This document shows positions 1 to 64,000 of a stretch of 64,000 bases of DNA, in pieces. The notes beneath the pieces were generated by a model that was given only the letters and a program-made list of their open reading frames with translations, was not told where the DNA came from and did not search any database. This stretch comes from Collimonas sp. OK412 (GTDB lineage Bacteria; Pseudomonadota; Gammaproteobacteria; Burkholderiales; Burkholderiaceae_D): NCBI RefSeq assembly GCF_900112135.1, contig NZ_FOLC01000008.1, positions 62,001 through 126,000 of the forward strand, given 5' to 3'. Within the stretch, counting starts at the first letter, position 1. Every line of letters begins with the position of its first letter. Made by a program: the position numbers and the translations under genes.

Positions 1-1
1 C

Positions 2-883
2 GACCTCTTGAATCCCGGCGACCTGCTGGTGTTCAACGATACCCGCGTACTCAAGGCGCGCTTCTTCGGCGTCAAGGAAACCGGCGGCAAGGTCGAGGTG
101 CTGGTCGAACGTGTGGTTGACAACCGCACCGTGCACGCCCAGGTGCGCGCCTCGAAATCGCCGCCTGCCGGCACCCGGATCTGCCTGGCCGAAGCGTTCG
201 ACGTTGTGGTGGGCGAGCGCGTCGGCGAGTTTTATACGCTGGTGTTCCCGGCCGATGTATTCGAACTGATCGAGGCCCACGGCCGCCTGCCTTTGCCGCC
301 GTATATCGAGCACGATGCCGATGCTTTCGATGAAACCCGTTATCAAACCGTCTACGCCAAGCATGCGGGCGCGGTGGCGGCGCCTACTGCCGGCCTGCAT
401 TTCGACCAGGCCTTGCTGCAAAGCTTGCAGCAAAAGGGCATCGGCTTCGCCTATGTCACGTTGCACGTGGGGGCCGGCACGTTCCAGCCGGTGCGCAGCG
501 AGAACCTGGCGGAACACAAGATGCACAGCGAGTGGTACACCATCGCCGAAGCCACCGTCGATGCCGTGCGTGCTGCCAAGGCCGCCGGCGGCAAGGTGGT
601 GGCGGTCGGCACCACCAGCTTGCGGGCGCTGGAATCAGCCTCGCAGTCCGGCGTTTTACAGGCGGGCAGCGCCGACACCGCCTTGTTCATCACTCCCGGT
701 TACGTCTTCAAGACCGTGGATCGCCTGATCACCAATTTCCATCTGCCGAAATCGACCTTGCTGATGCTGGTTTCGGCTTTTGCCGGCTACGACTGCATCC
801 GCGCCGCTTACGCCCATGCCATCGCGCAGCGTTATCGCTTCTTCAGCTATGGCGATGCGATGCTGCTTACCTATAACGTTTGA
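2..883 (+). CDS. queA: S-adenosylmethionine:tRNA ribosyltransferase-isomerase QueA (5' end outside window)
   Basis: QueA transfers and isomerises the ribosyl part of SAM onto 7-aminomethyl-7-deazaguanine in tRNA, giving epoxyqueuosine. The reading frame is open to the left edge, so the N-terminus (about 50 residues of a ~345-residue family) is missing. A TTG at position 8 opens a shorter frame but is internal. Visible family blocks are [13 protein letters not shown] near the left edge, [31 protein letters not shown] and [12 protein letters not shown] near the C-terminus. It lies 23 nt before tgt, which encodes another enzyme of the same pathway, so the two are probably cotranscribed. Identification is secure. 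Confidence 0.96.
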
Positions 884-900
884 TCCTGATTACTGACTGA

Positions 901-2034
<1,134 letters not shown>

Positions 2035-2183
2035 GATTTACCCTGGAAAAAGTATGCATTTTGCAACTATTTCCGGGCAAACCGGTCTATGAACACCGGC
2101 CTGGTCAGCCGACTCCCGCTATAAGGGCGGCGCATCGGGCCGATTTTCCCGGCAATAAATAGCGCCGGGGGGCGGCTGGACGG

Positions 2184-2210
2184 TTGTATGCCGTTACCCA
2201 ATGCTAGAAT
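2184..2210 (+). promoter_or_regulatory. Possible sigma-70-like promoter for yajC-secDF
   Basis: In the 212-nt gap after tgt, TTGTAT (2184-2189) and TAGAAT (2205-2210) form a plausible -35/-10 pair, but the spacer is only 15 nt. The position, about 37 nt before the yajC start, is right. Seen by eye only; the short spacer makes this tentative. Confidence 0.3.
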
Positions 2211-2246
2211 GCTGGGCTATTTTCAAACTATTACCTGGAGCAACTC

Positions 2247-2600
2247 GTGTCAATTATTTCCAGCGCTTACGCGCAAACTGCACCTGCGGCTACTGCTGCT
2301 ACCGGTCCACTGGGCCTGAGCGGCAACCTGACCAGCTTTTTGCCGATCATCCTGATGTTCGTCGTGTTGTACTTCCTGATGATCCGTCCGCAAATGAAGC
2401 GTCAGAAAGAACAGAAATCCATGATGGAAGCGCTCGCCAAGGGCGATGAAGTAGTGACGGCCGGCGGCATGCTGGGCAAGATCACCAAGGTTGCCGACGC
2501 TTACATCACCCTGGAAATCGCCAGCGGCACTGAAGTCGTGGTGCAAAAGGGTTCGGTCACCACATTGCTGCCAAAGGGCACGATCAAGACAGCCCTGTAA
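2247..2600 (+). CDS. yajC: Preprotein translocase accessory subunit YajC
   Basis: YajC is a small inner-membrane protein that joins SecDF in the accessory part of the Sec translocon. The 117-residue product has one strong membrane segment at about residues 28-46 (PIILMFVVLYFLMIRPQ), followed by the basic KRQKEQK stretch and a cytoplasmic domain containing GDEVVTAGGMLGKI, both typical of the family. A GTG start at 2247 is preceded by a CTGGAG ribosome-binding site and gives the expected N-terminus. It heads the yajC-secD-secF cluster, although 193 nt separate it from secD. Confidence 0.95.
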   Translation: MSIISSAYAQTAPAATAATGPLGLSGNLTSFLPIILMFVVLYFLMIRPQMKRQKEQKSMMEALAKGDEVVTAGGMLGKITKVADAYITLEIASGTEVVVQKGSVTTLLPKGTIKTAL

Positions 2601-2622
2601 CCAGGCGCCAGACTGATGGAGC

Positions 2623-2646
2623 GAGAGCATCCAGGCGGGTGCTCTC
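2623..2646 (+). other. Intergenic hairpin between yajC and secD
   Basis: GAGAGCA (2623-2629) and TGCTCTC (2640-2646) form a perfect 7-bp stem 22 nt after the yajC stop. No T-run follows, so a complete rho-independent terminator is unlikely. It could be an RNA-processing or attenuation site within the operon; its role is not shown by the sequence. Confidence 0.4.
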
Positions 2647-2793
2647 TTCAAATGTAAAGTCCGGAATAAAAAAGAGCCTGGCGGCGCAGTGCTACAAGCG
2701 CAGCACGGCAAGACATTGCACGCAGGGCATCGGCTGCACCAACCATGCAAGCAAGAGACTCCCTCTGAGACTCACACAGAACGCTGAATCAAT

Positions 2794-4659
2794 ATGAATC
2801 GCTATCCTCTCTGGAAATATATTCTGATCGTCATCGCGCTGCTGTTCGGCGTGCTGTACACCATACCGAATTTCTTTGGCGAATCGCCTGCGGTACAGGT
2901 AAGCAGCGGCAAGTCGACATTGAAGGTCGACAGCGCGCTGGCCGACCGGGTGTCGCAAGTGCTGCAGCAAGGCAATCTGCAGACTGACGGCGTGGCGTTT
3001 GAAAACACCGGCGCGCAAGGCACCGTGCGCGCGCGTTTCCACGATACCGACACCCAGTTCAAGGCCAAGGCCCTGCTGGAACAGAACCTGAATACAGATC
3101 CTACCGATCCAACCTATGTGGTGGCTTTCAACCTGGTGCCGAATACGCCGCACTGGCTGCAGGCGCTGCATGCCTTCCCGATGTACCTGGGCCTCGACTT
3201 GCGCGGCGGCGTGCATTTCCTGATGCAGGTCGATACCAAGGCGGTCATCAACAAGCGTCTGCAAGGCTTGCAAGCCAGCGCCCGCAGCGCTTTGCGCGAC
3301 AAGGACATCCGTTACAGCGGCATCAACCGCAACGGCGACAGCATCGACATCAGTTTCCGCGACCAGGACACGCTCAACAAGGCGCGCGACCTGCTGGCGC
3401 CGCAATTGACGGAAATGCTGATCCAGGTTGCGCCTCCTGTCGCCGGCGGCGACCCGACGCTGACTGCGTCGCTCAAGCCGGAAGCATTGAAGCAGATCGT
3501 CGACAACGGCGTCACGCAAAACATCACGACCTTGTCGAAGCGGGTCAATGAGCTGGGCGTGGCCGAACCTATCATCCAGCGCCAGGGCGCTGACCGTATC
3601 GTGGTGCAGCTGCCTGGCGTGCAAGACGTCTCGCGCGCCAAGGACATCATCGGCCGCACCGCTACGCTGGAAGTGCGGATGGTGGACGAGTCGGTGACGC
3701 GCGGCACGGAAACCACCGCAGCCGTGCCTTTCGGGTCCGAACTGTTCAAGGTCGGCAAGAATGCCCCGGTCGTGCTGTACAAGGAGCCGGTCCTGACCGG
3801 CGACTATATTTCCAGCGCAGCCGTGAGCTTTGACCAGAACCAGCAGCCGGCAGTCAGCATCGACCTCAACGGCGATGGCGGCCGCAAGATGCGCGACGCT
3901 ACCCGCGGCAAGGTCGGCAAGGCGATGGCGATCGTCCTGTTTGAAAAAGGCAAGGGCGAAGTCCTGACCGTGGCTACCATCCAGAGCGAACTGGGCTCGC
4001 GCTTCCAGATCACCGGCATGGGCTCTCCTGAAGCGGCCGCCGACCTGGCGCTGCTGCTGCGCGCAGGCTCCCTGGCGGCGCCCATGACCATCATCGAAGA
4101 ACGCACCATCGGCCCGCAGCTGGGCGCCGAGAATATCAAGAAGGGCTTCGATTCGACCATGTACGGTTTTGCCGTGATCGCCGTATTCATGATCATCTAC
4201 TACATGCTGTTCGGTTTCTTCAGCGTGCTGGCGCTGTCGGTCAACCTGCTGCTGCTGATCGCCGTGCTGTCGACGCTGCAGGCGACGCTGACCCTGCCGG
4301 GCATTGCCGCGATCGCCTTGACGCTGGGTATTGCGATCGACGCCAACGTGCTGGTGAACGAGCGTATTCGTGAAGAGCTGCGCAACGGCAATTCGCCGCA
4401 AGCAGCGATCTCGATCGGTTTCGACCGCGCCTGGGCCACGATCCTGGACTCCAACGTGACGACGCTGATCGCCGGCCTGGCATTGCTGATTTTCGGTTCC
4501 GGCGCGATCCGCGGTTTTGCGGTGGTGCATTGCCTGGGCATCCTGACTTCGATTTTCTCGGCGGTGTTCGTCTCGCGCGGTTTTGCCAACCTGTGGTACG
4601 GCCGCAAGAAGAAGCTGACCAGCCTGTCGATCGGCCAGATCTGGAAGCCGAACGCTTGA
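2794..4659 (+). CDS. secD: Protein translocase subunit SecD
   Basis: SecD works with SecF, using the proton gradient to pull preproteins through SecYEG on the periplasmic side. The 621-residue protein has an N-terminal membrane helix (about residues 7-25) and a large periplasmic domain containing DLRGGVHFLMQVD. A C-terminal RND-like membrane domain begins near residue 450, with the family motifs IAALTLGIAIDANVLVNERIREE (shortened here to GIAIDANVLVNERI) and GFDRAW. Length and order are normal. It starts at ATG 2794 and is followed by secF after 96 nt. Confidence 0.97.
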   Translation: MNRYPLWKYILIVIALLFGVLYTIPNFFGESPAVQVSSGKSTLKVDSALADRVSQVLQQGNLQTDGVAFENTGAQGTVRARFHDTDTQFKAKALLEQNLNTDPTDPTYVVAFNLVPNTPHWLQALHAFPMYLGLDLRGGVHFLMQVDTKAVINKRLQGLQASARSALRDKDIRYSGINRNGDSIDISFRDQDTLNKARDLLAPQLTEMLIQVAPPVAGGDPTLTASLKPEALKQIVDNGVTQNITTLSKRVNELGVAEPIIQRQGADRIVVQLPGVQDVSRAKDIIGRTATLEVRMVDESVTRGTETTAAVPFGSELFKVGKNAPVVLYKEPVLTGDYISSAAVSFDQNQQPAVSIDLNGDGGRKMRDATRGKVGKAMAIVLFEKGKGEVLTVATIQSELGSRFQITGMGSPEAAADLALLLRAGSLAAPMTIIEERTIGPQLGAENIKKGFDSTMYGFAVIAVFMIIYYMLFGFFSVLALSVNLLLLIAVLSTLQATLTLPGIAAIALTLGIAIDANVLVNERIREELRNGNSPQAAISIGFDRAWATILDSNVTTLIAGLALLIFGSGAIRGFAVVHCLGILTSIFSAVFVSRGFANLWYGRKKKLTSLSIGQIWKPNA

Positions 4660-4755
4660 GCCGCGGCCAAGCGCAAGCGCATATTGAATAACGTTGCGGC
4701 CGCCATTGTGCGGCTGCACAGGCAAGAACCAGTGGTGTGAACCAAAAGGAATGTG

Positions 4756-5700
4756 ATGGAACTTTTCCGTATCAAAAAAGATATTCCGTTCATGCGCCAT
4801 GCATTGATATTCAATGCGATCTCGGCGCTGACGTTTGTATTGGCCGTATTCTTCCTGTTCTCGAAAGGCTTGCATCTGTCGATCGAGTTTACCGGCGGTA
4901 CGGTGATCGAAGTCGCCTACAGCAAGCCGGCTAACATCGAGAGCATACGCAAGACGGTCGAGGGGCTCGGTTATACCGATAACCAGGTCACCAATTTCGG
5001 TACCGCCCAGGATGTGATGATTCGCCTGCCCGCGAAAAAAGGTGAGAATTCCAATGCCCAAAGCGCTACCGTGCTGAAGGCGTTGCAGCAGCAGGATGCT
5101 GACGTGCAGCTCAAGCGCACCGAGTTTGTCGGCCCGCAGGTGGGCGACGAGCTGGCGCATGACGGCCTGATGGCGCTGCTGTTCGTGGTGATCGGCATCG
5201 TGATCTACCTGGCGATCCGCTTCGAGTGGAAATACGCGGTGGCGGCGATCATCGCCAACTTGCATGACGTGGTGATCATCCTCGGCTTCTTCGCTTTCTT
5301 CCAGTGGGAATTCTCGCTGACCGTGCTGGCGGCGATCCTGGCGGTGCTGGGCTATTCGGTGAATGAATCGGTGGTGGTGTTCGACCGCGTGCGCGAAACC
5401 TTCCGCGACCGCCGCTTCGGCAAGCTGGCGGTGGCCGATGTCATGAACCACGCGATCACCAGCACGATTTCCCGCACCATCATCACCCACGGCAGTACCG
5501 AAATCATGGTGTTGTCGATGTTCGTGTTCGGCGGCCCGGCGTTGCACTACTTTGCGCTGGCGCTGACCATCGGTATCCTGTTCGGTATCTATTCATCGGT
5601 GTTCGTGGCGGCGGCAGTGGCGATGTGGCTGGGCGTCAAGCGCGAAGACATGATCAAGCCGATCAAGGAAAAAGACGAGACTGACGGCGCGGTGGTATAA
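4756..5700 (+). CDS. secF: Protein translocase subunit SecF
   Basis: SecF is the partner of SecD in the proton-driven SecDF complex. The product is about 314 residues with six predicted membrane spans. The N-terminal helix follows MELFRIKKDIPFMRHAL; FTGGTVIEV lies in the periplasmic part and VLGYSVNESVVVFDRVRE in the membrane domain, all classic SecF blocks. A GTG at 4753 is also in frame, but the ATG at 4756 lies 5 nt after AAAGGA and is preferred. A strong bidirectional terminator follows the stop. Confidence 0.96.
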   Translation: MELFRIKKDIPFMRHALIFNAISALTFVLAVFFLFSKGLHLSIEFTGGTVIEVAYSKPANIESIRKTVEGLGYTDNQVTNFGTAQDVMIRLPAKKGENSNAQSATVLKALQQQDADVQLKRTEFVGPQVGDELAHDGLMALLFVVIGIVIYLAIRFEWKYAVAAIIANLHDVVIILGFFAFFQWEFSLTVLAAILAVLGYSVNESVVVFDRVRETFRDRRFGKLAVADVMNHAITSTISRTIITHGSTEIMVLSMFVFGGPALHYFALALTIGILFGIYSSVFVAAAVAMWLGVKREDMIKPIKEKDETDGAVV

Positions 5701-5713
5701 AGCGTCGCGGCAA

Positions 5714-5752
5714 TAAAAAAAACCAGCCTTCAATTCGGGCTGGTTTTTTTTT
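5714..5752. terminator. Bidirectional rho-independent terminator between secF and purB
   Basis: AACCAGCC (5721-5728) pairs perfectly with GGCTGGTT (5738-5745). The stem is flanked by an A-run (5714-5720) and a T-run (5744-5752). These extend the stem and supply a U-tract on both strands, so it can end both the secDF and the convergent purB transcripts. Confidence 0.92.
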
Positions 5753-5773
5753 GGTCCGACGGAAAGCGGCGTT

Positions 5774-7252
<1,479 letters not shown>

Positions 7253-7365
7253 TCAACAACGCAAGGCAATAACGGGCCAAACCGAATTTTACCATTTGCA
7301 ACGTGGTAAATATGCCGCTTTGCGTCCGGGCCGGGCCAGTGATGGACAAAGTCGCTGGGGGCGAA

Positions 7366-7374
7366 TGCTATAAT
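7366..7374 (+). promoter_or_regulatory. Extended -10 promoter of the glutathione transferase gene
   Basis: TGC directly precedes a perfect TATAAT (7369-7374), an extended -10 element, 30 nt before the gst start. No clear -35 lies at 17 nt; TGGACA at 7343-7348 is 20 nt away. Extended -10 promoters tolerate a poor -35. Confidence 0.6.
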
Positions 7375-7403
7375 CAGCCAACATTTTTTACCATAAGTGA
7401 CAT

Positions 7404-8012
7404 ATGAAGCTGATCGGTTCCCTCGCTAGTCCTTTCGTCCGCAAGGTACGTGTTGTCATGGCGGAAAAGAAACTGGACTACGAATTCGTGCTGGAAGATG
7501 TCTGGGCCGCCGACACCAAGATTCATGCTTCGAATCCCTTGGGCAAGGTGCCTTGCCTGGTGATGGAAGACGGCGGCGCCATGTTCGATTCGCACGTGAT
7601 CGTCGAATATCTCGATACCTTGACGCCGGTTGGTAAATTAATCCCGATTAACAGCCGCGAACGCTCCGAAGTGAAATGCTGGGAAGCGCTGGCCGACGGC
7701 GTGGTGGAAGCCGGCGTGCTGATTCGCCTGGAAGGCACGCAGCGCGCGGAAGGCGAACGCAGCCAGGCCTGGATCGACCGCCAGCAGCGCAAGATCGACG
7801 GCGGCCTGAAAGCGATGGCGTCCGGCCTGGCGGAAAAGCCGTTCTGCTCCGGCATCCACTATTCGCTGGCCGACGTGGCCGTCGGTTGCGCCTTGGGCTG
7901 GCTCAGTTTCCGCTTCCCGGGAATTACCTGGCGCGAAGACTATCCGACGCTGGCCAAGCTGTACGAGAAACTGTCCGAACGCCAGTCGTTCAAGGACACC
8001 GCCCCGCAATAA
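7404..8012 (+). CDS. Glutathione S-transferase family protein (YibF-like)
   Basis: A 202-residue soluble protein with the two-domain glutathione transferase layout. The N-terminal thioredoxin-fold domain begins MKLIGSLASPFVRKV, with the likely glutathione-contacting SPFVRKV turn and the cis-Pro block NPLGKVPCL followed by DSHVIVEYLD. The helical C-terminal domain contains SLADVAVGCALGWL. Length and motifs resemble the small YibF/GstA-like group, whose substrates are mostly unknown. It stands alone between divergent purB and convergent araC, behind its own extended -10 promoter. A detoxification role is family inference only. Confidence 0.88.
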   Translation: MKLIGSLASPFVRKVRVVMAEKKLDYEFVLEDVWAADTKIHASNPLGKVPCLVMEDGGAMFDSHVIVEYLDTLTPVGKLIPINSRERSEVKCWEALADGVVEAGVLIRLEGTQRAEGERSQAWIDRQQRKIDGGLKAMASGLAEKPFCSGIHYSLADVAVGCALGWLSFRFPGITWREDYPTLAKLYEKLSERQSFKDTAPQ

Positions 8013-8038
8013 GCCGTACTACCGAAGCAGGCTGTTCC

Positions 8039-8069
8039 GTCCGTGTTGCGTTACACGGACGACGCAACA
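8039..8069. other. Inverted repeats after gst (possible terminator without U-tract)
   Basis: GTCCGTGT (8039-8046) pairs with ACACGGAC (8053-8060). An overlapping alternative pairs TGTTGCG (8044-8050) with CGCAACA (8063-8069). The site lies 27 nt after the gst stop in the convergent gst/araC gap. No T-run follows, so a terminator call is weak. Confidence 0.35.
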
Positions 8070-8136
8070 GCGGCTCTCGGCTGCATCTGTTCCCCCGCAA
8101 ACCTCTTCTCATGCATGACCTCGGCCCCGCCGCGCG

Positions 8137-8943
8137 CTAATTGCCTGCCTGGCCGGTTTTCTTTGGTGCGAAGAAGGTCGACGGCGATTGCCCGAAAGTT
8201 TTCCTGAACATGGCGGAAAATGCCGACTGGCTGGCGTACCCCAGTTCGGCAGCCACCAGCGACAGCGGCATGCCGCGCGCGATCATCGGCGCCGCGTGCG
8301 CCAGCCTGATCTGCTGCCGCCACTGGCCGAAGGTCATGCCCAGGTCGCGCTCGAACAGGCGCGCCAAAGTTCTTTCCGAGGCCCCGACCTGGTCTGCCCA
8401 GCCCGCCAGCGTCATGCTGGAATCGGGCGTTTCCATCAGGACCTGGCAGATGGCGTGCAAGCGCTTTTCGGTTGGCAGGGAAATGCGTATGCCCTGGGTT
8501 TGCGCCGCCGTCAGTTCCTCCAGTATCAATTGGCTGAGCAGGGTTTCCCTGCGGCTGCCGTCGTCGGTTTGCGACAGGGCCGCGATCAATTCGCGCAGCA
8601 AGGTCGAGACCTCTAGCACGATGCATTCCTGGCCGTCGAAAGGCGTCGCATCGGCATGGATGTACAAGGCGCGCAGCTGGGATTTTTCCATGGTGGCGAT
8701 TTCATGCTCCACCAGCGGAGGAATCCAGATCGCCCTTAGCGGCGGCACGATCCAGGTGCTGTTGCCGACGCTCACGCGCAGCACGCCTTCCGCTGCATAG
8801 GTGACCTGGCCCCAGGGATGGGAATGTGCGCTCAGCAGCTTGGCGGCGTCAAGGTCGCGCGCCCGCAGGCGTACCGGATGCAGTGCGTCCGGCACGACGT
8901 CAAGCAGGCCGATCGTGGTGTGGGTGAGTATTTGGGCAGGCAT
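8137..8943 (-). CDS. AraC-family transcriptional regulator with cupin sensor domain
   Basis: The 268-residue protein has an N-terminal cupin-type AraC ligand domain (SHPWGQVTYAAEG at about residues 40-52, then a WIPP core) and a C-terminal double helix-turn-helix. The latter contains LAGWADQVGASERTLARLF and ELGYASQSAFSAMFRKTFG, the AraC hallmark. A TTG at 8970 would add nine residues; the ATG at 8943 is preferred, though neither has a clear ribosome-binding site. It is divergent from the fsr-type exporter gene (starts 179 nt apart), so it probably controls that gene, itself, or both. The inducer cannot be read from sequence. Confidence 0.9.
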   Translation of the reverse strand: MPAQILTHTTIGLLDVVPDALHPVRLRARDLDAAKLLSAHSHPWGQVTYAAEGVLRVSVGNSTWIVPPLRAIWIPPLVEHEIATMEKSQLRALYIHADATPFDGQECIVLEVSTLLRELIAALSQTDDGSRRETLLSQLILEELTAAQTQGIRISLPTEKRLHAICQVLMETPDSSMTLAGWADQVGASERTLARLFERDLGMTFGQWRQQIRLAHAAPMIARGMPLSLVAAELGYASQSAFSAMFRKTFGQSPSTFFAPKKTGQAGN

Positions 8944-9122
8944 AGGGAGGAAATGGCAGAAATACGACAAATTATGTCTTTCTATCTTAAAACAGTCTCG
9001 GTTTTTTTGCTTACACTGAGGGCTTGCGAATGAAGAAATCTTTTTCGATGCCTAAGCAGGCCGTTTCTTGTTTCATTTGCGCCTTTCATCGTACCTAATT
9101 CGCCACTATTCATTTCACCGCC

Positions 9123-10358
9123 ATGCAAACCGCAGCCAAGCAGATTTCTCCCGCCATGGGATCGCACGATGCCGAGAAAACCGGTTTTCGCGTACTGGGC
9201 GCCATCAGTTTTGCCCACTTCCTGAATGACATGATCCAGTCGCTGATCTTGTCTATCTATCCGCTGCTGAAGGGAAACTTCAATCTCAGCTTCGCGCAGA
9301 TCGGCCTGATTACCCTGACTTACCAGATCACCGCCTCCATCCTGCAGCCGCTGGTGGGGCTCTACACCGACAAGCATCCGAAGCCGTATTCGCTGGCGCT
9401 GGGCATGGGCTTCACGCTGGTGGGCCTGCTGATCCTGTCGGTCGCGCCCAGCTACGGCATCTTGCTGTTCGCGGCGGCCCTGGTCGGCACCGGCTCGTCG
9501 ATTTTCCATCCGGAGTCGTCGCGGGTGGCGCGCATGGCTTCCGGCGGCCGCCATGGCCTGGCGCAGTCGATTTTCCAGGTGGGCGGCAATGCCGGCAGCT
9601 CCATGGGACCGCTGCTGGCGGCCTGGATCGTGATCCCGCATGGACAGACCAGCATCGCCTGGTTTTCGGCGGCGGCGCTGCTGGCGATCGTGGTGCTGTG
9701 GCAGATCGGCAACTGGTACAAGCGCAAGCGCCAGGAAGCGCAGAACAGGCCGGCCAAGGCAAAGCAGCATTACGTGGCGTTGCCGCGCAAGAAAGTGCTG
9801 TTTTCGGTAGGCATCTTGCTGATGCTGGTTTTCTCGAAATACTTTTACATGGCCAGCCTGAGCAGCTACTTCACGTTTTACCTGATCGACAAATTCCAGC
9901 TGTCGGTGCAGTCGGCGCAGCTGCATTTGTTCATATTCCTGTTTGCGGTGGCGGCCGGCACCGTGCTGGGCGGTCCGATCGGCGACAAGGTCGGCCGCAA
10001 GCTGGTGATCTGGGTCTCTATCCTCGGCGTGGCGCCGTTCACCCTGATGCTGCCGTACGCTAACCTGTTCTGGACCGGTGTGCTGACGGTGGTGATCGGC
10101 GTGATCCTGGCCTCCGCGTTCTCAGCCATCCTGGTATTCGCCCAGGAGCTGGTGCCGGGCAAGGTCGGCACCGTATCCGGCCTGTTTTTCGGTTTCGCCT
10201 TTGGCATGGGCGGCATCGGCGCTGCTGCCTTGGGCAAGCTGGCCGACATGACCAGCATCAGCTTCGTCTACCAGGTCTGTTCTTTCCTGCCGCTGATCGG
10301 CCTGCTGGCAGCGTTCCTGCCGAATCTTGAAGGGCACCGGCGCAAAGCTGCTGTCTGA
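9123..10358 (+). CDS. fsr: MFS efflux transporter, fosmidomycin resistance (Fsr) type
   Basis: A 411-residue, roughly 12-span major facilitator superfamily protein. It matches the Fsr group through FAHFLNDMIQSL near the start, the QPLVGLYTDKHPKPYSL loop, GTGSSIFHPESSRVARMASG and FQVGGNAGSSMGPLLAAW. Fsr proteins export fosmidomycin and probably other compounds. The second half opens after a basic linker (YKRKRQEAQNR) and contains the MFS loop GPIGDKVGRK. It is divergent from an AraC regulator. A copy of the dispersed hairpin element begins right after its stop codon. The substrate in this organism is unknown. Confidence 0.9.
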   Translation: MQTAAKQISPAMGSHDAEKTGFRVLGAISFAHFLNDMIQSLILSIYPLLKGNFNLSFAQIGLITLTYQITASILQPLVGLYTDKHPKPYSLALGMGFTLVGLLILSVAPSYGILLFAAALVGTGSSIFHPESSRVARMASGGRHGLAQSIFQVGGNAGSSMGPLLAAWIVIPHGQTSIAWFSAAALLAIVVLWQIGNWYKRKRQEAQNRPAKAKQHYVALPRKKVLFSVGILLMLVFSKYFYMASLSSYFTFYLIDKFQLSVQSAQLHLFIFLFAVAAGTVLGGPIGDKVGRKLVIWVSILGVAPFTLMLPYANLFWTGVLTVVIGVILASAFSAILVFAQELVPGKVGTVSGLFFGFAFGMGGIGAAALGKLADMTSISFVYQVCSFLPLIGLLAAFLPNLEGHRRKAAV

Positions 10359-10360
10359 TT

Positions 10361-10418
10361 AGTTGAGGACAGAGTAATTCGTCGCGCTTCGGCGACTCTT
10401 AAACTCTGTCCCGCAAAT
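10361..10418 (+). repeat. Dispersed intergenic hairpin element, copy A
   Basis: The outer stem GGACAGAGT (10367-10375) pairs with ACTCTGTCC (10403-10411). The inner stem GTCGC (10381-10385) pairs with GCGAC (10392-10396) around the loop GCTTCG. The core ends in CCCGCAA, as in the three other copies. It fills the short convergent gap between the fsr stop and the peroxiredoxin stop, so it could act as a terminator for either, although there is no clear U-tract. Confidence 0.88.
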
Positions 10419-10420
10419 CG

Positions 10421-10960
10421 TTATCTTTTTTGCTTGGCGACCCATTGTTCCAATGCCTGCAGCGTGTTGCCGACATGCTTGTCCGGATCCATGCTGCTGT
10501 ATTCATAGATGATGCTGCCGTTGGGAGCGATCACATACGATACGCGGTCTGCATAGCTGGTCTTGGAGAGCAGCACCGAATCATAGGACTTCATGATTTT
10601 CTGGTCCTGGTCGGAGGCAACCGCGAATTTGCTGCGGCATTCGCTGACCGAGAATTTGTTGAGGGTATCAATGTTGTCGGCGGATACGCCGATCACGGAT
10701 GCGCCGAGCGCCTTGTACTTGTCGACTGCATCGGCAAACAGATGTGCCTCGATGGTGCAGCCCTTGGTGAAGGCGGCCGGATAAAAATACAGCACCACCG
10801 GCCCTTTTTTCAGTTCATCGGCCAGCGAGTAGCTGAACACCTTGCCGCCGAGAGAAGCCTGGGTAGTAAACGTCGGCGCTTGCTCGCCGGCCTTGAGGGC
10901 GGCAACAGCCGGTGCGGCAACAGCGCTGCAAACCAATAAAGCGGCAATCAGTCGTTTCAT
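10421..10960 (-). CDS. Exported peroxiredoxin (AhpC/TSA, Bcp/PrxQ-like)
   Basis: Peroxiredoxins reduce peroxides through a reactive cysteine. The 179-residue product starts with a signal peptide (MKRLIAALLVCSAVAAPAVA, cleavage near residue 20), so a periplasmic site is predicted. VVLYFYPAAFTKGCT contains the likely peroxidatic Cys68, and Cys108 in SVSECRSKF may be the resolving residue. The spacing of about 40 is wider than in E. coli Bcp. The frame is open 45 codons upstream, but the ATG at 10960 has AGGAG 5 nt before it and begins the signal peptide. Electron donor unknown; no thioredoxin is adjacent. Confidence 0.88.
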   Translation of the reverse strand: MKRLIAALLVCSAVAAPAVAALKAGEQAPTFTTQASLGGKVFSYSLADELKKGPVVLYFYPAAFTKGCTIEAHLFADAVDKYKALGASVIGVSADNIDTLNKFSVSECRSKFAVASDQDQKIMKSYDSVLLSKTSYADRVSYVIAPNGSIIYEYSSMDPDKHVGNTLQALEQWVAKQKR

Positions 10961-11064
10961 GAGGACTCCTGGATGAATGATAAGCAGCATCATGCGTCGA
11001 GATCGCAGCCTTGTCCAATCACTTGTGATGGCCAAGGCTGCGACGGGGTGTCCGGACACGGCGT

Positions 11065-11316
11065 TTAATGGCCGCCGTGCCAGCCGCCGCCCCAACCGCG
11101 GCCGCCCCAGCCTCGTCCACCCCAGCCGCGCGAATAGCCAAAGCCGATGTCCACGCTAGGCCCCACATATACCGGCGCCGGCGCATAGTAGCCGCCGCCG
11201 TAATAACCGCCGTAGCCGCCATAGTACGGATCACCCGCATACGGATAGGCAACGCAGCCGCCCAGCAGCATGGTTGCGCCCAGCAGTGTTGCTCCGATTA
11301 ATAGTCGCTTTTTCAT
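11065..11316 (-). CDS. Small Gly/Tyr-rich lipoprotein
   Basis: An 83-residue protein with a classic lipoprotein signal. The start MKKRLLIGATLLGATM runs into the lipobox LLGGC, with the acylated Cys at residue 21. The mature part is low complexity: a Tyr/Gly stretch (YYGGYGGYYGGG) and then a tail of WGGRG repeats ending in His. A GGAGGG ribosome-binding site precedes the start. I recognise no enzymatic domain. Similar short Gly-rich lipoproteins of unknown function are common in betaproteobacteria. It is transcribed towards the peroxiredoxin, 104 nt away. Confidence 0.75.
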   Translation of the reverse strand: MKKRLLIGATLLGATMLLGGCVAYPYAGDPYYGGYGGYYGGGYYAPAPVYVGPSVDIGFGYSRGWGGRGWGGRGWGGGWHGGH

Positions 11317-11522
11317 GAGACCCTCCGTCCCTGGTACTGATGGAAATTGGATATAAGCCTAGCAGATTAGTTCAGGCTGGACAGGGCGATGTGTATCACG
11401 CCGGAATCGGCAATTGCGGGAGTATGTCTTGTTAATCGAGGAAGATACTGGGGAGATGAGGGATTTTTATTCCTATACTCCGGCCAGTACCAGTCCGGAG
11501 CACAGGATTTGATGTGCTACTT

Positions 11523-12455
11523 TTACAATCGGTAACCAAATTCACGATGAAAGCGCTCATCGATTTCTGCGCGGCTCGGCGCGTGGTTCTGCGGCCCCAG
11601 ATGCGCAATCTTGATGCTGCCCAGCAAACTGGAAAGGCGGCCGGTGGTGGCCCAGTCCATGCCGTTGCTCAAGCCATACAGCATACCGGCGCGGAAGGCG
11701 TCGCCGCAGCCGGTCGGATCCAGCACCTGTTCGGCTTCGACGCAAGGAATGTCGATCTTGCCGCCGGCGGTGAATATCTCCGCGCCGAGTTCGCCGCGGG
11801 TGACGATCAGCGCCGATACCCGTTCGGCGATCTGCGCCAGCGACAAGCCGGTGCGCGAAGCCAGCATTTCGGCTTCGTAGTCGTTCATGGCGATATAGGT
11901 CGCGAGTTCGATGAACTGCTTCAGTTCGTCGCCGTTGAACATCGGCATGCCCTGGCCCGGATCGAAGATCAGCGGAATGCCTTGCGCCGCGCAGTCGGCA
12001 GCATGCTGCAGCATACCGTCACGGCCGTCGGGAGCGACAATCGCCAGCTTGACCGGACCGGCATCGGCTACCTTGTTCTCGTGCGAGAAAGTCATCGCGC
12101 CGGGATGGAAGGCGTTGATCTGGTTATTGTCGGCGTCGGTGGTCACGAAGCATTGCGCGGTATAGATCGACTCGATGGTGCGCACGGTCTTGCGCGAAAT
12201 GCCTTGGCGGTCGAGGCGCGCCAGGTAGTCGCCGCCGTCGTGGCCGATGGTCGCCATGATTTGCGGATCGCCGCCCAGCAGTTTCAAGTTATAGGCGATA
12301 TTGCCGGCGCAGCCGCCGAAGTCGCGGCGCAAGGTCGGCACCAGGAAGGAAACGCTGATCTTGTGCAGCTGGTCGGCCAGCAGCGAATCCGAGAAGCGCC
12401 CCGGATATTGCATGATGACGTCGAAAGCCAGTGAACCGCAGATAAGAGAGGACAT
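11523..12455 (-). CDS. PfkB-family carbohydrate/nucleoside kinase (adenosine kinase-like)
   Basis: A 310-residue ribokinase-fold enzyme. The N-terminal glycine motif appears as FGGCAGNIAYNLKLLG, and the C-terminal signature DPTGCGDAFRAGMLYGL holds the anion hole and the catalytic Asp (in GCGD). Betaproteobacterial relatives are often annotated as adenosine kinase or simply carbohydrate kinase; the substrate cannot be decided here. Its ATG lies only about 8 nt from the CCCGCAA end of hairpin element copy B, and no Shine-Dalgarno sequence is visible. Upstream on the same strand is the zinc-ribbon/DUF3426 gene. Confidence 0.87.
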   Translation of the reverse strand: MSSLICGSLAFDVIMQYPGRFSDSLLADQLHKISVSFLVPTLRRDFGGCAGNIAYNLKLLGGDPQIMATIGHDGGDYLARLDRQGISRKTVRTIESIYTAQCFVTTDADNNQINAFHPGAMTFSHENKVADAGPVKLAIVAPDGRDGMLQHAADCAAQGIPLIFDPGQGMPMFNGDELKQFIELATYIAMNDYEAEMLASRTGLSLAQIAERVSALIVTRGELGAEIFTAGGKIDIPCVEAEQVLDPTGCGDAFRAGMLYGLSNGMDWATTGRLSSLLGSIKIAHLGPQNHAPSRAEIDERFHREFGYRL

Positions 12456-12460
12456 TTTAT

Positions 12461-12549
12461 ATTTGCGGGACAGAGTTTAAGAGCCACCGTAGCGTGGCGA
12501 ATTACTCTGTCCTCAAGTGATTAGATAAAACGGTTAAATTGCAAAGGAA
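12461..12549 (-). repeat. Dispersed intergenic hairpin element, copy B (with conserved 5' flank)
   Basis: The outer stem pairs GGACAGAGT (12468-12476) with ACTCTGTCC (12504-12512). The inner stem pairs GCCAC (12483-12487) with GTGGC (12494-12498) around CGTAGC. Two inner pairs differ from copies A and D but remain complementary. Beyond the core, 12518-12546 (TGATTAG, two variable bases, AAAACGGTTAAATTGCAAAG) matches the same flank of copy C. It lies between the zinc-ribbon gene and pfkB, next to the pfkB start. Confidence 0.88.
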
Positions 12550-12571
12550 AATAATTGTACTGAGTTTAACA

Positions 12572-13924
12572 CTACGGATAATACAGATACACCCGGTAAC
12601 CGGACGCCTTCAGCTGCAATAACTCAAAGCCCAGTTTCACCGGCTGTTCCTGATCGCTGGCGAAACCCTGGGCCGGATCGGCCGATGGGCTCAAATAGTC
12701 GCGCGGCGTAAATACCCGGCGCGCGATCGCCTTCTCGCTGCCGTCGTTCAAGGTCAGTTCGATATTGGGCCAGGCTTGCACCGTGTCGCTGCGGTTGCGC
12801 AGCAGCAGGTTCAGCGAAAACAGATTGCGGGCAGGATCGACCGCCTGCAGTTCATTGGCCTCGATCGAAATGCTGTCGATTCTCATGGGCAGGCCAACGC
12901 TGCAGCCGATTTTCGCGCAGGCGCCGACCAGCGCCGGCTTAAGCTGCGGCAGGCGCGCCGCCAGCTGGTCGCGGAAAAAATACGTCGATTGTCCGGCCAG
13001 CCCGACCAGCATCAGCGCACCGGCGCCCCACATGGCCCAGCGCAGCGTGCCGCCGATACGTTGCTTGCGCCTTGCGCTCAGGACAAAATCGGGTTCGTCG
13101 GCAGCGGCCGGTTCGGGCTCGGCGGTTTTTTCGCGGTTCTTTTTTTTGCTGCTGTCGCCGCTGTCAGCCGCGTTCTGGGAATTTGCGACGGCAGGGGCCT
13201 TTTCAGCGCGCCACGGCTTGCGCTGCAATTCATCGATGATGCGGTCCAGTTCATCGATATCATCGGCAGCAGGGCCCGATCCGGCTCTTGCCGCCAGCGT
13301 GTCGTCGTCCTGGCCGGCGACGTGCATCAGGGTCATGCGCGCCATCTGCTTGTCTTCCTCATCGTCGACGTGACGATGCCAGACATTGGGTGTTGGCGGA
13401 TCGCTGGCTGCCTGGCCGGGAACGATGGGGGCGGATGGCTTGATCAGGCCGAACGGCGTGTGGTGCACGTCGGCCGGCGCCGACTGGCTGGTTTCTTCGG
13501 CGATGCGCAAATCTTCTTCAAGCCCGTCAATCGCCGCTTCTACCCGGCCTGATGCCGTGGATCTTCCGGGTTCAGGCGTGACGACAGGCGCGATGACAGG
13601 CAGCGGGTGGTCTGTGGCAACGGCAACCGCCGGTTCGGGTTCCGGCGTCGGTTCCGGTTCCGGTGCGATGTAAGCCGGCGGCGCGCTATGCTGCGGTTCT
13701 GCAACGGGTGTTTTGTCGGCGGCAAAGGTGTGGACCAGGGGCGCAATGGCGTCTGGTTCCGGCGCCGCTACCGGTGCTGCCACTTCGGGCCGCACCAGGT
13801 GTTCGATGCCGTTGAAGACTTCGCGGCAGCTGCCGCAGCGAACCAGGCCGCCGCGCAGCTTCAGCTGGTCGTTGGCGACCCGGAAGGTGGTCTGACAATG
13901 CGGACATTGGGTCGCGAGCGCCAT
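12572..13924 (-). CDS. Zinc-ribbon and DUF3426 membrane protein
   Basis: A 450-residue protein in three parts. An N-terminal MJ0042-type zinc ribbon has two CxxC knuckles (CPHCQ and CGSCREVF within the first 40 residues). A long, low-complexity Pro/Glu/Ala region spans roughly residues 45-280. A membrane helix (about 293-312, WAMWGAGALMLVGLAG) precedes a C-terminal DUF3426 domain (LNLLLRNRSDTVQAWPNIELTL). Members are common in betaproteobacteria next to prmA, as here (10 nt downstream of prmA), but the function is not established. The topology suggests a cytoplasmic zinc ribbon and a periplasmic C-terminal domain. Confidence 0.85.
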   Translation of the reverse strand: MALATQCPHCQTTFRVANDQLKLRGGLVRCGSCREVFNGIEHLVRPEVAAPVAAPEPDAIAPLVHTFAADKTPVAEPQHSAPPAYIAPEPEPTPEPEPAVAVATDHPLPVIAPVVTPEPGRSTASGRVEAAIDGLEEDLRIAEETSQSAPADVHHTPFGLIKPSAPIVPGQAASDPPTPNVWHRHVDDEEDKQMARMTLMHVAGQDDDTLAARAGSGPAADDIDELDRIIDELQRKPWRAEKAPAVANSQNAADSGDSSKKKNREKTAEPEPAAADEPDFVLSARRKQRIGGTLRWAMWGAGALMLVGLAGQSTYFFRDQLAARLPQLKPALVGACAKIGCSVGLPMRIDSISIEANELQAVDPARNLFSLNLLLRNRSDTVQAWPNIELTLNDGSEKAIARRVFTPRDYLSPSADPAQGFASDQEQPVKLGFELLQLKASGYRVYLYYP

Positions 13925-13934
13925 GGCGTGCCGC

Positions 13935-14855
13935 TTACTTCAGGGTTCCGGACAGCGCGACCCAGCCGTCCTGCTCTGCCCAGACACTCAAGGGTATCCA
14001 CTGCGCATAGGCGGCGATGACGTCTTCCGCCTGCTCCGCCAGCACGCCGGACAATGTCAGGCTGCCGCCGGCAGCGATGCGGCTGCACAGCATGGGCGCC
14101 ATCAGCTTGAGCGGGCCTGACAGGATGTTGGCGACGACGATATCGAATACCTGCACCGCACTGCGGGCGCTGAAATCTTCCGGCAGGTAATAGGCCACGT
14201 CGCAATGGTTGCGTTCGCTGTTGTAGCGCGCTGCATCGATGGCGTGCGGGTCGATATCGACGCCGACCACGGTGCAGCCGCTGCCGAGCTTCTTGGCCAC
14301 CATGGCCAGGATGCCGGAGCCACAGCCGTAATCGAGCAGCGATTGCGGTTTCTGCTGCGGTACATGGATTTCCAGCCATTCCATGCAGAGGCGGGTAGTC
14401 GGATGGCTGCCGGTGCCGAAGGCCAGGCCGGGATCGAGTTCCAGGATCAGGCCGTTGGCGTCGGGCCCATCGTGCCCTTTGTGCCAGCTAGGCACCACCC
14501 AGATATTCTTGCCGATGTGGATCGGTTCAAACTGCGATTGCGTCAGCCGCACCCAGTCCTGCGCCGCCACCGGCCGCAGCGAGTAGGGCGGGACCGCGAC
14601 GCCGCATGCCTTGGCGGCGTTGCTGACGATCGCTGCGTGGTCGGCGTCGACTTCAGCCAGGACCACCACCCGGCTACGCTGCCAGGCGGCTTCCTTGGGT
14701 TCCATGCCGGGTTCGCCGAACAAGGGCTGCTCGGCGGCCGTTCCCAGGTCGGCATCTTCCACCGAGACCGACAAGGCGCCAGCGTCCATCAACGCATCAG
14801 ACAGCGTTTCGGCGTCGCTCAGTGCAACTTCAATAACAATTTCGGTCCAGCTCAT
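13935..14855 (-). CDS. prmA: Ribosomal protein L11 methyltransferase
   Basis: PrmA trimethylates ribosomal protein L11. The 306-residue protein has the short N-terminal substrate domain ([16 protein letters not shown]) and a Rossmann-type SAM domain. Family blocks are [37 protein letters not shown] (motif I), [12 protein letters not shown] and [10 protein letters not shown] (the catalytic N[I/P]L-type motif). It sits between accC and the zinc-ribbon gene on the minus strand, an order often conserved in Burkholderiales. Length and motifs are normal. Confidence 0.96.
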
Positions 14856-14897
14856 CAGATGCCTTACTGTGTAATGGAGACTCCCCGGAGGAAATCT

Positions 14898-16280
14898 TTA
14901 TTTCTTTGCCGCTTTATCCGTTTCCTTGGCCACTACCGGCCGTTCGGCCAGTTTGTGTTCCAGGTAGTGGATGTTGGTGCCGCCTTCGATGAAACGGGCG
15001 TCGATCATCAGCTCGCGATGCAGCTGGATGTTGGTCTGGATCCCTTCGACCACCATTTCCGACAGCGCAATCTGCATGCGCCGGATCGCCTGTTCGCGGG
15101 TCGAGCCATATGAGATCACCTTGCCCACCATCGAATCATAATGCGGCGGCACGAAATAGCCTGCGTATGCATGCGAATCGACCCGGATGCCAGGGCCGCC
15201 AGGCGCATGCCATGACAGGATCTTGCCTGGCGACGGCGTGAACTTGAACGGGTCTTCGGCGTTGATGCGGCATTCGATCGCGTGGCCGGAGAGCTGGATA
15301 TCGCGTTGGCGGAAGCGCAGTTTTTCACCGGCTGCAATGCGGATCTGTTCCTGCACGATGTCGATGCCGGTGATCATTTCGGTGATCGGATGTTCAACCT
15401 GGACCCGGGTGTTCATTTCGATGAAGTAGAACTCGCCGTTTTCATACAGGAATTCAAACGTGCCGGCGCCGCGGTAATCCATCTTGCGGCAAGCTTCGGC
15501 GCAACGGTCGCCGATTTTTTCGATGATCTTGCGCGGGATGCCAGGCGCCGGCGCTTCTTCGATCACTTTCTGGTGGCGGCGCTGCATGGAGCAATCGCGC
15601 TCGCCCAGCCAGACCGCGTTCTTGAACTGGTCGGCCAGGATCTGGATTTCCACGTGGCGCGGATTCTCCAGGTACTTCTCCATATACACTTCCGGATTGC
15701 CGAACGCGGCGCCGGCTTCGGTCTTGGTCATGGTGACGGCATTGGCCAGCGCTGCTTCGGTATGCACTACGCGCATGCCGCGTCCGCCGCCGCCGCCGGC
15801 CGCTTTGATGATGACCGGATAGCCGATCTTGCGGGCAATCTTGACGATTTCCTTCGGATCGTCGGGCAACGCGCCTTCCGAACCTGGAACGCAAGGCACG
15901 CCGGCGCGGATCATGGCTTGTTTGGCCGATACTTTATCGCCCATCAGGCGGATGTTCGCCGGCCGCGGGCCGATGAAAACAAAGCCAGACTGTTCAACCC
16001 GTTCAGCGAAATCGGCGTTTTCGGACAAGAAGCCGTAGCCTGGATGGATAGCTTCGGCGTCGGTCACTTCAGCAGCGCTGATGATGGCCGGCATGTTGAG
16101 ATAACTCAGGCTGGACGGCGCCGGGCCGATACAGACCGATTCATCCGCCAGTTTCACATACTTGGCGTCACGGTCTGCCTCTGAATGGACCATCACGGTT
16201 TTGATGCCCATTTCACGGCAGGCGCGTTGGATGCGCAAGGCGATTTCGCCGCGGTTGGCGATAAGGATTTTTTCAAACAT
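14898..16280 (-). CDS. accC: Acetyl-CoA carboxylase, biotin carboxylase subunit
   Basis: AccC carboxylates biotin on AccB using ATP and bicarbonate, the first half of malonyl-CoA synthesis. The 460-residue ATP-grasp protein begins [17 protein letters not shown] and has the glycine-rich ATP lid [14 protein letters not shown]. It also carries [17 protein letters not shown] and the catalytic [14 protein letters not shown]. Family members are usually about 450 residues; here a short Lys-rich tail follows. It lies 168 nt after accB in the same direction and is followed by prmA. Confidence 0.97.
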
Positions 16281-16448
16281 AGTAATTGGTATATGCGTCG
16301 CTAAGAGTTAAGCGTTATCAAGCATTGGGTTGCCAATACGGCCGTCGCTCAAAGGCGGGTGGCGCTGCACTGGAAACCGGAACGGCGGGACCCGGATAAG
16401 CGGATGCCGCCGTGCAGGCAACTCGGTAGTTCTCTCGGTACAGGTCTA

Positions 16449-16916
16449 TTAACCAATGATGAACAGCGGTTGGCCGAATTCGACCGGCTGGCCGTTTTCC
16501 ACCAGGATCTTCTTCACTACGCCAGAAGCGTCGGCTTCGATTTCATTGAGCAGTTTCATCGCTTCGATGATGCACAAGGTGCCGCCTTCCTTGATTTCCG
16601 AGCCGACTTCGACAAATGCCGGCGAACCGGGAGCCGAGGAGCGGTAGAAGGTGCCGACCATAGGCGACTTGACGACATGGCCTTCCGGCACGGCAGCCAC
16701 TTCCACCGGCGCTGCGGCGGCAGCCACCGGCGCCGGCGCGGCAACCTGGTACTGGGCCGGGTGCTGGTGTTGCGGTTGCATCATGACAACCTGGTTTTGC
16801 TGGGATGCAGACGACTTGACGATACGGACCTTGCTTTCGCCTTCCGTCACTTCCAGCTCTTCGATGTCTGATTCAGCGACCAAGTCGATCAGCGTTTTGA
16901 GTTTTCTCAAATCCAT
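16449..16916 (-). CDS. accB: Acetyl-CoA carboxylase biotin carboxyl carrier protein
   Basis: AccB carries the biotin that shuttles carboxyl groups from AccC to the carboxyltransferase. The 155-residue product has an N-terminal dimerisation region ([20 protein letters not shown]), an Ala/Pro-rich linker, and a C-terminal biotinyl domain with the signature [12 protein letters not shown], whose Lys is biotinylated. The frame is open 20 codons upstream, but the ATG at 16916 gives the canonical start. It lies just upstream of accC and 125 nt after aroQ on the minus strand. Confidence 0.96.
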
Positions 16917-17041
16917 ATGCAATCCTTCAGAATATATAAATAATGAAATGCTATTTTTCGTTTTTTTGACAGGCATTCAGCGTCGTTGCAAGGAATCTGC
17001 AAAAACGCCGGAGTTACTGCAAATTATCAACTAGATATCAA

Positions 17042-17479
17042 CTAGAGTTTCTTAATGGCAAAATCAACAGCTGCGCGATAGCCATCCACGCCTAAACCGC
17101 AAATGACTCCCACAGCGACATCCGATAAATAGGAATGATGTCGAAATGCTTCTCGCTGGTGGATATTCGAGATGTGGACCTCGATAAAACGGATCGCCAC
17201 GCCAGCCAGTGCGTCGCGCAGGGCGACGCTGGTATGCGTGAGCCCGCCCGGGTTGATCACGATGGCATCGACGCCTTCTGCCTTGGCCGCATGGATGCGG
17301 TCTATCAGTGCGCCTTCGTGATTGCTTTGGAAATGCTCAAGCCGGACCCCAGCGGCGGTTGCCTGGGCCCGAGCTGCCTGTTCGACATCGCTCAGCGAGG
17401 TCGAACCGTAGACTTCCGGCTCTCTTGTACCCAGCAGATTCAGGTTGGGTCCGTTGAGTAGAAGTATATTTTTTGCCAT
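17042..17479 (-). CDS. aroQ: Type II 3-dehydroquinate dehydratase
   Basis: AroQ removes water from 3-dehydroquinate in the shikimate pathway. The 145-residue protein is the normal length for the dodecameric type II enzyme. It begins with [20 protein letters not shown], which contains the conserved Asn/Arg loop and catalytic Tyr. It also has [30 protein letters not shown] and [17 protein letters not shown], with catalytic His and substrate-binding residues. It is transcribed between the TlpA-type gene and accB, a frequent beta- and gammaproteobacterial arrangement. Confidence 0.96.
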
Positions 17480-17608
17480 GGAGATGGTGCTCCGTTTGAC
17501 GACGATGGCCGCATTTTGCCGTCAAATGACGTTGACTGGCAAGGGGAAATTTGTTTCTGTGAAATTTCGGTCCGGCATTGTTAAATGTTTCTGCAGTAAG
17601 TTTTCAGC

Positions 17609-18130
17609 TTATAGCAATGCCAAGTCTTTTCGCAGTTCATCGAATTTGATGCTGCCCAGGTACATTTTCTTCACCTGGCCGTCGCTGCCGATCAATACCG
17701 TGAAAGGCAGGCCGCCGCTCTGGTTGCCAAACTGCCGCAGCAATGCGGTGGCGCCGGTGCCCGCTACGTACAAGGGGTAGGAGATTTTGTATTTATCAGC
17801 AAATTTCGCGATATTGTCCGCAGAATCGATGCCGATGCCGACAACCTGTATATTTTTTGCGGCTATTTCAATTTGCAGGGCATTCAGTTCCGGCATCTCT
17901 TCCACGCAGGGCGCGCACCAGGTCGCCCAGAAATTGACGACCAGGGGTTTGCCTTTCCACTGCGACAAGCTACTGGCCTTGCCGTTGGCGTCAGGCATCT
18001 CCTGGGCCAGCAGGCTGGCTACCGCGGCGCTTTCCGGTGAAGCCGGCGTATGGCGCTGCATGCCAAAATAAACGCCGATCGCGCAAAATAAGATCGCGAT
18101 CGGCACAAATATCAATATATTTCTTTTCAT
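17609..18130 (-). CDS. TlpA/ResA-type membrane-anchored thioredoxin
   Basis: A 173-residue thiol-disulfide protein. An N-terminal hydrophobic segment (about residues 4-22) anchors or exports it to the periplasm. The thioredoxin-like domain contains the active site WATWCAPCVEEMP and the cis-Pro region GLPFTVLIGSDGQ. This family keeps particular periplasmic cysteines reduced, for example in cytochrome c biogenesis; the client here is unknown. Its ATG overlaps the stop of the upstream unknown gene by 1 nt (TAATG), so translation is probably coupled. aroQ follows in the same direction. Confidence 0.9.
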   Translation of the reverse strand: MKRNILIFVPIAILFCAIGVYFGMQRHTPASPESAAVASLLAQEMPDANGKASSLSQWKGKPLVVNFWATWCAPCVEEMPELNALQIEIAAKNIQVVGIGIDSADNIAKFADKYKISYPLYVAGTGATALLRQFGNQSGGLPFTVLIGSDGQVKKMYLGSIKFDELRKDLALL

Positions 18131-18762
18131 TAATTTTCTTCTTTGTCGATCAGGGCCAGTACGGTATTCAGGTCAGCCCGTTCAGCGCGTTTCCCGGATG
18201 CGGCCCTGATACTACCTCGCAAATCGTCAGTTTCATATAGGGTCAGGTGCAGCCCCTCTTTTTTATACATAAAACTCACAGTTTCCACTGGGTCGTTATT
18301 ACCGCCGGTTTTAAGCGGCGTACCGGTCGAGACCTCGAATTGCACATTCTTGTTAAAAAGGAAAATTTCCACGTCTTTGGGACTGTCGACAAACAAATGC
18401 AGATGGATATCCGAGTGCTCCCCGGCGGTGCCGTTGAGGACCGCGCCGGTAAGATAAGGCTTGAATTGCACCAGTTCAGCCATGATTTCCGCGGCGATCT
18501 GGCGTAAATGCAAGAGCCGTGCCGGTTGCGTGTCGGCAAAGAACAGTTCGTTATATATGCGTACTTCTTCTTCGATCTGGGCGTTATCGGGCAGGAAATC
18601 GCCACGGATCTTGCCGCCGCCGCGCTTGCTGCCGACACACAGTTCCACCGCTTTGCGCTTCGCGGTGCCATAGTCGGCGCCGTCTTCGGCAATCATGCGG
18701 GCTGCCGCGGCGGCAATTTCCGCGCGCAGCTGTTCTAGTTCAGGTGAGAGATTGGATGCCAT
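18130..18762 (-). CDS. Conserved protein of unknown function, possibly nucleotidyltransferase-like
   Basis: A soluble protein of about 210 residues (213 if the ATG at 18771 is used). I do not recognise a named family. Its middle contains GAVLNGTAGEHSDIHLHLFV, which resembles the GS(x)..G...SD[ID] block of minimal nucleotidyltransferases, but with DIH in place of DxD. That is a fold-level suggestion, not a function. The N-terminal helix (LSPELEQLRAEIAAAAARM) and the AKRKAVELCVGSKRGGG segment are basic and helical. It is divergent from mpl and translationally coupled to the TlpA-type gene. Confidence 0.72.
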   Translation of the reverse strand: MASNLSPELEQLRAEIAAAAARMIAEDGADYGTAKRKAVELCVGSKRGGGKIRGDFLPDNAQIEEEVRIYNELFFADTQPARLLHLRQIAAEIMAELVQFKPYLTGAVLNGTAGEHSDIHLHLFVDSPKDVEIFLFNKNVQFEVSTGTPLKTGGNNDPVETVSFMYKKEGLHLTLYETDDLRGSIRAASGKRAERADLNTVLALIDKEEN

Positions 18763-18945
18763 GAGCGGCATGATAAATCGATTTGCCTGCGCGCGTCCCC
18801 TTGCTCCCCGAATACCTGGCTTAAGGCAAATCCGAAACTGCGCCGATTTTTCCGTATTTCACTTTTTCCAAGCCCTGCTAACGGGTGCGGCAGCCGCTCA
18901 GGTAAAATCACGGTATTCCTCTTTTCAGCATAGTGAAATTCAAGA

Positions 18946-20343
18946 ATGCATATTCATATCCTTGGCATCTGCGGCACCTTTATGGGCGGTTTGGCGGTGT
19001 TGGCCAAACAGGCCGGGCATAAAGTCACCGGCTGCGACGCCAATGTGTACCCGCCGATGAGCACCCAGCTGGAGGCGCAGGGCATCAGCCTGATCCAGGG
19101 TTTCGGCGTGGAACAGACCGCCTTGCAGCCGGATCTGTACGTGATCGGCAACGTTGTGGTGCGCGGCAACCCCTTGATGGAAGAAATCCTGAACCGCAGC
19201 CTGCCTTACGTCTCGGGGCCGCAATGGATAGGCGAGCACATCCTGCGCGACAAATGGGTGCTGGCGGTGGCCGGTACCCACGGCAAGACCACCACCTCCG
19301 CCATGCTGGCCTGGATCCTGGAAGACGCCGGCTACGATCCGGGTTTCCTGATCGGCGGCGTGCCGATGAATTTCGGCATTTCGGCGCGTTTGTCGGGCAA
19401 GGGCGGCGCGCCATCGTCGTTTTTCGTGATCGAAGCCGATGAGTACGACACGGCATTTTTCGACAAGCGCAGCAAATTCGTCCATTACCACGCCAGGACG
19501 GCGATCCTGAACAACCTGGAATACGACCACGCCGACATTTTCCCCGACCTGGCTGCGATCGAAACCCAGTTCCATCACCTGGTGCGCACCATCCCGGGCA
19601 TCGGCCGGCTGGTCGTCAATGCCCGCGAACCGGCATTGCAGCGGGTGCTGGACCGCGGCTGCTGGAGCGAAAAGGAATTTTTCGGCGGCGACCGCCAAGG
19701 CTGGACGCTGCGCACGCAGGACAACGGCCACTTTGAAGTGGCCCTCGATGGCCAGCCGCAGGGCACGGTGCAGTGGGAATTGAGCGGCGAACATAACCGC
19801 ATGAACGCCTTGGCCGCGATTGCCGCCGCCCGCCATGTCGGCGTGCCGCCGATCCAGGCCATCAGCGCGTTGTCGCGCTTTGAAAATGTGAAACGCCGCA
19901 TGGAACTGCGCGGCACCGTGCGCCAGATTGCGGTATATGACGATTTTGCCCATCATCCGACCGCAATCGCCACCACCGTCGCCGGCTTGCGTAAGAAAGC
20001 GGGAGCGGCGCGCATCCTGGCGGTGCTGGAGCCGCGCTCGAACACGATGAAGCTGGGCGCCATGAAAGAAGCGCTGCCGGGTAGCCTGGCCGAGGCCGAC
20101 CTGGTGTTCGGCTACGGCGCCAAGGGTGCCGGCAAGGATGCGCTGGACTGGGACCTGGCCGCCGCACTGCAGCCGCTGGGCGACAAAGCGAGTACTTACC
20201 ATGAGCTTGACCAGCTGGTGGCGGCGATCGCCAAGGCCGCCAGGCCGGGCGACCAGGTGCTGGTGATGAGCAACGGCGGTTTCGGCGGCGTGCATCAAAA
20301 GATTCTTGCCGCTTTGTCTTCACTCTCGCCTGGTCCGCAATGA
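18946..20343 (+). CDS. mpl: UDP-N-acetylmuramate:L-alanyl-gamma-D-glutamyl-meso-diaminopimelate ligase
   Basis: Mpl recycles murein tripeptide by ligating it to UDP-MurNAc. The 465-residue Mur ligase begins MHIHILGICGTFMGGLAVLA, the Mpl version of the N-terminal UDP-binding loop. The ATP loop AGTHGKTTTSAMLAW is at about residue 109, followed by EADEYDTAFFDKRSKFVHY, GEHNRMNALAAIAAARHVG and VYDDFAHHPTAIATT. Length and motifs separate it from MurC. Its last 4 nt overlap the start of the esterase gene. It is divergent from the unknown gene at 18.1 kb. Confidence 0.96.
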   Translation: MHIHILGICGTFMGGLAVLAKQAGHKVTGCDANVYPPMSTQLEAQGISLIQGFGVEQTALQPDLYVIGNVVVRGNPLMEEILNRSLPYVSGPQWIGEHILRDKWVLAVAGTHGKTTTSAMLAWILEDAGYDPGFLIGGVPMNFGISARLSGKGGAPSSFFVIEADEYDTAFFDKRSKFVHYHARTAILNNLEYDHADIFPDLAAIETQFHHLVRTIPGIGRLVVNAREPALQRVLDRGCWSEKEFFGGDRQGWTLRTQDNGHFEVALDGQPQGTVQWELSGEHNRMNALAAIAAARHVGVPPIQAISALSRFENVKRRMELRGTVRQIAVYDDFAHHPTAIATTVAGLRKKAGAARILAVLEPRSNTMKLGAMKEALPGSLAEADLVFGYGAKGAGKDALDWDLAAALQPLGDKASTYHELDQLVAAIAKAARPGDQVLVMSNGGFGGVHQKILAALSSLSPGPQ

Positions 20344-20942
20344 TCCTGTACCTGCACGGCTTCCGTTCTTCGCCGCAATCGTTCAAGGCGCGCCTGCTGG
20401 CTGAACGCATGCAGCAGCTGGGACGGGCGGCCGAATACCAGTGCCCGCAGCTGCCGGCCTCGCCGGCCGCCGCAATCGCCATGGCGCAAGACTGCATCAA
20501 GGATTGCGATCCTGCCGCACTGACCCTGGTCGGCTCCTCGCTCGGCGGTTATTACGCCACCTGGCTGGCCGAGCGGGCCGGCTGCCGCGCGGTGCTGCTG
20601 AATCCGGCGGTCAAGCCGCCGCGCGACCTGGAAAAATATGTCGGCGTCAGCACCCAATACCATTCCGACCAGCCATTTGAATTCAAGCGCGAGTACATCG
20701 CTGAGTTGCAGGCTTTGCAGATAAACCGCATCACCAGGCCGGAGCGTTATTTCCTGATCGCCGCCACCGGCGACGAAGTCCTGGACTGGCGCGAAATGGT
20801 CGGCCATTATCCGCAGGCCAGGCAGCAGGTGATTCAAGGCAGCGACCACGGCATCAGCGAATTCACCGAATATGCCGGTGCGGTGCTGGCATTTTGCGGA
20901 ATCGACGCCGCTGCTGGACCTGCGCCGGCAGCGAGGACCTGA
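20340..20942 (+). CDS. YqiA-type alpha/beta-hydrolase esterase
   Basis: A 200-residue alpha/beta hydrolase. MILYLHGFRSSPQSFKA provides the oxyanion region. LTLVGSSLGGYYATWLAE contains the nucleophile elbow GSSLGG, and GSDHGISEF near the C-terminus supplies the catalytic His, with the acid likely in ATGDEVLDW. This layout matches the YqiA family of small esterases. The start overlaps mpl by 4 nt and the stop overlaps ubiC by 1 nt, so the three genes form one translationally coupled unit. The natural substrate is unknown. Confidence 0.88.
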   Translation: MILYLHGFRSSPQSFKARLLAERMQQLGRAAEYQCPQLPASPAAAIAMAQDCIKDCDPAALTLVGSSLGGYYATWLAERAGCRAVLLNPAVKPPRDLEKYVGVSTQYHSDQPFEFKREYIAELQALQINRITRPERYFLIAATGDEVLDWREMVGHYPQARQQVIQGSDHGISEFTEYAGAVLAFCGIDAAAGPAPAART

Positions 20943-21631
20943 TGCCGCGTTCCCGCACCTGCGCCCAATGGCATGACCATGCCAATGGCGTCCATCCCTC
21001 CGATAATTTGCGCGACTGGCTGACTGACCGCGTCTCGCTGACCTACAAGCTGATGGCCCATTGCCAGCAGTTCCGGGTCCAGCGCCTGCGCCAGCAGCGA
21101 GCGCTTTGCCTGGCCGACGAGTGGCAAAGGATCGCGTTGCCGCGCCGCCTGCAGGTGCAGGAGCGGGATGTCCTGCTGCGTTGCGACGACCGCCCGATGG
21201 TGCTGGGGCATACCGTGGTGGCGCTCGATGCAACCACTACCGAATGGCCGTTCTTCAGTACGCTGGGCGAGCGCTCGCTAGGGACCACGCTGTTCGGCGA
21301 CCCGCTGGTGGCGCGCGGACAGCTGCAGTTCGCCCGGCTCTATCACGATCATCCGCTGGTGCGGCGCATGTGCGCCGCTACCGGCGTCGACGGTTTTACC
21401 TATCCGCTGTGGGCCAGGCGTTCCACCTTCCGCCGTAAGACCGGCGTGATGCTGGTGACAGAAGTATTTTTCCCCGAGATCGAACAATTGCGGAGGGTGC
21501 GGCCGGATCCGAAGGCGATGCCGTCTCCGGCTGCTCCCGGTCTTTCCTCGCAGATTGTTCCAACCTTTCAACAAACTTCATTTGACGCTGCAACAGAGCT
21601 GGCAGCGGTATCATCAGAAATCCACACGTAA
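20942..21631 (+). CDS. ubiC: Chorismate pyruvate-lyase
   Basis: UbiC splits chorismate into 4-hydroxybenzoate and pyruvate, the first step of ubiquinone synthesis. The 229-residue protein contains REVVL-like ERDVLLRCDD, the LGERSLGTTLFGDP loop, FARLYHDHPLV, LWARRSTFRRK and TEVFFPEI, where the Glu is the expected catalytic residue. A GTG-like start at 20894 would extend into the esterase gene; the ATG at 20942 overlaps the upstream stop (ATGA) and is chosen. The protein is longer than E. coli UbiC because of a poorly conserved Pro-rich C-terminal tail. Confidence 0.9.
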   Translation: MPRSRTCAQWHDHANGVHPSDNLRDWLTDRVSLTYKLMAHCQQFRVQRLRQQRALCLADEWQRIALPRRLQVQERDVLLRCDDRPMVLGHTVVALDATTTEWPFFSTLGERSLGTTLFGDPLVARGQLQFARLYHDHPLVRRMCAATGVDGFTYPLWARRSTFRRKTGVMLVTEVFFPEIEQLRRVRPDPKAMPSPAAPGLSSQIVPTFQQTSFDAATELAAVSSEIHT

Positions 21632-21639
21632 AGCATGCA

Positions 21640-23727
21640 ATGAATCTATTTTTTGAAGAGTCCGGCGACTTTAAAGCAGGTGTCGTACTGTCGCAGCAAG
21701 GCGAGGCCTACCAGGTCGAACTGCCGTCGGGCAAACGCAGCAAGGTCAAGTCCAAGGATGTGCTGCTGCAATTCACCGCGCCGACGCCGCAACAGCTGCT
21801 GGAAGAAGCGCAGCAGCTGGCGCAGGGGATAGAGCTCGATTTCCTGTGGGAAGTCGCGGGCCAGGAAGAATTCGGTTTTGCCGAACTGGGCGCGGAATAT
21901 TTCGGCCATGCGCCATTGCCGGCCGAAGCTGCGGGTTTGCTGCTGGGCCTGCACACGGCGCCGATTTATTTTTATAAAAAGGGCAAGGGCCGCTACAAGG
22001 CGGCGCCGGAAGCGTCGCTGAAAGCGGCCCAGGCCGGCATCGAAAAGAAACGGCAGCAAGCCTTGATCCAGGCCGAATACGTTGCCCAGCTGAAGGCTGG
22101 GCAACTGCCCGAGGTGATGAAGCCGCTGGCGCTGCAGCTGCTGTTCAAGCCAGACAAGAACAGTATCGAATACAAGGCGCTGGAAGCCGCCTGCAACGAA
22201 TTGCAGACATCGCCGCAGCGCTTGATGCTGACGGTGGGCGGCATCGCTTCGCCGAAGCAGCTGCATCTGTCCAGGTTCCTGCTGGAATTTTTCCCGAAAG
22301 GTTCCGGCTTTCCCAAGATCGCCATTCCTGCGGTGGCGGAGCTGCCGCTGGCGCCGGTGCAGGCTTTTTCCATTGACGATGTAACCACTACCGAAATCGA
22401 CGACGCCTTGTCGGTGCAGACGCTGGCGGACGGCAAGGTGCGTGTCGGCATCCATATCGCCGCCCCGGGCCTGGGCATCAAGCGCGGCGATGCGCTGGAT
22501 GCGATCGCGCGCCAGCGCATGTCGACCGTGTATATGCCCGGCGACAAGATCACCATGCTGCCGGACGAACTGGTGGAAGCCTTCACCCTGGCCGAAGGCA
22601 AGAACTGCCCTGCGCTGTCCCTGTACGCCACGCTTGATCCCGCCGACTGGAGCGTGGTCAGCACCGAGACCAAGGCCGAACTGGTGCCGATTTCAGCTAA
22701 CCTGCGCCACAACACGCTGGACGAGCTGGTGACCGAGGAAAATCTCGCCAACGACGCCGGCGAGTATCCGCACAAGGCCGATATCGCCTTGTTGTGGAAA
22801 TGGATACAGGTCCTGGAACAGGGCCGCATGGCCAAGCGCGAAAGTTTCGGTTTGCGGCCTGAGCAGAACAACCGTGTCGATTTCAATTTCTATGTGGAAG
22901 ACGATGTGGTCACCATTGCGCGCCGCAAGCGCGGTGCGCCGCTCGACAAGATCGTGGCGGAACTGATGATCTTCGCCAACAGCAGCTGGGGCAAGCTGAT
23001 GTCCGACCACGGCGTGCCCGGCATCTACCGCGCGCAGGGCGGCGGCAGCGGCGGCTGGGCCGCCAAGATGCAGGTGCGCATGGTCACCCACGCAGCGCCG
23101 CACCAAGGGCTGGGAGTCGACCAGTACGCCTGGAGCACCTCGCCGCTGCGCCGGTATACCGACCTGGTCAACCAGTGGCAGATCCTGGCTTGCGTCGAAG
23201 GCGGGGTTGCCGCGCCGCTGGTAGCGCCATTCAAGCCGCGTGACGCCGACCTGTTCGCCATCGTGTCCGGTTTCGACGCTGCTTATTCCGGTTATGGCGA
23301 CTTCCAGTCGAACATGGAGCGATACTGGTGCTTGCGCTGGCTGGCCCAAGAACAGGCGCAGCATGGAACGCGCCAGGTCGACGCGGCGGTGCTGAAAGAC
23401 GAAATCCTGCGCTTGGCGGAAATCCCGCTGATCATCAAATTGCCTGGCATGCAACAGCTGGCGCGCGGCACCCAGGTCAAGCTCGACATCATGCGCTGGG
23501 ACGAGGTCGAGCTGACGGTCGAGGCGCGCTTGCTGGAAGTCTGTGCGGCGCCAAGCGCCGAGGCCCAGCAGCTGGAGCCGGAGGACGAAGAGGAAATTTC
23601 CGAAGAACTGGATGCGGCCATGGACATGCCGCATGAGATAGTTGACGTGCCGCCGGAGGATCCGGCCGGTGATACGGCCGCCGAACCCGGAAGCGCCATC
23701 GAGGAGATCAAGCCACTCGCGGAATGA
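21640..23727 (+). CDS. RNB-domain exoribonuclease (RNase II family)
   Basis: A 695-residue protein with a central RNB catalytic domain. FSIDDVTTTEIDDALSV, at about residues 244-260, is the metal-binding block, and PLRRYTDLVNQWQ is the RNase II/R signature. The N-terminal part replaces the usual cold-shock domains with a divergent region (GDFKAGVVLSQQGEAYQVEL). A short S1-like section follows RNB, with a long acidic tail rich in Glu. In the block, the residue aligned by eye to E. coli RNase II Asp207 is Glu. It begins 8 nt after ubiC and may share its transcript. It degrades RNA 3' to 5' by family inference. Confidence 0.9.
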   Translation: MNLFFEESGDFKAGVVLSQQGEAYQVELPSGKRSKVKSKDVLLQFTAPTPQQLLEEAQQLAQGIELDFLWEVAGQEEFGFAELGAEYFGHAPLPAEAAGLLLGLHTAPIYFYKKGKGRYKAAPEASLKAAQAGIEKKRQQALIQAEYVAQLKAGQLPEVMKPLALQLLFKPDKNSIEYKALEAACNELQTSPQRLMLTVGGIASPKQLHLSRFLLEFFPKGSGFPKIAIPAVAELPLAPVQAFSIDDVTTTEIDDALSVQTLADGKVRVGIHIAAPGLGIKRGDALDAIARQRMSTVYMPGDKITMLPDELVEAFTLAEGKNCPALSLYATLDPADWSVVSTETKAELVPISANLRHNTLDELVTEENLANDAGEYPHKADIALLWKWIQVLEQGRMAKRESFGLRPEQNNRVDFNFYVEDDVVTIARRKRGAPLDKIVAELMIFANSSWGKLMSDHGVPGIYRAQGGGSGGWAAKMQVRMVTHAAPHQGLGVDQYAWSTSPLRRYTDLVNQWQILACVEGGVAAPLVAPFKPRDADLFAIVSGFDAAYSGYGDFQSNMERYWCLRWLAQEQAQHGTRQVDAAVLKDEILRLAEIPLIIKLPGMQQLARGTQVKLDIMRWDEVELTVEARLLEVCAAPSAEAQQLEPEDEEEISEELDAAMDMPHEIVDVPPEDPAGDTAAEPGSAIEEIKPLAE

Positions 23728-23843
23728 ACCCAAGTGTAGTGTTTCGCACATAATGGCAAGCGAAGAAAGCCACCGTAAATTTCCCGTGGGCATCTCTCTT
23801 TGTCGTAGAATCCCTCTCTTTTATAGCGACTTTTAGCTCACGC

Positions 23844-24743
23844 GTGAAATCCTTTTTCCAAAATCGAATCCTGGTCGGCGCCATTGCGGCGTCGGTGTTG
23901 GCGCATGCGGGCTTGCTGGCGGTGCGCTTTGCCGCGCCGGAAGCGTTCAGGTTGAAACCTACCGACCCGTTGCTGGAAGTGATCCTGGTCAATGCCAAGC
24001 ACAATACCAAGCCGGTCAAGGCGGAGGCGCTGGCGCAAGCCAACCTGGACGGCGGCGGCAACGCCGATGCCGGCCGCGCCAAATCGCCGCTGCCCGATAT
24101 GCGCAAGTCGGAAGACGGCGACAACGTGCAAGCCACCAAGCACCGCATCGAGCAGCTGGAACAGCAGCAGCAACAGATGCTGGCCCAGATGCGCAAGGAA
24201 ACGCCGCTGCGGATGCCGGCCATGGACGTCAACGACAAGGCCAGCGACAGCACGCCGCAGCCTAACGGCAACGACCTGGTCGAAAGCGCCAAGGCGATCG
24301 CCCGCAAGGAAGCGGAAATCGCCAAGAATATCGACGATTACAACAAGCGGCCGAAAAAGACGCAGATCACGCCAAGCACGCGCGCCGTCGGCTACGCCGC
24401 CTACTACAAGTCGTTCCAGGACAAGGTCGAAAAACTGGGCACGCTGAATTTCCCGAAAAAGAACGGCAGGAACCTGTACGGACGGCTGGTGGTGTACATC
24501 CCGATTTACCAGGACGGCTCGCTCTATACCAGGGAGGGCGGTCCCAGGATCGAGCGCAGCTCCGGCAATCCCGAGCTCGACCGCGCCACCCTGAAAATCA
24601 TTGAACGCTCGGCTCCGTTCGGACGCTTCCCGGAGAACATGCGCAGCAGCGGCAAGGACGATGTGTGGGAAGTGATCTCCACCTTCGAATTCACCCGCGA
24701 AGGCTTGCTCGAAGCGCAATTGATGGGAGGGGCTAACCAATGA
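23844..24743 (+). CDS. tonB: TonB-like energy transducer protein
   Basis: A 299-residue protein with an N-terminal membrane anchor (FFQNRILVGAIAASVLAHAG, about residues 4-22). A long hydrophilic periplasmic region includes a Gln-rich coiled stretch (IEQLEQQQQQMLAQM). The C-terminal TonB-type domain contains YGRLVVYIPIYQDGSLY and LDRATLKIIERSAPFGRFP. TonB proteins couple the proton gradient to outer-membrane receptors; no exbB/exbD pair is in this window. A GTG start gives the anchor directly. Its stop overlaps the aroE start by 4 nt, and rnb-tonB-aroE-mtgA order is familiar from Burkholderiales. Confidence 0.85.
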   Translation: MKSFFQNRILVGAIAASVLAHAGLLAVRFAAPEAFRLKPTDPLLEVILVNAKHNTKPVKAEALAQANLDGGGNADAGRAKSPLPDMRKSEDGDNVQATKHRIEQLEQQQQQMLAQMRKETPLRMPAMDVNDKASDSTPQPNGNDLVESAKAIARKEAEIAKNIDDYNKRPKKTQITPSTRAVGYAAYYKSFQDKVEKLGTLNFPKKNGRNLYGRLVVYIPIYQDGSLYTREGGPRIERSSGNPELDRATLKIIERSAPFGRFPENMRSSGKDDVWEVISTFEFTREGLLEAQLMGGANQ

Positions 24744-25561
24744 CCGCTGCTTACGTGGTGATCGGCAATCCGGTCGCGCACAGCAAGTCGCCCGACATCC
24801 ACGCACGCTTTGCCGCCGACACCGCCCAGGACATGCGTTACGGACGCTTGCTGGCGCCGCTCGATGGATTTGCGGCAGCGGTGCAGGAGTTCATCGCGCA
24901 AGGCGGCCGCGGCGCCAACGTCACCGTGCCGTTCAAGCTGGAAGCGTATGCGCTGGCCACGGCCCTGACCCCTCGGGCACAGGCTGCCGGCGCCGTGAAT
25001 ACCTTGAAATTCGACGACGGCGCAATACTCGGCGATAACACCGACGGCGTTGGCCTGGTCACCGATATCGTGCGCAATGCCGGCTTTGAACTGGCGCATA
25101 AAAAAATCCTGCTGCTGGGAGCCGGCGGCGCGGCGCGCGGCGTCTTGCTGCCGCTGCTGGAGCGCCAGCCGGCGCAGCTGACGATTGCCAACCGCACCGC
25201 GGCCAAGGCGCGGCAGCTGGTGCAGCAGTTCCAGCAACAGCGCGGCGGTTGCCTGTTGAACGCCTGCGGGTTTGCCGAAGCAACGCAGCAGTACGATCTC
25301 GTGATCAACGCCACCTCCGCCAGCCTGCAGGCAGAGCTGCCGCCGCTGGCCGCCAGCGTATTCGGCCCGGCCACGCTGGCCTACGACATGATGTACGGCG
25401 CCCAGCCGACCATTTTCATGCAGTTCGCTGCCAGCCACGGCGCCCGGGTGCGCGACGGCCTGGGCATGCTGGTGGAGCAGGCGGCCGAATCGTTTTTTGT
25501 CTGGCGCGGGGTGCGGCCGCATACCGATGAATTATTTGCCGCCTTGCGCGCGCAGCTTTAA
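24740..25561 (+). CDS. aroE: Shikimate dehydrogenase (NADP+)
   Basis: AroE reduces 3-dehydroshikimate to shikimate. The 273-residue protein shows [19 protein letters not shown] (shikimate-binding Ser residues), [15 protein letters not shown] with the catalytic Lys, NTDGVGL, the NADP loop [14 protein letters not shown] followed by NRTAAKA, and NATSASLQ. All are canonical. It overlaps tonB by 4 nt and is followed 34 nt later by mtgA. Together with aroQ at 17 kb, the window holds two shikimate-pathway steps in separate operons. Confidence 0.97.
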
Positions 25562-25595
25562 GCATTGTTCAGTTAATTATTTGCAGGGAACCGGG

Positions 25596-26291
25596 ATGAA
25601 GTCAGTCGGCAAGCTTGTGTTGCGCTTATGTATGCTGCTGATCGCGGCTGTCCTGCTGCTGCAGCTGTATTTTTTCCTGCAGATCGGGTGGTGGGTCGAT
25701 CACAATCCCAGTTCTACCAGCTTCATGCGGCATCGCTTGTCGGAGTTGCATGAAACCGTGCCGGACGCCCAGCTGCAATTCAAGTGGGTGCCGTACTCGC
25801 GCATTTCGAATAACCTGAAGCGCGCCATCATCGCCTCGGAAGATGCCAATTTCTCGGAGCACGACGGCGTCGACTGGGATGCCCTGCAGCAGGCTTACGA
25901 AAAAAATACCAAGAAGGGCAAGGTTGTGCGCGGCGGCTCCACCATCACCCAGCAGCTGGCGAAAAACCTGTTCTTGTCCGGCGAGCGCAGTTACCTGCGC
26001 AAAGGGCAGGAACTGGTCATCACCTACATGCTTGAGTTCTGGATGGACAAGGAACGCATTTTCGAAATCTACCTGAACGTGGTGGAGTGGGGCAACGGCG
26101 TGTTCGGCGCCGAAGCCGCGGCCCAGCATTATTTCAAGACTTCTGCCAGCAACCTCGGCGCCAGCCAGGCCGCGCGGCTCGCGGTGATGCTGCCGAAGCC
26201 GCGCTTTTACGACAAGAATCGCGGCTCGGCATATCTGTCGCAACGCACCGGCCTGATTTTGCGGCGCATGGGCTCGGCTGAATTGCCTTAA
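25596..26291 (+). CDS. mtgA: Monofunctional biosynthetic peptidoglycan transglycosylase
   Basis: MtgA polymerises lipid II into glycan strands. The 231-residue protein has one N-terminal membrane anchor (about residues 7-30, rich in Leu). The GT51 domain follows with [20 protein letters not shown] (catalytic Glu), [56 protein letters not shown] and MLPKP. No transpeptidase domain follows, so it is the monofunctional type. The frame is open 33 codons upstream inside aroE, but the ATG at 25596 begins the anchor. Confidence 0.95.
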
Positions 26292-26394
26292 CTTAATATA
26301 CGCGCTGCCAGAAATTGTTTGATTTGCAGCGAACCGCCATTCCCGGGCGCAGGAAATGGAAAAGCCACTTCCCTGAATACCAGTCGAGGTAAGC

Positions 26395-27360
26395 ATGATC
26401 AATGTATTTGTTTTGCAGAACGGCCGCCTCAACCAGGTCAACATCGAGAGTCACAGCGACCTTGAGAAAGTACAGCCGGTATGGGTCGACCTGACCGAAC
26501 CGAACGACCAGGAACGGGCCTGGGTCAAGAGTATCTACGGCGTGACCTTGCCGGGGGAAGACGAGGTCAAGGATATCGAGGCGTCAGCCCGTTATTACGA
26601 AGCCGAAAACGGCGACCTGCACCTGCGTACCGATTTTTTGTTTGAAGAGGACGACGGCCCGTCGTCCACCGTCACGGTCGCCTTTATCCTGGCGCGCAAC
26701 ATATTGTTTTCGCTGCACGGCGAGGATTTGCCGGTGTTCCGCCTGGTGCGCATGCGCGCACGCTCGCGGCCGGGGTCTATCGGCGATTACAAGGACGTAT
26801 TGCTGGACCTGTACCAGACCGATGCCGAGTACTCCGCCGACGCCCTGGAGGGCGTATACAAGCAGCTGGATGAGGTCAGCCAGCGCGTGCTGCAAAAGAA
26901 ACTGACGGACCAGGCCGCGGCCGAAGCCTTGAGCGCCATGGCGCATGAGGAAGACTTGAACGGCCGCATCCGGCGCAACATGATGGATACGCGCCGCGCG
27001 GTGAGTTTCCTGATGCGCGGCCGCTTGCTGAGCGTGGACCAGTTTGAAGATGCGCGGCAGATCCTGCGCGATATCGAATCGCTGGACGGCCACACCGCTT
27101 TCCTGTTCGACAAGATCAACTTCCTGATGGATGCGACGGTCGGTTTCATCAACATCAACCAGAACAAGATCATCAAGATTTTCTCGGTCGCCTCGGTGGC
27201 GTTCTTGCCGCCGACCCTGATCGCCAGCATCTACGGCATGAATTTTCATTTCATGCCGGAGTTCGACTGGGCGCTCGGTTATCCGTTTGCGCTGGTGCTG
27301 ATGGTGTGCTCGGCGATCACGCCGTTCTGGTATTTCCGCCGGCGCGGCTGGCTGAACTGA
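26395..27360 (+). CDS. corA: Magnesium/cobalt transporter CorA
   Basis: CorA forms a homopentameric Mg2+ channel in the inner membrane. The 321-residue protein has a large cytoplasmic N-terminal funnel and two C-terminal membrane helices. The signature YGMNFHFMPE is at about residues 280-289 between the helices, and the long stalk helix ends in NQNKIIKIFSVASVAFLPPTLIASI. It begins with a typical short N-terminus (MINVFVLQNGRLNQV). It stands alone between mtgA and the convergent hemL. Confidence 0.95.
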   Translation: MINVFVLQNGRLNQVNIESHSDLEKVQPVWVDLTEPNDQERAWVKSIYGVTLPGEDEVKDIEASARYYEAENGDLHLRTDFLFEEDDGPSSTVTVAFILARNILFSLHGEDLPVFRLVRMRARSRPGSIGDYKDVLLDLYQTDAEYSADALEGVYKQLDEVSQRVLQKKLTDQAAAEALSAMAHEEDLNGRIRRNMMDTRRAVSFLMRGRLLSVDQFEDARQILRDIESLDGHTAFLFDKINFLMDATVGFININQNKIIKIFSVASVAFLPPTLIASIYGMNFHFMPEFDWALGYPFALVLMVCSAITPFWYFRRRGWLN

Positions 27361-27373
27361 AGATAGATTGAAA

Positions 27374-27393
27374 AGCAGGGCGGGAAACCGCCC
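27374..27393 (-). terminator. Rho-independent terminator of hemL (convergent with corA)
   Basis: GGGCGG (27378-27383), loop GAAA, CCGCCC (27388-27393) form a GC-rich stem. Read on the minus strand, it is followed by TGCTTTTC, which suits termination of hemL. On the plus strand no T-run follows, so its use by corA is less clear. Confidence 0.6.
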
Positions 27394-27403
27394 CGCGTGC
27401 AGC

Positions 27404-28687
27404 TTAAACCAGCTGCGCGAATGCGCCGCGCGCCGCGGCGATGGTGGCCTCGATCACCGCGTCGTCGTGCTGCGCCGATACGAAACCCGCCTCGAACGCC
27501 GACGGCGCCAGGTATACGCCGGCGTCCAGCATGGCATGGAAGAATTTGTTGAACAGGTCCTTGTTGGACGCCATCACTGTCGCATAACTATCCGGCACCG
27601 CCGCCGCGAAATACAAGCCGAACATGCCGCCGATCGCGTCGCCGCTGAAGGTGACGCCGGCTTCTTTCGCCGCCGCGCTCAAGCCGTTGACCAGCTTGCT
27701 GGTCTGCGTCCCCAGCCTGGTGTAGAAACCAGGCTCCTGGATCAGCTTGAGGGTGCTCATGCCGGCCGCCACCGCTACCGGATTGCCGGACAGCGTGCCG
27801 GCCTGGTACACCGGACCCAGCGGCGCCATGTGGCCCATCAGGTCGGCGCGGCCGCCGAAGGCCGCCACCGGCAGGCCGCCGCCTATCACCTTGCCCAGCG
27901 CGGTGATGTCGGGCTTGATGTCGTACAGCGCCTGGGCGCCGCCCAGCGCTACCCGGAAGCCGCACATGACTTCGTCGAAAATCAGCACGGTGCCGTACTG
28001 CGTGCACAGGCGGCGCATGGTCTGCAGGAATTCCGGCGTCGCGCGCACCAGGTTCATGTTGCCGGCCACCGGCTCGACGATCACGCAGGCGATCTGGTCG
28101 CCCATGTCCTTGAAGGCGTCTTCCAACTGTTGGGCGTTGTTGTAGTCGAGCACCAGGGTATGCTTGACGAAATCTTCCGGCACCCCGGCCGAAGTCGGAT
28201 TGCCGAAGGTCAGCAAGCCGCTGCCGGCCTTGACCAGCAGCGAATCGGCGTGGCCGTGGTAACAGCCTTCGAACTTGACGATCTTGTCGCGGCCGGTGGC
28301 GCCGCGCGCCAGGCGCAGCGCGCTCATGGTGGCTTCAGTGCCGCTCGAGACCAGGCGTACCTGTTCGATCGACGGCACTAGCTTGCAGATCTCTTCGGCG
28401 ATCTCGATTTCACCCTGGGTCGGCGCGCCGAAACTCAGGCCGCGCGCGGCGGCCTCCTGCACCGCCTTGATCACGGCCGGATGGGCGTGGCCGACGATCG
28501 CCGGACCCCAGGAGCCGATGTAGTCGATATAGCGGCGGTCGTCCGCGTCCCAGAAATACGGGCCTTCGGCGCGCGTGATGAAGCGCGGCGTGCCGCCTAC
28601 CGAACGGAAGGCGCGCACCGGCGAATTGACGCCGCCGGGAGTGGTCAGCTGGGCGCGGGCAAACAAAGTGTCGTTATTGGAAGTCAT
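27404..28687 (-). CDS. hemL: Glutamate-1-semialdehyde 2,1-aminomutase
   Basis: HemL converts glutamate-1-semialdehyde to 5-aminolevulinate for haem synthesis, using PLP. The 427-residue protein begins [27 protein letters not shown], typical of the family (shown in part). It contains [52 protein letters not shown] and [18 protein letters not shown], which holds the PLP Lys. Hairpin element copy C lies about 10 nt upstream of the start codon, between it and thiD, and no conventional ribosome-binding site is visible. It is convergent with corA. Confidence 0.97.
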
Positions 28688-28697
28688 AATTTAATAA

Positions 28698-28809
28698 TTG
28701 CGGGAAAGAGCCGCCCGGGTAGGGTTTAAGAGCCACCGCAGCGTGGCGAATTACCCTACCCGGGCGGCTCTGTCCTCAACTGATTAGGAAAAACGGTTAA
28801 ATTGCAAAG
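28698..28809 (-). repeat. Dispersed intergenic hairpin element, copy C (long-stem variant)
   Basis: This copy carries a perfect 19-bp outer stem, 28707-28725 with 28753-28771. Relative to copy B it contains complementary 14-nt insertions in both arms (CCGCCCGGGTAGGG and its reverse complement). The inner stem GCCAC (28732-28736) and GTGGC (28743-28747) equals that of copy B. The flank 28781-28809 (TGATTAG, two variable bases, AAAACGGTTAAATTGCAAAG) also matches B. It lies between thiD and hemL. Confidence 0.9.
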
Positions 28810-28871
28810 AAAAAAATAGGATGCGGAATTCAAAAAAATACTTGAGGTTCTGGAGAGAGGGTAATTGGTTG

Positions 28872-29723
28872 TCAGGGGATCTCGCCGCCATCCTCGTCAT
28901 GCCGCTCCAGCCCCTCTTCGCGGGCCCAGAAATAACGATCGGGGATCAGCTTGCCCATGCCCAGCCGTTGCGCGGCGGTGACGGCCGCCAGGGTGAATTC
29001 CTGCGCCTCGGACACCGCTTCCGGCACGTCAAGGCCGTTGGCCAGCATCGCTGCGATCGCTGCCGACAGGGTGGTGCCGGCGCCGCTGAAAGAGCCCGAA
29101 ACGCGCGGCCAGCTGTCTTGCCGCACCACGCCCGACTCATTGAACAGCGTGTTGCCGATTTCGGCCGCCGGCGTAGGCGTGCCGGTCACGAACAGGTATT
29201 CGCAGCCGAGTTCGATGATGCGCATGGCATCGAGGCTCATCATGTCTTCGGACGAGGGTTCGCGCCAGGTCTCTGCCAGGCGCGACAGTTCCACCGCCGA
29301 TACCAGCATCACCGTGGTCTGCGGAACCAGCAGCTCGCGGATGGCGGTCAGCAGGTCTTCGCTGTCTTGACCCTGATCTGGCATGGCCGATAAAAAAGGG
29401 TCTAGAATCAGCGGGATTTCAGGATAATCCGAGACGATCTCGGCGATCACCGAAACGCTTTCGATGCTGCCGACGGCGCCTACCTTGAAGGCGGACACCG
29501 GCATGTCTTCCAGCAGCACGCGCGCCTGGTCCGCCACCCAGTCAGCGTCGATCTGCTGGGTGTCTTCGATGCGGGCGGTGTCGCCGATCAGGATCGACGT
29601 GATGACGGACAGGCCGTGGCAGCCCATGGCCGAAAACGTGGCCAGGTCAGCCTGGATGCCGGCGGCGCCGACGGGGTCGGCAACGCCGAAGGTCAATATA
29701 AGTGGAGAAGTTTGGTTTTGCAC
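28872..29723 (-). CDS. thiD: Hydroxymethylpyrimidine/phosphomethylpyrimidine kinase
   Basis: ThiD phosphorylates HMP and HMP-P for thiamine synthesis. The 283-residue ribokinase-fold protein has GAAGIQADLATFSAMGCHG near the start, the family's substrate loop, then KVGAVGSIESV, PLILDPFLSA and a C-terminal GSFSGAGTTLSAAIAAML. The last block corresponds to the usual GTGCTLSAAIA motif, but Thr replaces the Cys. ADPVG also replaces the commoner SDSSG. The fold assignment is firm; the two changes leave some doubt about activity or exact substrate. It is divergent from rubredoxin, 56 nt apart. Confidence 0.82.
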   Translation of the reverse strand: MQNQTSPLILTFGVADPVGAAGIQADLATFSAMGCHGLSVITSILIGDTARIEDTQQIDADWVADQARVLLEDMPVSAFKVGAVGSIESVSVIAEIVSDYPEIPLILDPFLSAMPDQGQDSEDLLTAIRELLVPQTTVMLVSAVELSRLAETWREPSSEDMMSLDAMRIIELGCEYLFVTGTPTPAAEIGNTLFNESGVVRQDSWPRVSGSFSGAGTTLSAAIAAMLANGLDVPEAVSEAQEFTLAAVTAAQRLGMGKLIPDRYFWAREEGLERHDEDGGEIP

Positions 29724-29779
29724 GGCGGGTAGATTAAGATATCCGACTTTGCATTTTACTTGATTGAAGGATCACCGCT

Positions 29780-29986
29780 GTGAGCAATGACGAAACTACC
29801 AAAACTACCAAATCCACAGAGTTCAAAACCTGGATGTGCCTGATTTGCGGCTGGGTCTATGACGAAGAGGCCGGTTTGCCGGAAGAAGGCATTGCTCCCG
29901 GCACACTGTGGGACGATGTGCCGATGAACTGGACTTGCCCGGAATGCGGCGCGCGCAAGGAAGACTTTGAAATGGTTGCCATTTAA
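29780..29986 (+). CDS. Rubredoxin
   Basis: A 68-residue rubredoxin, an iron-only electron carrier. The two metal knuckles are plain: CLICGWVYDEEAGLPEEGI and CPECGARKEDFEMV, giving four Cys ligands for one iron, with the DDVPMNWTCP approach typical of the family. A short hydrophilic N-terminal extension (about 15 residues) precedes the core. In betaproteobacteria this gene commonly sits between thiD/hemL and the pilG chemosensory genes, as here. Its redox partner is not identifiable. Confidence 0.95.
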   Translation: MSNDETTKTTKSTEFKTWMCLICGWVYDEEAGLPEEGIAPGTLWDDVPMNWTCPECGARKEDFEMVAI

Positions 29987-30146
29987 GCCAAATACCACAT
30001 TTTCATTGCAGGAATATCAAGTTATTGTCTCAAGTTACAAAATAAATTGAACTTTATCGGCTGCCCTTCATAAACATTGTTCTAAGGAATGTCTTTCTTT
30101 GTTACAGTGACGCCGTAGATTTATTTGGATTGAATGAGACGATTTC

Positions 30147-30563
30147 ATGACAACATCACTTGGCGGCGTCAACCTGAAGGTAATGGTCATTGACGATAGC
30201 AGCACTATCCGGCGGTCCGCGGAAATTTTCCTGAGCCAGGCTGGTTATCAGGTCGTACTTGCCGAAGATGGCTTCGATGCCTTGGCGAAAGTGAACGATC
30301 ACAAGCCTGCGCTGATTTTCTGCGACATCCTGATGCCGCGCCTGGATGGTTACCAGACCTGCGCGCTGATCAAGAAGAGCGCTAAATTCCATGCTACGCC
30401 GGTGGTCATGCTGTCGTCGAAGGACGGCTTGTTTGACCGCGCACGCGGCGCCATGGTCGGTTCCGACGAATATCTCACCAAACCGTTTACCAAAGACAGT
30501 CTGCTGAAGGCGGTGCGCCAGCACACGCAGACAGCGGACGGTGCTATCCCGGTCATTGCATGA
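30147..30563 (+). CDS. pilG: Single-domain response regulator PilG-like
   Basis: A 138-residue CheY-like receiver. The acidic pair is in VMVIDDSSTIRRSAE, the phospho-acceptor Asp is in LIFCDILMPRLDGYQT (about D58), and the Thr/Lys pair is in VVMLSSKDG and TKPFTKDS. Length and position at the head of the pilG-pilH-pilI-pilJ-chpA run identify it as PilG, which in Pseudomonas links the Chp kinase to pilus extension. The 160-nt gap after rubredoxin is AT-rich and probably holds the operon promoter, but I cannot define one. Confidence 0.9.
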   Translation: MTTSLGGVNLKVMVIDDSSTIRRSAEIFLSQAGYQVVLAEDGFDALAKVNDHKPALIFCDILMPRLDGYQTCALIKKSAKFHATPVVMLSSKDGLFDRARGAMVGSDEYLTKPFTKDSLLKAVRQHTQTADGAIPVIA

Positions 30564-30616
30564 AGCAGGCTGACTGATTTACATAATTTGAAGTACGAAG
30601 CAAATAAAGGTTGAAC

Positions 30617-30982
30617 ATGGCCATACAGAAGATTCTCATCGTCGACGACTCGCCAACCGAGCGTTATTTCCTGACCGATATCCTGGCGAAGGCCGGCTAC
30701 TCGGTGTCGACTTCCGAAAACGGCGAAGGCATCCTCGACAAGATCAAGGCCGACAAGCCGCAGCTGATCCTGATGGATGTGGTGATGCCGGGCCAGAACG
30801 GCTTCCAGGTGACGCGCTCGATCACGCGCGACGACGACACCAAGGACATCCCCATCATCATCTGCAGCAGCAAGGGCCTGGAAACCGACCGTATCTGGGG
30901 CCTGCGCCAAGGTGCGCGCGACTACCTGGTGAAACCTATCGATCCGAAAGAACTGCTGGCGAAAATCGCTGCGCTTGGTTAA
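30617..30982 (+). CDS. pilH: Single-domain response regulator PilH-like
   Basis: A 121-residue receiver with KILIVDDSPTERYFLTDILA (acidic pocket), LILMDVVMPGQNGFQ (phospho-acceptor Asp about residue 52), IIICSSKGLETD and LVKPIDPKELL. The PTERY/GQNGF pattern is typical of PilH, the second CheY-like output of Pil-Chp systems, thought to favour retraction or act as a phosphate sink. A TTG at 30611 would add two residues; the ATG at 30617 is used. It is 53 nt after pilG. Confidence 0.9.
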   Translation: MAIQKILIVDDSPTERYFLTDILAKAGYSVSTSENGEGILDKIKADKPQLILMDVVMPGQNGFQVTRSITRDDDTKDIPIIICSSKGLETDRIWGLRQGARDYLVKPIDPKELLAKIAALG

Positions 30983-31060
30983 TCGGACGCCGGTTTCAAG
31001 GTTGCTGAATTTAAGCCGACGAATCTAGCCAAGTTTACGCGAAATGAGCGCCCAATCAAT

Positions 31061-31651
31061 ATGACCCAATCTAGCTCGCATCTGACGGCGGAAACATCGC
31101 CCTCGTCGCTACCCGTCAACAAGGTCGCCCTTGACGCCGACTCGCGCCGCAGCCGGCTGCGTGAATTCCAGTCGCACTTGCTGGAACGGATGCAGGCTGC
31201 GCGCAGCGGCACCGAAGCACAGGAAAGCCAGCTCGGCTTGCTGATCGGGCAGACCCGCTGGCTGCTGAATTTGCAAGAGGCGGGCGAGATCGTCGCGGTC
31301 GACCAGATCTCGCGGGTGCCGTTGACCCACGACTGGTACCTGGGACTGAGCAATGTGCGCGGCACGCTGATCAGCGTGATCGATTTTGCGCGTTTCCAGG
31401 GCCATGGGGTGACGCAAATTGACAAAGAATGCCGGATTGTCGCTTTTGCACCATCGTTTTCGTTCAACAGCGGCTTGCTGGTTTCTCGCGTCCTGGGCTT
31501 GCGCAACGTCGCCCAGATGACCCTGCAAGCCCCGGAGCCGCTGGACCAGGCAGGCGCCAAGCGCTATCTCGACAGTGACTCGCAGCTCTGGACCGAGCTG
31601 AGCATGGCCCAGATCTTGCACGACCCTCGTTTTTTACAAGTAGGTTTATGA
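31061..31651 (+). CDS. pilI: CheW-like adaptor PilI
   Basis: A 196-residue protein with a CheW domain (about residues 45-190) that joins the receptor PilJ to the kinase ChpA. Recognisable parts are [21 protein letters not shown], shortened here to [13 protein letters not shown], followed by [27 protein letters not shown], of which [12 protein letters not shown] is the CheW core. The N-terminal 45 residues are charged and helical. It lies between pilH and pilJ, as expected for this operon. Confidence 0.9.
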
Positions 31652-31718
31652 GTCCCAGGTGCCGTTGCAACTGCAGCGGTATCCGGTGGCAGCGAATTTG
31701 CAATTAGGAGATTCTGTA

Positions 31719-34103
31719 ATGGCATTCAAACTACCGTCTTTATCCAAGGCGGCCAAGGAAGAGCAGGGCGAAGCGGGCGATCGTTTCGTGCAGGAAGCAT
31801 TGATGCATGATCCGGAGCAGACCGTCATGGAAGAGCGTTTCATGCCTGAACCGCCGCCTGTGGCGCTGCTGGCGCCGTTGCCGAAGCCGGCCGCCGCGCC
31901 GCAAGCGGCCGCTGCCCCGGCGTTTGCCGCCGCTCCTCAGGAAGCTGCCAAGGAACCCGCCGCTGCACCGTCTTTCACCAGTGCCGCCGCCAGCCTCGCC
32001 AGTCCTGACTCCTCGCCATTGCCGCTGATCGGCAAACTGCCGCAGCAAAAGCAGATCCGCCTGCTGGTGACCGTGCTGGTCGGCGCGTTGCTGCTGACTA
32101 TCCTGTTCCTGTGGCTGAGCGCCAAGAGTTCAGCGATGAGCTCGACCCAGACCCAGATCGCCGGCGATGCGCTGATGCACTCGCAGCGTATCGGTAAGGC
32201 GACGCCGAATGCGATTCAGGGTAACCCTGAAGCGTTCAAGCAGCTGGCCGACAGCCGCAAGGAATTCAACCAAGACCTGGGCATCCTGCGCAAGGGCGGC
32301 GACTACAAGGGGCACGATATCGGCACCCCTAGCGCCACCATGGGTTCCAAGCTGGCCGAAGTCGACAAGGTCTGGTCGAATACCGACAAGGCTGCGGAGA
32401 CCATCCTCAAGCTGCAAAAGGAATTGACCAGCTTCGGTGTGACGCTGCAAAAACTGAACGGCATCTCGCCTAACCTGCTCGATTTGTCAGAACAGATCGC
32501 GACACTGAAAACCCAGACCGGCGCCACTCCGCGCGAAATCGCGGCTTCCTCGCAGCTGGTCATGCTGACCCAGCGTCTCGGCCGCAGCGCCAATGAATTC
32601 CTGACCTCCGAAGGCGTGAACCCGGAAACCGCGTTCTTGCTGGGCAAGGACACCAATACTTTCCGCGACATCGTCAGCGGCTTCCTGAACGGCAGCGATG
32701 TATTGCGCCTGCCGGCCAGCAAGAGCGAAGAAGAGCGCAGCAAGCTGACTGAACTGGAAAAGAGCTTTGCCGAGTACCAGGAATCGGTGGCATCGATCCT
32801 GGGCAACATGCAGAACTTCGTTTCGGCGAAACAATCGGAACAGCTGATCTTTACCGAGAACGAAAGCCTCAAGCAACGCCTGGGCGCATTGCAAGATACC
32901 TATCGCGACGCGCAGGACTCGCAAAGCATCTGGTTCTGGCTGATGCTGCTGGCTGCCTTGGTTACCCTGCTGGCAGCGGCCGGGATTGCCTGGGTCCAGG
33001 TGCAGGACGGACGTCACCGTACCCATGAAGCCGATGTGCGCCGGATGGAAGCGGAAGAACAGCGTCTGCAAGCGATCAAGCAGGAAGAAGATGCCAGTAA
33101 CGCCAACGACCAGAACCAGGCCGCGATTTTGCGCCTGATGAATGAATTGCAGGAAGTGGCGGACGGTGACTTGACGGTGCAGGCGACGGTGTCGGAAGAC
33201 ATTACCGGCGCGATCGCCGACTCGGTGAACTATACGGTGGAAGAGTTGCGCGGGCTGGTAGGACGGGTTACCGCCACCGCCCAGCAGGTGACGATCGCGT
33301 CGGACCAGGCGCAAAGCATTTCGATCGAACTGCTGGCGGCGTCGCAGCGGCAGTCGCGCGATATTCAGGAAACCACGCAAGCGGTCCTGGACATGGCGAC
33401 CCAGATTACCGACGTTTCCAAATCGGCCAGCGAGTCGGCTGAAGTGGCGCGGCAATCGGTTAGTGCGGCTGAAGAAGGCTCCAAGGCGGTGGAAAACGCG
33501 ATCTCAGGCATGAATGAAATTCGCGAGCACATCCAGGAAACTTCCAAGCGCATCAAGCGGCTGGGTGAATCGTCACAGGAAATTGGTGAAATCACCGAAC
33601 TGATTTCCGACATTACCGAACAGACCAACGTGCTGGCGCTGAATGCGGCGATCCAGGCGGCTTCGGCAGGCGAAGCGGGCCGCGGCTTCTCGGTGGTGGC
33701 GGAAGAAGTTCAGCGCCTGGCGGAACGTTCCGGCGCGGCGACCAAGCAGATCGGTGCGCTAGTGCGCACCATTCAGACCGACACCCACGATGCGGTGGTG
33801 GCGATGGAGCGTTCGACGCAAGGGGTGGTCGAAGGAGCCAAGCTGTCAGATGCGGCCGGTGCGGCCTTGTCGGATATCCGGCGCGTTTCGAACCGCCTGG
33901 CGGAACTGATTCAAAGCATTTCTTCCACAACCGAGCAGCAGGCCAACTCGGCAAACGGCGTGGCTACCAACATTCAAAACATTCTTTCGGTGACTGAAAA
34001 AACACGGGAAGGTACACGACAGACGGCCTTGTCGATTCGTGAACTGTCCAAGCTGGCAGAAGATTTGAAGAGCTCGGTATCGCGTTTCCGCGTGACCAAT
34101 TAA
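31719..34103 (+). CDS. pilJ: Twitching-motility methyl-accepting chemoreceptor PilJ
   Basis: PilJ senses surface or pilus signals and controls ChpA. The 794-residue protein has an Ala/Pro-rich cytoplasmic N-terminus (about 115 residues) and a first membrane helix near residues 120-140 ([19 protein letters not shown]). Two periplasmic PilJ-type modules follow (HSQRIGKA and [12 protein letters not shown] repeats), then a second helix near 405-427, a HAMP-like region and a C-terminal signalling domain with the hairpin tip [21 protein letters not shown]. The ATG at 31719 after TAGGAG is chosen over an in-frame upstream codon. The N-terminal extension is longer than in Pseudomonas PilJ. Confidence 0.93.
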
Positions 34104-34168
34104 TGTGTGGCACCGTGTTTGCTGCCCCGTTTGTTGTCATTGAACCGGGACCAGCAGGCACGGCATCC

Positions 34169-34206
34169 TTGCCCGGGGCTTGCGCTGTTGTCGCATGCCC
34201 GGGCAA
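34169..34206 (+). other. Perfect 9-bp inverted repeat between pilJ and chpA
   Basis: TTGCCCGGG (34169-34177) and CCCGGGCAA (34198-34206) are exact complements separated by 20 nt in the 157-nt gap before chpA. It could form an RNA hairpin that tunes chpA expression or shields the mRNA. No U-tract follows. The role is inferred from position only. Confidence 0.4.
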
Positions 34207-34260
34207 TGGATATGCATCGTGGTCGATTCCCTGGCCACTCCCTGAATCCATGAGGCAGTC

Positions 34261-37200
34261 ATGACCACCGATTTTTCCAGCACCGCTGACTCTGCGCGGA
34301 CGCACCTTGATACCGGACCGTTGTCATGGGTGATGAGCGAAATTCGCGAGGCGCTGAACCAGTCCGGCGCCGCCCTGGCCCAAGCCGGCGACGTTGCCAG
34401 CGACGATTACCTGACAGCCGTCCGCCACGCCAAGACCTACCTGCACCAGGCGCACGGCGCTTTGCAGATGGTCGATATCGACGGCGTCACCATCATCACC
34501 GAAACGGTTGAAGACATACTTGAACGCGCCGAATCCGGCCATGCCGAACTGAGCGCGCAGCATGCGCAGGTTATCGGCAATGCCTACCAGGCGCTGATCG
34601 AATACCTGGACGAAGTGCTGGCCGGCGGCAGCCACCAGCCGGTCCGCCTGTTTCCGTATTACCAGGCGCTGCTGGAGATCCGCGGCGCTGAACGCATCCA
34701 TCCGGCCGACCTGTTTTTCCCCGACCTGACGATTCGCCCCCATTTCCCTGCGGCAGAGCAGGCCGCGGCGGTCCAGGCGGAGGTTTACCTGCCGTTGCGC
34801 AAGCGCTTCGAGCGCGCGCTGCTGCCGTTCCTGAAAAGCGCCGACAAGGCGATTGAACTGGAAAACGCCACCGCGATGCAAACGGTGGTGACCGAAGTCG
34901 AACAGATGCAGCGCAACCAGCAATCGCGCGCGTTCTGGTGGGTGATGCATGGCTTCGCCGAAGCGGTCGCCACTGACCAGGTGTCGAACGAGCTCTACGT
35001 CAAGCAGCTGTTTGCCCGCATCAACCTGCAGCTGCGCCGCCTGAGCCAGGGTTCGTCGAGCATTTCGGAGCGGCTGTTGCGCGACGCCTTGTTCTTTATC
35101 GCCGGCATCGAGCAGACTTCCAAGCTGGCGACCCAGATCCGTGTCGCCTATCGCCTCAACGGCCTGGTGCCGGCCGACTACAGCACGCGCCACTACGGCC
35201 AGATCAGCCTGGATGCCTTGAGCACTGCCAAGGACCGCCTGGCGCAGGCCAAGAACATGTGGGACCGCCTGGCCAGCGGCGACGCCAGCCCGGCGTCTGC
35301 CTTCGAACAGGAAATGCATGGCTTGAGCGAAGCCGGCAGCCGGCTGAACGCGCCGTCGCTGTCGAAGCTGCTGCGCGAACTCAACGGCATTGCCCGCCAT
35401 GCTGCACATTCGCGGCCGGGCGATGCGATCTGCATGGAGATCGCCACCAGCCTGCTGTTTATCGAAAACACGCTGAACCACATCAGCCGCCTGCCGGAGA
35501 ATTTTTCCGAGCGCGCGGATGCGATGACGGCGCGCCTGCTGTCGGTCGTATCCGGCGAGACGCTGGGCAAGCCGGCGCAATGGATCGACGATATCTATCG
35601 CGAGGCGCAGCAGCGCCAGACGGTCAAGATGCTGGCTTCTGAAATGCTGTCCAGCCTGCGCCAGGTCGAAAAGATGCTGGACGAATTCTTCAACGATCCG
35701 GAGCGGCGCGAAGTGCTGGCCCAGATCGAACAGGTATTGCACCAGATCCAGGGCGCGCTGGCGATCCAGGAACAGAGCGACGCCATGCGCGTGGTCGAAC
35801 ATACGCGCAGCACCCTGCAGCGCTTTGCCGCCGAGGGCAGCGCGCCGGTGCCGCAAGTGCCGGAGCAGAAAGAATTCGAGCGGATTGCGCAAAACATCGG
35901 CGCGCTCAGCTTCTTTATCGAAACGCTGCAGCATCAGTCGGATACCCAGAACAACCATTTCACTTTTGACGAAGAAGCGGGCGTGTTCCGCATCAACCTG
36001 CTGGAACGGCGCGCCGTGGTCGCGGCTCCGCAGCCTGATCCGGTAGTGCCGTCGTCTGAATCCGACAATCAAACCCAGGCCGCCGCAGGCGACAGTTTGC
36101 CATCCTTGCCTGAGCTGGCGACGGTGGAAGACGAGTTGCTGCAGCACCAGCAGGAATCGGCGGAACTGGCGCTGTCCCTGACCGCGCAGCCGCATGATCC
36201 GGAATTGCAGGAACGGCTGAAAGAGTCGCTGGTGCAGATGCGGGTCGATGCCGCCTTGAGCGACAATCCCGAAGCTACCGACCGCGCCCAGGCAGCCATC
36301 GATATCCTCGATCATCCGGATTTTTCCGCATCCCAGCAGTCGCTGGCGGAAATCGTCACCACCATCGTGCCGCTGCACACGGCGGAAGCCGCAGCGCCGG
36401 TAGCGCCGGCAGCAGTAAGCGACGAGGAGGCTGACGCCGAACTGCGTGAGATTTTTTTGTCCGAAGCGGACGAGGTCCTGACGAACGCCAGGCAGACCCT
36501 GCCGCAACTGCAGCTGCACGACGCCCCGCATAAGCAAGAACCCCTGACAGTACTGCGCCGCGCATTCCATACCCTCAAGGGCAGCGGCCGCATGATCGGC
36601 TTGAACGCTTTCGGCGAAGCAGCCTGGAGCATTGAACAGGTATTGAACCTGTGGCTGTCTGAATCGCGTGCGGTGAGCGCCGACCTGAACGCCTTGCTGG
36701 ACCATGCCGTGACCCAGCTGGACGGCTGGGTAAAGGAAATCCAGCAGCATGGGCATTCGCAACAGACGCCTGACGCACTGGCCGAGATCGCCGCGCGGGT
36801 GCGTGACGGCGGACCATTTGCCGATCCTGCAGCCGTTGCGGTGGCTGAGCCGGAGGAGCTGCTGGAATTCAGCGATCTGCTTGAGTTGCCGGCGCAGGCC
36901 GAAGAAATCCAGCTGAGCGACGACGCCCTGGCCTTGTTTACCGCTGCTTCGCAGCCTGCGGCTGTGGAAGAAACCCGGTTGCCGGAAATCCAGTTTGAGG
37001 CGCAGGCGGAAGCCGTTGCGGAATCCGCGGCCATCGAAGCAGCGCCGGTGGCAGCGACCGCCAGCGCAGAAGTGATCGCCTTTCCTGGCATGCAGGAAAT
37101 CCGCCATGACGACAGCACCAAGCAGATCGGCGACCTGACCATCAGCCTGCCGCTCTACAATATCTACCTGGCCGAGACGGACCAGCTGGTCCGTCACCTG

Positions 37201-40128
37201 TCGCACGATTTCGCCGAATGGCGGCATGAGCCGGAACGGCCGGTCATGACGCAGTCGGTCCATGCCGCCCACTCGCTGGCAGGCAGTTCCGCCACGGTTG
37301 GTTTCAAGCCTTTGCAGGAAGTGGCGCATGCGCTGGAGATGGCATTGCAGCGGATGGCGCTGCAGCCGAGCAGCCTGCACGGAACCGACTACGACACGCT
37401 CCAGTTTGGCGTCGAGCGGATCAAATGGATGCTGCAGCAGTTCTCGCAAGGCGACATGCCGTATTACGAGCCGGCCTTGGTCAGCAGCCTGGATAGTTTG
37501 TGGCAGGGCCAGGAATCGCGCGGCGTGGAAACGTTGCCGGAAACCGTCGACGAGACGATAGCCGCTGTCGACGTCGCGCCGCCGCAAGCGGTTGCCGAGA
37601 TTACGGAGCCGGTGGTCGAGAGCCATCTCCATGTGGTCCCTGCGATCATTGAAGAAACAAGCGCAAGCGTTCCGGCTGAGGCAAGCGATATGCAGCCTCT
37701 GGCTGAGGCCCCGGCCGCAGCCGTGCAGCAGTTGTTTGAGCCGGCGAAGGAAGAGATCGATCCGTCGCTGGTGGTGCGGGATGAACTGGATCCTGACTTG
37801 CTGCCGATATTCCTGGAAGAGGGCAGCGACATGCTGCCGCAAATCGGCAGCGCCCTGCGCAGCTGGCAGCAAAACCCTGCCGACGTCAAGCCGTCGCAAG
37901 CGATCCTGCGCCATTTGCATACCATCAAGGGCAGCGCCCGCATGGCCGGCGCGATGGTGCTGGGCCAGCACATGCACGAGATGGAAAGCCATATCGAAGT
38001 GATCCTGCAAACGGGCAGCTCTTCGCGGCACACCATCGACGAATTGCTGGCGCATTATGACCGCGGCGTGCAGATGTTCGAGAACCTGCGTAATCCACAG
38101 GCGCAGCAGCCGGTCGTAGCCGCCGCGCCTGCGCCGGAAGCGCACGACCCTGTCAACCTGCCGAGCGTGATGCCGTCGCTGGCCGCTGGCGTGGCGCCGG
38201 TGCCCGCGGTTACCAGCGCCACCGGCCTGGTGTCGCAGGTGCGCGTCAACGCCGAAGTGCTGGACCGGCTGGTTAACCAGGCCGGTGAAGTATCGATCAC
38301 ACGTTCGCGGCTGGAATCAGGCATCGGCACCTTGCAGATTTCCTTGTCGGAACTGACCGAAAACGTCGACCGCCTGCGCGGCCAGTTGCGGGAAATCGAA
38401 ATCCAGGCGGAAGCGCAGATCAGCTCGCGCATGACGCTGGCCGGCGAACGCGAATTCGACCCGCTTGAATTCGACCGCTTTACCCGGTTGCAGGAACTGA
38501 CCCGGATGATGGCCGAAAGCGTCAATGACGTCGCCTCGCTGCAAAAGAACCTGACCAATACGGTAGACGGCGCCAACGCCGACTTGCTGACCCAGCGCCG
38601 CCTGACGCGTGACCTGCAGCAGGACCTGATGCATGTGCGCATGGTGCAGTTTGCCAGCATCGCCGAGCGTTTGTACCGGCTCACGCGCCAGGTCGCCAAG
38701 GAACTGGACAAGCGGGTCAACCTCGATATCCGCGGCAGCAACGTGGAAATCGACCGCAGCGTGCTGGAAAAAATGATCGCCCCGTTCGAGCATTTGCTGC
38801 GTAACGCGATCGTGCACGGCATCGAATCGCGTGAAGCGCGGCGCGCTGCCGGCAAGAACGAAACCGGCGAATTGAAGATTGAAATCCGCCAGGACGGCAA
38901 TGAAATCCTGATCCAGCTGTCGGATGACGGCCAGGGCTTGAACCTGCAGCGCATCCGCGACAAGGCGCGCACGATCGGCTTGCTGGAAAGCGACGAGCAG
39001 ATATCCGACCTGGAAACCACCGACCTGATTTTCCGTCCCGGCTTTTCCACCGCTGCAGACGTCACCGAACTGGCCGGCCGCGGCGTCGGCATGGACGTGG
39101 TGCGCTCGGAAGCAGCATCGCTGGGCGGCCGTGTCTCGGTCAGCAGCGATCCTGGCCAGGGCACGCATTTCACGATCCACCTGCCGTTGACGCTGGCCGT
39201 CACCCAGGTGGTGCTGTTGACCACGGGCGGCAGCACGTATGCGGTGCCGTCGGCGCTGGTCGAGCAGGTGCAGCAATTGAAGGCGAAGGCGCTGGCCGCG
39301 GCCTACAACGATGGTTCGCTGATCTGGCAAGGCCATAAAGTGCCGCTGCAATATCTGTCGACCTTGCTGGGCGATACCGACATGGTGCCGGTGGCGCAGC
39401 AATATTCGCCTATCATCATCCTGCGCAGCGGCAACGACCGGGTAGCGATACACGTCGATGAAATCGTCGGCAACCGAGAAGTCGTGGTCAAGAACATCGG
39501 CCCGCAGCTGTCGCGGATGATCGGGATTGCCGGTGCAACCGTGCTGGGTTCTGGCGATATCGTGCTGATCTTGAATCCGGTGCCGCTGGCAATGCGGCAG
39601 TTATTCAATACGTCCCACGAATTGCGGGCGCCGAAGCAATCGCACCTGGCTACCCACGAGACGCTGGGCGCGGTAGCGGAGATGAGCGTCGGCGCCGAAT
39701 CCGGCACACCGCACGCGGCCCAGGCAGTACAGGGCTTGCGCAGCCAGAGCGTGGTGATGGTGGTCGACGATTCGCTGACCGTGCGCCGGGTTACCCAGCG
39801 CCTGCTGTCGCGCGAAGGTTACCAGGTGGTGTTGGCGAAAGACGGCGTCGATGCGCTGGAGCAGCTGCAGGCGATTACGCCGGACGTGATGCTGGTGGAT
39901 ATTGAAATGCCGCGCATGGATGGTTTCGACCTGAGCCGCAACATCCGCAATGACGACCGCACACGCCATATTCCCATCATCATGATCACCTCGCGTACGG
40001 CGGCCAAGCACCGCAGCTATGCAATGGAGCTGGGCGTCAACGAGTACCTGGGCAAGCCGTACCAGGAAGATGAGCTGATCAGCACCATCAAGTCGTTCAT
40101 CAACAAAGAAGTCAACACTCTGCAGTAA
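34261..40128 (+). CDS. chpA: Hybrid chemosensory histidine kinase ChpA (PilL-like)
   Basis: A 1,955-residue CheA-like kinase for type IV pilus control. The N-terminal half holds an HPt-like region without a clear phospho-His. Phosphotransfer motifs follow: HTLKGSGRMIG (His about 770), HSLAGSSATVGF (about 1004, with Ala where Lys is usual) and HTIKGSARMAGA (about 1220). Next come the dimerisation and ATPase domain (NAIVHGIESREARR; GRGVGMDVVRSE), a CheW domain, and a C-terminal receiver (VVDDSLTVRR; acceptor Asp about 1880 in VDIEMPRMDG). Pro/Glu/Ala-rich linkers separate modules. It is shorter than Pseudomonas ChpA, with fewer phosphotransfer modules. A strong hairpin follows. Confidence 0.94.
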   Translation: MTTDFSSTADSARTHLDTGPLSWVMSEIREALNQSGAALAQAGDVASDDYLTAVRHAKTYLHQAHGALQMVDIDGVTIITETVEDILERAESGHAELSAQHAQVIGNAYQALIEYLDEVLAGGSHQPVRLFPYYQALLEIRGAERIHPADLFFPDLTIRPHFPAAEQAAAVQAEVYLPLRKRFERALLPFLKSADKAIELENATAMQTVVTEVEQMQRNQQSRAFWWVMHGFAEAVATDQVSNELYVKQLFARINLQLRRLSQGSSSISERLLRDALFFIAGIEQTSKLATQIRVAYRLNGLVPADYSTRHYGQISLDALSTAKDRLAQAKNMWDRLASGDASPASAFEQEMHGLSEAGSRLNAPSLSKLLRELNGIARHAAHSRPGDAICMEIATSLLFIENTLNHISRLPENFSERADAMTARLLSVVSGETLGKPAQWIDDIYREAQQRQTVKMLASEMLSSLRQVEKMLDEFFNDPERREVLAQIEQVLHQIQGALAIQEQSDAMRVVEHTRSTLQRFAAEGSAPVPQVPEQKEFERIAQNIGALSFFIETLQHQSDTQNNHFTFDEEAGVFRINLLERRAVVAAPQPDPVVPSSESDNQTQAAAGDSLPSLPELATVEDELLQHQQESAELALSLTAQPHDPELQERLKESLVQMRVDAALSDNPEATDRAQAAIDILDHPDFSASQQSLAEIVTTIVPLHTAEAAAPVAPAAVSDEEADAELREIFLSEADEVLTNARQTLPQLQLHDAPHKQEPLTVLRRAFHTLKGSGRMIGLNAFGEAAWSIEQVLNLWLSESRAVSADLNALLDHAVTQLDGWVKEIQQHGHSQQTPDALAEIAARVRDGGPFADPAAVAVAEPEELLEFSDLLELPAQAEEIQLSDDALALFTAASQPAAVEETRLPEIQFEAQAEAVAESAAIEAAPVAATASAEVIAFPGMQEIRHDDSTKQIGDLTISLPLYNIYLAETDQLVRHLSHDFAEWRHEPERPVMTQSVHAAHSLAGSSATVGFKPLQEVAHALEMALQRMALQPSSLHGTDYDTLQFGVERIKWMLQQFSQGDMPYYEPALVSSLDSLWQGQESRGVETLPETVDETIAAVDVAPPQAVAEITEPVVESHLHVVPAIIEETSASVPAEASDMQPLAEAPAAAVQQLFEPAKEEIDPSLVVRDELDPDLLPIFLEEGSDMLPQIGSALRSWQQNPADVKPSQAILRHLHTIKGSARMAGAMVLGQHMHEMESHIEVILQTGSSSRHTIDELLAHYDRGVQMFENLRNPQAQQPVVAAAPAPEAHDPVNLPSVMPSLAAGVAPVPAVTSATGLVSQVRVNAEVLDRLVNQAGEVSITRSRLESGIGTLQISLSELTENVDRLRGQLREIEIQAEAQISSRMTLAGEREFDPLEFDRFTRLQELTRMMAESVNDVASLQKNLTNTVDGANADLLTQRRLTRDLQQDLMHVRMVQFASIAERLYRLTRQVAKELDKRVNLDIRGSNVEIDRSVLEKMIAPFEHLLRNAIVHGIESREARRAAGKNETGELKIEIRQDGNEILIQLSDDGQGLNLQRIRDKARTIGLLESDEQISDLETTDLIFRPGFSTAADVTELAGRGVGMDVVRSEAASLGGRVSVSSDPGQGTHFTIHLPLTLAVTQVVLLTTGGSTYAVPSALVEQVQQLKAKALAAAYNDGSLIWQGHKVPLQYLSTLLGDTDMVPVAQQYSPIIILRSGNDRVAIHVDEIVGNREVVVKNIGPQLSRMIGIAGATVLGSGDIVLILNPVPLAMRQLFNTSHELRAPKQSHLATHETLGAVAEMSVGAESGTPHAAQAVQGLRSQSVVMVVDDSLTVRRVTQRLLSREGYQVVLAKDGVDALEQLQAITPDVMLVDIEMPRMDGFDLSRNIRNDDRTRHIPIIMITSRTAAKHRSYAMELGVNEYLGKPYQEDELISTIKSFINKEVNTLQ

Positions 40129-40133
40129 CCTTT

Positions 40134-40184
40134 CATGCGCGCGTGCGGAAGATGCATTTTCCGCACACGCGCATGGATTTCTCT
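40134..40184 (+). terminator. Strong hairpin terminator after chpA
   Basis: The arms 40134-40150 and 40159-40175 form a 17-bp stem with one mismatch around an 8-nt loop. GATTTCTCTT follows on the plus strand. It fills the convergent chpA/phr gap, so it probably ends the pilGHIJ-chpA transcript. On the minus strand A-rich sequence follows, so it suits phr less well. Confidence 0.75.
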
Positions 40185-41674
40185 TACTCCGCATTCATTT
40201 TTTTTACGACCCCGTAGCGCAGCAAGGTTGCTTTACGTGCTTCGTCATGCTGCACCAGCGGCAGCGGGTAGTCCTGTCCGAGCTTGATTCCGGCCCGTTC
40301 CAGTTCCCGTGCGGGCGCTAGCCATGGCGCATGGATGTGTTTGCTGTCGAGCGCTGACAGTTGCGGCAGGTAGCGGCGGATGAACTTGCCATCGGCATCG
40401 AATTTCCCGGATTGGGTAAGCGGATTGAAAATGCGGAAATAGGGTTGCGCATCGCAACCCGACGACGCGGCCCATTGCCAGCCGCCGTTATTGGCGGCGA
40501 GATCGAAATCGTTCAGGCGCTCGGCAAAATAACGTTCCCCCCAACGCCAGTCTATGCCGAGATCCTTGATCAGGAAGGAGGCAGCCACCATGCGCAGGCG
40601 ATTGTGCATATAGCCGCTCTGATTGAGTTGCAGCATGGCGGCATCCACCAGCGGATAACCGGTGTGGCCGTCGCACCAGGCTTGGAACAAACTGCGTGCG
40701 CGTTCACCGCTTTCCCATTGGATGGCGTCATAGCCTGGCTTGAAGGCGGCTAGTGCCACATGCGGATGATGATGCAGGATCATGAAATAAAAATCGCGCC
40801 AGATCAATTCCGACAGCCATACCGCAGCACCTCCTGCAGCAGCGCCCTGGTGCAAGGTCTGATACGCGGCGCGGGCCAGCGTGCGAATCGAGATGGTGCC
40901 AAAGCGCAGGTGTATTGAAAGATACGATGGTCCCTTGACGGCGGGAAAATCACGGCTCTGGCCATACCGCCCGATACGCTCCATGAAATCTTCCAGCAGG
41001 GCGGCGGCGCCAGACATGCCTGGCGCGATCTCGAGTTCTCGCAGATTGGTTTTCTTGAATCCCAGCGCGGCCAGGCTGGGGATTGTTTCAGGAGGAGAGG
41101 AGGACGGCGAGGTCAGGCGTGCCGCATATTTTTCTACCTGGTAGGGTTTCAAGAAAGAAGAGCCATCGGCTGCCGCCAGCCTTTTCATCCAGGCGTTCTT
41201 GTAGGGCGTGAATATCGAGAACGGCTGGCCTGCCATGGTCAGTATTTCGTCGCGCTCAAAAATCACCTGGTCCTTGTAGCTGCGCCAGACTCGGCCATCG
41301 GCGGCCAGCAATGCGGCGACATCGGCATCGCGCTGCCGCGCCTGCGGTTCATAGTCGTGGTTGCTGAACACGGCGTTGACGCCGAGTTGCCTTGCCAGCG
41401 CAGGAATGACCTCTCCGGCGGCGCCGTGGCGCACCAGCAGTCCGCTGCCTAATTTGCGCAATTCTAGGTCGAGTTCGATCACGCTGCCGTGGATGAATTC
41501 AACCCGGCGGTCGGCGCTCAGGCCGGCATTCAGCAATGGCTGCAGGATATCGGTATCGAACACGAACACGCAGAACACCGCTGCGCTGGTTTTCAAGGCG
41601 TGGTACAGGGCAGCGTGATCGTACATGCGCAAATCGCGGCGAAACCAGACCAGGGATTTCTCAAATTTCAGCAT
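40184..41674 (-). CDS. phr: Deoxyribodipyrimidine photolyase
   Basis: A light-driven repair enzyme that splits cyclobutane pyrimidine dimers. The 496-residue protein has the N-terminal antenna-binding Rossmann domain (SLVWFRRDLRMYDHAAL) and the C-terminal FAD domain. The latter carries LSIHLRFGTISIR, the ELIWRDFYFMIL block, GYPLVDAAMLQLNQSGYMHNR, DWRWGERYFAE, NNGGWQWAASSGCDAQPYFRIF and the Trp residues of the electron-transfer chain. This pattern fits class I CPD photolyase. It is transcribed alone, convergent with chpA. Confidence 0.95.
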   Translation of the reverse strand: MLKFEKSLVWFRRDLRMYDHAALYHALKTSAAVFCVFVFDTDILQPLLNAGLSADRRVEFIHGSVIELDLELRKLGSGLLVRHGAAGEVIPALARQLGVNAVFSNHDYEPQARQRDADVAALLAADGRVWRSYKDQVIFERDEILTMAGQPFSIFTPYKNAWMKRLAAADGSSFLKPYQVEKYAARLTSPSSSPPETIPSLAALGFKKTNLRELEIAPGMSGAAALLEDFMERIGRYGQSRDFPAVKGPSYLSIHLRFGTISIRTLARAAYQTLHQGAAAGGAAVWLSELIWRDFYFMILHHHPHVALAAFKPGYDAIQWESGERARSLFQAWCDGHTGYPLVDAAMLQLNQSGYMHNRLRMVAASFLIKDLGIDWRWGERYFAERLNDFDLAANNGGWQWAASSGCDAQPYFRIFNPLTQSGKFDADGKFIRRYLPQLSALDSKHIHAPWLAPARELERAGIKLGQDYPLPLVQHDEARKATLLRYGVVKKMNAE

Positions 41675-41802
41675 GAGGGTGCGTTAGGTATGAAAAATGA
41701 ATGATTGCGGGGCAACGCCGAGTCGGCTTGCGGGGACTTTACCCGACATGCGACACTATTCAAAGCGGCTTTAGCGTATTCAAAACTGATAAAATGCGGT
41801 CC

Positions 41803-42453
41803 ATGGCCAAGCTAGATACAACTCCGGACGATTCTCCCGCGCGCAAGGGCGGTGCGAAGGCTGGCGCTGATTCCCCTCCTTTGAATCTGACAAATCATTT
41901 CCTTATTGCAATGCCTTCCATGTTGGACCCCGTTTTCGGCGGGACCGTGGTGTATTTGTGTGAACATAATGCCAACGGTGCGCTGGGCGTGGTGATCAAC
42001 AAGCCGACCGACATGACCATGCAGGTATTGTTCGACCGCATCGATCTCAAGCTTGAAATCAGCCCTGGATTGGGTTTCGACGACCCGATCGCCGACCGGC
42101 CCGTCATGTTTGGCGGCCCGGTCCAGGTTGAGCGCGGTTTTGTGCTGCATGCGCCGATCAAGAATTATTCCTCAACCTTGAAAGTGACGGACCAGATCGC
42201 CATGACCACCTCCAAGGACGTGCTGGAAGAAGTGGCGCATGGCAGCGGCCCGCAGCGCATCCTGGTCAGCCTCGGCTGTTCCGGCTGGAGCGCCGGCCAG
42301 CTGGAAAGCGAGATTGTCCACAACGGCTGGCTGACTGTCGCCGCCGACCCCGCCATCATTTTTGAATTGCCGATTGCCGAGCGGTTTGCCGCCGCGGTGA
42401 ATCTGCTGGGGATTTCGCCGTACATGCTGACCTCGGAATCCGGGCGTGCGTGA
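41803..42453 (+). CDS. YqgE/AlgH family protein (DUF179)
   Basis: A 216-residue protein of the widespread YqgE/AlgH family, whose biochemical role is unknown. Family blocks are NHFLIAMPSMLDPVFGGTVVYLCEHN, of which FLIAMPSMLDPVF is the signature, then GALGVVINKP, VMFGGPVQVERGFVLH and LVSLGCSGWSAGQLE. An alternative ATG lies at 41794 (MRS added). TAAAAT at 41790-41795 could be a -10 element, which would make the mRNA nearly leaderless from the 41803 start; this is tentative. It is followed by ruvX, the usual partner. Confidence 0.92.
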   Translation: MAKLDTTPDDSPARKGGAKAGADSPPLNLTNHFLIAMPSMLDPVFGGTVVYLCEHNANGALGVVINKPTDMTMQVLFDRIDLKLEISPGLGFDDPIADRPVMFGGPVQVERGFVLHAPIKNYSSTLKVTDQIAMTTSKDVLEEVAHGSGPQRILVSLGCSGWSAGQLESEIVHNGWLTVAADPAIIFELPIAERFAAAVNLLGISPYMLTSESGRA

Positions 42454-42483
42454 GTTGCCGAAAGATCTGTGCGGGAACCTGGC

Positions 42484-42903
42484 ATGGCTGGCGTGACGGA
42501 CATTGCAGGCACCGTGCTGGGATTTGATTTCGGCCTGAAACGCATCGGCGTGGCGGTCGGCAACACCGTGCTGAAGCAGGCGCAGCCGTTGCAGGTCATC
42601 AGCGCAGCCACCAACGACGGCAAGTTTGCCGAAATCTCGGCCCTGGTCAAAGAATGGCAGCCGGTGTTGTGCGTAGTGGGTCTGCCCTTGCATCCGGACG
42701 GCGCAACGCACGAGATGAGCGTCCGCTGCCAGCGTTTTGCCAACCAGCTGCACGGCCGCTACGATGTCGCCACGGTGCTGGTCGATGAACGCTATTCGTC
42801 GGCGGTGATCAAGCAGCAGCGGGGAGATGTGATCGACGACCAGGCTGCCGCGATCATCCTGCAGCAGTATTTTGACGGTTTGCCTGACGATTTATCTGTA
42901 TGA
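42484..42903 (+). CDS. ruvX: Putative pre-16S rRNA nuclease / Holliday junction resolvase homologue
   Basis: YqgF/RuvX is a small RNase H-fold nuclease implicated in 16S rRNA 5' maturation. The 139-residue product has VLGFDFGLKRIGVAVGN with the first catalytic Asp, CVVGLPLHPDGATHEMS, VDERYSSAVI with the catalytic Glu, and DDQAAAIILQQYFD with the last acidic residue. A GTG at 42469 would add five residues; the ATG at 42484 is chosen. It lies between yqgE and pyrR, a conserved arrangement. Confidence 0.93.
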   Translation: MAGVTDIAGTVLGFDFGLKRIGVAVGNTVLKQAQPLQVISAATNDGKFAEISALVKEWQPVLCVVGLPLHPDGATHEMSVRCQRFANQLHGRYDVATVLVDERYSSAVIKQQRGDVIDDQAAAIILQQYFDGLPDDLSV

Positions 42904-42927
42904 CCTTGACTTAGCGGTGAAGATGCA

Positions 42928-43449
42928 ATGACTACAACCACTCCCCAATTCGATGCCGAAGCGCTGTACCAGGTGCTTGAGGCAAAAGTAACGGCAGCCC
43001 TGGCGCAGGCCGACAATGTCGCTGTCATCGGCATCTACTCTGGCGGCGCCTGGATCGCCGAACGCCTGGTGGCGGCCCTGCGCCTGAATCCGGCTGAGCG
43101 TCTTGGCTTTATCGATGTCTCGTTCTACCGCGACGACTTTTCCGAAAAGGGATTGCGCGCCGACATCAAGCCGACCCAGATTCCGTTCGACGTCGACGAC
43201 GCCACCATCCTGCTGGTGGACGACGTGCTGTACACCGGCCGCACCACGCGTGCGGCGATCAACGAATTGTTCGACTACGGCCGCCCCAGGAAAATCATGC
43301 TGGCGGCGCTGATCGACCGTGGCGAGCGCGACTTGCCGGTAGCCGCCGATTTCATCGCCGATGCGGTGACGCTGCAACCGGGCCAGTCCTTACAACTTCA
43401 ACGCGCCGACGACGGCAGCTTCACTTTAATCATCCAATCCAATGCTTAA
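42928..43449 (+). CDS. pyrR: PyrR bifunctional pyrimidine regulator / uracil phosphoribosyltransferase
   Basis: A 173-residue phosphoribosyltransferase-fold protein. The PRPP loop is [20 protein letters not shown], and [14 protein letters not shown] and FYRDDF are typical PyrR blocks. In Gram-positives PyrR attenuates pyr operons by binding mRNA in response to UMP; in proteobacteria that role is less clear. I see no attenuator before pyrB: the genes overlap by 8 nt, leaving no leader. Uracil phosphoribosyltransferase activity is therefore the safer inference here. Confidence 0.9.
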
Positions 43450-44401
43450 TCCCCAACTCAATAAAAACGGCGAACTGCAACATCTGTTGACGATCGAGGG
43501 ACTGCCGACTTCCGTCGTCACGCATATCCTGGACACAGCTTCTTCCTTTGTCGGCGTCAGCGACCGCGATGTCAAGAAAGTGCCGCTGATGCGCGGCAAA
43601 AGCGTGTTCAACCTGTTCTTTGAAAACTCCACGCGCACCCGCACCACTTTCGAAATCGCCTCCAAGCGCCTGTCGGCCGATGTCATCAATCTGAATATCT
43701 CGGCCTCCAGCGCCAGCAAGGGCGAATCGCTGCTGGACACCATCGACAACCTGTCGGCCATGCACGCCGACATGTTCGTGGTGCGCCACGCGCAGTCAGG
43801 CGCTCCGTACCTGATCGCCAAGCACCTGACCGATACCCGGCAGCATCACGTCCATGTGGTGAACGCCGGCGACGGCCGCCATGCCCACCCGACCCAGGGT
43901 TTGCTGGACATGTACACGATCCGCCACTACAAGAAAGACTTCAGCAACCTGACAGTGGCGATCGTCGGCGACATCTTGCATAGCCGCGTGGCGCGTTCAG
44001 ACATCCATGGATTGACCACCTTGGGCGTGCCGGAAGTGCGCGCCATCGGCCCTCGCACTTTGCTGCCCAGCGGCCTGGAGCAGATGGGCGTGCGCGTCTT
44101 CACCGACATGAACGAAGGCTTGAAAGGCGTCGACGTGATCATCATGCTGCGCCTGCAGAATGAACGCATGAGCGGCGCCTTGCTGCCGTCGGCGCAGGAA
44201 TTCTTCAAGAGCTACGGCCTGACGCCGGAACGCCTGGCGCTGGCCAAGCCGGATGCGATCGTGATGCACCCGGGGCCGATGAACCGCGGCGTGGAAATCG
44301 ACTCGGCGGTTGCCGACGGCGCGCAGGCGGTGATCCTGCCGCAGGTGACATTCGGCATTGCGGTGCGGATGGCGGTCATGAGTATTTTGGCGGGTAATTA
44401 G
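43442..44401 (+). CDS. pyrB: Aspartate carbamoyltransferase catalytic subunit
   Basis: PyrB joins carbamoyl phosphate and aspartate, the first committed step of pyrimidine synthesis. The 319-residue chain has the carbamoyl phosphate site [19 protein letters not shown], the S/K loop [38 protein letters not shown] and MHPGPMNRG. No pyrI regulatory gene is present; a PyrC'-like gene follows 135 nt later. That matches ATCases which assemble with an inactive dihydroorotase homologue, as in Pseudomonas. Hairpin element copy D lies between the two genes. Confidence 0.96.
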
Positions 44402-44463
44402 CGTTATCGTAGTTGTTTCTGTTTTGCACAGTATTACGTAGCTCCAAACTTCCAGTTTAGCCA

Positions 44464-44519
44464 GTTGGGGACAGGGTAATTCGTCGCGCTACGGCGACTC
44501 TTAAACTCTGTCCCGCAAT
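44464..44519 (+). repeat. Dispersed intergenic hairpin element, copy D
   Basis: The outer arms GGACAGGGT (44469-44477) and ACTCTGTCC (44505-44513) are complementary except for one G-T pair. The inner stem GTCGC (44483-44487) and GCGAC (44494-44498) is the same as in copy A. The core ends CCCGCAAT 17 nt before the dihydroorotase-like start. It lies between pyrB and the pyrC'-like gene, in the same orientation to transcription as copies B and C. Confidence 0.88.
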
Positions 44520-44536
44520 ATAGAATAATTTTACAG

Positions 44537-45826
44537 ATGAAACTTCACATCAAAAACGGCCGCCTGATTGACCCGGCAAACAATATCGATGCCCAGCAGG
44601 ACCTGTTCATTGCCGCCGGCAAGATCGTCGGCGTCGGCAGCGCGCCGGCCGATTTCACCGCCAACAAGACGATAGACGCCAGCGGCCTGGTGGTGGCGCC
44701 GGGCCTGGTCGACCTGAGCGTGCGCCTGCGCGAGCCCGGTTACGAATACAAGGCAACCCTGGAATCGGAAATGCAGGCAGCCATGCAGGGCGGCGTCACC
44801 AGCCTGGTGTGTCCGCCCGATACCGATCCGGTGCTCGATGAGCCGGGCCTGGTGGAAATGCTGAAGCATCGCGCCAAGAGCCTGAACCAGGCGCATGTCT
44901 ATCCTCTGGGCGCGTTGACAGTCGGCCTCAAGGGCAAGGAACTGACCGAGATGGCCGAGCTGACCGACGCCGGCTGCATCGGCTTCGCCCAGGCGGAAGA
45001 GCCGATCCTGGACACCACCGTCCTGCTGCGCGCCATGCAGTACGCACGCACCTTCAGCTATACAGTCTGGCTGCGGCCGCAAGATCCTTACCTGGGGCAT
45101 GGCGGCATCGCGCATAGCGGCGCAGTCGCTTCGCGGCTTGGCCTGTCGGGCGTGCCGACCATGGCGGAAACGATTCGCCTGCAGACCATTTTCGAACTGG
45201 TGCGTGCGACCGGCGCCCGCGTGCATTTGTGCCGCATTTCATCGGCGCCGGGACTGGAACTGATCCGCGCCGCCAAGAAAGAAGGCTTGCCGATCACTTG
45301 CGACGTCGGTGCCCATCACATCCACATGACCGACGTCGATATCGGTTTCTTCGATTCCAACGCCAGGATGACGCCGCCGTTCCGCTCGCAGCGCGACCGC
45401 GATGCCATCCGCCAGGCGCTGCTGGATGGCACCGTCGACGCCATCTGCTCGGACCACACGCCGGTCGACGACGATGAAAAACTGCTGCCGTTCGGCGAAG
45501 CAACGCCCGGCGCCACCGGCCTCGAACTGCTGCTGTCGCTGGCCCTGAAGTGGGCCGAAGAATGTGTGGTCCCGGAGCAGCAAAGGGTCAGCCGCGCGCT
45601 GGCGAAAATCACCACCGACGCCGCCGGCGTGGCCGGCCTGGCTGCCGGCCGGCTGACGATCGGCAGCGTCGCCGATATCTGCCTGTTCGATCCCGCCGTG
45701 CGCTGGACCGTGGAAGCCAAGGAACTGGCCAGCCAGGGCAAACACACGCCATTCCTCGGGTATGAGCTGTGCGGACGCGTGAAAACCACGATTGTGGCTG
45801 GCCATATAGCATTTGAGCGCGCATGA
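44537..45826 (+). CDS. Dihydroorotase homologue, probably non-catalytic PyrC' (PyrX)
   Basis: A 429-residue amidohydrolase-fold protein of the class I dihydroorotase group. It begins MKLHIKNGRLIDPANNID and ends with GSVADICLFDP. At the place of the usual DxHxH metal site, it reads GLVDLSVRLREPGYE: both His of HxH are missing (S and R). ICSDHTPVDDDEK keeps the Asp but has Val for the usual His. In Pseudomonas, such PyrC' proteins are inactive and serve as partners of PyrB in ATCase assembly. By that analogy this one is structural, and a separate active pyrC should exist elsewhere. It overlaps the acyltransferase gene by 4 nt. Confidence 0.87.
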   Translation: MKLHIKNGRLIDPANNIDAQQDLFIAAGKIVGVGSAPADFTANKTIDASGLVVAPGLVDLSVRLREPGYEYKATLESEMQAAMQGGVTSLVCPPDTDPVLDEPGLVEMLKHRAKSLNQAHVYPLGALTVGLKGKELTEMAELTDAGCIGFAQAEEPILDTTVLLRAMQYARTFSYTVWLRPQDPYLGHGGIAHSGAVASRLGLSGVPTMAETIRLQTIFELVRATGARVHLCRISSAPGLELIRAAKKEGLPITCDVGAHHIHMTDVDIGFFDSNARMTPPFRSQRDRDAIRQALLDGTVDAICSDHTPVDDDEKLLPFGEATPGATGLELLLSLALKWAEECVVPEQQRVSRALAKITTDAAGVAGLAAGRLTIGSVADICLFDPAVRWTVEAKELASQGKHTPFLGYELCGRVKTTIVAGHIAFERA

Positions 45827-46584
45827 AGCAGCTGCGGTTCGCCTTGCGCCTGGCACGGGTGCTGCTGCACCTGCTCGTCGGCCTGTGGACTTGCGCCACG
45901 GTGTTTCCCTTGACCGACAGCGCAGGGCGGCAGCGGCGCATACGGCTGTGGTCGATCCAGCTGCTGGCGATCTGCCGGGTCCGGGTCACGCTGCGTAATC
46001 CGCAGGACAGTGTGGCCGCGGCGCGCGCCCTGATCGTCGCCAACCATGTTTCGTGGCTGGATATCTTCGTCATCAATTCGATCCAGACCTGCCAGTTCGT
46101 GGCCAAGTCGGATATCCGCGACTGGCCCTTGATCGGCTGGCTGTGTGAAAAGGGCGGCACGATTTTTATCGCACGCGGCAAGCAGCGCGATGTACGGCGC
46201 ATATTCCAGGGGCTGGTGACCAGTATCGAAGCAGGCGCGCGGGTTGCCTTCTTCCCTGAGGGGACCACGGCGGCGCAGGGTTCGCTCTTGCCTTTCCACG
46301 CCAACCTGTTCGAAGCCGCGCTCGACGCCAAGGTGCCGGTGCAGCCGTATGCCTTGCGCTACCTGGATGAACAGGGAGCGCTGCATCCGGCGGCGGATTT
46401 TATCGGCGACATGACGTTTGCCGAAAGCATGCTGGCGATCCTGAAAGCGCCGTCGATGAGAGCCGAGCTGATCCAGCTGGCGCCTATCGATACGACCGGA
46501 TCGCATCGCCGCGACCTGGCCGTCCTCGCGCGTACTTCGATTGCCGAGGCGCTGGAGATCACGGAAAAGGAAGGGGTCGCCTAG
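45823..46584 (+). CDS. 1-acyl-sn-glycerol-3-phosphate acyltransferase (PlsC family)
   Basis: A 253-residue membrane-associated acyltransferase. The catalytic HX4D motif is NHVSWLDIF (about residues 71-79), the substrate block FFPEGTTAAQGSLLPFHANLFEAA begins near 145, and PVQPYALRY follows. An N-terminal hydrophobic segment (about 8-27) anchors it. The family makes phosphatidic acid; some members act on ornithine lipids instead, which cannot be excluded. It overlaps the pyrC' stop by 4 nt. Its stop codon lies in a 14-bp tandem repeat. Confidence 0.9.
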   Translation: MKQLRFALRLARVLLHLLVGLWTCATVFPLTDSAGRQRRIRLWSIQLLAICRVRVTLRNPQDSVAAARALIVANHVSWLDIFVINSIQTCQFVAKSDIRDWPLIGWLCEKGGTIFIARGKQRDVRRIFQGLVTSIEAGARVAFFPEGTTAAQGSLLPFHANLFEAALDAKVPVQPYALRYLDEQGALHPAADFIGDMTFAESMLAILKAPSMRAELIQLAPIDTTGSHRRDLAVLARTSIAEALEITEKEGVA

Positions 46585-46614
46585 ACGGGGTCGCCCAGAC
46601 GGGGCCGCCTAGAC
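46573..46614 (+). repeat. Three tandem 14-bp repeats across the plsC-type stop codon
   Basis: GGGGTCGCCTAGAC, GGGGTCGCCCAGAC and GGGGCCGCCTAGAC follow each other directly (46573-46586, 46587-46600, 46601-46614), with one change per unit. The gene's TAG stop is in the first unit. Because 14 is not a multiple of 3, unit gain or loss after the stop would not alter the protein, but loss of the first TAG would. Confidence 0.85.
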
Positions 46615-46632
46615 GCGGTAGAAACCTGAGTT

Positions 46633-47466
46633 TTATCCCGGCCGCTGCGCTTGCGGGCAGCTGACCTGAAACAGCTGCCGGTCGGCCAGCCGTACCGCGG
46701 TAAGCTTGCCGCCCCACACGCAGCCGGTATCCAGTCCTATCAGGTTCGGCCTGAGCACCAGCCCCAGGGTCGACCAATGGCCGTACACCACCGTCACGTC
46801 CTGGGTCTGCCGTTGCGGCACATCGAACCAGGGCAGGTAGCCGGGCATGGAGATGCCGGTGCTTTCCTTGGCCGCCAGCTCCATGGTTCCGTCCTCAGTG
46901 CAAAACCGCAATCGCGTCAACGCGTTGACGATGCAGCGCAAGCGTTCGTTGCCTTGCAGCGCATCGTCCCAGCGCAAGGGCTGGTTGCCATACATTTCGC
47001 GCAAAAAGCCGACCCAATGCGGGCCGCGCAGCACAGCCTCGACTTCCTGCGCCAGCGCGACCGTCTTGGCGGCGGACCATTGCGGCAGCACGCCGGCGTG
47101 CAAGAACAGATGGTCCTGTTCCTGTAGCGCCAGCGGCCGCTGCCTGAGCCAGTCAAGCAGTTCGTCGCGATCGGGCGCGTCCAGGATCTCTTGCAGCGTG
47201 TCGGCCTTGTGCAGTTTGCGGATGCCGTGCGCGGCCGCCAGCAGGTGCAGGTCGTGGTTGCCGAGCAGGGCCTGGGCGCGATCGCCGAGGGAGCGGATCA
47301 GCCTGAGCGTCGCCAGCGATTGCGGGCCGCGGTTGACCAGGTCGCCGACGAAAATCAGGCGTGCATCCGGGGTGGCTGCGTCGATGCGCTCCAACAGGTT
47401 CAGCAGGCTTTGGTGGCAGCCTTGCAAATCGCCGACGGCATATAGGGTGGGACTGATAGATGTCAT
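46633..47466 (-). CDS. apaH: Symmetrical bis(5'-nucleosyl)-tetraphosphatase (Ap4A hydrolase)
   Basis: ApaH cleaves diadenosine tetraphosphate into two ADP. The 277-residue metallophosphatase has the three canonical blocks near the N-terminus: [36 protein letters not shown] and [24 protein letters not shown] and [17 protein letters not shown] come near the C-terminus. The frame is open seven codons upstream, but the ATG at 47466 gives the standard start [13 protein letters not shown]. It is transcribed away from the polysaccharide locus, whose upstream region it borders. Confidence 0.95.
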
Positions 47467-47838
47467 ATTTTGCAGCGATGGAAGCAATGGAGTCCGCCAT
47501 TGTAGATCGCTAGCCGGTTTTTCAGATACCTATTGTGGTTTGGCCGCAAGAGCAATACACAATACAGGATGGGCAATGTGGCACTTCCAAGGTTTGTTGT
47601 GGTCTGAAGCTTACTATTTAATGTCCAGTGTTGTTGAGTTGTTATTTCGCAACAATTTGTTACATTGCTTACCGCTCTGTACTTGGTCAAATGCGGGGAA
47701 ATGATATTTAGGTAACTTATATTGCTTGCGAATAGTGGATAATTCAAGGTTACGCACGAATTTGGTGATTTCGAAGAAATGCGCGGTATCCGCTGATTGC
47801 GGCGCAAGGCTTCAGAACTCTATTTTTAGGATATATAC
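47467..47838 (+). promoter_or_regulatory. 372-nt AT-rich region upstream of the rml operon
   Basis: No gene is supported here. It separates divergent apaH and rmlB and must contain both promoters. One weak sigma-70 candidate is TTGGTC (47683-47688) with TATTTA (47705-47710), a 16-nt spacer. TTGTT and AACAA flank a 7-nt centre near 47639-47655, a possible operator-like dyad. Positions 47616-47645 match 26 of 30 bases of a site upstream of gmd. I looked for a JUMPStart/ops element and found none. Confidence 0.5.
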
Positions 47839-48918
47839 ATGATATTTATTACTGGCGGAGCGGGCTTTATCGGTTCCAATTTCGTACTCGACTGGCTGGC
47901 GCAAAATGATGAGCCTGTGATTAACTTCGATAAGCTGACTTATGCTGGAAATATGAACAATCTGGCGAGCGTTCGCCAAGATCCGCGCCACATCTTTGTA
48001 CACGGTGATATCGGCGATACCGCCCAAGTTGCAGCCCTCCTTGCGCAATATAAACCGCGCGCCATTGTCCACTTTGCCGCGGAGAGTCATGTTGACCGTT
48101 CCATTCACGGTCCTGCAGCTTTTGTGGAGACCAATGTCAATGGTACTTTTGGCTTGCTGGAAGCTGCTCGCTCCTATTGGAGCGCATTGCCAGACGCCGA
48201 AAAGACGGCATTCCGCTTTCTGCACGTGTCGACCGACGAAGTCTACGGTACGCTGGGGCCCGACGATGCGCCGTTTACCGAAAACACGCAGTACGCGCCC
48301 AACAGTCCGTACTCGGCATCGAAAGCGGCTTCCGATCATCTGGTCCGGTCTTATCACCACACCTACGGATTGCCGACGCTGACCACCAATTGCTCCAACA
48401 ACTATGGTTCATACCATTTCCCGGAAAAACTGATTCCGTTGATTATCACCAATGCCCGCGCCGGCAAGCCACTGCCGATATACGGCGACGGCCAGCAAGT
48501 GCGCGACTGGCTTTATGTAAGCGATCACTGCGCAGCAATACGCCGCGTGCTGGAAGCGGGTAAACCGGGGGAGGTATACAACATCGGCGGCTGGAATGAG
48601 AAAGCCAACCTGGACGTGGTCCATACCCTGTGCGATATCCTGGACGAACTCGATCCGAAGGCGGCCGGCAGTTACCGCGACCAGATCACCTACGTTACCG
48701 ACCGCCCCGGCCATGACCGCCGCTATGCCATCGACGCGCGCAAGATCGAGCGTGAACTGGGCTGGAAACCGGTGGAAACCTTTGATACCGGCATCCGCAA
48801 GACGGTCCGGTGGTATCTGGCCAACCAAGATTGGGTAAAGGATGTCCAGTCCGGGGACTATCTGAAATGGGTTGAAAAAAATTACCAGCAGCGCCAGAGC
48901 TCTGCGGAGGTTAAATAA
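47839..48918 (+). CDS. rmlB: dTDP-glucose 4,6-dehydratase
   Basis: RmlB makes dTDP-4-keto-6-deoxyglucose, step 2 of dTDP-L-rhamnose synthesis. The 359-residue SDR protein has the NAD loop [31 protein letters not shown], the catalytic [10 protein letters not shown] and [15 protein letters not shown] (Tyr/Lys). [18 protein letters not shown] and [18 protein letters not shown] are also typical. It starts the polysaccharide operon, after an AT-rich 372-nt region. The stop overlaps the rmlA start by 1 nt. Confidence 0.97.
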
Positions 48919-49817
48919 TGATGGCACCGACATCTCAAAGCCGCAAAGGAATTATCCTCGCAGGCGGTTCGGGAACGCGTTTGTATCCTGTCACCATGGC
49001 GGTCTCAAAACAACTGCTACCGGTGTATGACAAACCGATGATCTACTATCCACTGACTACGCTGATGTTGGCGGGTATACGAGAAATCCTTATTATTTCG
49101 ACGCCGCAAGACACACCTCGCTTCAAGGAACTGTTGGGCGACGGGCAGCAATGGGGTATAGAACTGAGTTATGCGGTACAGCCATCGCCTGATGGTTTGG
49201 CGCAAGCATTCATCATTGGGCGGGATTTTGTGGGTGACTCCCCATCTGCCTTAATCCTGGGAGACAACATCTATTACGGCCACGATTTCGAAACGCAGTT
49301 ACTCGATGCCTCGGCCCGTATCGACGGTTCTACCGTATTTGCCTATCACGTGCATGATCCTGAGCGGTACGGGGTTGTCGAATTCGATGATCAACGCCGC
49401 GCTGTCAGTATCGAAGAAAAGCCATTACAACCCAAATCGCACTATGCGGTCACCGGGCTGTATTTTTACGACAATACTGTGTGTGATATCGCGGCTGGTA
49501 TAAAGCCATCACCGCGCGGAGAGCTGGAGATTACTGACGTCAATCGCGTCTACCTGGAGCGCCATCTTTTGAATGTTGAATTGATGGGACGAGGAATGGC
49601 ATGGCTTGATACTGGCACCCACGAATCGTTGCTGGAGGCGGGGCAATTCATTGCCACCATTGAAAATCGTCAGGGACTTAAAGTCGCTTGCCCGGAAGAG
49701 ATTGCTTATCGTAAAGGCTATATCAGCACTGCAGAGTTGGAGCAATTGGCGCAGGCGTTGAAAAAGAATGGATATGGCAAATATTTATTGGGTCTATTGA
49801 AAGACAAGGTATTTTAA
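48918..49817 (+). CDS. rmlA: Glucose-1-phosphate thymidylyltransferase
   Basis: RmlA forms dTDP-glucose from dTTP and glucose-1-phosphate. The 299-residue protein has the nucleotide loop [20 protein letters not shown] and [16 protein letters not shown] near the start. [32 protein letters not shown] and [16 protein letters not shown] follow. Two adjacent ATGs (48918 and 48921) are possible. It overlaps rmlB by 1 nt and is 2 nt from rmlC, within a tight operon. Confidence 0.97.
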
Positions 49818-49819
49818 AC

Positions 49820-50365
49820 ATGCAAATACACATTACTAATATTCCGGAAGTCTTGATTTTCGAGCCTAAAGTTTTTGGTGACGAACGGGGTTTCTTTTAT
49901 GAGAGTTTCAATGAGCGCCGCTTCAAGGAACTGACCGGCATCAGCACCAATTTTGTTCAAGATAATCATTCCAAATCTGCAAAAAATGTTCTGCGCGGAT
50001 TGCACTATCAGATTCGTCAGCCGCAGGGCAAGCTGGTTCGCGTAGTGGCTGGCGAGGTGTTTGACGTCGCTGTCGATATTCGTAAAAACTCCCCTACGTT
50101 TGGCAACTGGGTAGGCGTTATCTTGTCGGCAGACAACAAAAGGCAGTTATGGGTGCCACCAGGCTTCGCCCATGGTTTTGTCGTGACCAGCGAATCCGCC
50201 GAATTTTTGTATAAGACAACCGACTATTGGGCGCCCGAATTTGAACGAAGTATTCTGTGGAACGACCCCGCGATCGGGATTCAGTGGCCGATCGACGGCA
50301 TGCCGCAGCTCTCTGGCAAGGATCAGGTCGGTAAACTGCTGAGCGATGCCGAGGTATTCGAATGA
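49820..50365 (+). CDS. rmlC: dTDP-4-dehydrorhamnose 3,5-epimerase
   Basis: RmlC epimerises carbons 3 and 5 in the L-rhamnose pathway. The 181-residue cupin has VFGDERGFFYESFNERRF, QDNHSKSAKNVLRGLHYQ with the catalytic His, KLVRVVAGEVFDVAVDIR, LWVPPGFAHGFVV and YKTTDYWAPEFERSI. Length is standard. It lies 2 nt after rmlA and overlaps rmlD by 4 nt (ATGA). Confidence 0.97.
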   Translation: MQIHITNIPEVLIFEPKVFGDERGFFYESFNERRFKELTGISTNFVQDNHSKSAKNVLRGLHYQIRQPQGKLVRVVAGEVFDVAVDIRKNSPTFGNWVGVILSADNKRQLWVPPGFAHGFVVTSESAEFLYKTTDYWAPEFERSILWNDPAIGIQWPIDGMPQLSGKDQVGKLLSDAEVFE

Positions 50366-51267
50366 AAATTCTGCTCACTGGAAAGAACGGGCAGGTGGGT
50401 AATGAGTTGGCGCGCTGCCTGCAGGGTTTGGGGGAAATCATTTGCCTTGACCGTACTCAAATGGATCTTGCCGACTTGTCGCAGGTACGCCAGGTTATTC
50501 GCCTGTCAAAACCCGATATCATTATCAATCCGGCAGCATATACAGCAGTTGACAAAGCCGAGAGCGAAATTGATCTTGCCATGCGCATCAATGCCGAGGC
50601 TCCCGCCGTCATGGCCGAGGAGGCGCAGAAGCTAGGTGCCGCGATGATTCATTATTCAACTGACTACGTATTCGATGGCACGAAGTCTGGTTCTTATACC
50701 GAAAACGATGAAACCAATCCGCAAAGCGTTTATGGACGCAGCAAGCTGGAAGGTGAAAAGGCGGTGGCGCAGCTTTGCAAGGCACATTGGATTTTTCGTA
50801 CCAGCTGGGTGTTTGGTGTACATGGTGGCAATTTCTTAAAGACGATTTTAAGATTGGCCCAGGAACGAGACAGCCTGCGGATTGTGGCAGACCAGACCGG
50901 GGCTCCTACATGGGCGCGCACAATCGCGAAAACCACGGCAGCAGCTCTTCAATTGGGCTCGGTTGATCATATCCTTGCGACCGCCGGAGTTTACAATTTA
51001 TGCGCTGGCGGTGATACGACATGGCACGGCTATGCGAGGCACGTGGTCACTCAGGCGAGGCAGCTTGGGATGCCCCTTAAACTAGTACCAGAATCCATCG
51101 AACCGATTCCTACTGAAGCCTATCCTGTGCCTGCCCCACGACCGCGCAATTCTCGTTTGTCGACAGAGAAACTGCAAAGTACTTTTAAACTCGCCTTGCC
51201 GGATTGGTGCGCTGATCTGGATATTTGCCTGAAAGAATTAATACAGGATACGAATGAAAAATCATAG
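50362..51267 (+). CDS. rmlD: dTDP-4-dehydrorhamnose reductase
   Basis: RmlD completes dTDP-L-rhamnose. The 301-residue extended SDR protein has the nucleotide loop LLTGKNGQVGNELARCL, NPAAYTAVDKAESE, YSTDYVFDGTKSGSYTEND, the catalytic YGRSKLEGEKAV and RTSWVFGVHGGNFLKTIL. It overlaps rmlC by 4 nt and the wzm start by 14 nt, so the sugar-nucleotide genes and exporter genes are one transcript. The rmlBACD set is complete. Confidence 0.97.
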   Translation: MKILLTGKNGQVGNELARCLQGLGEIICLDRTQMDLADLSQVRQVIRLSKPDIIINPAAYTAVDKAESEIDLAMRINAEAPAVMAEEAQKLGAAMIHYSTDYVFDGTKSGSYTENDETNPQSVYGRSKLEGEKAVAQLCKAHWIFRTSWVFGVHGGNFLKTILRLAQERDSLRIVADQTGAPTWARTIAKTTAAALQLGSVDHILATAGVYNLCAGGDTTWHGYARHVVTQARQLGMPLKLVPESIEPIPTEAYPVPAPRPRNSRLSTEKLQSTFKLALPDWCADLDICLKELIQDTNEKS

Positions 51268-52075
51268 TGTCTCACCTGTTGCCCTGGCAAGTTCGCTTTG
51301 GCAACATCGCAACCTGATTCGAGATCTGGCGCGTCGTGACGCCATCGGTCGCTACAAGGGATCTTTCCTGGGTATTATCTGGTCGTTGATTACGCCGCTC
51401 TTCATGCTCGCCATCTATACCTTCGTCTTTAGTCATATATTTAAGGCTCGTTGGGGCGCTACCGGCAGCGATTCAAAGACCGAGTTCGCCATCATTCTGT
51501 TCGCTGGACTTATCGTTTTCAATTTGTTCTCTGAATGTATCAGCCGCGCGCCAGGAATTATCCTTGGAAACGTAAATTTCGTTAAAAAAGTTGTTTTCCC
51601 GCTTGAAATTCTACCTTGCGTCAACCTGCTCTCTGCCTTGTTTCATGCCAGCATCAGCATTGCAGTCCTGCTTGTATTTGAGTTTCTGATTAAGGGTGCT
51701 GTTCCCGTTTCAATCTGGATGATTCCTATCGTATTGATGCCGCTCTTCCTACTTATATTGGGAGCAAGCTGGTGGCTGGCTGCTACAGGTGTTTTTCTGC
51801 GTGACATAGGTCAGACCGTTGGCATACTCATGACGGGATTGATGTTCGTCTCTCCTATATTTTTTCCGTCGTCTGCGTTGCCCGAAAATTGGAAGATTCT
51901 GGCCCAACTAAATCCCTTAGCTTTGCCAATTGAACAGGCTCGTCAGGTTATGGTATGGGGTACTGCCATTGATTGGACCCAATGGGCGCTCTATACCGGT
52001 GTCGCCAGTGTGATCGCGTGGGCGGGTTTTGCCTGGTTTCAAAAAACACGTAAAGGATTTGCCGATGTCCTCTGA
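51254..52075 (+). CDS. wzm: ABC-2 type polysaccharide exporter permease (Wzm-like)
   Basis: A 273-residue inner-membrane protein of the ABC-2 polysaccharide export family. It has about six membrane spans and the family segment LARRDAIGRYKGSFLGIIWSLITP near residues 25-48 (cited by its ends). FLRDIGQTVGILMTGLMFVSPIFFP and NPLALPIEQARQ follow. It pairs with the ATPase encoded next (11-nt overlap) to move a lipid-linked polymer across the inner membrane. Codon and base composition are more AT-rich than in the housekeeping genes. Confidence 0.93.
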   Translation: MKNHSVSPVALASSLWQHRNLIRDLARRDAIGRYKGSFLGIIWSLITPLFMLAIYTFVFSHIFKARWGATGSDSKTEFAIILFAGLIVFNLFSECISRAPGIILGNVNFVKKVVFPLEILPCVNLLSALFHASISIAVLLVFEFLIKGAVPVSIWMIPIVLMPLFLLILGASWWLAATGVFLRDIGQTVGILMTGLMFVSPIFFPSSALPENWKILAQLNPLALPIEQARQVMVWGTAIDWTQWALYTGVASVIAWAGFAWFQKTRKGFADVL

Positions 52076-53318
52076 ATTTGCTATTCGCGTCAGCGGACTA
52101 GATAAATGTTTTAGTACCTATGATCGGCCACAAGATCGCCTCAAACAAAGTGTTTACAGCCTAGTTGCTCGCTTAATGCCACATGCGGCCCAACGCCAAC
52201 GCTATCAGTTGAGAGCTCAAGCCTGTGCTCGCAATTTCTGGGCGCTCAACGACATAAGCTTTGAAGTCAAAAAAGGCGAAACGGTAGGCATTATCGGTCG
52301 CAACGGATCTGGCAAAAGCACACTGCTGCAAATCATATGCGGCACACTTTCTCCGACGCATGGGGAGGCCGACTTCAAGGGTAGAGTTGCCGCACTGTTG
52401 GAACTTGGATCTGGTTTCAATCCGGAATACACAGGTCGCGAAAATGTTTACCTCAACGGCCAATTACTTGGATTAACAAAGGAGCAGATCGATCTGCGCT
52501 TTGATGATATCGCTGCTTTTGCCGATATTGGCGACTTTATCGAACAGCCCGTTAAAACGTATTCAAGCGGTATGTTCGTGCGTTTGGCTTTCGCTGTCGC
52601 GATCCACGTAGATCCGGAAATTTTGATCGTGGATGAAGCGTTGTCGGTTGGGGACATTCAGTTTCAGATGAAGTGTATTGATCGAATGGAGGAAGTTCGC
52701 GCGCGCGGCACCACTATTCTGTTCGTTTCGCATTCACTCGAGCAGGTCAAACGCTTCTGCACGTCAGCAGTTTGGCTCGAAAAAGGTAGGGTACGGTTGG
52801 CAGGCGATTCCAACTATGTCTGCGACCAATACCGTGACGCCAGCTTGCTTGCGGCGGCAAAGACCAACGAAGGCAAGCATTCTCCGCAGCATACCGTTTT
52901 GAACGAAGAAGGTGCGCCAGCTGTCATTAAGTCAGTGAAAGCCAGTGCTAGTACTCTTGCACCATTCGATCCGGTGAGCGTTCGAGTCACTTATGTCGTT
53001 GGCGAGCGCGCGCTACCAAAATTGCTGCTCGGTGTTGCGATTAAGGACCCTAAAGGCACCTACATTTTTGGCCCAAACACGCATTTGGAAGGAGTCGCGA
53101 TTCCTCATGCACCCGGTACGCATGTAGTCGAATACGTAATACCGCGACTACCTCTGCTGACAGGTACATACCTTTTTGATGTTGGTTTGTTTACCGATGG
53201 CGGACTTGTATGCCTGGACTATATTGGTTCATCAAGCGAATTTTGCGTGGTGGCCGAATACTTTAGCGAAGGCTTGGTATACATTGAACATGAGTGGAAG
53301 ACCATTAGCCATGGATAA
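52065..53318 (+). CDS. wzt: ABC exporter ATPase with carbohydrate-binding C-terminal domain (Wzt-like)
   Basis: A 417-residue ATPase. The nucleotide-binding domain (about residues 1-245) has Walker A GIIGRNGSGKSTLLQ, signature YSSGMFVRLAFAVAI, Walker B ILIVDEALSVGD and the switch FVSHS. A further ~150 residues (VSVRVTYVVGERALPKLLLGV; GTYLFDVGLFTDGG) form a beta-rich Wzt-C-type domain, which in E. coli O9a reads a terminal modification of the glycan. The ATG at 52065 is chosen over an earlier in-frame start inside wzm. It overlaps the next gene by 8 nt. Confidence 0.93.
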   Translation: MSSEFAIRVSGLDKCFSTYDRPQDRLKQSVYSLVARLMPHAAQRQRYQLRAQACARNFWALNDISFEVKKGETVGIIGRNGSGKSTLLQIICGTLSPTHGEADFKGRVAALLELGSGFNPEYTGRENVYLNGQLLGLTKEQIDLRFDDIAAFADIGDFIEQPVKTYSSGMFVRLAFAVAIHVDPEILIVDEALSVGDIQFQMKCIDRMEEVRARGTTILFVSHSLEQVKRFCTSAVWLEKGRVRLAGDSNYVCDQYRDASLLAAAKTNEGKHSPQHTVLNEEGAPAVIKSVKASASTLAPFDPVSVRVTYVVGERALPKLLLGVAIKDPKGTYIFGPNTHLEGVAIPHAPGTHVVEYVIPRLPLLTGTYLFDVGLFTDGGLVCLDYIGSSSEFCVVAEYFSEGLVYIEHEWKTISHG

Positions 53319-56300
53319 ACAATCCTCTATACCATTCGATCAGTATCAACGTTATGGCATGGCGGCACGCGCCATCGAACGCGTGCGCATCGATGGACAG
53401 CCGCTGACAATCCTCGAAGTTGGTGCCAACACACACAAGCTGCTCGGGCGGCTATTACCGCATGATCGTATTATTTACCTCGATCGTGAAGTGCCTGAGG
53501 AAATGCGCGATCAACAAGACATCATTCTTGGTGATGCTACCGAATTAGCCCTTCCCGACGGTAGTTTCGATGTTGTTGTCACACTTGATGTTTTCGAACA
53601 TATTCCGGCCGACAAGCGTGAGGCTTTTCTTCAGCATACTACTAGAATTGCCCGATTGCTGACCGTCATTGGCGCACCTTTCGATGAACCGGGGGTACAA
53701 GAAGCGGAGAAAAAGGCTAATGATTTCTGGAAAAGCCTTTTTGGTTATCCGTACCGATGGTTAGCTGAGCATGAAGAAGAGGGACTTCCAATGCTCGACT
53801 GGACAAAATCCAAACTTGATGACTTGCAACTCAATTATCTTGTTATTGGCCATGGCGATTTGAAATTATGGACTGAATTAATAACTGCACATTTTGCAAA
53901 AGAATATGTTGACGCATTACGTCCGGTAGTTGCCGAACTGGATCGACACTATCAGCAAGTGCTTTTTGATAATGATTTCTCCGATTCTTCTACTTATCGG
54001 CAATTCGTTTTTGTCTGTCGCCAGCCGAAGGTGCTGGAGTCATTGCGTATCTGGAGCGACACGCCAACACAACCAGTGAATATAGATATTGGGCATATAC
54101 TCAGTACGTTAATGGAAAGCATTCCAGTTGTCGCGTTAGAAAAAGCGTCCGAAGTGAAGCGGAGCGATATGATTAAGGTCGAGCTAGATCAGGCGTGCAA
54201 AGAAATTGATGACAAATCGGTTGAGTCACAAAATCTCCACCGCGACCTTACTGCAGCTTTAGCCAAGAATAATACTTTACAAAGTGAAATAAGCCGGATG
54301 CGAGATGCAGGCAATATTTGTAAGGCTGAATTAGACGAAGTGCGCAGAGATCGTGACAATAAATCAATTGAGACTCTAAATTTTAGCCGCGAATTGACTA
54401 AAGTTCATGGTTCATTGTCATGGAATATTACCAAGCCATTGCGTAAACTAAGCGCATTGCGCCGACGATTGATGCCACCCAGAGTGACTCTTCGGTTGCA
54501 GCCGGCTCATGAGATTAATATAGGGGAGCGTGCCGGTGCGTTCATGAGCACAGGGAACGACCCCTATTTTTTACTGACTCCCGGCATTTTTCGTGTAATA
54601 CCTGGTGGTAGGTGTTTGGTGCGTTATCGGGGTTCTGCGGCCAGCACGCTATCCCCCCAGCTTTATGTGGATGACGGCGCAGGGTTCCGAGAGGAGCTAT
54701 CGTTCTCGCTAGGCGTTTGTAATGGAAATACAGTGGACCTCAGGTTGGATCTTCCGGCGAACATTAAGGCGCTACGGCTTGATCCACTATCCGAGCCGGG
54801 TGAATTCAGTTTTGAGTTATTCGAGATGATTAAAGCTGATTCAAAATGGGAAGCAATGAATTTGCTATTGAATAAAGGTGTTGAGAGTTTGCGCAACCCT
54901 AAGACGCTGGGCCGTCGTTTTTCTGGATTGTTTAAGTTGTTGCGGCATGGCGGCCTTGTAGGCGTGAAAGAGTATCTGTTGAAACAACACTCCTCAATAG
55001 ATACCTATCAGTATGCAGAGTGGATTCGTGATTGTGATACTCAGTCCGAAGCTAATCGCCAGATCATGTTGGCTGAGGTGGAAATTTTTCCTGTCAGACC
55101 TCTGATTTCTGTGGTCATGCCTGTATATAACCCACCGGTGGAACTGCTTGACAAGGCTATCCACTCAGTACGGACCCAGATATATCCAAATTGGGAGCTG
55201 TGCATCGCCGATGATGCATCGAGTGATCCAGATGTACGACGGGTCATTGATCGGCATATTGCCGAGGATAGTCGCATTCGAGTTAAGTTTCGTGAGAAAA
55301 ATGGTCATATCAGCGAGTCGACCAATTCAGCTCTGGAGTTGGCAAGCGGTGACTTTGTCGCATTCCTCGATCATGACGATCTATTGCATCCAGAGGCACT
55401 TTTTCATGTTGCTGCGATGATTGGTGCTAGTCCAGATGTGGAAGTAATCTATACCGACGAAGATAAAGTTTCTATTGAGGGTGTTCGGTCAGACCCTTTC
55501 TTTAAACCAGACTGGTCTCCTCATTTGGCTATTTCGCAGGCTTATCTTGGCCATTTGGTTTGCTACAAGTCCTCTCTTATAAAGAGGCTTGGGGGTCTTC
55601 GGCTTGGGGTAGAGGGTGCGCAAGATCATGATCTTTGGTTGCGTGCAGCGAATCAAACCCAATTTATAAAACATCTTCCAAAAGTGTTGTATCACTGGCG
55701 TATGCATGCGGGCAGTACTGCCTCGTCCGGTTCTGCTAAGCCTTACGCGCATGAAGCAGGCCTTTTGGCTGTCAGAGAATATTTAAAAACAAGATATCCC
55801 GATGCAGCTATTGATGCAATCAGCGGCGAGCACATGTTTACCTATCGCGCACGCTTTTGCTTACCGGAGAACTTACTGGTTTCGATCATCATTCCAACGA
55901 AGGACAAGGTAGAGCTGCTCGGGCCATGTATCCATGGAATACTCTCGCGCTCTACATGGAAGAATATCGAGGTAATCGTATTGGATAACAACTCGACGGA
56001 ACCGGAAACTTTCAGTTACTTCAATCAGATCCAGAAGGAAGATGCTCGCGTTCGTGTTGTTAACTGCCCAATTCCTTTTAATTGGTCGCGTCTAAATAAT
56101 ATTGGCGCTCAAGAAGCGAATGGGGACGTGTTTGTGTTTTTAAACAACGACACGGATGTGATTTCTGAAGATTGGCTGGAACAGCTCGCAGGATATGCGC
56201 TATTGCCAGATGTTGGTACTGTCGGCGGCCTTCTTCTATTTGATGACGGTACTATTCAGCACAGCGGAGTCGTTGTCGGTATGAATGAATGGGCAGAGCA

Positions 56301-56706
56301 CGTATTCAGAGGTGGTTTACCACTGCATCGTAATAGCCCCTTCGTATCGCCGGTGCTCACCAGAAATGTCTTGGCAGTTACAGGTGCCTGCGTAGCAATT
56401 GCGCGAGACAAGTTTAATGAACTGGGTGGTTTTGATGAAGAGTTCATTATCTGCGGTAGTGACGTTGAGATAGGTTTGCGCGCGCACAATCGAAAACTGT
56501 TTAATGTGTTATGTGCTGAAGTTCGCTTGTATCACTATGAATCGAAGACTCGAACTCCTCACGTACCTGAAAATGATTTCATCCAGTCGGATAAAAAATA
56601 TGCGCCGTATCGATTGCATGTAACCGATCCTTTCTTTAATCCGAATCTCGATCTACATAGTACGAGTCCAAAATTCAAGCAAGCAAATGATAAAAAATCT
56701 GACTAA
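53311..56706 (+). CDS. Methyltransferase-coiled coil-double GT2 glycosyltransferase fusion
   Basis: A 1,131-residue protein with three functional parts. Residues ~30-200 form a class I SAM methyltransferase (ILEVGANTHKLLG about 34; TLDVFEHIPADKR about 90). Residues ~280-370 are a charged coiled coil with a duplicated 29-residue unit, followed by GSLSWNITKPLRKL. Two GT2 domains follow: the first near 596 (PLISVVMPVYNPP, DDASSD, FLDHDDLLHPE), the second near 855 (LVSIIIPTKDKVELL, LDNNSTE, FLNNDTD). The ATG at 53311 overlaps wzt and is preferred to an upstream in-frame codon. It probably elongates or caps the glycan; whether the methyltransferase caps it is inference. Confidence 0.88.
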   Translation: MDKQSSIPFDQYQRYGMAARAIERVRIDGQPLTILEVGANTHKLLGRLLPHDRIIYLDREVPEEMRDQQDIILGDATELALPDGSFDVVVTLDVFEHIPADKREAFLQHTTRIARLLTVIGAPFDEPGVQEAEKKANDFWKSLFGYPYRWLAEHEEEGLPMLDWTKSKLDDLQLNYLVIGHGDLKLWTELITAHFAKEYVDALRPVVAELDRHYQQVLFDNDFSDSSTYRQFVFVCRQPKVLESLRIWSDTPTQPVNIDIGHILSTLMESIPVVALEKASEVKRSDMIKVELDQACKEIDDKSVESQNLHRDLTAALAKNNTLQSEISRMRDAGNICKAELDEVRRDRDNKSIETLNFSRELTKVHGSLSWNITKPLRKLSALRRRLMPPRVTLRLQPAHEINIGERAGAFMSTGNDPYFLLTPGIFRVIPGGRCLVRYRGSAASTLSPQLYVDDGAGFREELSFSLGVCNGNTVDLRLDLPANIKALRLDPLSEPGEFSFELFEMIKADSKWEAMNLLLNKGVESLRNPKTLGRRFSGLFKLLRHGGLVGVKEYLLKQHSSIDTYQYAEWIRDCDTQSEANRQIMLAEVEIFPVRPLISVVMPVYNPPVELLDKAIHSVRTQIYPNWELCIADDASSDPDVRRVIDRHIAEDSRIRVKFREKNGHISESTNSALELASGDFVAFLDHDDLLHPEALFHVAAMIGASPDVEVIYTDEDKVSIEGVRSDPFFKPDWSPHLAISQAYLGHLVCYKSSLIKRLGGLRLGVEGAQDHDLWLRAANQTQFIKHLPKVLYHWRMHAGSTASSGSAKPYAHEAGLLAVREYLKTRYPDAAIDAISGEHMFTYRARFCLPENLLVSIIIPTKDKVELLGPCIHGILSRSTWKNIEVIVLDNNSTEPETFSYFNQIQKEDARVRVVNCPIPFNWSRLNNIGAQEANGDVFVFLNNDTDVISEDWLEQLAGYALLPDVGTVGGLLLFDDGTIQHSGVVVGMNEWAEHVFRGGLPLHRNSPFVSPVLTRNVLAVTGACVAIARDKFNELGGFDEEFIICGSDVEIGLRAHNRKLFNVLCAEVRLYHYESKTRTPHVPENDFIQSDKKYAPYRLHVTDPFFNPNLDLHSTSPKFKQANDKKSD

Positions 56707-57985
56707 ATTGCTTATTAGTAATTCGTATGTTCGAGGATGTTATCGTCGCATTTATGGAAAGATCAAGGGCGATATTGCAGCTATTCAATTGCCTGAAACG
56801 AGCGTGCCTGAAGCTACGCTTATTTCTTGTCGCTCATCGAGTATAGAGGGGCCTCGGATTAACCTGTTGGTTCCTGCTCTATCGATCAAGCACGTATTCG
56901 GGGGCATTGCAACGGCGCTAGATATTTTTCAAGCAATGACTTCTGGCATAGCGAATGTGCGTATTATTCTTACTGATGAGAGTAGTTTCCAATTCTCAGA
57001 TAATCCGGCTTTTTCCGATTGGCAAATCGGAAAATTGGATGATGACGATAAATCCGGTCGCTGGATTATTCCAGCCGGTGATCGATACAATAAGACTTTG
57101 TGTGTTTCTGCCGGTGATCGATTTGTAGCGTCTGCATGGTGGACGGCTGTAACTGTTCGTCATATCCGTACATGGCAGCGTAATGTTTTCCCTACGTTAA
57201 GCAGCAACCGTTATGTTTATTTGATACAGGATTATGAGCCAGGATTTTATCCTTGGTCTTCTCGTTATGCTCTTGCGCAATCTACTTATCTTGAGACGGA
57301 GGGAATGATAGCCCTTTTCAATACCAGTATTCTTAGGAATTTCTTTATTGACGAAGGATACAAATTTGAACATGAGTATGCATTTGAGCCGCATATCAAT
57401 ATCAAACTTGCGGGCTTTCTCAATCAAGTTACGCCTGATATCAAGGAGAAGCGTATTTTGGTTTATGGGCGCCCTGGCGTGGCTAGGAATGCCTTTGAGT
57501 TACTTGTAATGGGGTTGCGCGAATGGGTTGAAAAAGATCCGAAGGCAAAGGATTGGACTATCGTTTCGGTAGGAGAGCCGCATTCTAATGTGGACTTGGG
57601 GAAAGGCTTGCAGATGCAGTCTTTTGGTAAATTATCTCTTGAAAGCTATGCGCAAGAACTTTTACGTAGCTCGATTGGATTATCACTAATGATATCTCCT
57701 CACCCCAGTTATCCACCACTTGAGATGGCGGCATTCGGGTTGAATGTAATTACGAACGGCTATAAGGCAAAGAATTTGTCTCAAGTACACTCCGGGATCA
57801 CCAGCTTGATTAATATGTCACCTCTCTCTATAAGTGACGCGCTAATTCGTCTTACTGGCAATGACATAGCCAAAAATAGCGTCGCAATCACAACCAGTAA
57901 TTTTTGGGCCGAATATATTAGTAAGGACGCTGGGTACTCAGACTTGGGTAGTCAAGTTCTTGAATTGATGTCCCTAAAACATTAG
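56687..57985 (+). CDS. WsaF-like glycosyltransferase (probable rhamnosyltransferase)
   Basis: A 432-residue GT4-type protein resembling WsaF, a rhamnosyltransferase of Geobacillus. Characteristic parts are INLLVPALSIKHVFGGIATALDIF, of which LVPALSIKHVFGG is typical, YLIQDYEPGFYPWSS, EPHINIKLAGF, ILVYGRPGVARNAFELLVMGL and SLMISPHPSYPPLEMAAFGL, the acceptor/donor-site region. No signal peptide or membrane span is seen. It overlaps the fusion gene by 20 nt and ends the rml operon. Rhamnose as donor fits the adjacent rml and rmd pathways, but linkage is not predictable. Confidence 0.85.
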   Translation: MIKNLTKLLISNSYVRGCYRRIYGKIKGDIAAIQLPETSVPEATLISCRSSSIEGPRINLLVPALSIKHVFGGIATALDIFQAMTSGIANVRIILTDESSFQFSDNPAFSDWQIGKLDDDDKSGRWIIPAGDRYNKTLCVSAGDRFVASAWWTAVTVRHIRTWQRNVFPTLSSNRYVYLIQDYEPGFYPWSSRYALAQSTYLETEGMIALFNTSILRNFFIDEGYKFEHEYAFEPHINIKLAGFLNQVTPDIKEKRILVYGRPGVARNAFELLVMGLREWVEKDPKAKDWTIVSVGEPHSNVDLGKGLQMQSFGKLSLESYAQELLRSSIGLSLMISPHPSYPPLEMAAFGLNVITNGYKAKNLSQVHSGITSLINMSPLSISDALIRLTGNDIAKNSVAITTSNFWAEYISKDAGYSDLGSQVLELMSLKH

Positions 57986-58180
57986 TGTCAATTGGAATTT
58001 TTGCAGAGGTGCGATTTACAGCGCCGCCTTTGAGTTGTGCAAGACTTCTTAGTATTTATACGCTATGAAAATAGTGCTTGATCATTCTGGCGATGTACCA
58101 TTTCCCAGAGTGGTTTTTATCACTTACCCATGAAAGACCGGATACGTTGCGGTAATTTCTGAATGAAAATTCGGCGTCAG

Positions 58181-58210
58181 ATTTAATGTGCAGCGTTGTT
58201 ATGTTGTTAT
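58181..58210 (+). repeat. 30-bp repeat shared with the rmlB upstream region
   Basis: 58181-58210 matches 47616-47645 at 26 of 30 positions (ATTTAATGT, then CAG, GTTGTT and GTTGTTAT blocks in register). Both copies lie upstream of the first gene of a sugar-nucleotide operon. Part of it is low-complexity GTTGTT, so chance is not fully excluded. Confidence 0.55.
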
Positions 58211-58450
58211 CGATACGCCTGATGCATTACTGGTAGTCGATCGCAGGATCTAAGGCATCTCTATGCGCAGTTGAAATTGTAAGACCATGGCGCGCATAAA
58301 GTCCATCGGACGCACCCTGTCTGCCCGGATACATGGAATCCTGGAGAGGCTCCGGTTCAAGGTTAAGGGTATTTTGGTCAAGCTGGCGAGTCGGTTGAGT
58401 TTGCAAGCAGGCCATCGCAACAGTGAATGCTGTAATGACAGCGATGACAG
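58205..58450 (+). pseudogene. Decayed fragment of manC (mannose-1-phosphate guanylyltransferase)
   Basis: This stretch aligns with the intact manC at about 61478-61740 (codons ~325-412). Long shared blocks include GATACGCCTGATGC, GTCGATCGCAG, CATCTCTATGCGCAGTTGAA, GCATAAAGTCCATCG, TTGGTCAAG and TGAGTTTGCA. It has a deletion of about 9 nt after GATCGCAG and in-frame stops. For example, DTPDALLVVDR is followed by RI and a stop, and RHLYAQLKL by another. It has no start, no N-terminal domain and many substitutions, so it is a relic of a duplicated or replaced copy. Confidence 0.88.
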
Positions 58451-58580
58451 TTCGAGTTTTTTACATTTATTAATTAATTCCTACTTTTTATCTGATGCCA
58501 ATCGTTCATATGGCAAGTAATTTTCTTCACTGAATTAGTCGAAAGGCCATCAATCAATTGGGACGCTGATTGGATAATAA

Positions 58581-60493
<1,913 letters not shown>

Positions 60494-60503
60494 AGTAAAA
60501 GTC

Positions 60504-61925
60504 ATGCTTATACCTGTCATCTTATGCGGCGGCGCCGGTTCCCGGCTCTGGCCAGTATCCCGGGAAATGCATCCCAAGCCATTTATCCGCCTGGAAAATG
60601 GCCAAAGCCTGCTGCAGAACGCCTGGTTGCGCGGAGCGAGTTTTGCGGATGTGACCGATATTCTCACCGTGACCAACCACGAGCTTTATTTCAAGGTTGA
60701 AAGCGAATATCGCGAAGTCGCCGGCAAGGCGCACAAGGATCTCGTCAACAGCTTTATCCTGGAGCCCTTCGGCCGCAATACCGCACCGGCGGTAGCCGCG
60801 GCGGCGATGCAGATAGCCGCGGCCCACGGCGAGGATGCATTGATGCTGGTACTGGCCGCGGATCATCTGATCGCAGACCAGGCAGCTTTTGCCCAGGCAG
60901 TGTCGACCGCGATGCAGCTGGCGCGGCAAGGCAAGCTGGTCACTTTCGGCATTACCCCGGAAGCGCCTGAAACGGGATTCGGCTACATAGAGGCCAGCGG
61001 CAATACCGTGCTGCGCTTCGTTGAAAAACCGACCTTCGAAAAAGCGCAAGAGTACGTCGCGTCCGGCTCTTATCTGTGGAATTCCGGCATGTTCTGCTTT
61101 TCCGCCGGGACTTTGCTGAAAGAGATGGCGCTGCATTGCCCGGAGATCGTGGAAACTACGCGCGTTTGCCTGCAGCAGGCTAGCAGGGCCGAGAGCAAGG
61201 GCGCCGCCAAGATTGAATTGTCCGCGGACGATTTCTCTCAGGTCCCGGATGATTCCATCGACTATGCTGTCATGGAGAAGTCGAAAAACGTTGCGGTTGT
61301 CCAATGCAGTATCGGATGGAGCGATATCGGATCGTGGCGCGCCCTTGGCGACCTGATCAGCCCGGATGACGAGGGTAACCGCATCGAAGGCAATGTCATG
61401 ATCCACGATGTGAGCAACACGCATATCCAAAGCCATGAACGCATGACCGGCGTTGTCGGCGTGGACAATCTGATTATCGTTGATACGCCTGATGCGTTGC
61501 TGGTGGTCGATCGCAGCCGTGCGCAGGATGTAAAGCATCTCTATGCGCAGTTGAAATCGCAAGGCCATGACACGCATAAAGTCCATCGTACGGTGCATCG
61601 TCCGTGGGGGACGTATACGGTCCTGGAAGAAGGGCCGCGTTTCAAGATCAAGCGTATCGTGGTCAAGCCGGCGGGCCGCCTGAGTTTGCAGATGCATCAT
61701 CACCGCAGCGAGCACTGGATTGTGGTGAGCGGCATGGCAAGGGTTGTCAACGGCGACAACGAATTGTTTGTCAATTCGAATGAATCTACCTATATCCCTG
61801 CAGGTAACAAGCATCGCCTTGAAAATCCAGGGGTTGTCGATCTGGTCATGATCGAGGTGCAAAGCGGCGATTATCTGGGCGAGGACGATATCGTTCGATT
61901 TGACGACGTATACGGCAGGAAATAG
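60504..61925 (+). CDS. manC: Mannose-1-phosphate guanylyltransferase / mannose-6-phosphate isomerase
   Basis: A 473-residue type II bifunctional enzyme that supplies GDP-mannose for gmd. The N-terminal nucleotidyltransferase has PVILCGGAGSRLWPVSRE, HPKPF and GFGYIEASGN with FVEKPTFE. After ~residue 330 a cupin-type isomerase domain follows, with VHRPWGTYTVLEEGPRFKIKR (given by its ends) and LSLQMHHHRSEHWIVVSG, holding the metal-binding His. Length matches AlgA/ManC. manB is not seen in the window. A decayed copy of its middle section lies at 58.2-58.45 kb. Confidence 0.97.
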   Translation: MLIPVILCGGAGSRLWPVSREMHPKPFIRLENGQSLLQNAWLRGASFADVTDILTVTNHELYFKVESEYREVAGKAHKDLVNSFILEPFGRNTAPAVAAAAMQIAAAHGEDALMLVLAADHLIADQAAFAQAVSTAMQLARQGKLVTFGITPEAPETGFGYIEASGNTVLRFVEKPTFEKAQEYVASGSYLWNSGMFCFSAGTLLKEMALHCPEIVETTRVCLQQASRAESKGAAKIELSADDFSQVPDDSIDYAVMEKSKNVAVVQCSIGWSDIGSWRALGDLISPDDEGNRIEGNVMIHDVSNTHIQSHERMTGVVGVDNLIIVDTPDALLVVDRSRAQDVKHLYAQLKSQGHDTHKVHRTVHRPWGTYTVLEEGPRFKIKRIVVKPAGRLSLQMHHHRSEHWIVVSGMARVVNGDNELFVNSNESTYIPAGNKHRLENPGVVDLVMIEVQSGDYLGEDDIVRFDDVYGRK

Positions 61926-62243
61926 TTCTTTTACATCAATCGTCAGCCGTATTTTTGATGGGCCGGGCTTTTGCCCGGCGCCAGCATATTCTTGATATTT
62001 TTCAGCCGAGACAGATAGTGACTCCATCCAATTAGTTGTTGTTGTGATGTTGTAAATCTGCAAATCTATCAATCTGACTTTTGTCCGTCGAGATCGTTAA
62101 GAACCGAACGGGGCCTGGAAAACTGAATTGGTCAACGCCTCGCGAAGAAAGCAGAGCCGCTTGATGGAAACATGGAACGGATTGAATGGAGGCATTGGCC
62201 CATTGAAGACTTTGATTGGTCAACCAACTGATGGTGGAATACG
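61926..62243 (+). other. 318-nt intergenic region after manC
   Basis: No gene is supported. A hairpin lies at 61962-61979 (separate entry). Downstream are T/G-rich stretches (GTTGTTGTTGT near 62035) and two ATTGGTCAAC copies (about 62127 and 62214), the second within 30 nt of the next gene. It must hold the promoter of the 62.2 kb glycosyltransferase gene if that is a separate unit; I cannot define it. Confidence 0.45.
61962..61979 (+). terminator. Possible terminator hairpin after manC
   Basis: GCCGGGC (61962-61968), loop TTTT, GCCCGGC (61973-61979) is a perfect 7-bp stem 37 nt after the manC stop. The following sequence is GCCAGCATATTCTTGA, not a proper T-run, so termination would be inefficient or rho-assisted. 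Confidence 0.45.
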
Positions 62244-63335
62244 ATGATGGCGCGTAAGGATGCACTTACATGCGGAATAGTGCTCTGTACTTTTAATGGC
62301 TTGTCTTATCTGGACGAGCAGTTGACTAGTCTTTTGGCGCAGGATCGGCAGCCCGACCGGGTTGTGATCTATGACGACGGTTCAAATGACGGCACATGGG
62401 AAGTTATCAAAGAATGGGCGCAACGAGCGCCTTTATCTGTTTCAGTCCACCAGCAGTCCGAGCGCGTAGGGTATGTGCGCAATTTTGAAGCGGCCGTACA
62501 AGCATTGGATACGGATCTGATTTTCTTGTGCGACCAGGACGATGTCTGGCTGCCGCACAAGATTGCCTTGATGGCGCAGGCATTTGAGGATCCGCCGGAC
62601 CTGCTCTTGTTGCATACCAATGCCAAGTTGGTTGATGCCAATGCCGAAGACCTCGGGATTTCCTTATTTGACGCACTCGAATTGTCGGAGTTCGAACATG
62701 CCGCTGTATTGACAGGAAACGCACTGCAAGTATTATGTCGACGCAATCTGGTCACCGGAGCCACGGCTGCTTTTCGTCGTCGCTTGCTGGATATTGCCCT
62801 GCCGTTCCCGGCAGCTTTGGTACACGATGAATGGCTCGGACTTGTTGCGGCCGCTTATGGCAGGATCACCTTGCTTGATGCGTCGACGATTCTTTATCGG
62901 CAGCATGCAAATAATGCGCTAGGCATGCCGTTGGAAAAATCAAAGCCCGGAGGTTTGACCCCGAGGGGGGACTTTCATGCAAAATTTGCAGTGCGGGTCG
63001 CGGAGTTGGTGAGTCTGCTGTCAGAATTGACGCCGGCCGGCGCCGTTGAGCCACCTCCAATACTGCAGGAAATGAAGACGCATATCGAATTTCGAGCAAA
63101 TTTGCCTGTTGAAAACGTGAAACGGGTGGCAAGCGTTTTGTCAGAGTGGAAAAGCGGTCGTTATGGCATTTTTTCCAATGGCTTCCGCAGCGTGTTGCGA
63201 GACATCGCGAATTATTTAGATTCAAAGTACCAAGCCTTTGGCCGCGAGCGGCGATTCTGTCCGATGTCTCATCAGAGGTGGCATAATGCCGGCCGCTTGG
63301 CCCTGAGCCGACCACAACCCTCGATTGATCAATGA
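62244..63335 (+). CDS. GT2-family glycosyltransferase (rhamnosyltransferase-like)
   Basis: A 363-residue protein with an N-terminal GT-A domain: CGIVLCTFNGLSYLDEQLTSL, VVIYDDGSNDGTWEVI (donor-binding Asp), and the DxD-type motif LIFLCDQDDVWLPHKIA. VTGATAAFRRRLL and VHDEWLGLVAAAYG follow, the latter giving the likely catalytic ED-type acid. This order matches rhamnosyltransferases of the WbbL/RfbF type. The C-terminal ~120 residues are less conserved and contain no membrane helix. Two adjacent ATGs (62244 and 62247) follow a GGTGGA site. Donor identity is inferred from the locus. Confidence 0.88.
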   Translation: MMARKDALTCGIVLCTFNGLSYLDEQLTSLLAQDRQPDRVVIYDDGSNDGTWEVIKEWAQRAPLSVSVHQQSERVGYVRNFEAAVQALDTDLIFLCDQDDVWLPHKIALMAQAFEDPPDLLLLHTNAKLVDANAEDLGISLFDALELSEFEHAAVLTGNALQVLCRRNLVTGATAAFRRRLLDIALPFPAALVHDEWLGLVAAAYGRITLLDASTILYRQHANNALGMPLEKSKPGGLTPRGDFHAKFAVRVAELVSLLSELTPAGAVEPPPILQEMKTHIEFRANLPVENVKRVASVLSEWKSGRYGIFSNGFRSVLRDIANYLDSKYQAFGRERRFCPMSHQRWHNAGRLALSRPQPSIDQ

Positions 63336-63463
63336 CGATGGCGCTGTTGTGCCAATGCTTCTCTCGTGCTGCTAAATGCTTGTCAAATGGCGGCCCCGAC
63401 AAGTAATCATCTTTTTTGGAAAACTGGATTGCCTGGAACTGGCTAGTTGATTATTGACCGATT

Positions 63464-64000
63464 ATGGCAAACGTTGTTTCTATCACCGTAGCGTATCAGC
63501 CGGATCCGGATTTGCTGGAGCAGCAGTTGCGCGCGCTTGCATCTCAAGTGAATATGATCGTGGTGGTGGATAACGGCAGCGATAATGTGTCCGACTGGCA
63601 TTCGCGCATTGCGGCCGACACCGGCGCCCGCGTTTTGCGGCTTGCCGGCAACGTCGGCATAGCCGCAGCCCAGAATGCCGGCATCCGCTTTGCGCAGGAG
63701 GCCGGCGCCAGCCATGTGCTGTTGATGGATCACGACAGCATCCCGGAACCAGGCATGGTTGATGCTTTACTGGCTGCCGAATCGCGGTTTTTGTCAAAAG
63801 GTGTCAATGTTGCGGCGCTTGGCCCGGTGCGCATCGATCGCCGTACCGGATCGTTGTCCGGATTTGTCAGGCAGCAGGGCGCAAAAATCGGGTGGGTGAC
63901 CTGTGCCGCTGCCGTGGATGGATTGGTCGAGGCAGATTTCTTGATCGCCTCCGGAAGCTTGATACCTGTTGCCGCATTGGACGTGGTTGGCTTGATGAAT
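63464..64000 (+). CDS. GT2-family glycosyltransferase, probable rhamnosyltransferase (3' end outside window)
   Basis: An open frame of 179 codons runs from ATG 63464 to the right edge without a stop. The start reads MANVVSITVAYQPDPDLLEQ, followed by MIVVVDNGSDNVSDW (donor-binding Asp), LAGNVGIAAAQNAGIRFA and HVLLMDHDSIPEPGM with the metal-binding DHD. ADFLIASGSLIPVAALDVVG near the edge is the acceptor-site region of RfbF/WbbL-type rhamnosyltransferases. It follows the 62.2 kb glycosyltransferase by 128 nt in which I see nothing. The polysaccharide locus therefore continues beyond the window. Confidence 0.9.
   Translation, partial: MANVVSITVAYQPDPDLLEQQLRALASQVNMIVVVDNGSDNVSDWHSRIAADTGARVLRLAGNVGIAAAQNAGIRFAQEAGASHVLLMDHDSIPEPGMVDALLAAESRFLSKGVNVAALGPVRIDRRTGSLSGFVRQQGAKIGWVTCAAAVDGLVEADFLIASGSLIPVAALDVVGLMN

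Follow-up and report, generated by a model that had tools for sequence, protein, structure and literature searches.

The hairpin that precedes hemL in the window, the 64,000-nt stretch of Collimonas DNA analyzed here, is one copy (copy C) of a palindromic intergenic repeat family, which is present in all 15 Collimonas genomes searched. Each arm of the element carries zero, one or two units of 14 (sometimes 15) nt; the left and right arms are associated but separable. As the module counts differ between genomes at matching sites, the units turn over inside site-fixed, REPIN-like palindromes. Judged from the covariation within them, the 14-nt units appear to be self-complementary modules, which fold on themselves. 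With a probability of about 0.7, we favor the reading that modules are gained and lost arm by arm within palindromes fixed at their sites, the frame being spread by a RAYT and the units being exchanged between copies.

Copy C and its repeat family

Copy C is located between hemL and one thiD-like kinase gene (Table 1). The initial annotation claimed a perfect 19-bp stem with complementary 14-nt blocks in both arms, about 20 nt before the hemL start codon; the sequence bears this out. By direct reading and repeat search, AGAGCCGCCCGGGTAGGGT (28707–28725) is the exact reverse complement of 28753–28771, forming 19 bp around one 27-nt loop, and 19 nt separate this stem from the hemL ATG (28687, minus strand). 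Compared to the short copies of the window, copy C contains the extra block CCGCCCGGGTAGGG in the left arm and its exact reverse complement in the right arm. Below the 19-bp stem, the outer arm has one A–G mismatch (GGGAAAGAG/CTCTGTCC). The minus strand of the thiD–hemL gap has a folding energy of −64.5 kcal/mol, compared to −37.0 ± 3.6 kcal/mol for 200 shuffles (z −7.7).

Table 1. Parts of copy C, the neighboring genes and the short copies, in window coordinates
Feature	Position	Strand	Remark
Left end of element, TTGC	28698–28701	+	TTG mirrored by CAA 3′ of the right arm
Outer left arm, GGGAAAGAG	28702–28710	+	Family consensus GGGACAGAG
Left-arm 14-nt module, CCGCCCGGGTAGGG	28711–28724	+	Predicted self-pairing 1-2:8-9 and 4-6:12-14, also 3 with the next T
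Core, TTTAAGAGCCACCGCAGCGTGGCGAATTA	28725–28753	+	Inner 5-bp hairpin 28732–28736/28743–28747, 6-nt loop
Right-arm 14-nt module, CCCTACCCGGGCGG	28754–28767	+	Exact reverse complement of the left module in copy C
Outer right arm, CTCTGTCC	28768–28775	+	
Tail, TCAACTGATTAG...TTGCAAAG	28776–28809	+	Right side only, common to many copies
hemL, downstream gene	27404–28687	−	NCBIfam equivalog, clear match
thiD-like kinase gene, upstream	28872–29723	−	Same direction as hemL; best NCBIfam match below cut-off (140.5 vs 205 bits)
Short (0/0) copy	10358–10416	−	Without 14-nt blocks
Short (0/0) copy	12463–12521	+	Without 14-nt blocks; tail continues to about 12550
Short (0/0) copy	44460–44518	−	Without 14-nt blocks

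The long form is not confined to the hemL site. The genome of the window (G000, 5.46 Mb) contains eight full-length long copies including copy C, as well as several short ones, in line with the expectation of further long-stem copies. A unique or artefactual stem is ruled out by the other copies in G000 and its relatives; two-arm copies as a class are no assembly artefact, as they are also present in single-contig genomes (e.g. G003, G005 and G012). We searched 40 genomes with R1, one covariance model of the long form. R1 matched 17 of them: all 15 Collimonas genomes, two of the nine genomes from other genera of the family and none of the 16 from other families. At E values up to 0.01, there are 7 to 44 matches per Collimonas genome, antisense re-hits counted in. 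One genome-wide pattern scan returned 33 stretches, 30 in Collimonas, one in an Oxalobacteraceae MAG and two that are apparent chance matches; the latter (L105 and L112) lie outside Oxalobacteraceae, and no similar element was seen at either. Among 399 genomes drawn from the order, the exact unit-plus-arm pattern occurs only in the two of Collimonas.

Other Oxalobacteraceae carry module-less relatives of the family. The short-form model (E up to 1e-6) matched 24 of 116 family genomes, belonging to 12 of 44 genera; five of the 24 are Collimonas. At 14 loci read in non-Collimonas genomes, the elements measure about 47 nt or 32–33 nt and contain no unit, with one exception that has a different 20-nt insert. 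Outside Collimonas, L074 (G016) and L369 (G432) have a different insert of about 20 nt in the right arm, with its own small hairpin. Mini forms of 32–33 nt, with the same outer arms and a different short core, are found in Collimonas and in other genera (L056, L075, L377 and L380). In G002 (e.g. L333, L342, L087 and L338), five of the six parsed copies have GGGAAAGAG instead of GGGACAGAG as outer left arm, with one outer pair broken; five of the parsed copies of G008 also have GGGAAAGAG in this arm.

Units in the arms and turnover at matching sites

To describe the arms, we applied a fuzzy parser to the retrieved loci; its pattern places a block and then an outer arm on each side of a core of about 29 nt. 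The parser yielded 177 non-redundant copies from the 15 Collimonas genomes, with copies at matching sites counted singly; the set derives from the matches listed and 108 further regions and is non-exhaustive. There is no block in 97 copies (left/right lengths 0/0), whereas 24 have one in the right arm only (0/14 in 20, 0/15 in four), 10 in the left arm only (14/0 in six, 15/0 in four) and 38 in each arm (14/14 in 36, 14/15 and 15/14 in one each). Seven copies contain 28–30 nt in at least one arm (14/28 in three, 14/30 in one, 28/14 in two and 28/28 in one), and one has a 4-nt block (0/4). Four copies were left out of the arm-association analysis, one with the 4-nt block and three that differ from the frame at more than 8 positions. 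In the remaining 173 copies, a left unit is present in 55, a right unit in 68 and both in 45, compared to 21.6 expected if the arms were independent (Fisher odds ratio 18.6, the significance being inflated because copies at matching sites were counted singly).

For the covariation, module and core comparisons, either a mismatch limit of 9 or fixed lengths were used, and 15-nt units were kept outside the 14-nt counts. The 120 14-nt units end mostly with AGTG (66) or AGGG (37), and in five cases with AGAG. AGAG also closes the arm just before a unit in 52 of 55 left arms and in 62 of 70 right arms, so that both unit borders carry a 4-nt direct repeat, though an imperfect one. All five 15-nt left units belong to G008, and similar 15-nt right units occupy four G007 loci and a single G014 locus. 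This clustering by genome suggests that unit types spread between loci inside one genome.

Copies with both flanks matching form 45 groups with 137 copies; one group has two entries from one genome. The module count differs between genomes in 32 groups, all copies are 0/0 in 10, and the counts are equal and non-0/0 in three. A fixed long-stem clade is ruled out by these mixed states. Counted as flank-matched pairs, 71 differ in one arm, 33 in both and 93 in neither. The modules are somewhat more alike at matching sites than elsewhere (0.837 vs 0.765 for left, 0.778 vs 0.745 for right), and therefore some of them descend vertically.

The thiD–hemL region was matched in all 15 Collimonas genomes, and only G000, G001 and G006 have any trace of the element there. 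Both arms contain the block in G000. In G001, a 15-nt block is present in the right arm only, and the distance from hemL to the TTGC end is 8 nt instead of 10. Only the mini form is found in G006, with the outer arms present and the core missing. By eye, no recognizable element was seen in the gap of the other 12 genomes. The initial annotation named relatives with the insertion in a single arm as a refuting case; G001 is such a relative at this very site.

The turnover could reflect either conversion at long-occupied sites or recurrent insertion at one spot. The latter would mean that ready-made variants insert independently at the same preferred positions in different species, and that the sites merely resemble old copies changing inside. 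Consistent with this, core similarity at matching sites (0.862 for 194 pairs) hardly exceeds that of unrelated copies (0.843) or of copies from the same genome (0.847), and the elements lie near genes, with the left end at a median of 8 nt from the upstream stop or 23 nt from the start codon. However, in five flank-matched pairs an identical, sometimes rare, core comes with one unit more or less (e.g. L311/L256, L342/L187 and L285/L300, where rare cores are included, and L346/L289). Moreover, L060 (G003, 14/14) and L081 (G004, 0/0) agree in every printed flanking base on both sides and differ by one core base, yet both arms differ. We consider independent insertion possible, though rather unlikely, as the general explanation.

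Pairing within modules and between arms

Left and right units are mutually inverted; all were read as 5′-NYGCMCGGNNAGKG-3′ from the outer arm inwards. Mutual information was calculated for all column pairs from 174 distinct rows. The top three pairs are unit-internal and the core hairpin pairs come next, whereas the mirror pairs between the arms all stay at or below 0.14 bits. Among the 49 distinct 14-nt units, the pairs 1-9, 2-8, 4-14, 5-13 and 6-12 are formed in 47, 49, 49, 44 and 48, respectively; several pair types occur at each of 1-9, 2-8, 4-14 and 5-13. All five pairs are present in 112 of the 120 modules. With the next T included, 97.3% of 294 cells are paired, and the within-module covariation score is 0.479, compared to 0.191 for shuffled and at most 0.140 for slid pairings. 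Non-pairs are commoner in right-arm units read on the plus strand (90.3% and 97.2% paired) than in left-arm units (99.3–100%). Since the unit-internal pairs cross, they imply a pseudoknot-like form or two alternative small hairpins. The crossing helices, of only 2 and 3–4 bp in 14–15 nt, are perhaps too small for stability on their own.

In comparison of whole-element models, self-pairing modules leave 97.3% of cells paired, with double changes in 63 cells. The long-stem model reaches 87.4% and 42 double changes, part of which lie in the core helix common to both; it beats its own shuffles on three of five measures, partly through this shared helix. In the 36 two-arm copies, cross-arm complementarity is 10.08 of 14, compared to 9.93 ± 0.19 after shuffling within genomes (P 0.23) and 9.86 ± 0.21 after global shuffling (P 0.15); the consensus common to left and right units keeps it substantial. 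Exactly complementary 14-nt arms are found only in copy C and L060, and L005 and L061 match at 13 of 14 positions. The perfect stem of copy C arises because both arms hold the same module type. Taken together, the covariation within units and the cross-arm matching, which is no better than shuffled, indicate that the family conserves something other than the 19-bp stem.

Compensatory changes within modules would also be expected of an RNA function, in which the modules would be small protein- or ligand-binding folds in intercistronic mRNA, acting in cis and kept by selection for regulation. Gene context was obtained from one home-made codon-usage gene caller, and 82 copies had enough context. 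None of the 82 lies inside a called gene; the element is thus intergenic. Co-directional gene pairs surround 74 of 81 copies, in both orientations (42 and 32 of the 81); with one copy per site, the ratio is 45 of 49, compared to 63 of 89 control gaps of 60–400 nt (odds ratio 4.6, P 0.005). This placement makes it probable that transcription passes through the elements and that they form structures in intercistronic RNA. One site is common to 11 genomes. Against a conserved regulatory role, the module number at a given site varies between species (32 of the 45 groups), 12 of the 15 genomes lack a recognizable element before hemL, and one Rfam scan of 28600–28900 gave nine sub-threshold matches, none close to its gathering score. 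We regard such cis-acting regulation as unlikely to be what maintains the modules.

The initial annotation proposed template switching across the hairpin or a distinct long-stem subfamily. In such switching, one arm would be copied from the other during replication, which would give the exact match in copy C. Quasi-palindrome correction by template switching would turn the arms of a hairpin into exact complements of each other, the state of copies C and L060. L005 (G000) and L062 (G010) would fit such a process well: they share flanks, and their left units differ at six positions. That of L005 is exactly complementary to the L062 right unit, from which the right unit of L005 itself differs by one base. 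However, the left unit of L005 is also present in L277 (G005), and its source may be another locus. The blocks of the two arms are associated, and in 24 flank-matched pairs each arm differs by one block; coordinated insertion as a rule is not supported, with blocks in a single arm in 34 of 177 copies. L290, the sole copy with two units in each arm, does not have the unit order of a mirror copy. Correction of this kind leaves unexplained the single-arm units, the tandem units and the unmatched arms of most two-arm copies. Given that the 36 two-arm copies show no more cross-arm complementarity than their within-genome shuffles, template switching across the hairpin does not in general account for the units, and we consider it distinctly improbable as their common source. 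In single copies (L005 vs L062, perhaps copy C) the sequences make it possible.

Proposed working, the hemL site and known systems

The element consists of one constant frame, the outer stem GGGACAGAG/CTCTGTCC around the 5-bp core hairpin. Each arm holds 0, 1 or 2 units in the space that separates its outer part from the core, and each unit is able to pair within itself. As left and right units are inverted, an element with one unit type in both arms resembles a single long, perfect stem; copy C is such a case. According to the reading we favor, the base hairpin was probably spread by one RAYT-type single-strand transposase acting on GGG(A/T)CAGAGT ends. Units are probably copied between copies, or lost, through short-homology recombination or replication template switching in single-strand stages.

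One Y1 transposase (PF01797, RAYT-like) is present above cut-off in all 15 Collimonas genomes, and 5 of 14 control genomes match too. The conserved copy is broken in G001; several Collimonas genomes contain further, more distant Y1 genes. G001 is 1.7 Mb in size and near-complete by estimate, and it has 19 R1 matches despite its broken conserved RAYT copy. In G000, the Y1 transposase is 240 residues in length, with GGGTCAGAGT upstream and ACTCTGTCCC plus ACTCTGACCC downstream; these ends resemble GGGACAGAGT/ACTCTGTCCC of the element. In 14 of the 15 genomes, the gene is flanked by GGGTCAGAGT upstream and/or ACTCTG(T/A)CCC downstream, and only these ends of roughly 10 nt are shared with the element. 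Over 20 loci, the search for a full element next to the RAYT-like gene gave one weak match (E 0.18), and no excised or newly inserted copy was seen. G000 also contains a second hairpin repeat, AAATGGGGTCAGAGTTTTTTTTCGCG...ACTCTGACCCCATTTAA (L173 and L174, contig 26, from position 1501). Its ends are closer to the repeats flanking the RAYT gene than the ends of copy C's family are.

Outside Collimonas, 19 genomes have a short-form match, and in all 10 of them that were examined such ends lie on both sides of the Y1 gene. Among 12 examined genomes without short-form match, the ends lie on both sides in three (one with a different motif) and downstream only in five more; 6 of the 36 Y1 gene matches of this survey had no inspectable locus. 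The Y1 gene with such ends and the short-form element thus co-occur, which is not proof. By this indirect link, the RAYT-type transposase is the likely mobilizer of the element.

A bolder version holds that the 14-nt unit itself is a mobile or enzymatically exchanged cassette, which a RAYT-type HUH transposase would cut from, and join into, fixed palindromes. Its substrate would be one minimal self-paired single strand with AGNG borders (AGAG where the arm ends, mostly AGKG where the unit ends), the letters at the cut end being paired with letters within the unit. If true, few precisely exchanged DNA units would be smaller, and the 15-nt left units of G008 and other unit types specific to one genome would be accounted for. 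We put this forward as a speculation with a low chance of being correct.

At the hemL site, a mild effect of the element on hemL mRNA processing or translation is possible, judging from sequence. The initial annotation suggested that the stem could strongly affect haem precursor synthesis; 12 of the 15 genomes have no recognizable element in this gap, and G006 has only the mini form. It is highly improbable that copy C is a transcription terminator or attenuator of hemL: the stem is very stable and stands directly before the start codon, but no T run follows it on either strand, scans of 28640–28900 yielded no promoter- or terminator-like site, and the element in the thiD–hemL gap is not conserved.

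The single hairpin thus becomes a dataset, in which gain, loss and copying of one 14-nt self-complementary unit can be traced at dozens of matching sites across species. Questions about the internal changes of REPIN-like palindromes within genomes and about the substrates of RAYTs thereby become directly testable. It is also a warning that the perfect long stem of one copy may not be the structure that the family conserves. Among the matches listed from the open-licence PMC literature, no description of the repeat was recognized, and the word Collimonas is absent from the REP literature searched for it.

According to the excerpts of Bertels and Rainey (2011, PMC3116915) used here, REPINs are inverted REP pairs that form hairpins, with RAYT genes nearby; compensatory changes occur across the long hairpin, and the legend of Figure S11 mentions an alternative clover fold. 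Excerpts from Quentin et al. (2018, PMC6006769) describe a GT[AG]G foot (GTAG or GTGG, the 5′ foot of the hairpin) for REPs, some classes being atypical in structure, and PMC2817692, likewise in excerpt, gives a copy number usually above 100 per genome. Measured against these excerpts, the Collimonas element is similar: it is one short intergenic palindrome with inverted ends and a hairpin, and the genome contains a Y1 transposase gene, beside which lie repeats with similar ends but not the full element. It differs in its foot, which in the copies printed is TTGCGGGACAG or close variants and not GTAG/GTGG; in its copy number, at most tens (7 to 44 R1 matches) per genome; and in covarying inside each unit, whereas the compensatory changes of REPINs described there run across the long hairpin. 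A further difference is the variable number of 14-nt units per arm. In this last respect it resembles pneumococcal BOX, of which the excerpts of Croucher et al. (2011, PMC3049150) state that the number of internal boxB units varies at the same insertion site between strains, and that boxB has a predicted fold making few contacts with the remainder of BOX. The Collimonas element, too, has fixed ends and a variable internal unit number at the same site. Different from BOX as described there, its units are 14–15 nt in length and lie in both arms in opposite orientation, with at most two seen per arm; the likeness concerns the modular working alone, and no membership of the BOX family is claimed.
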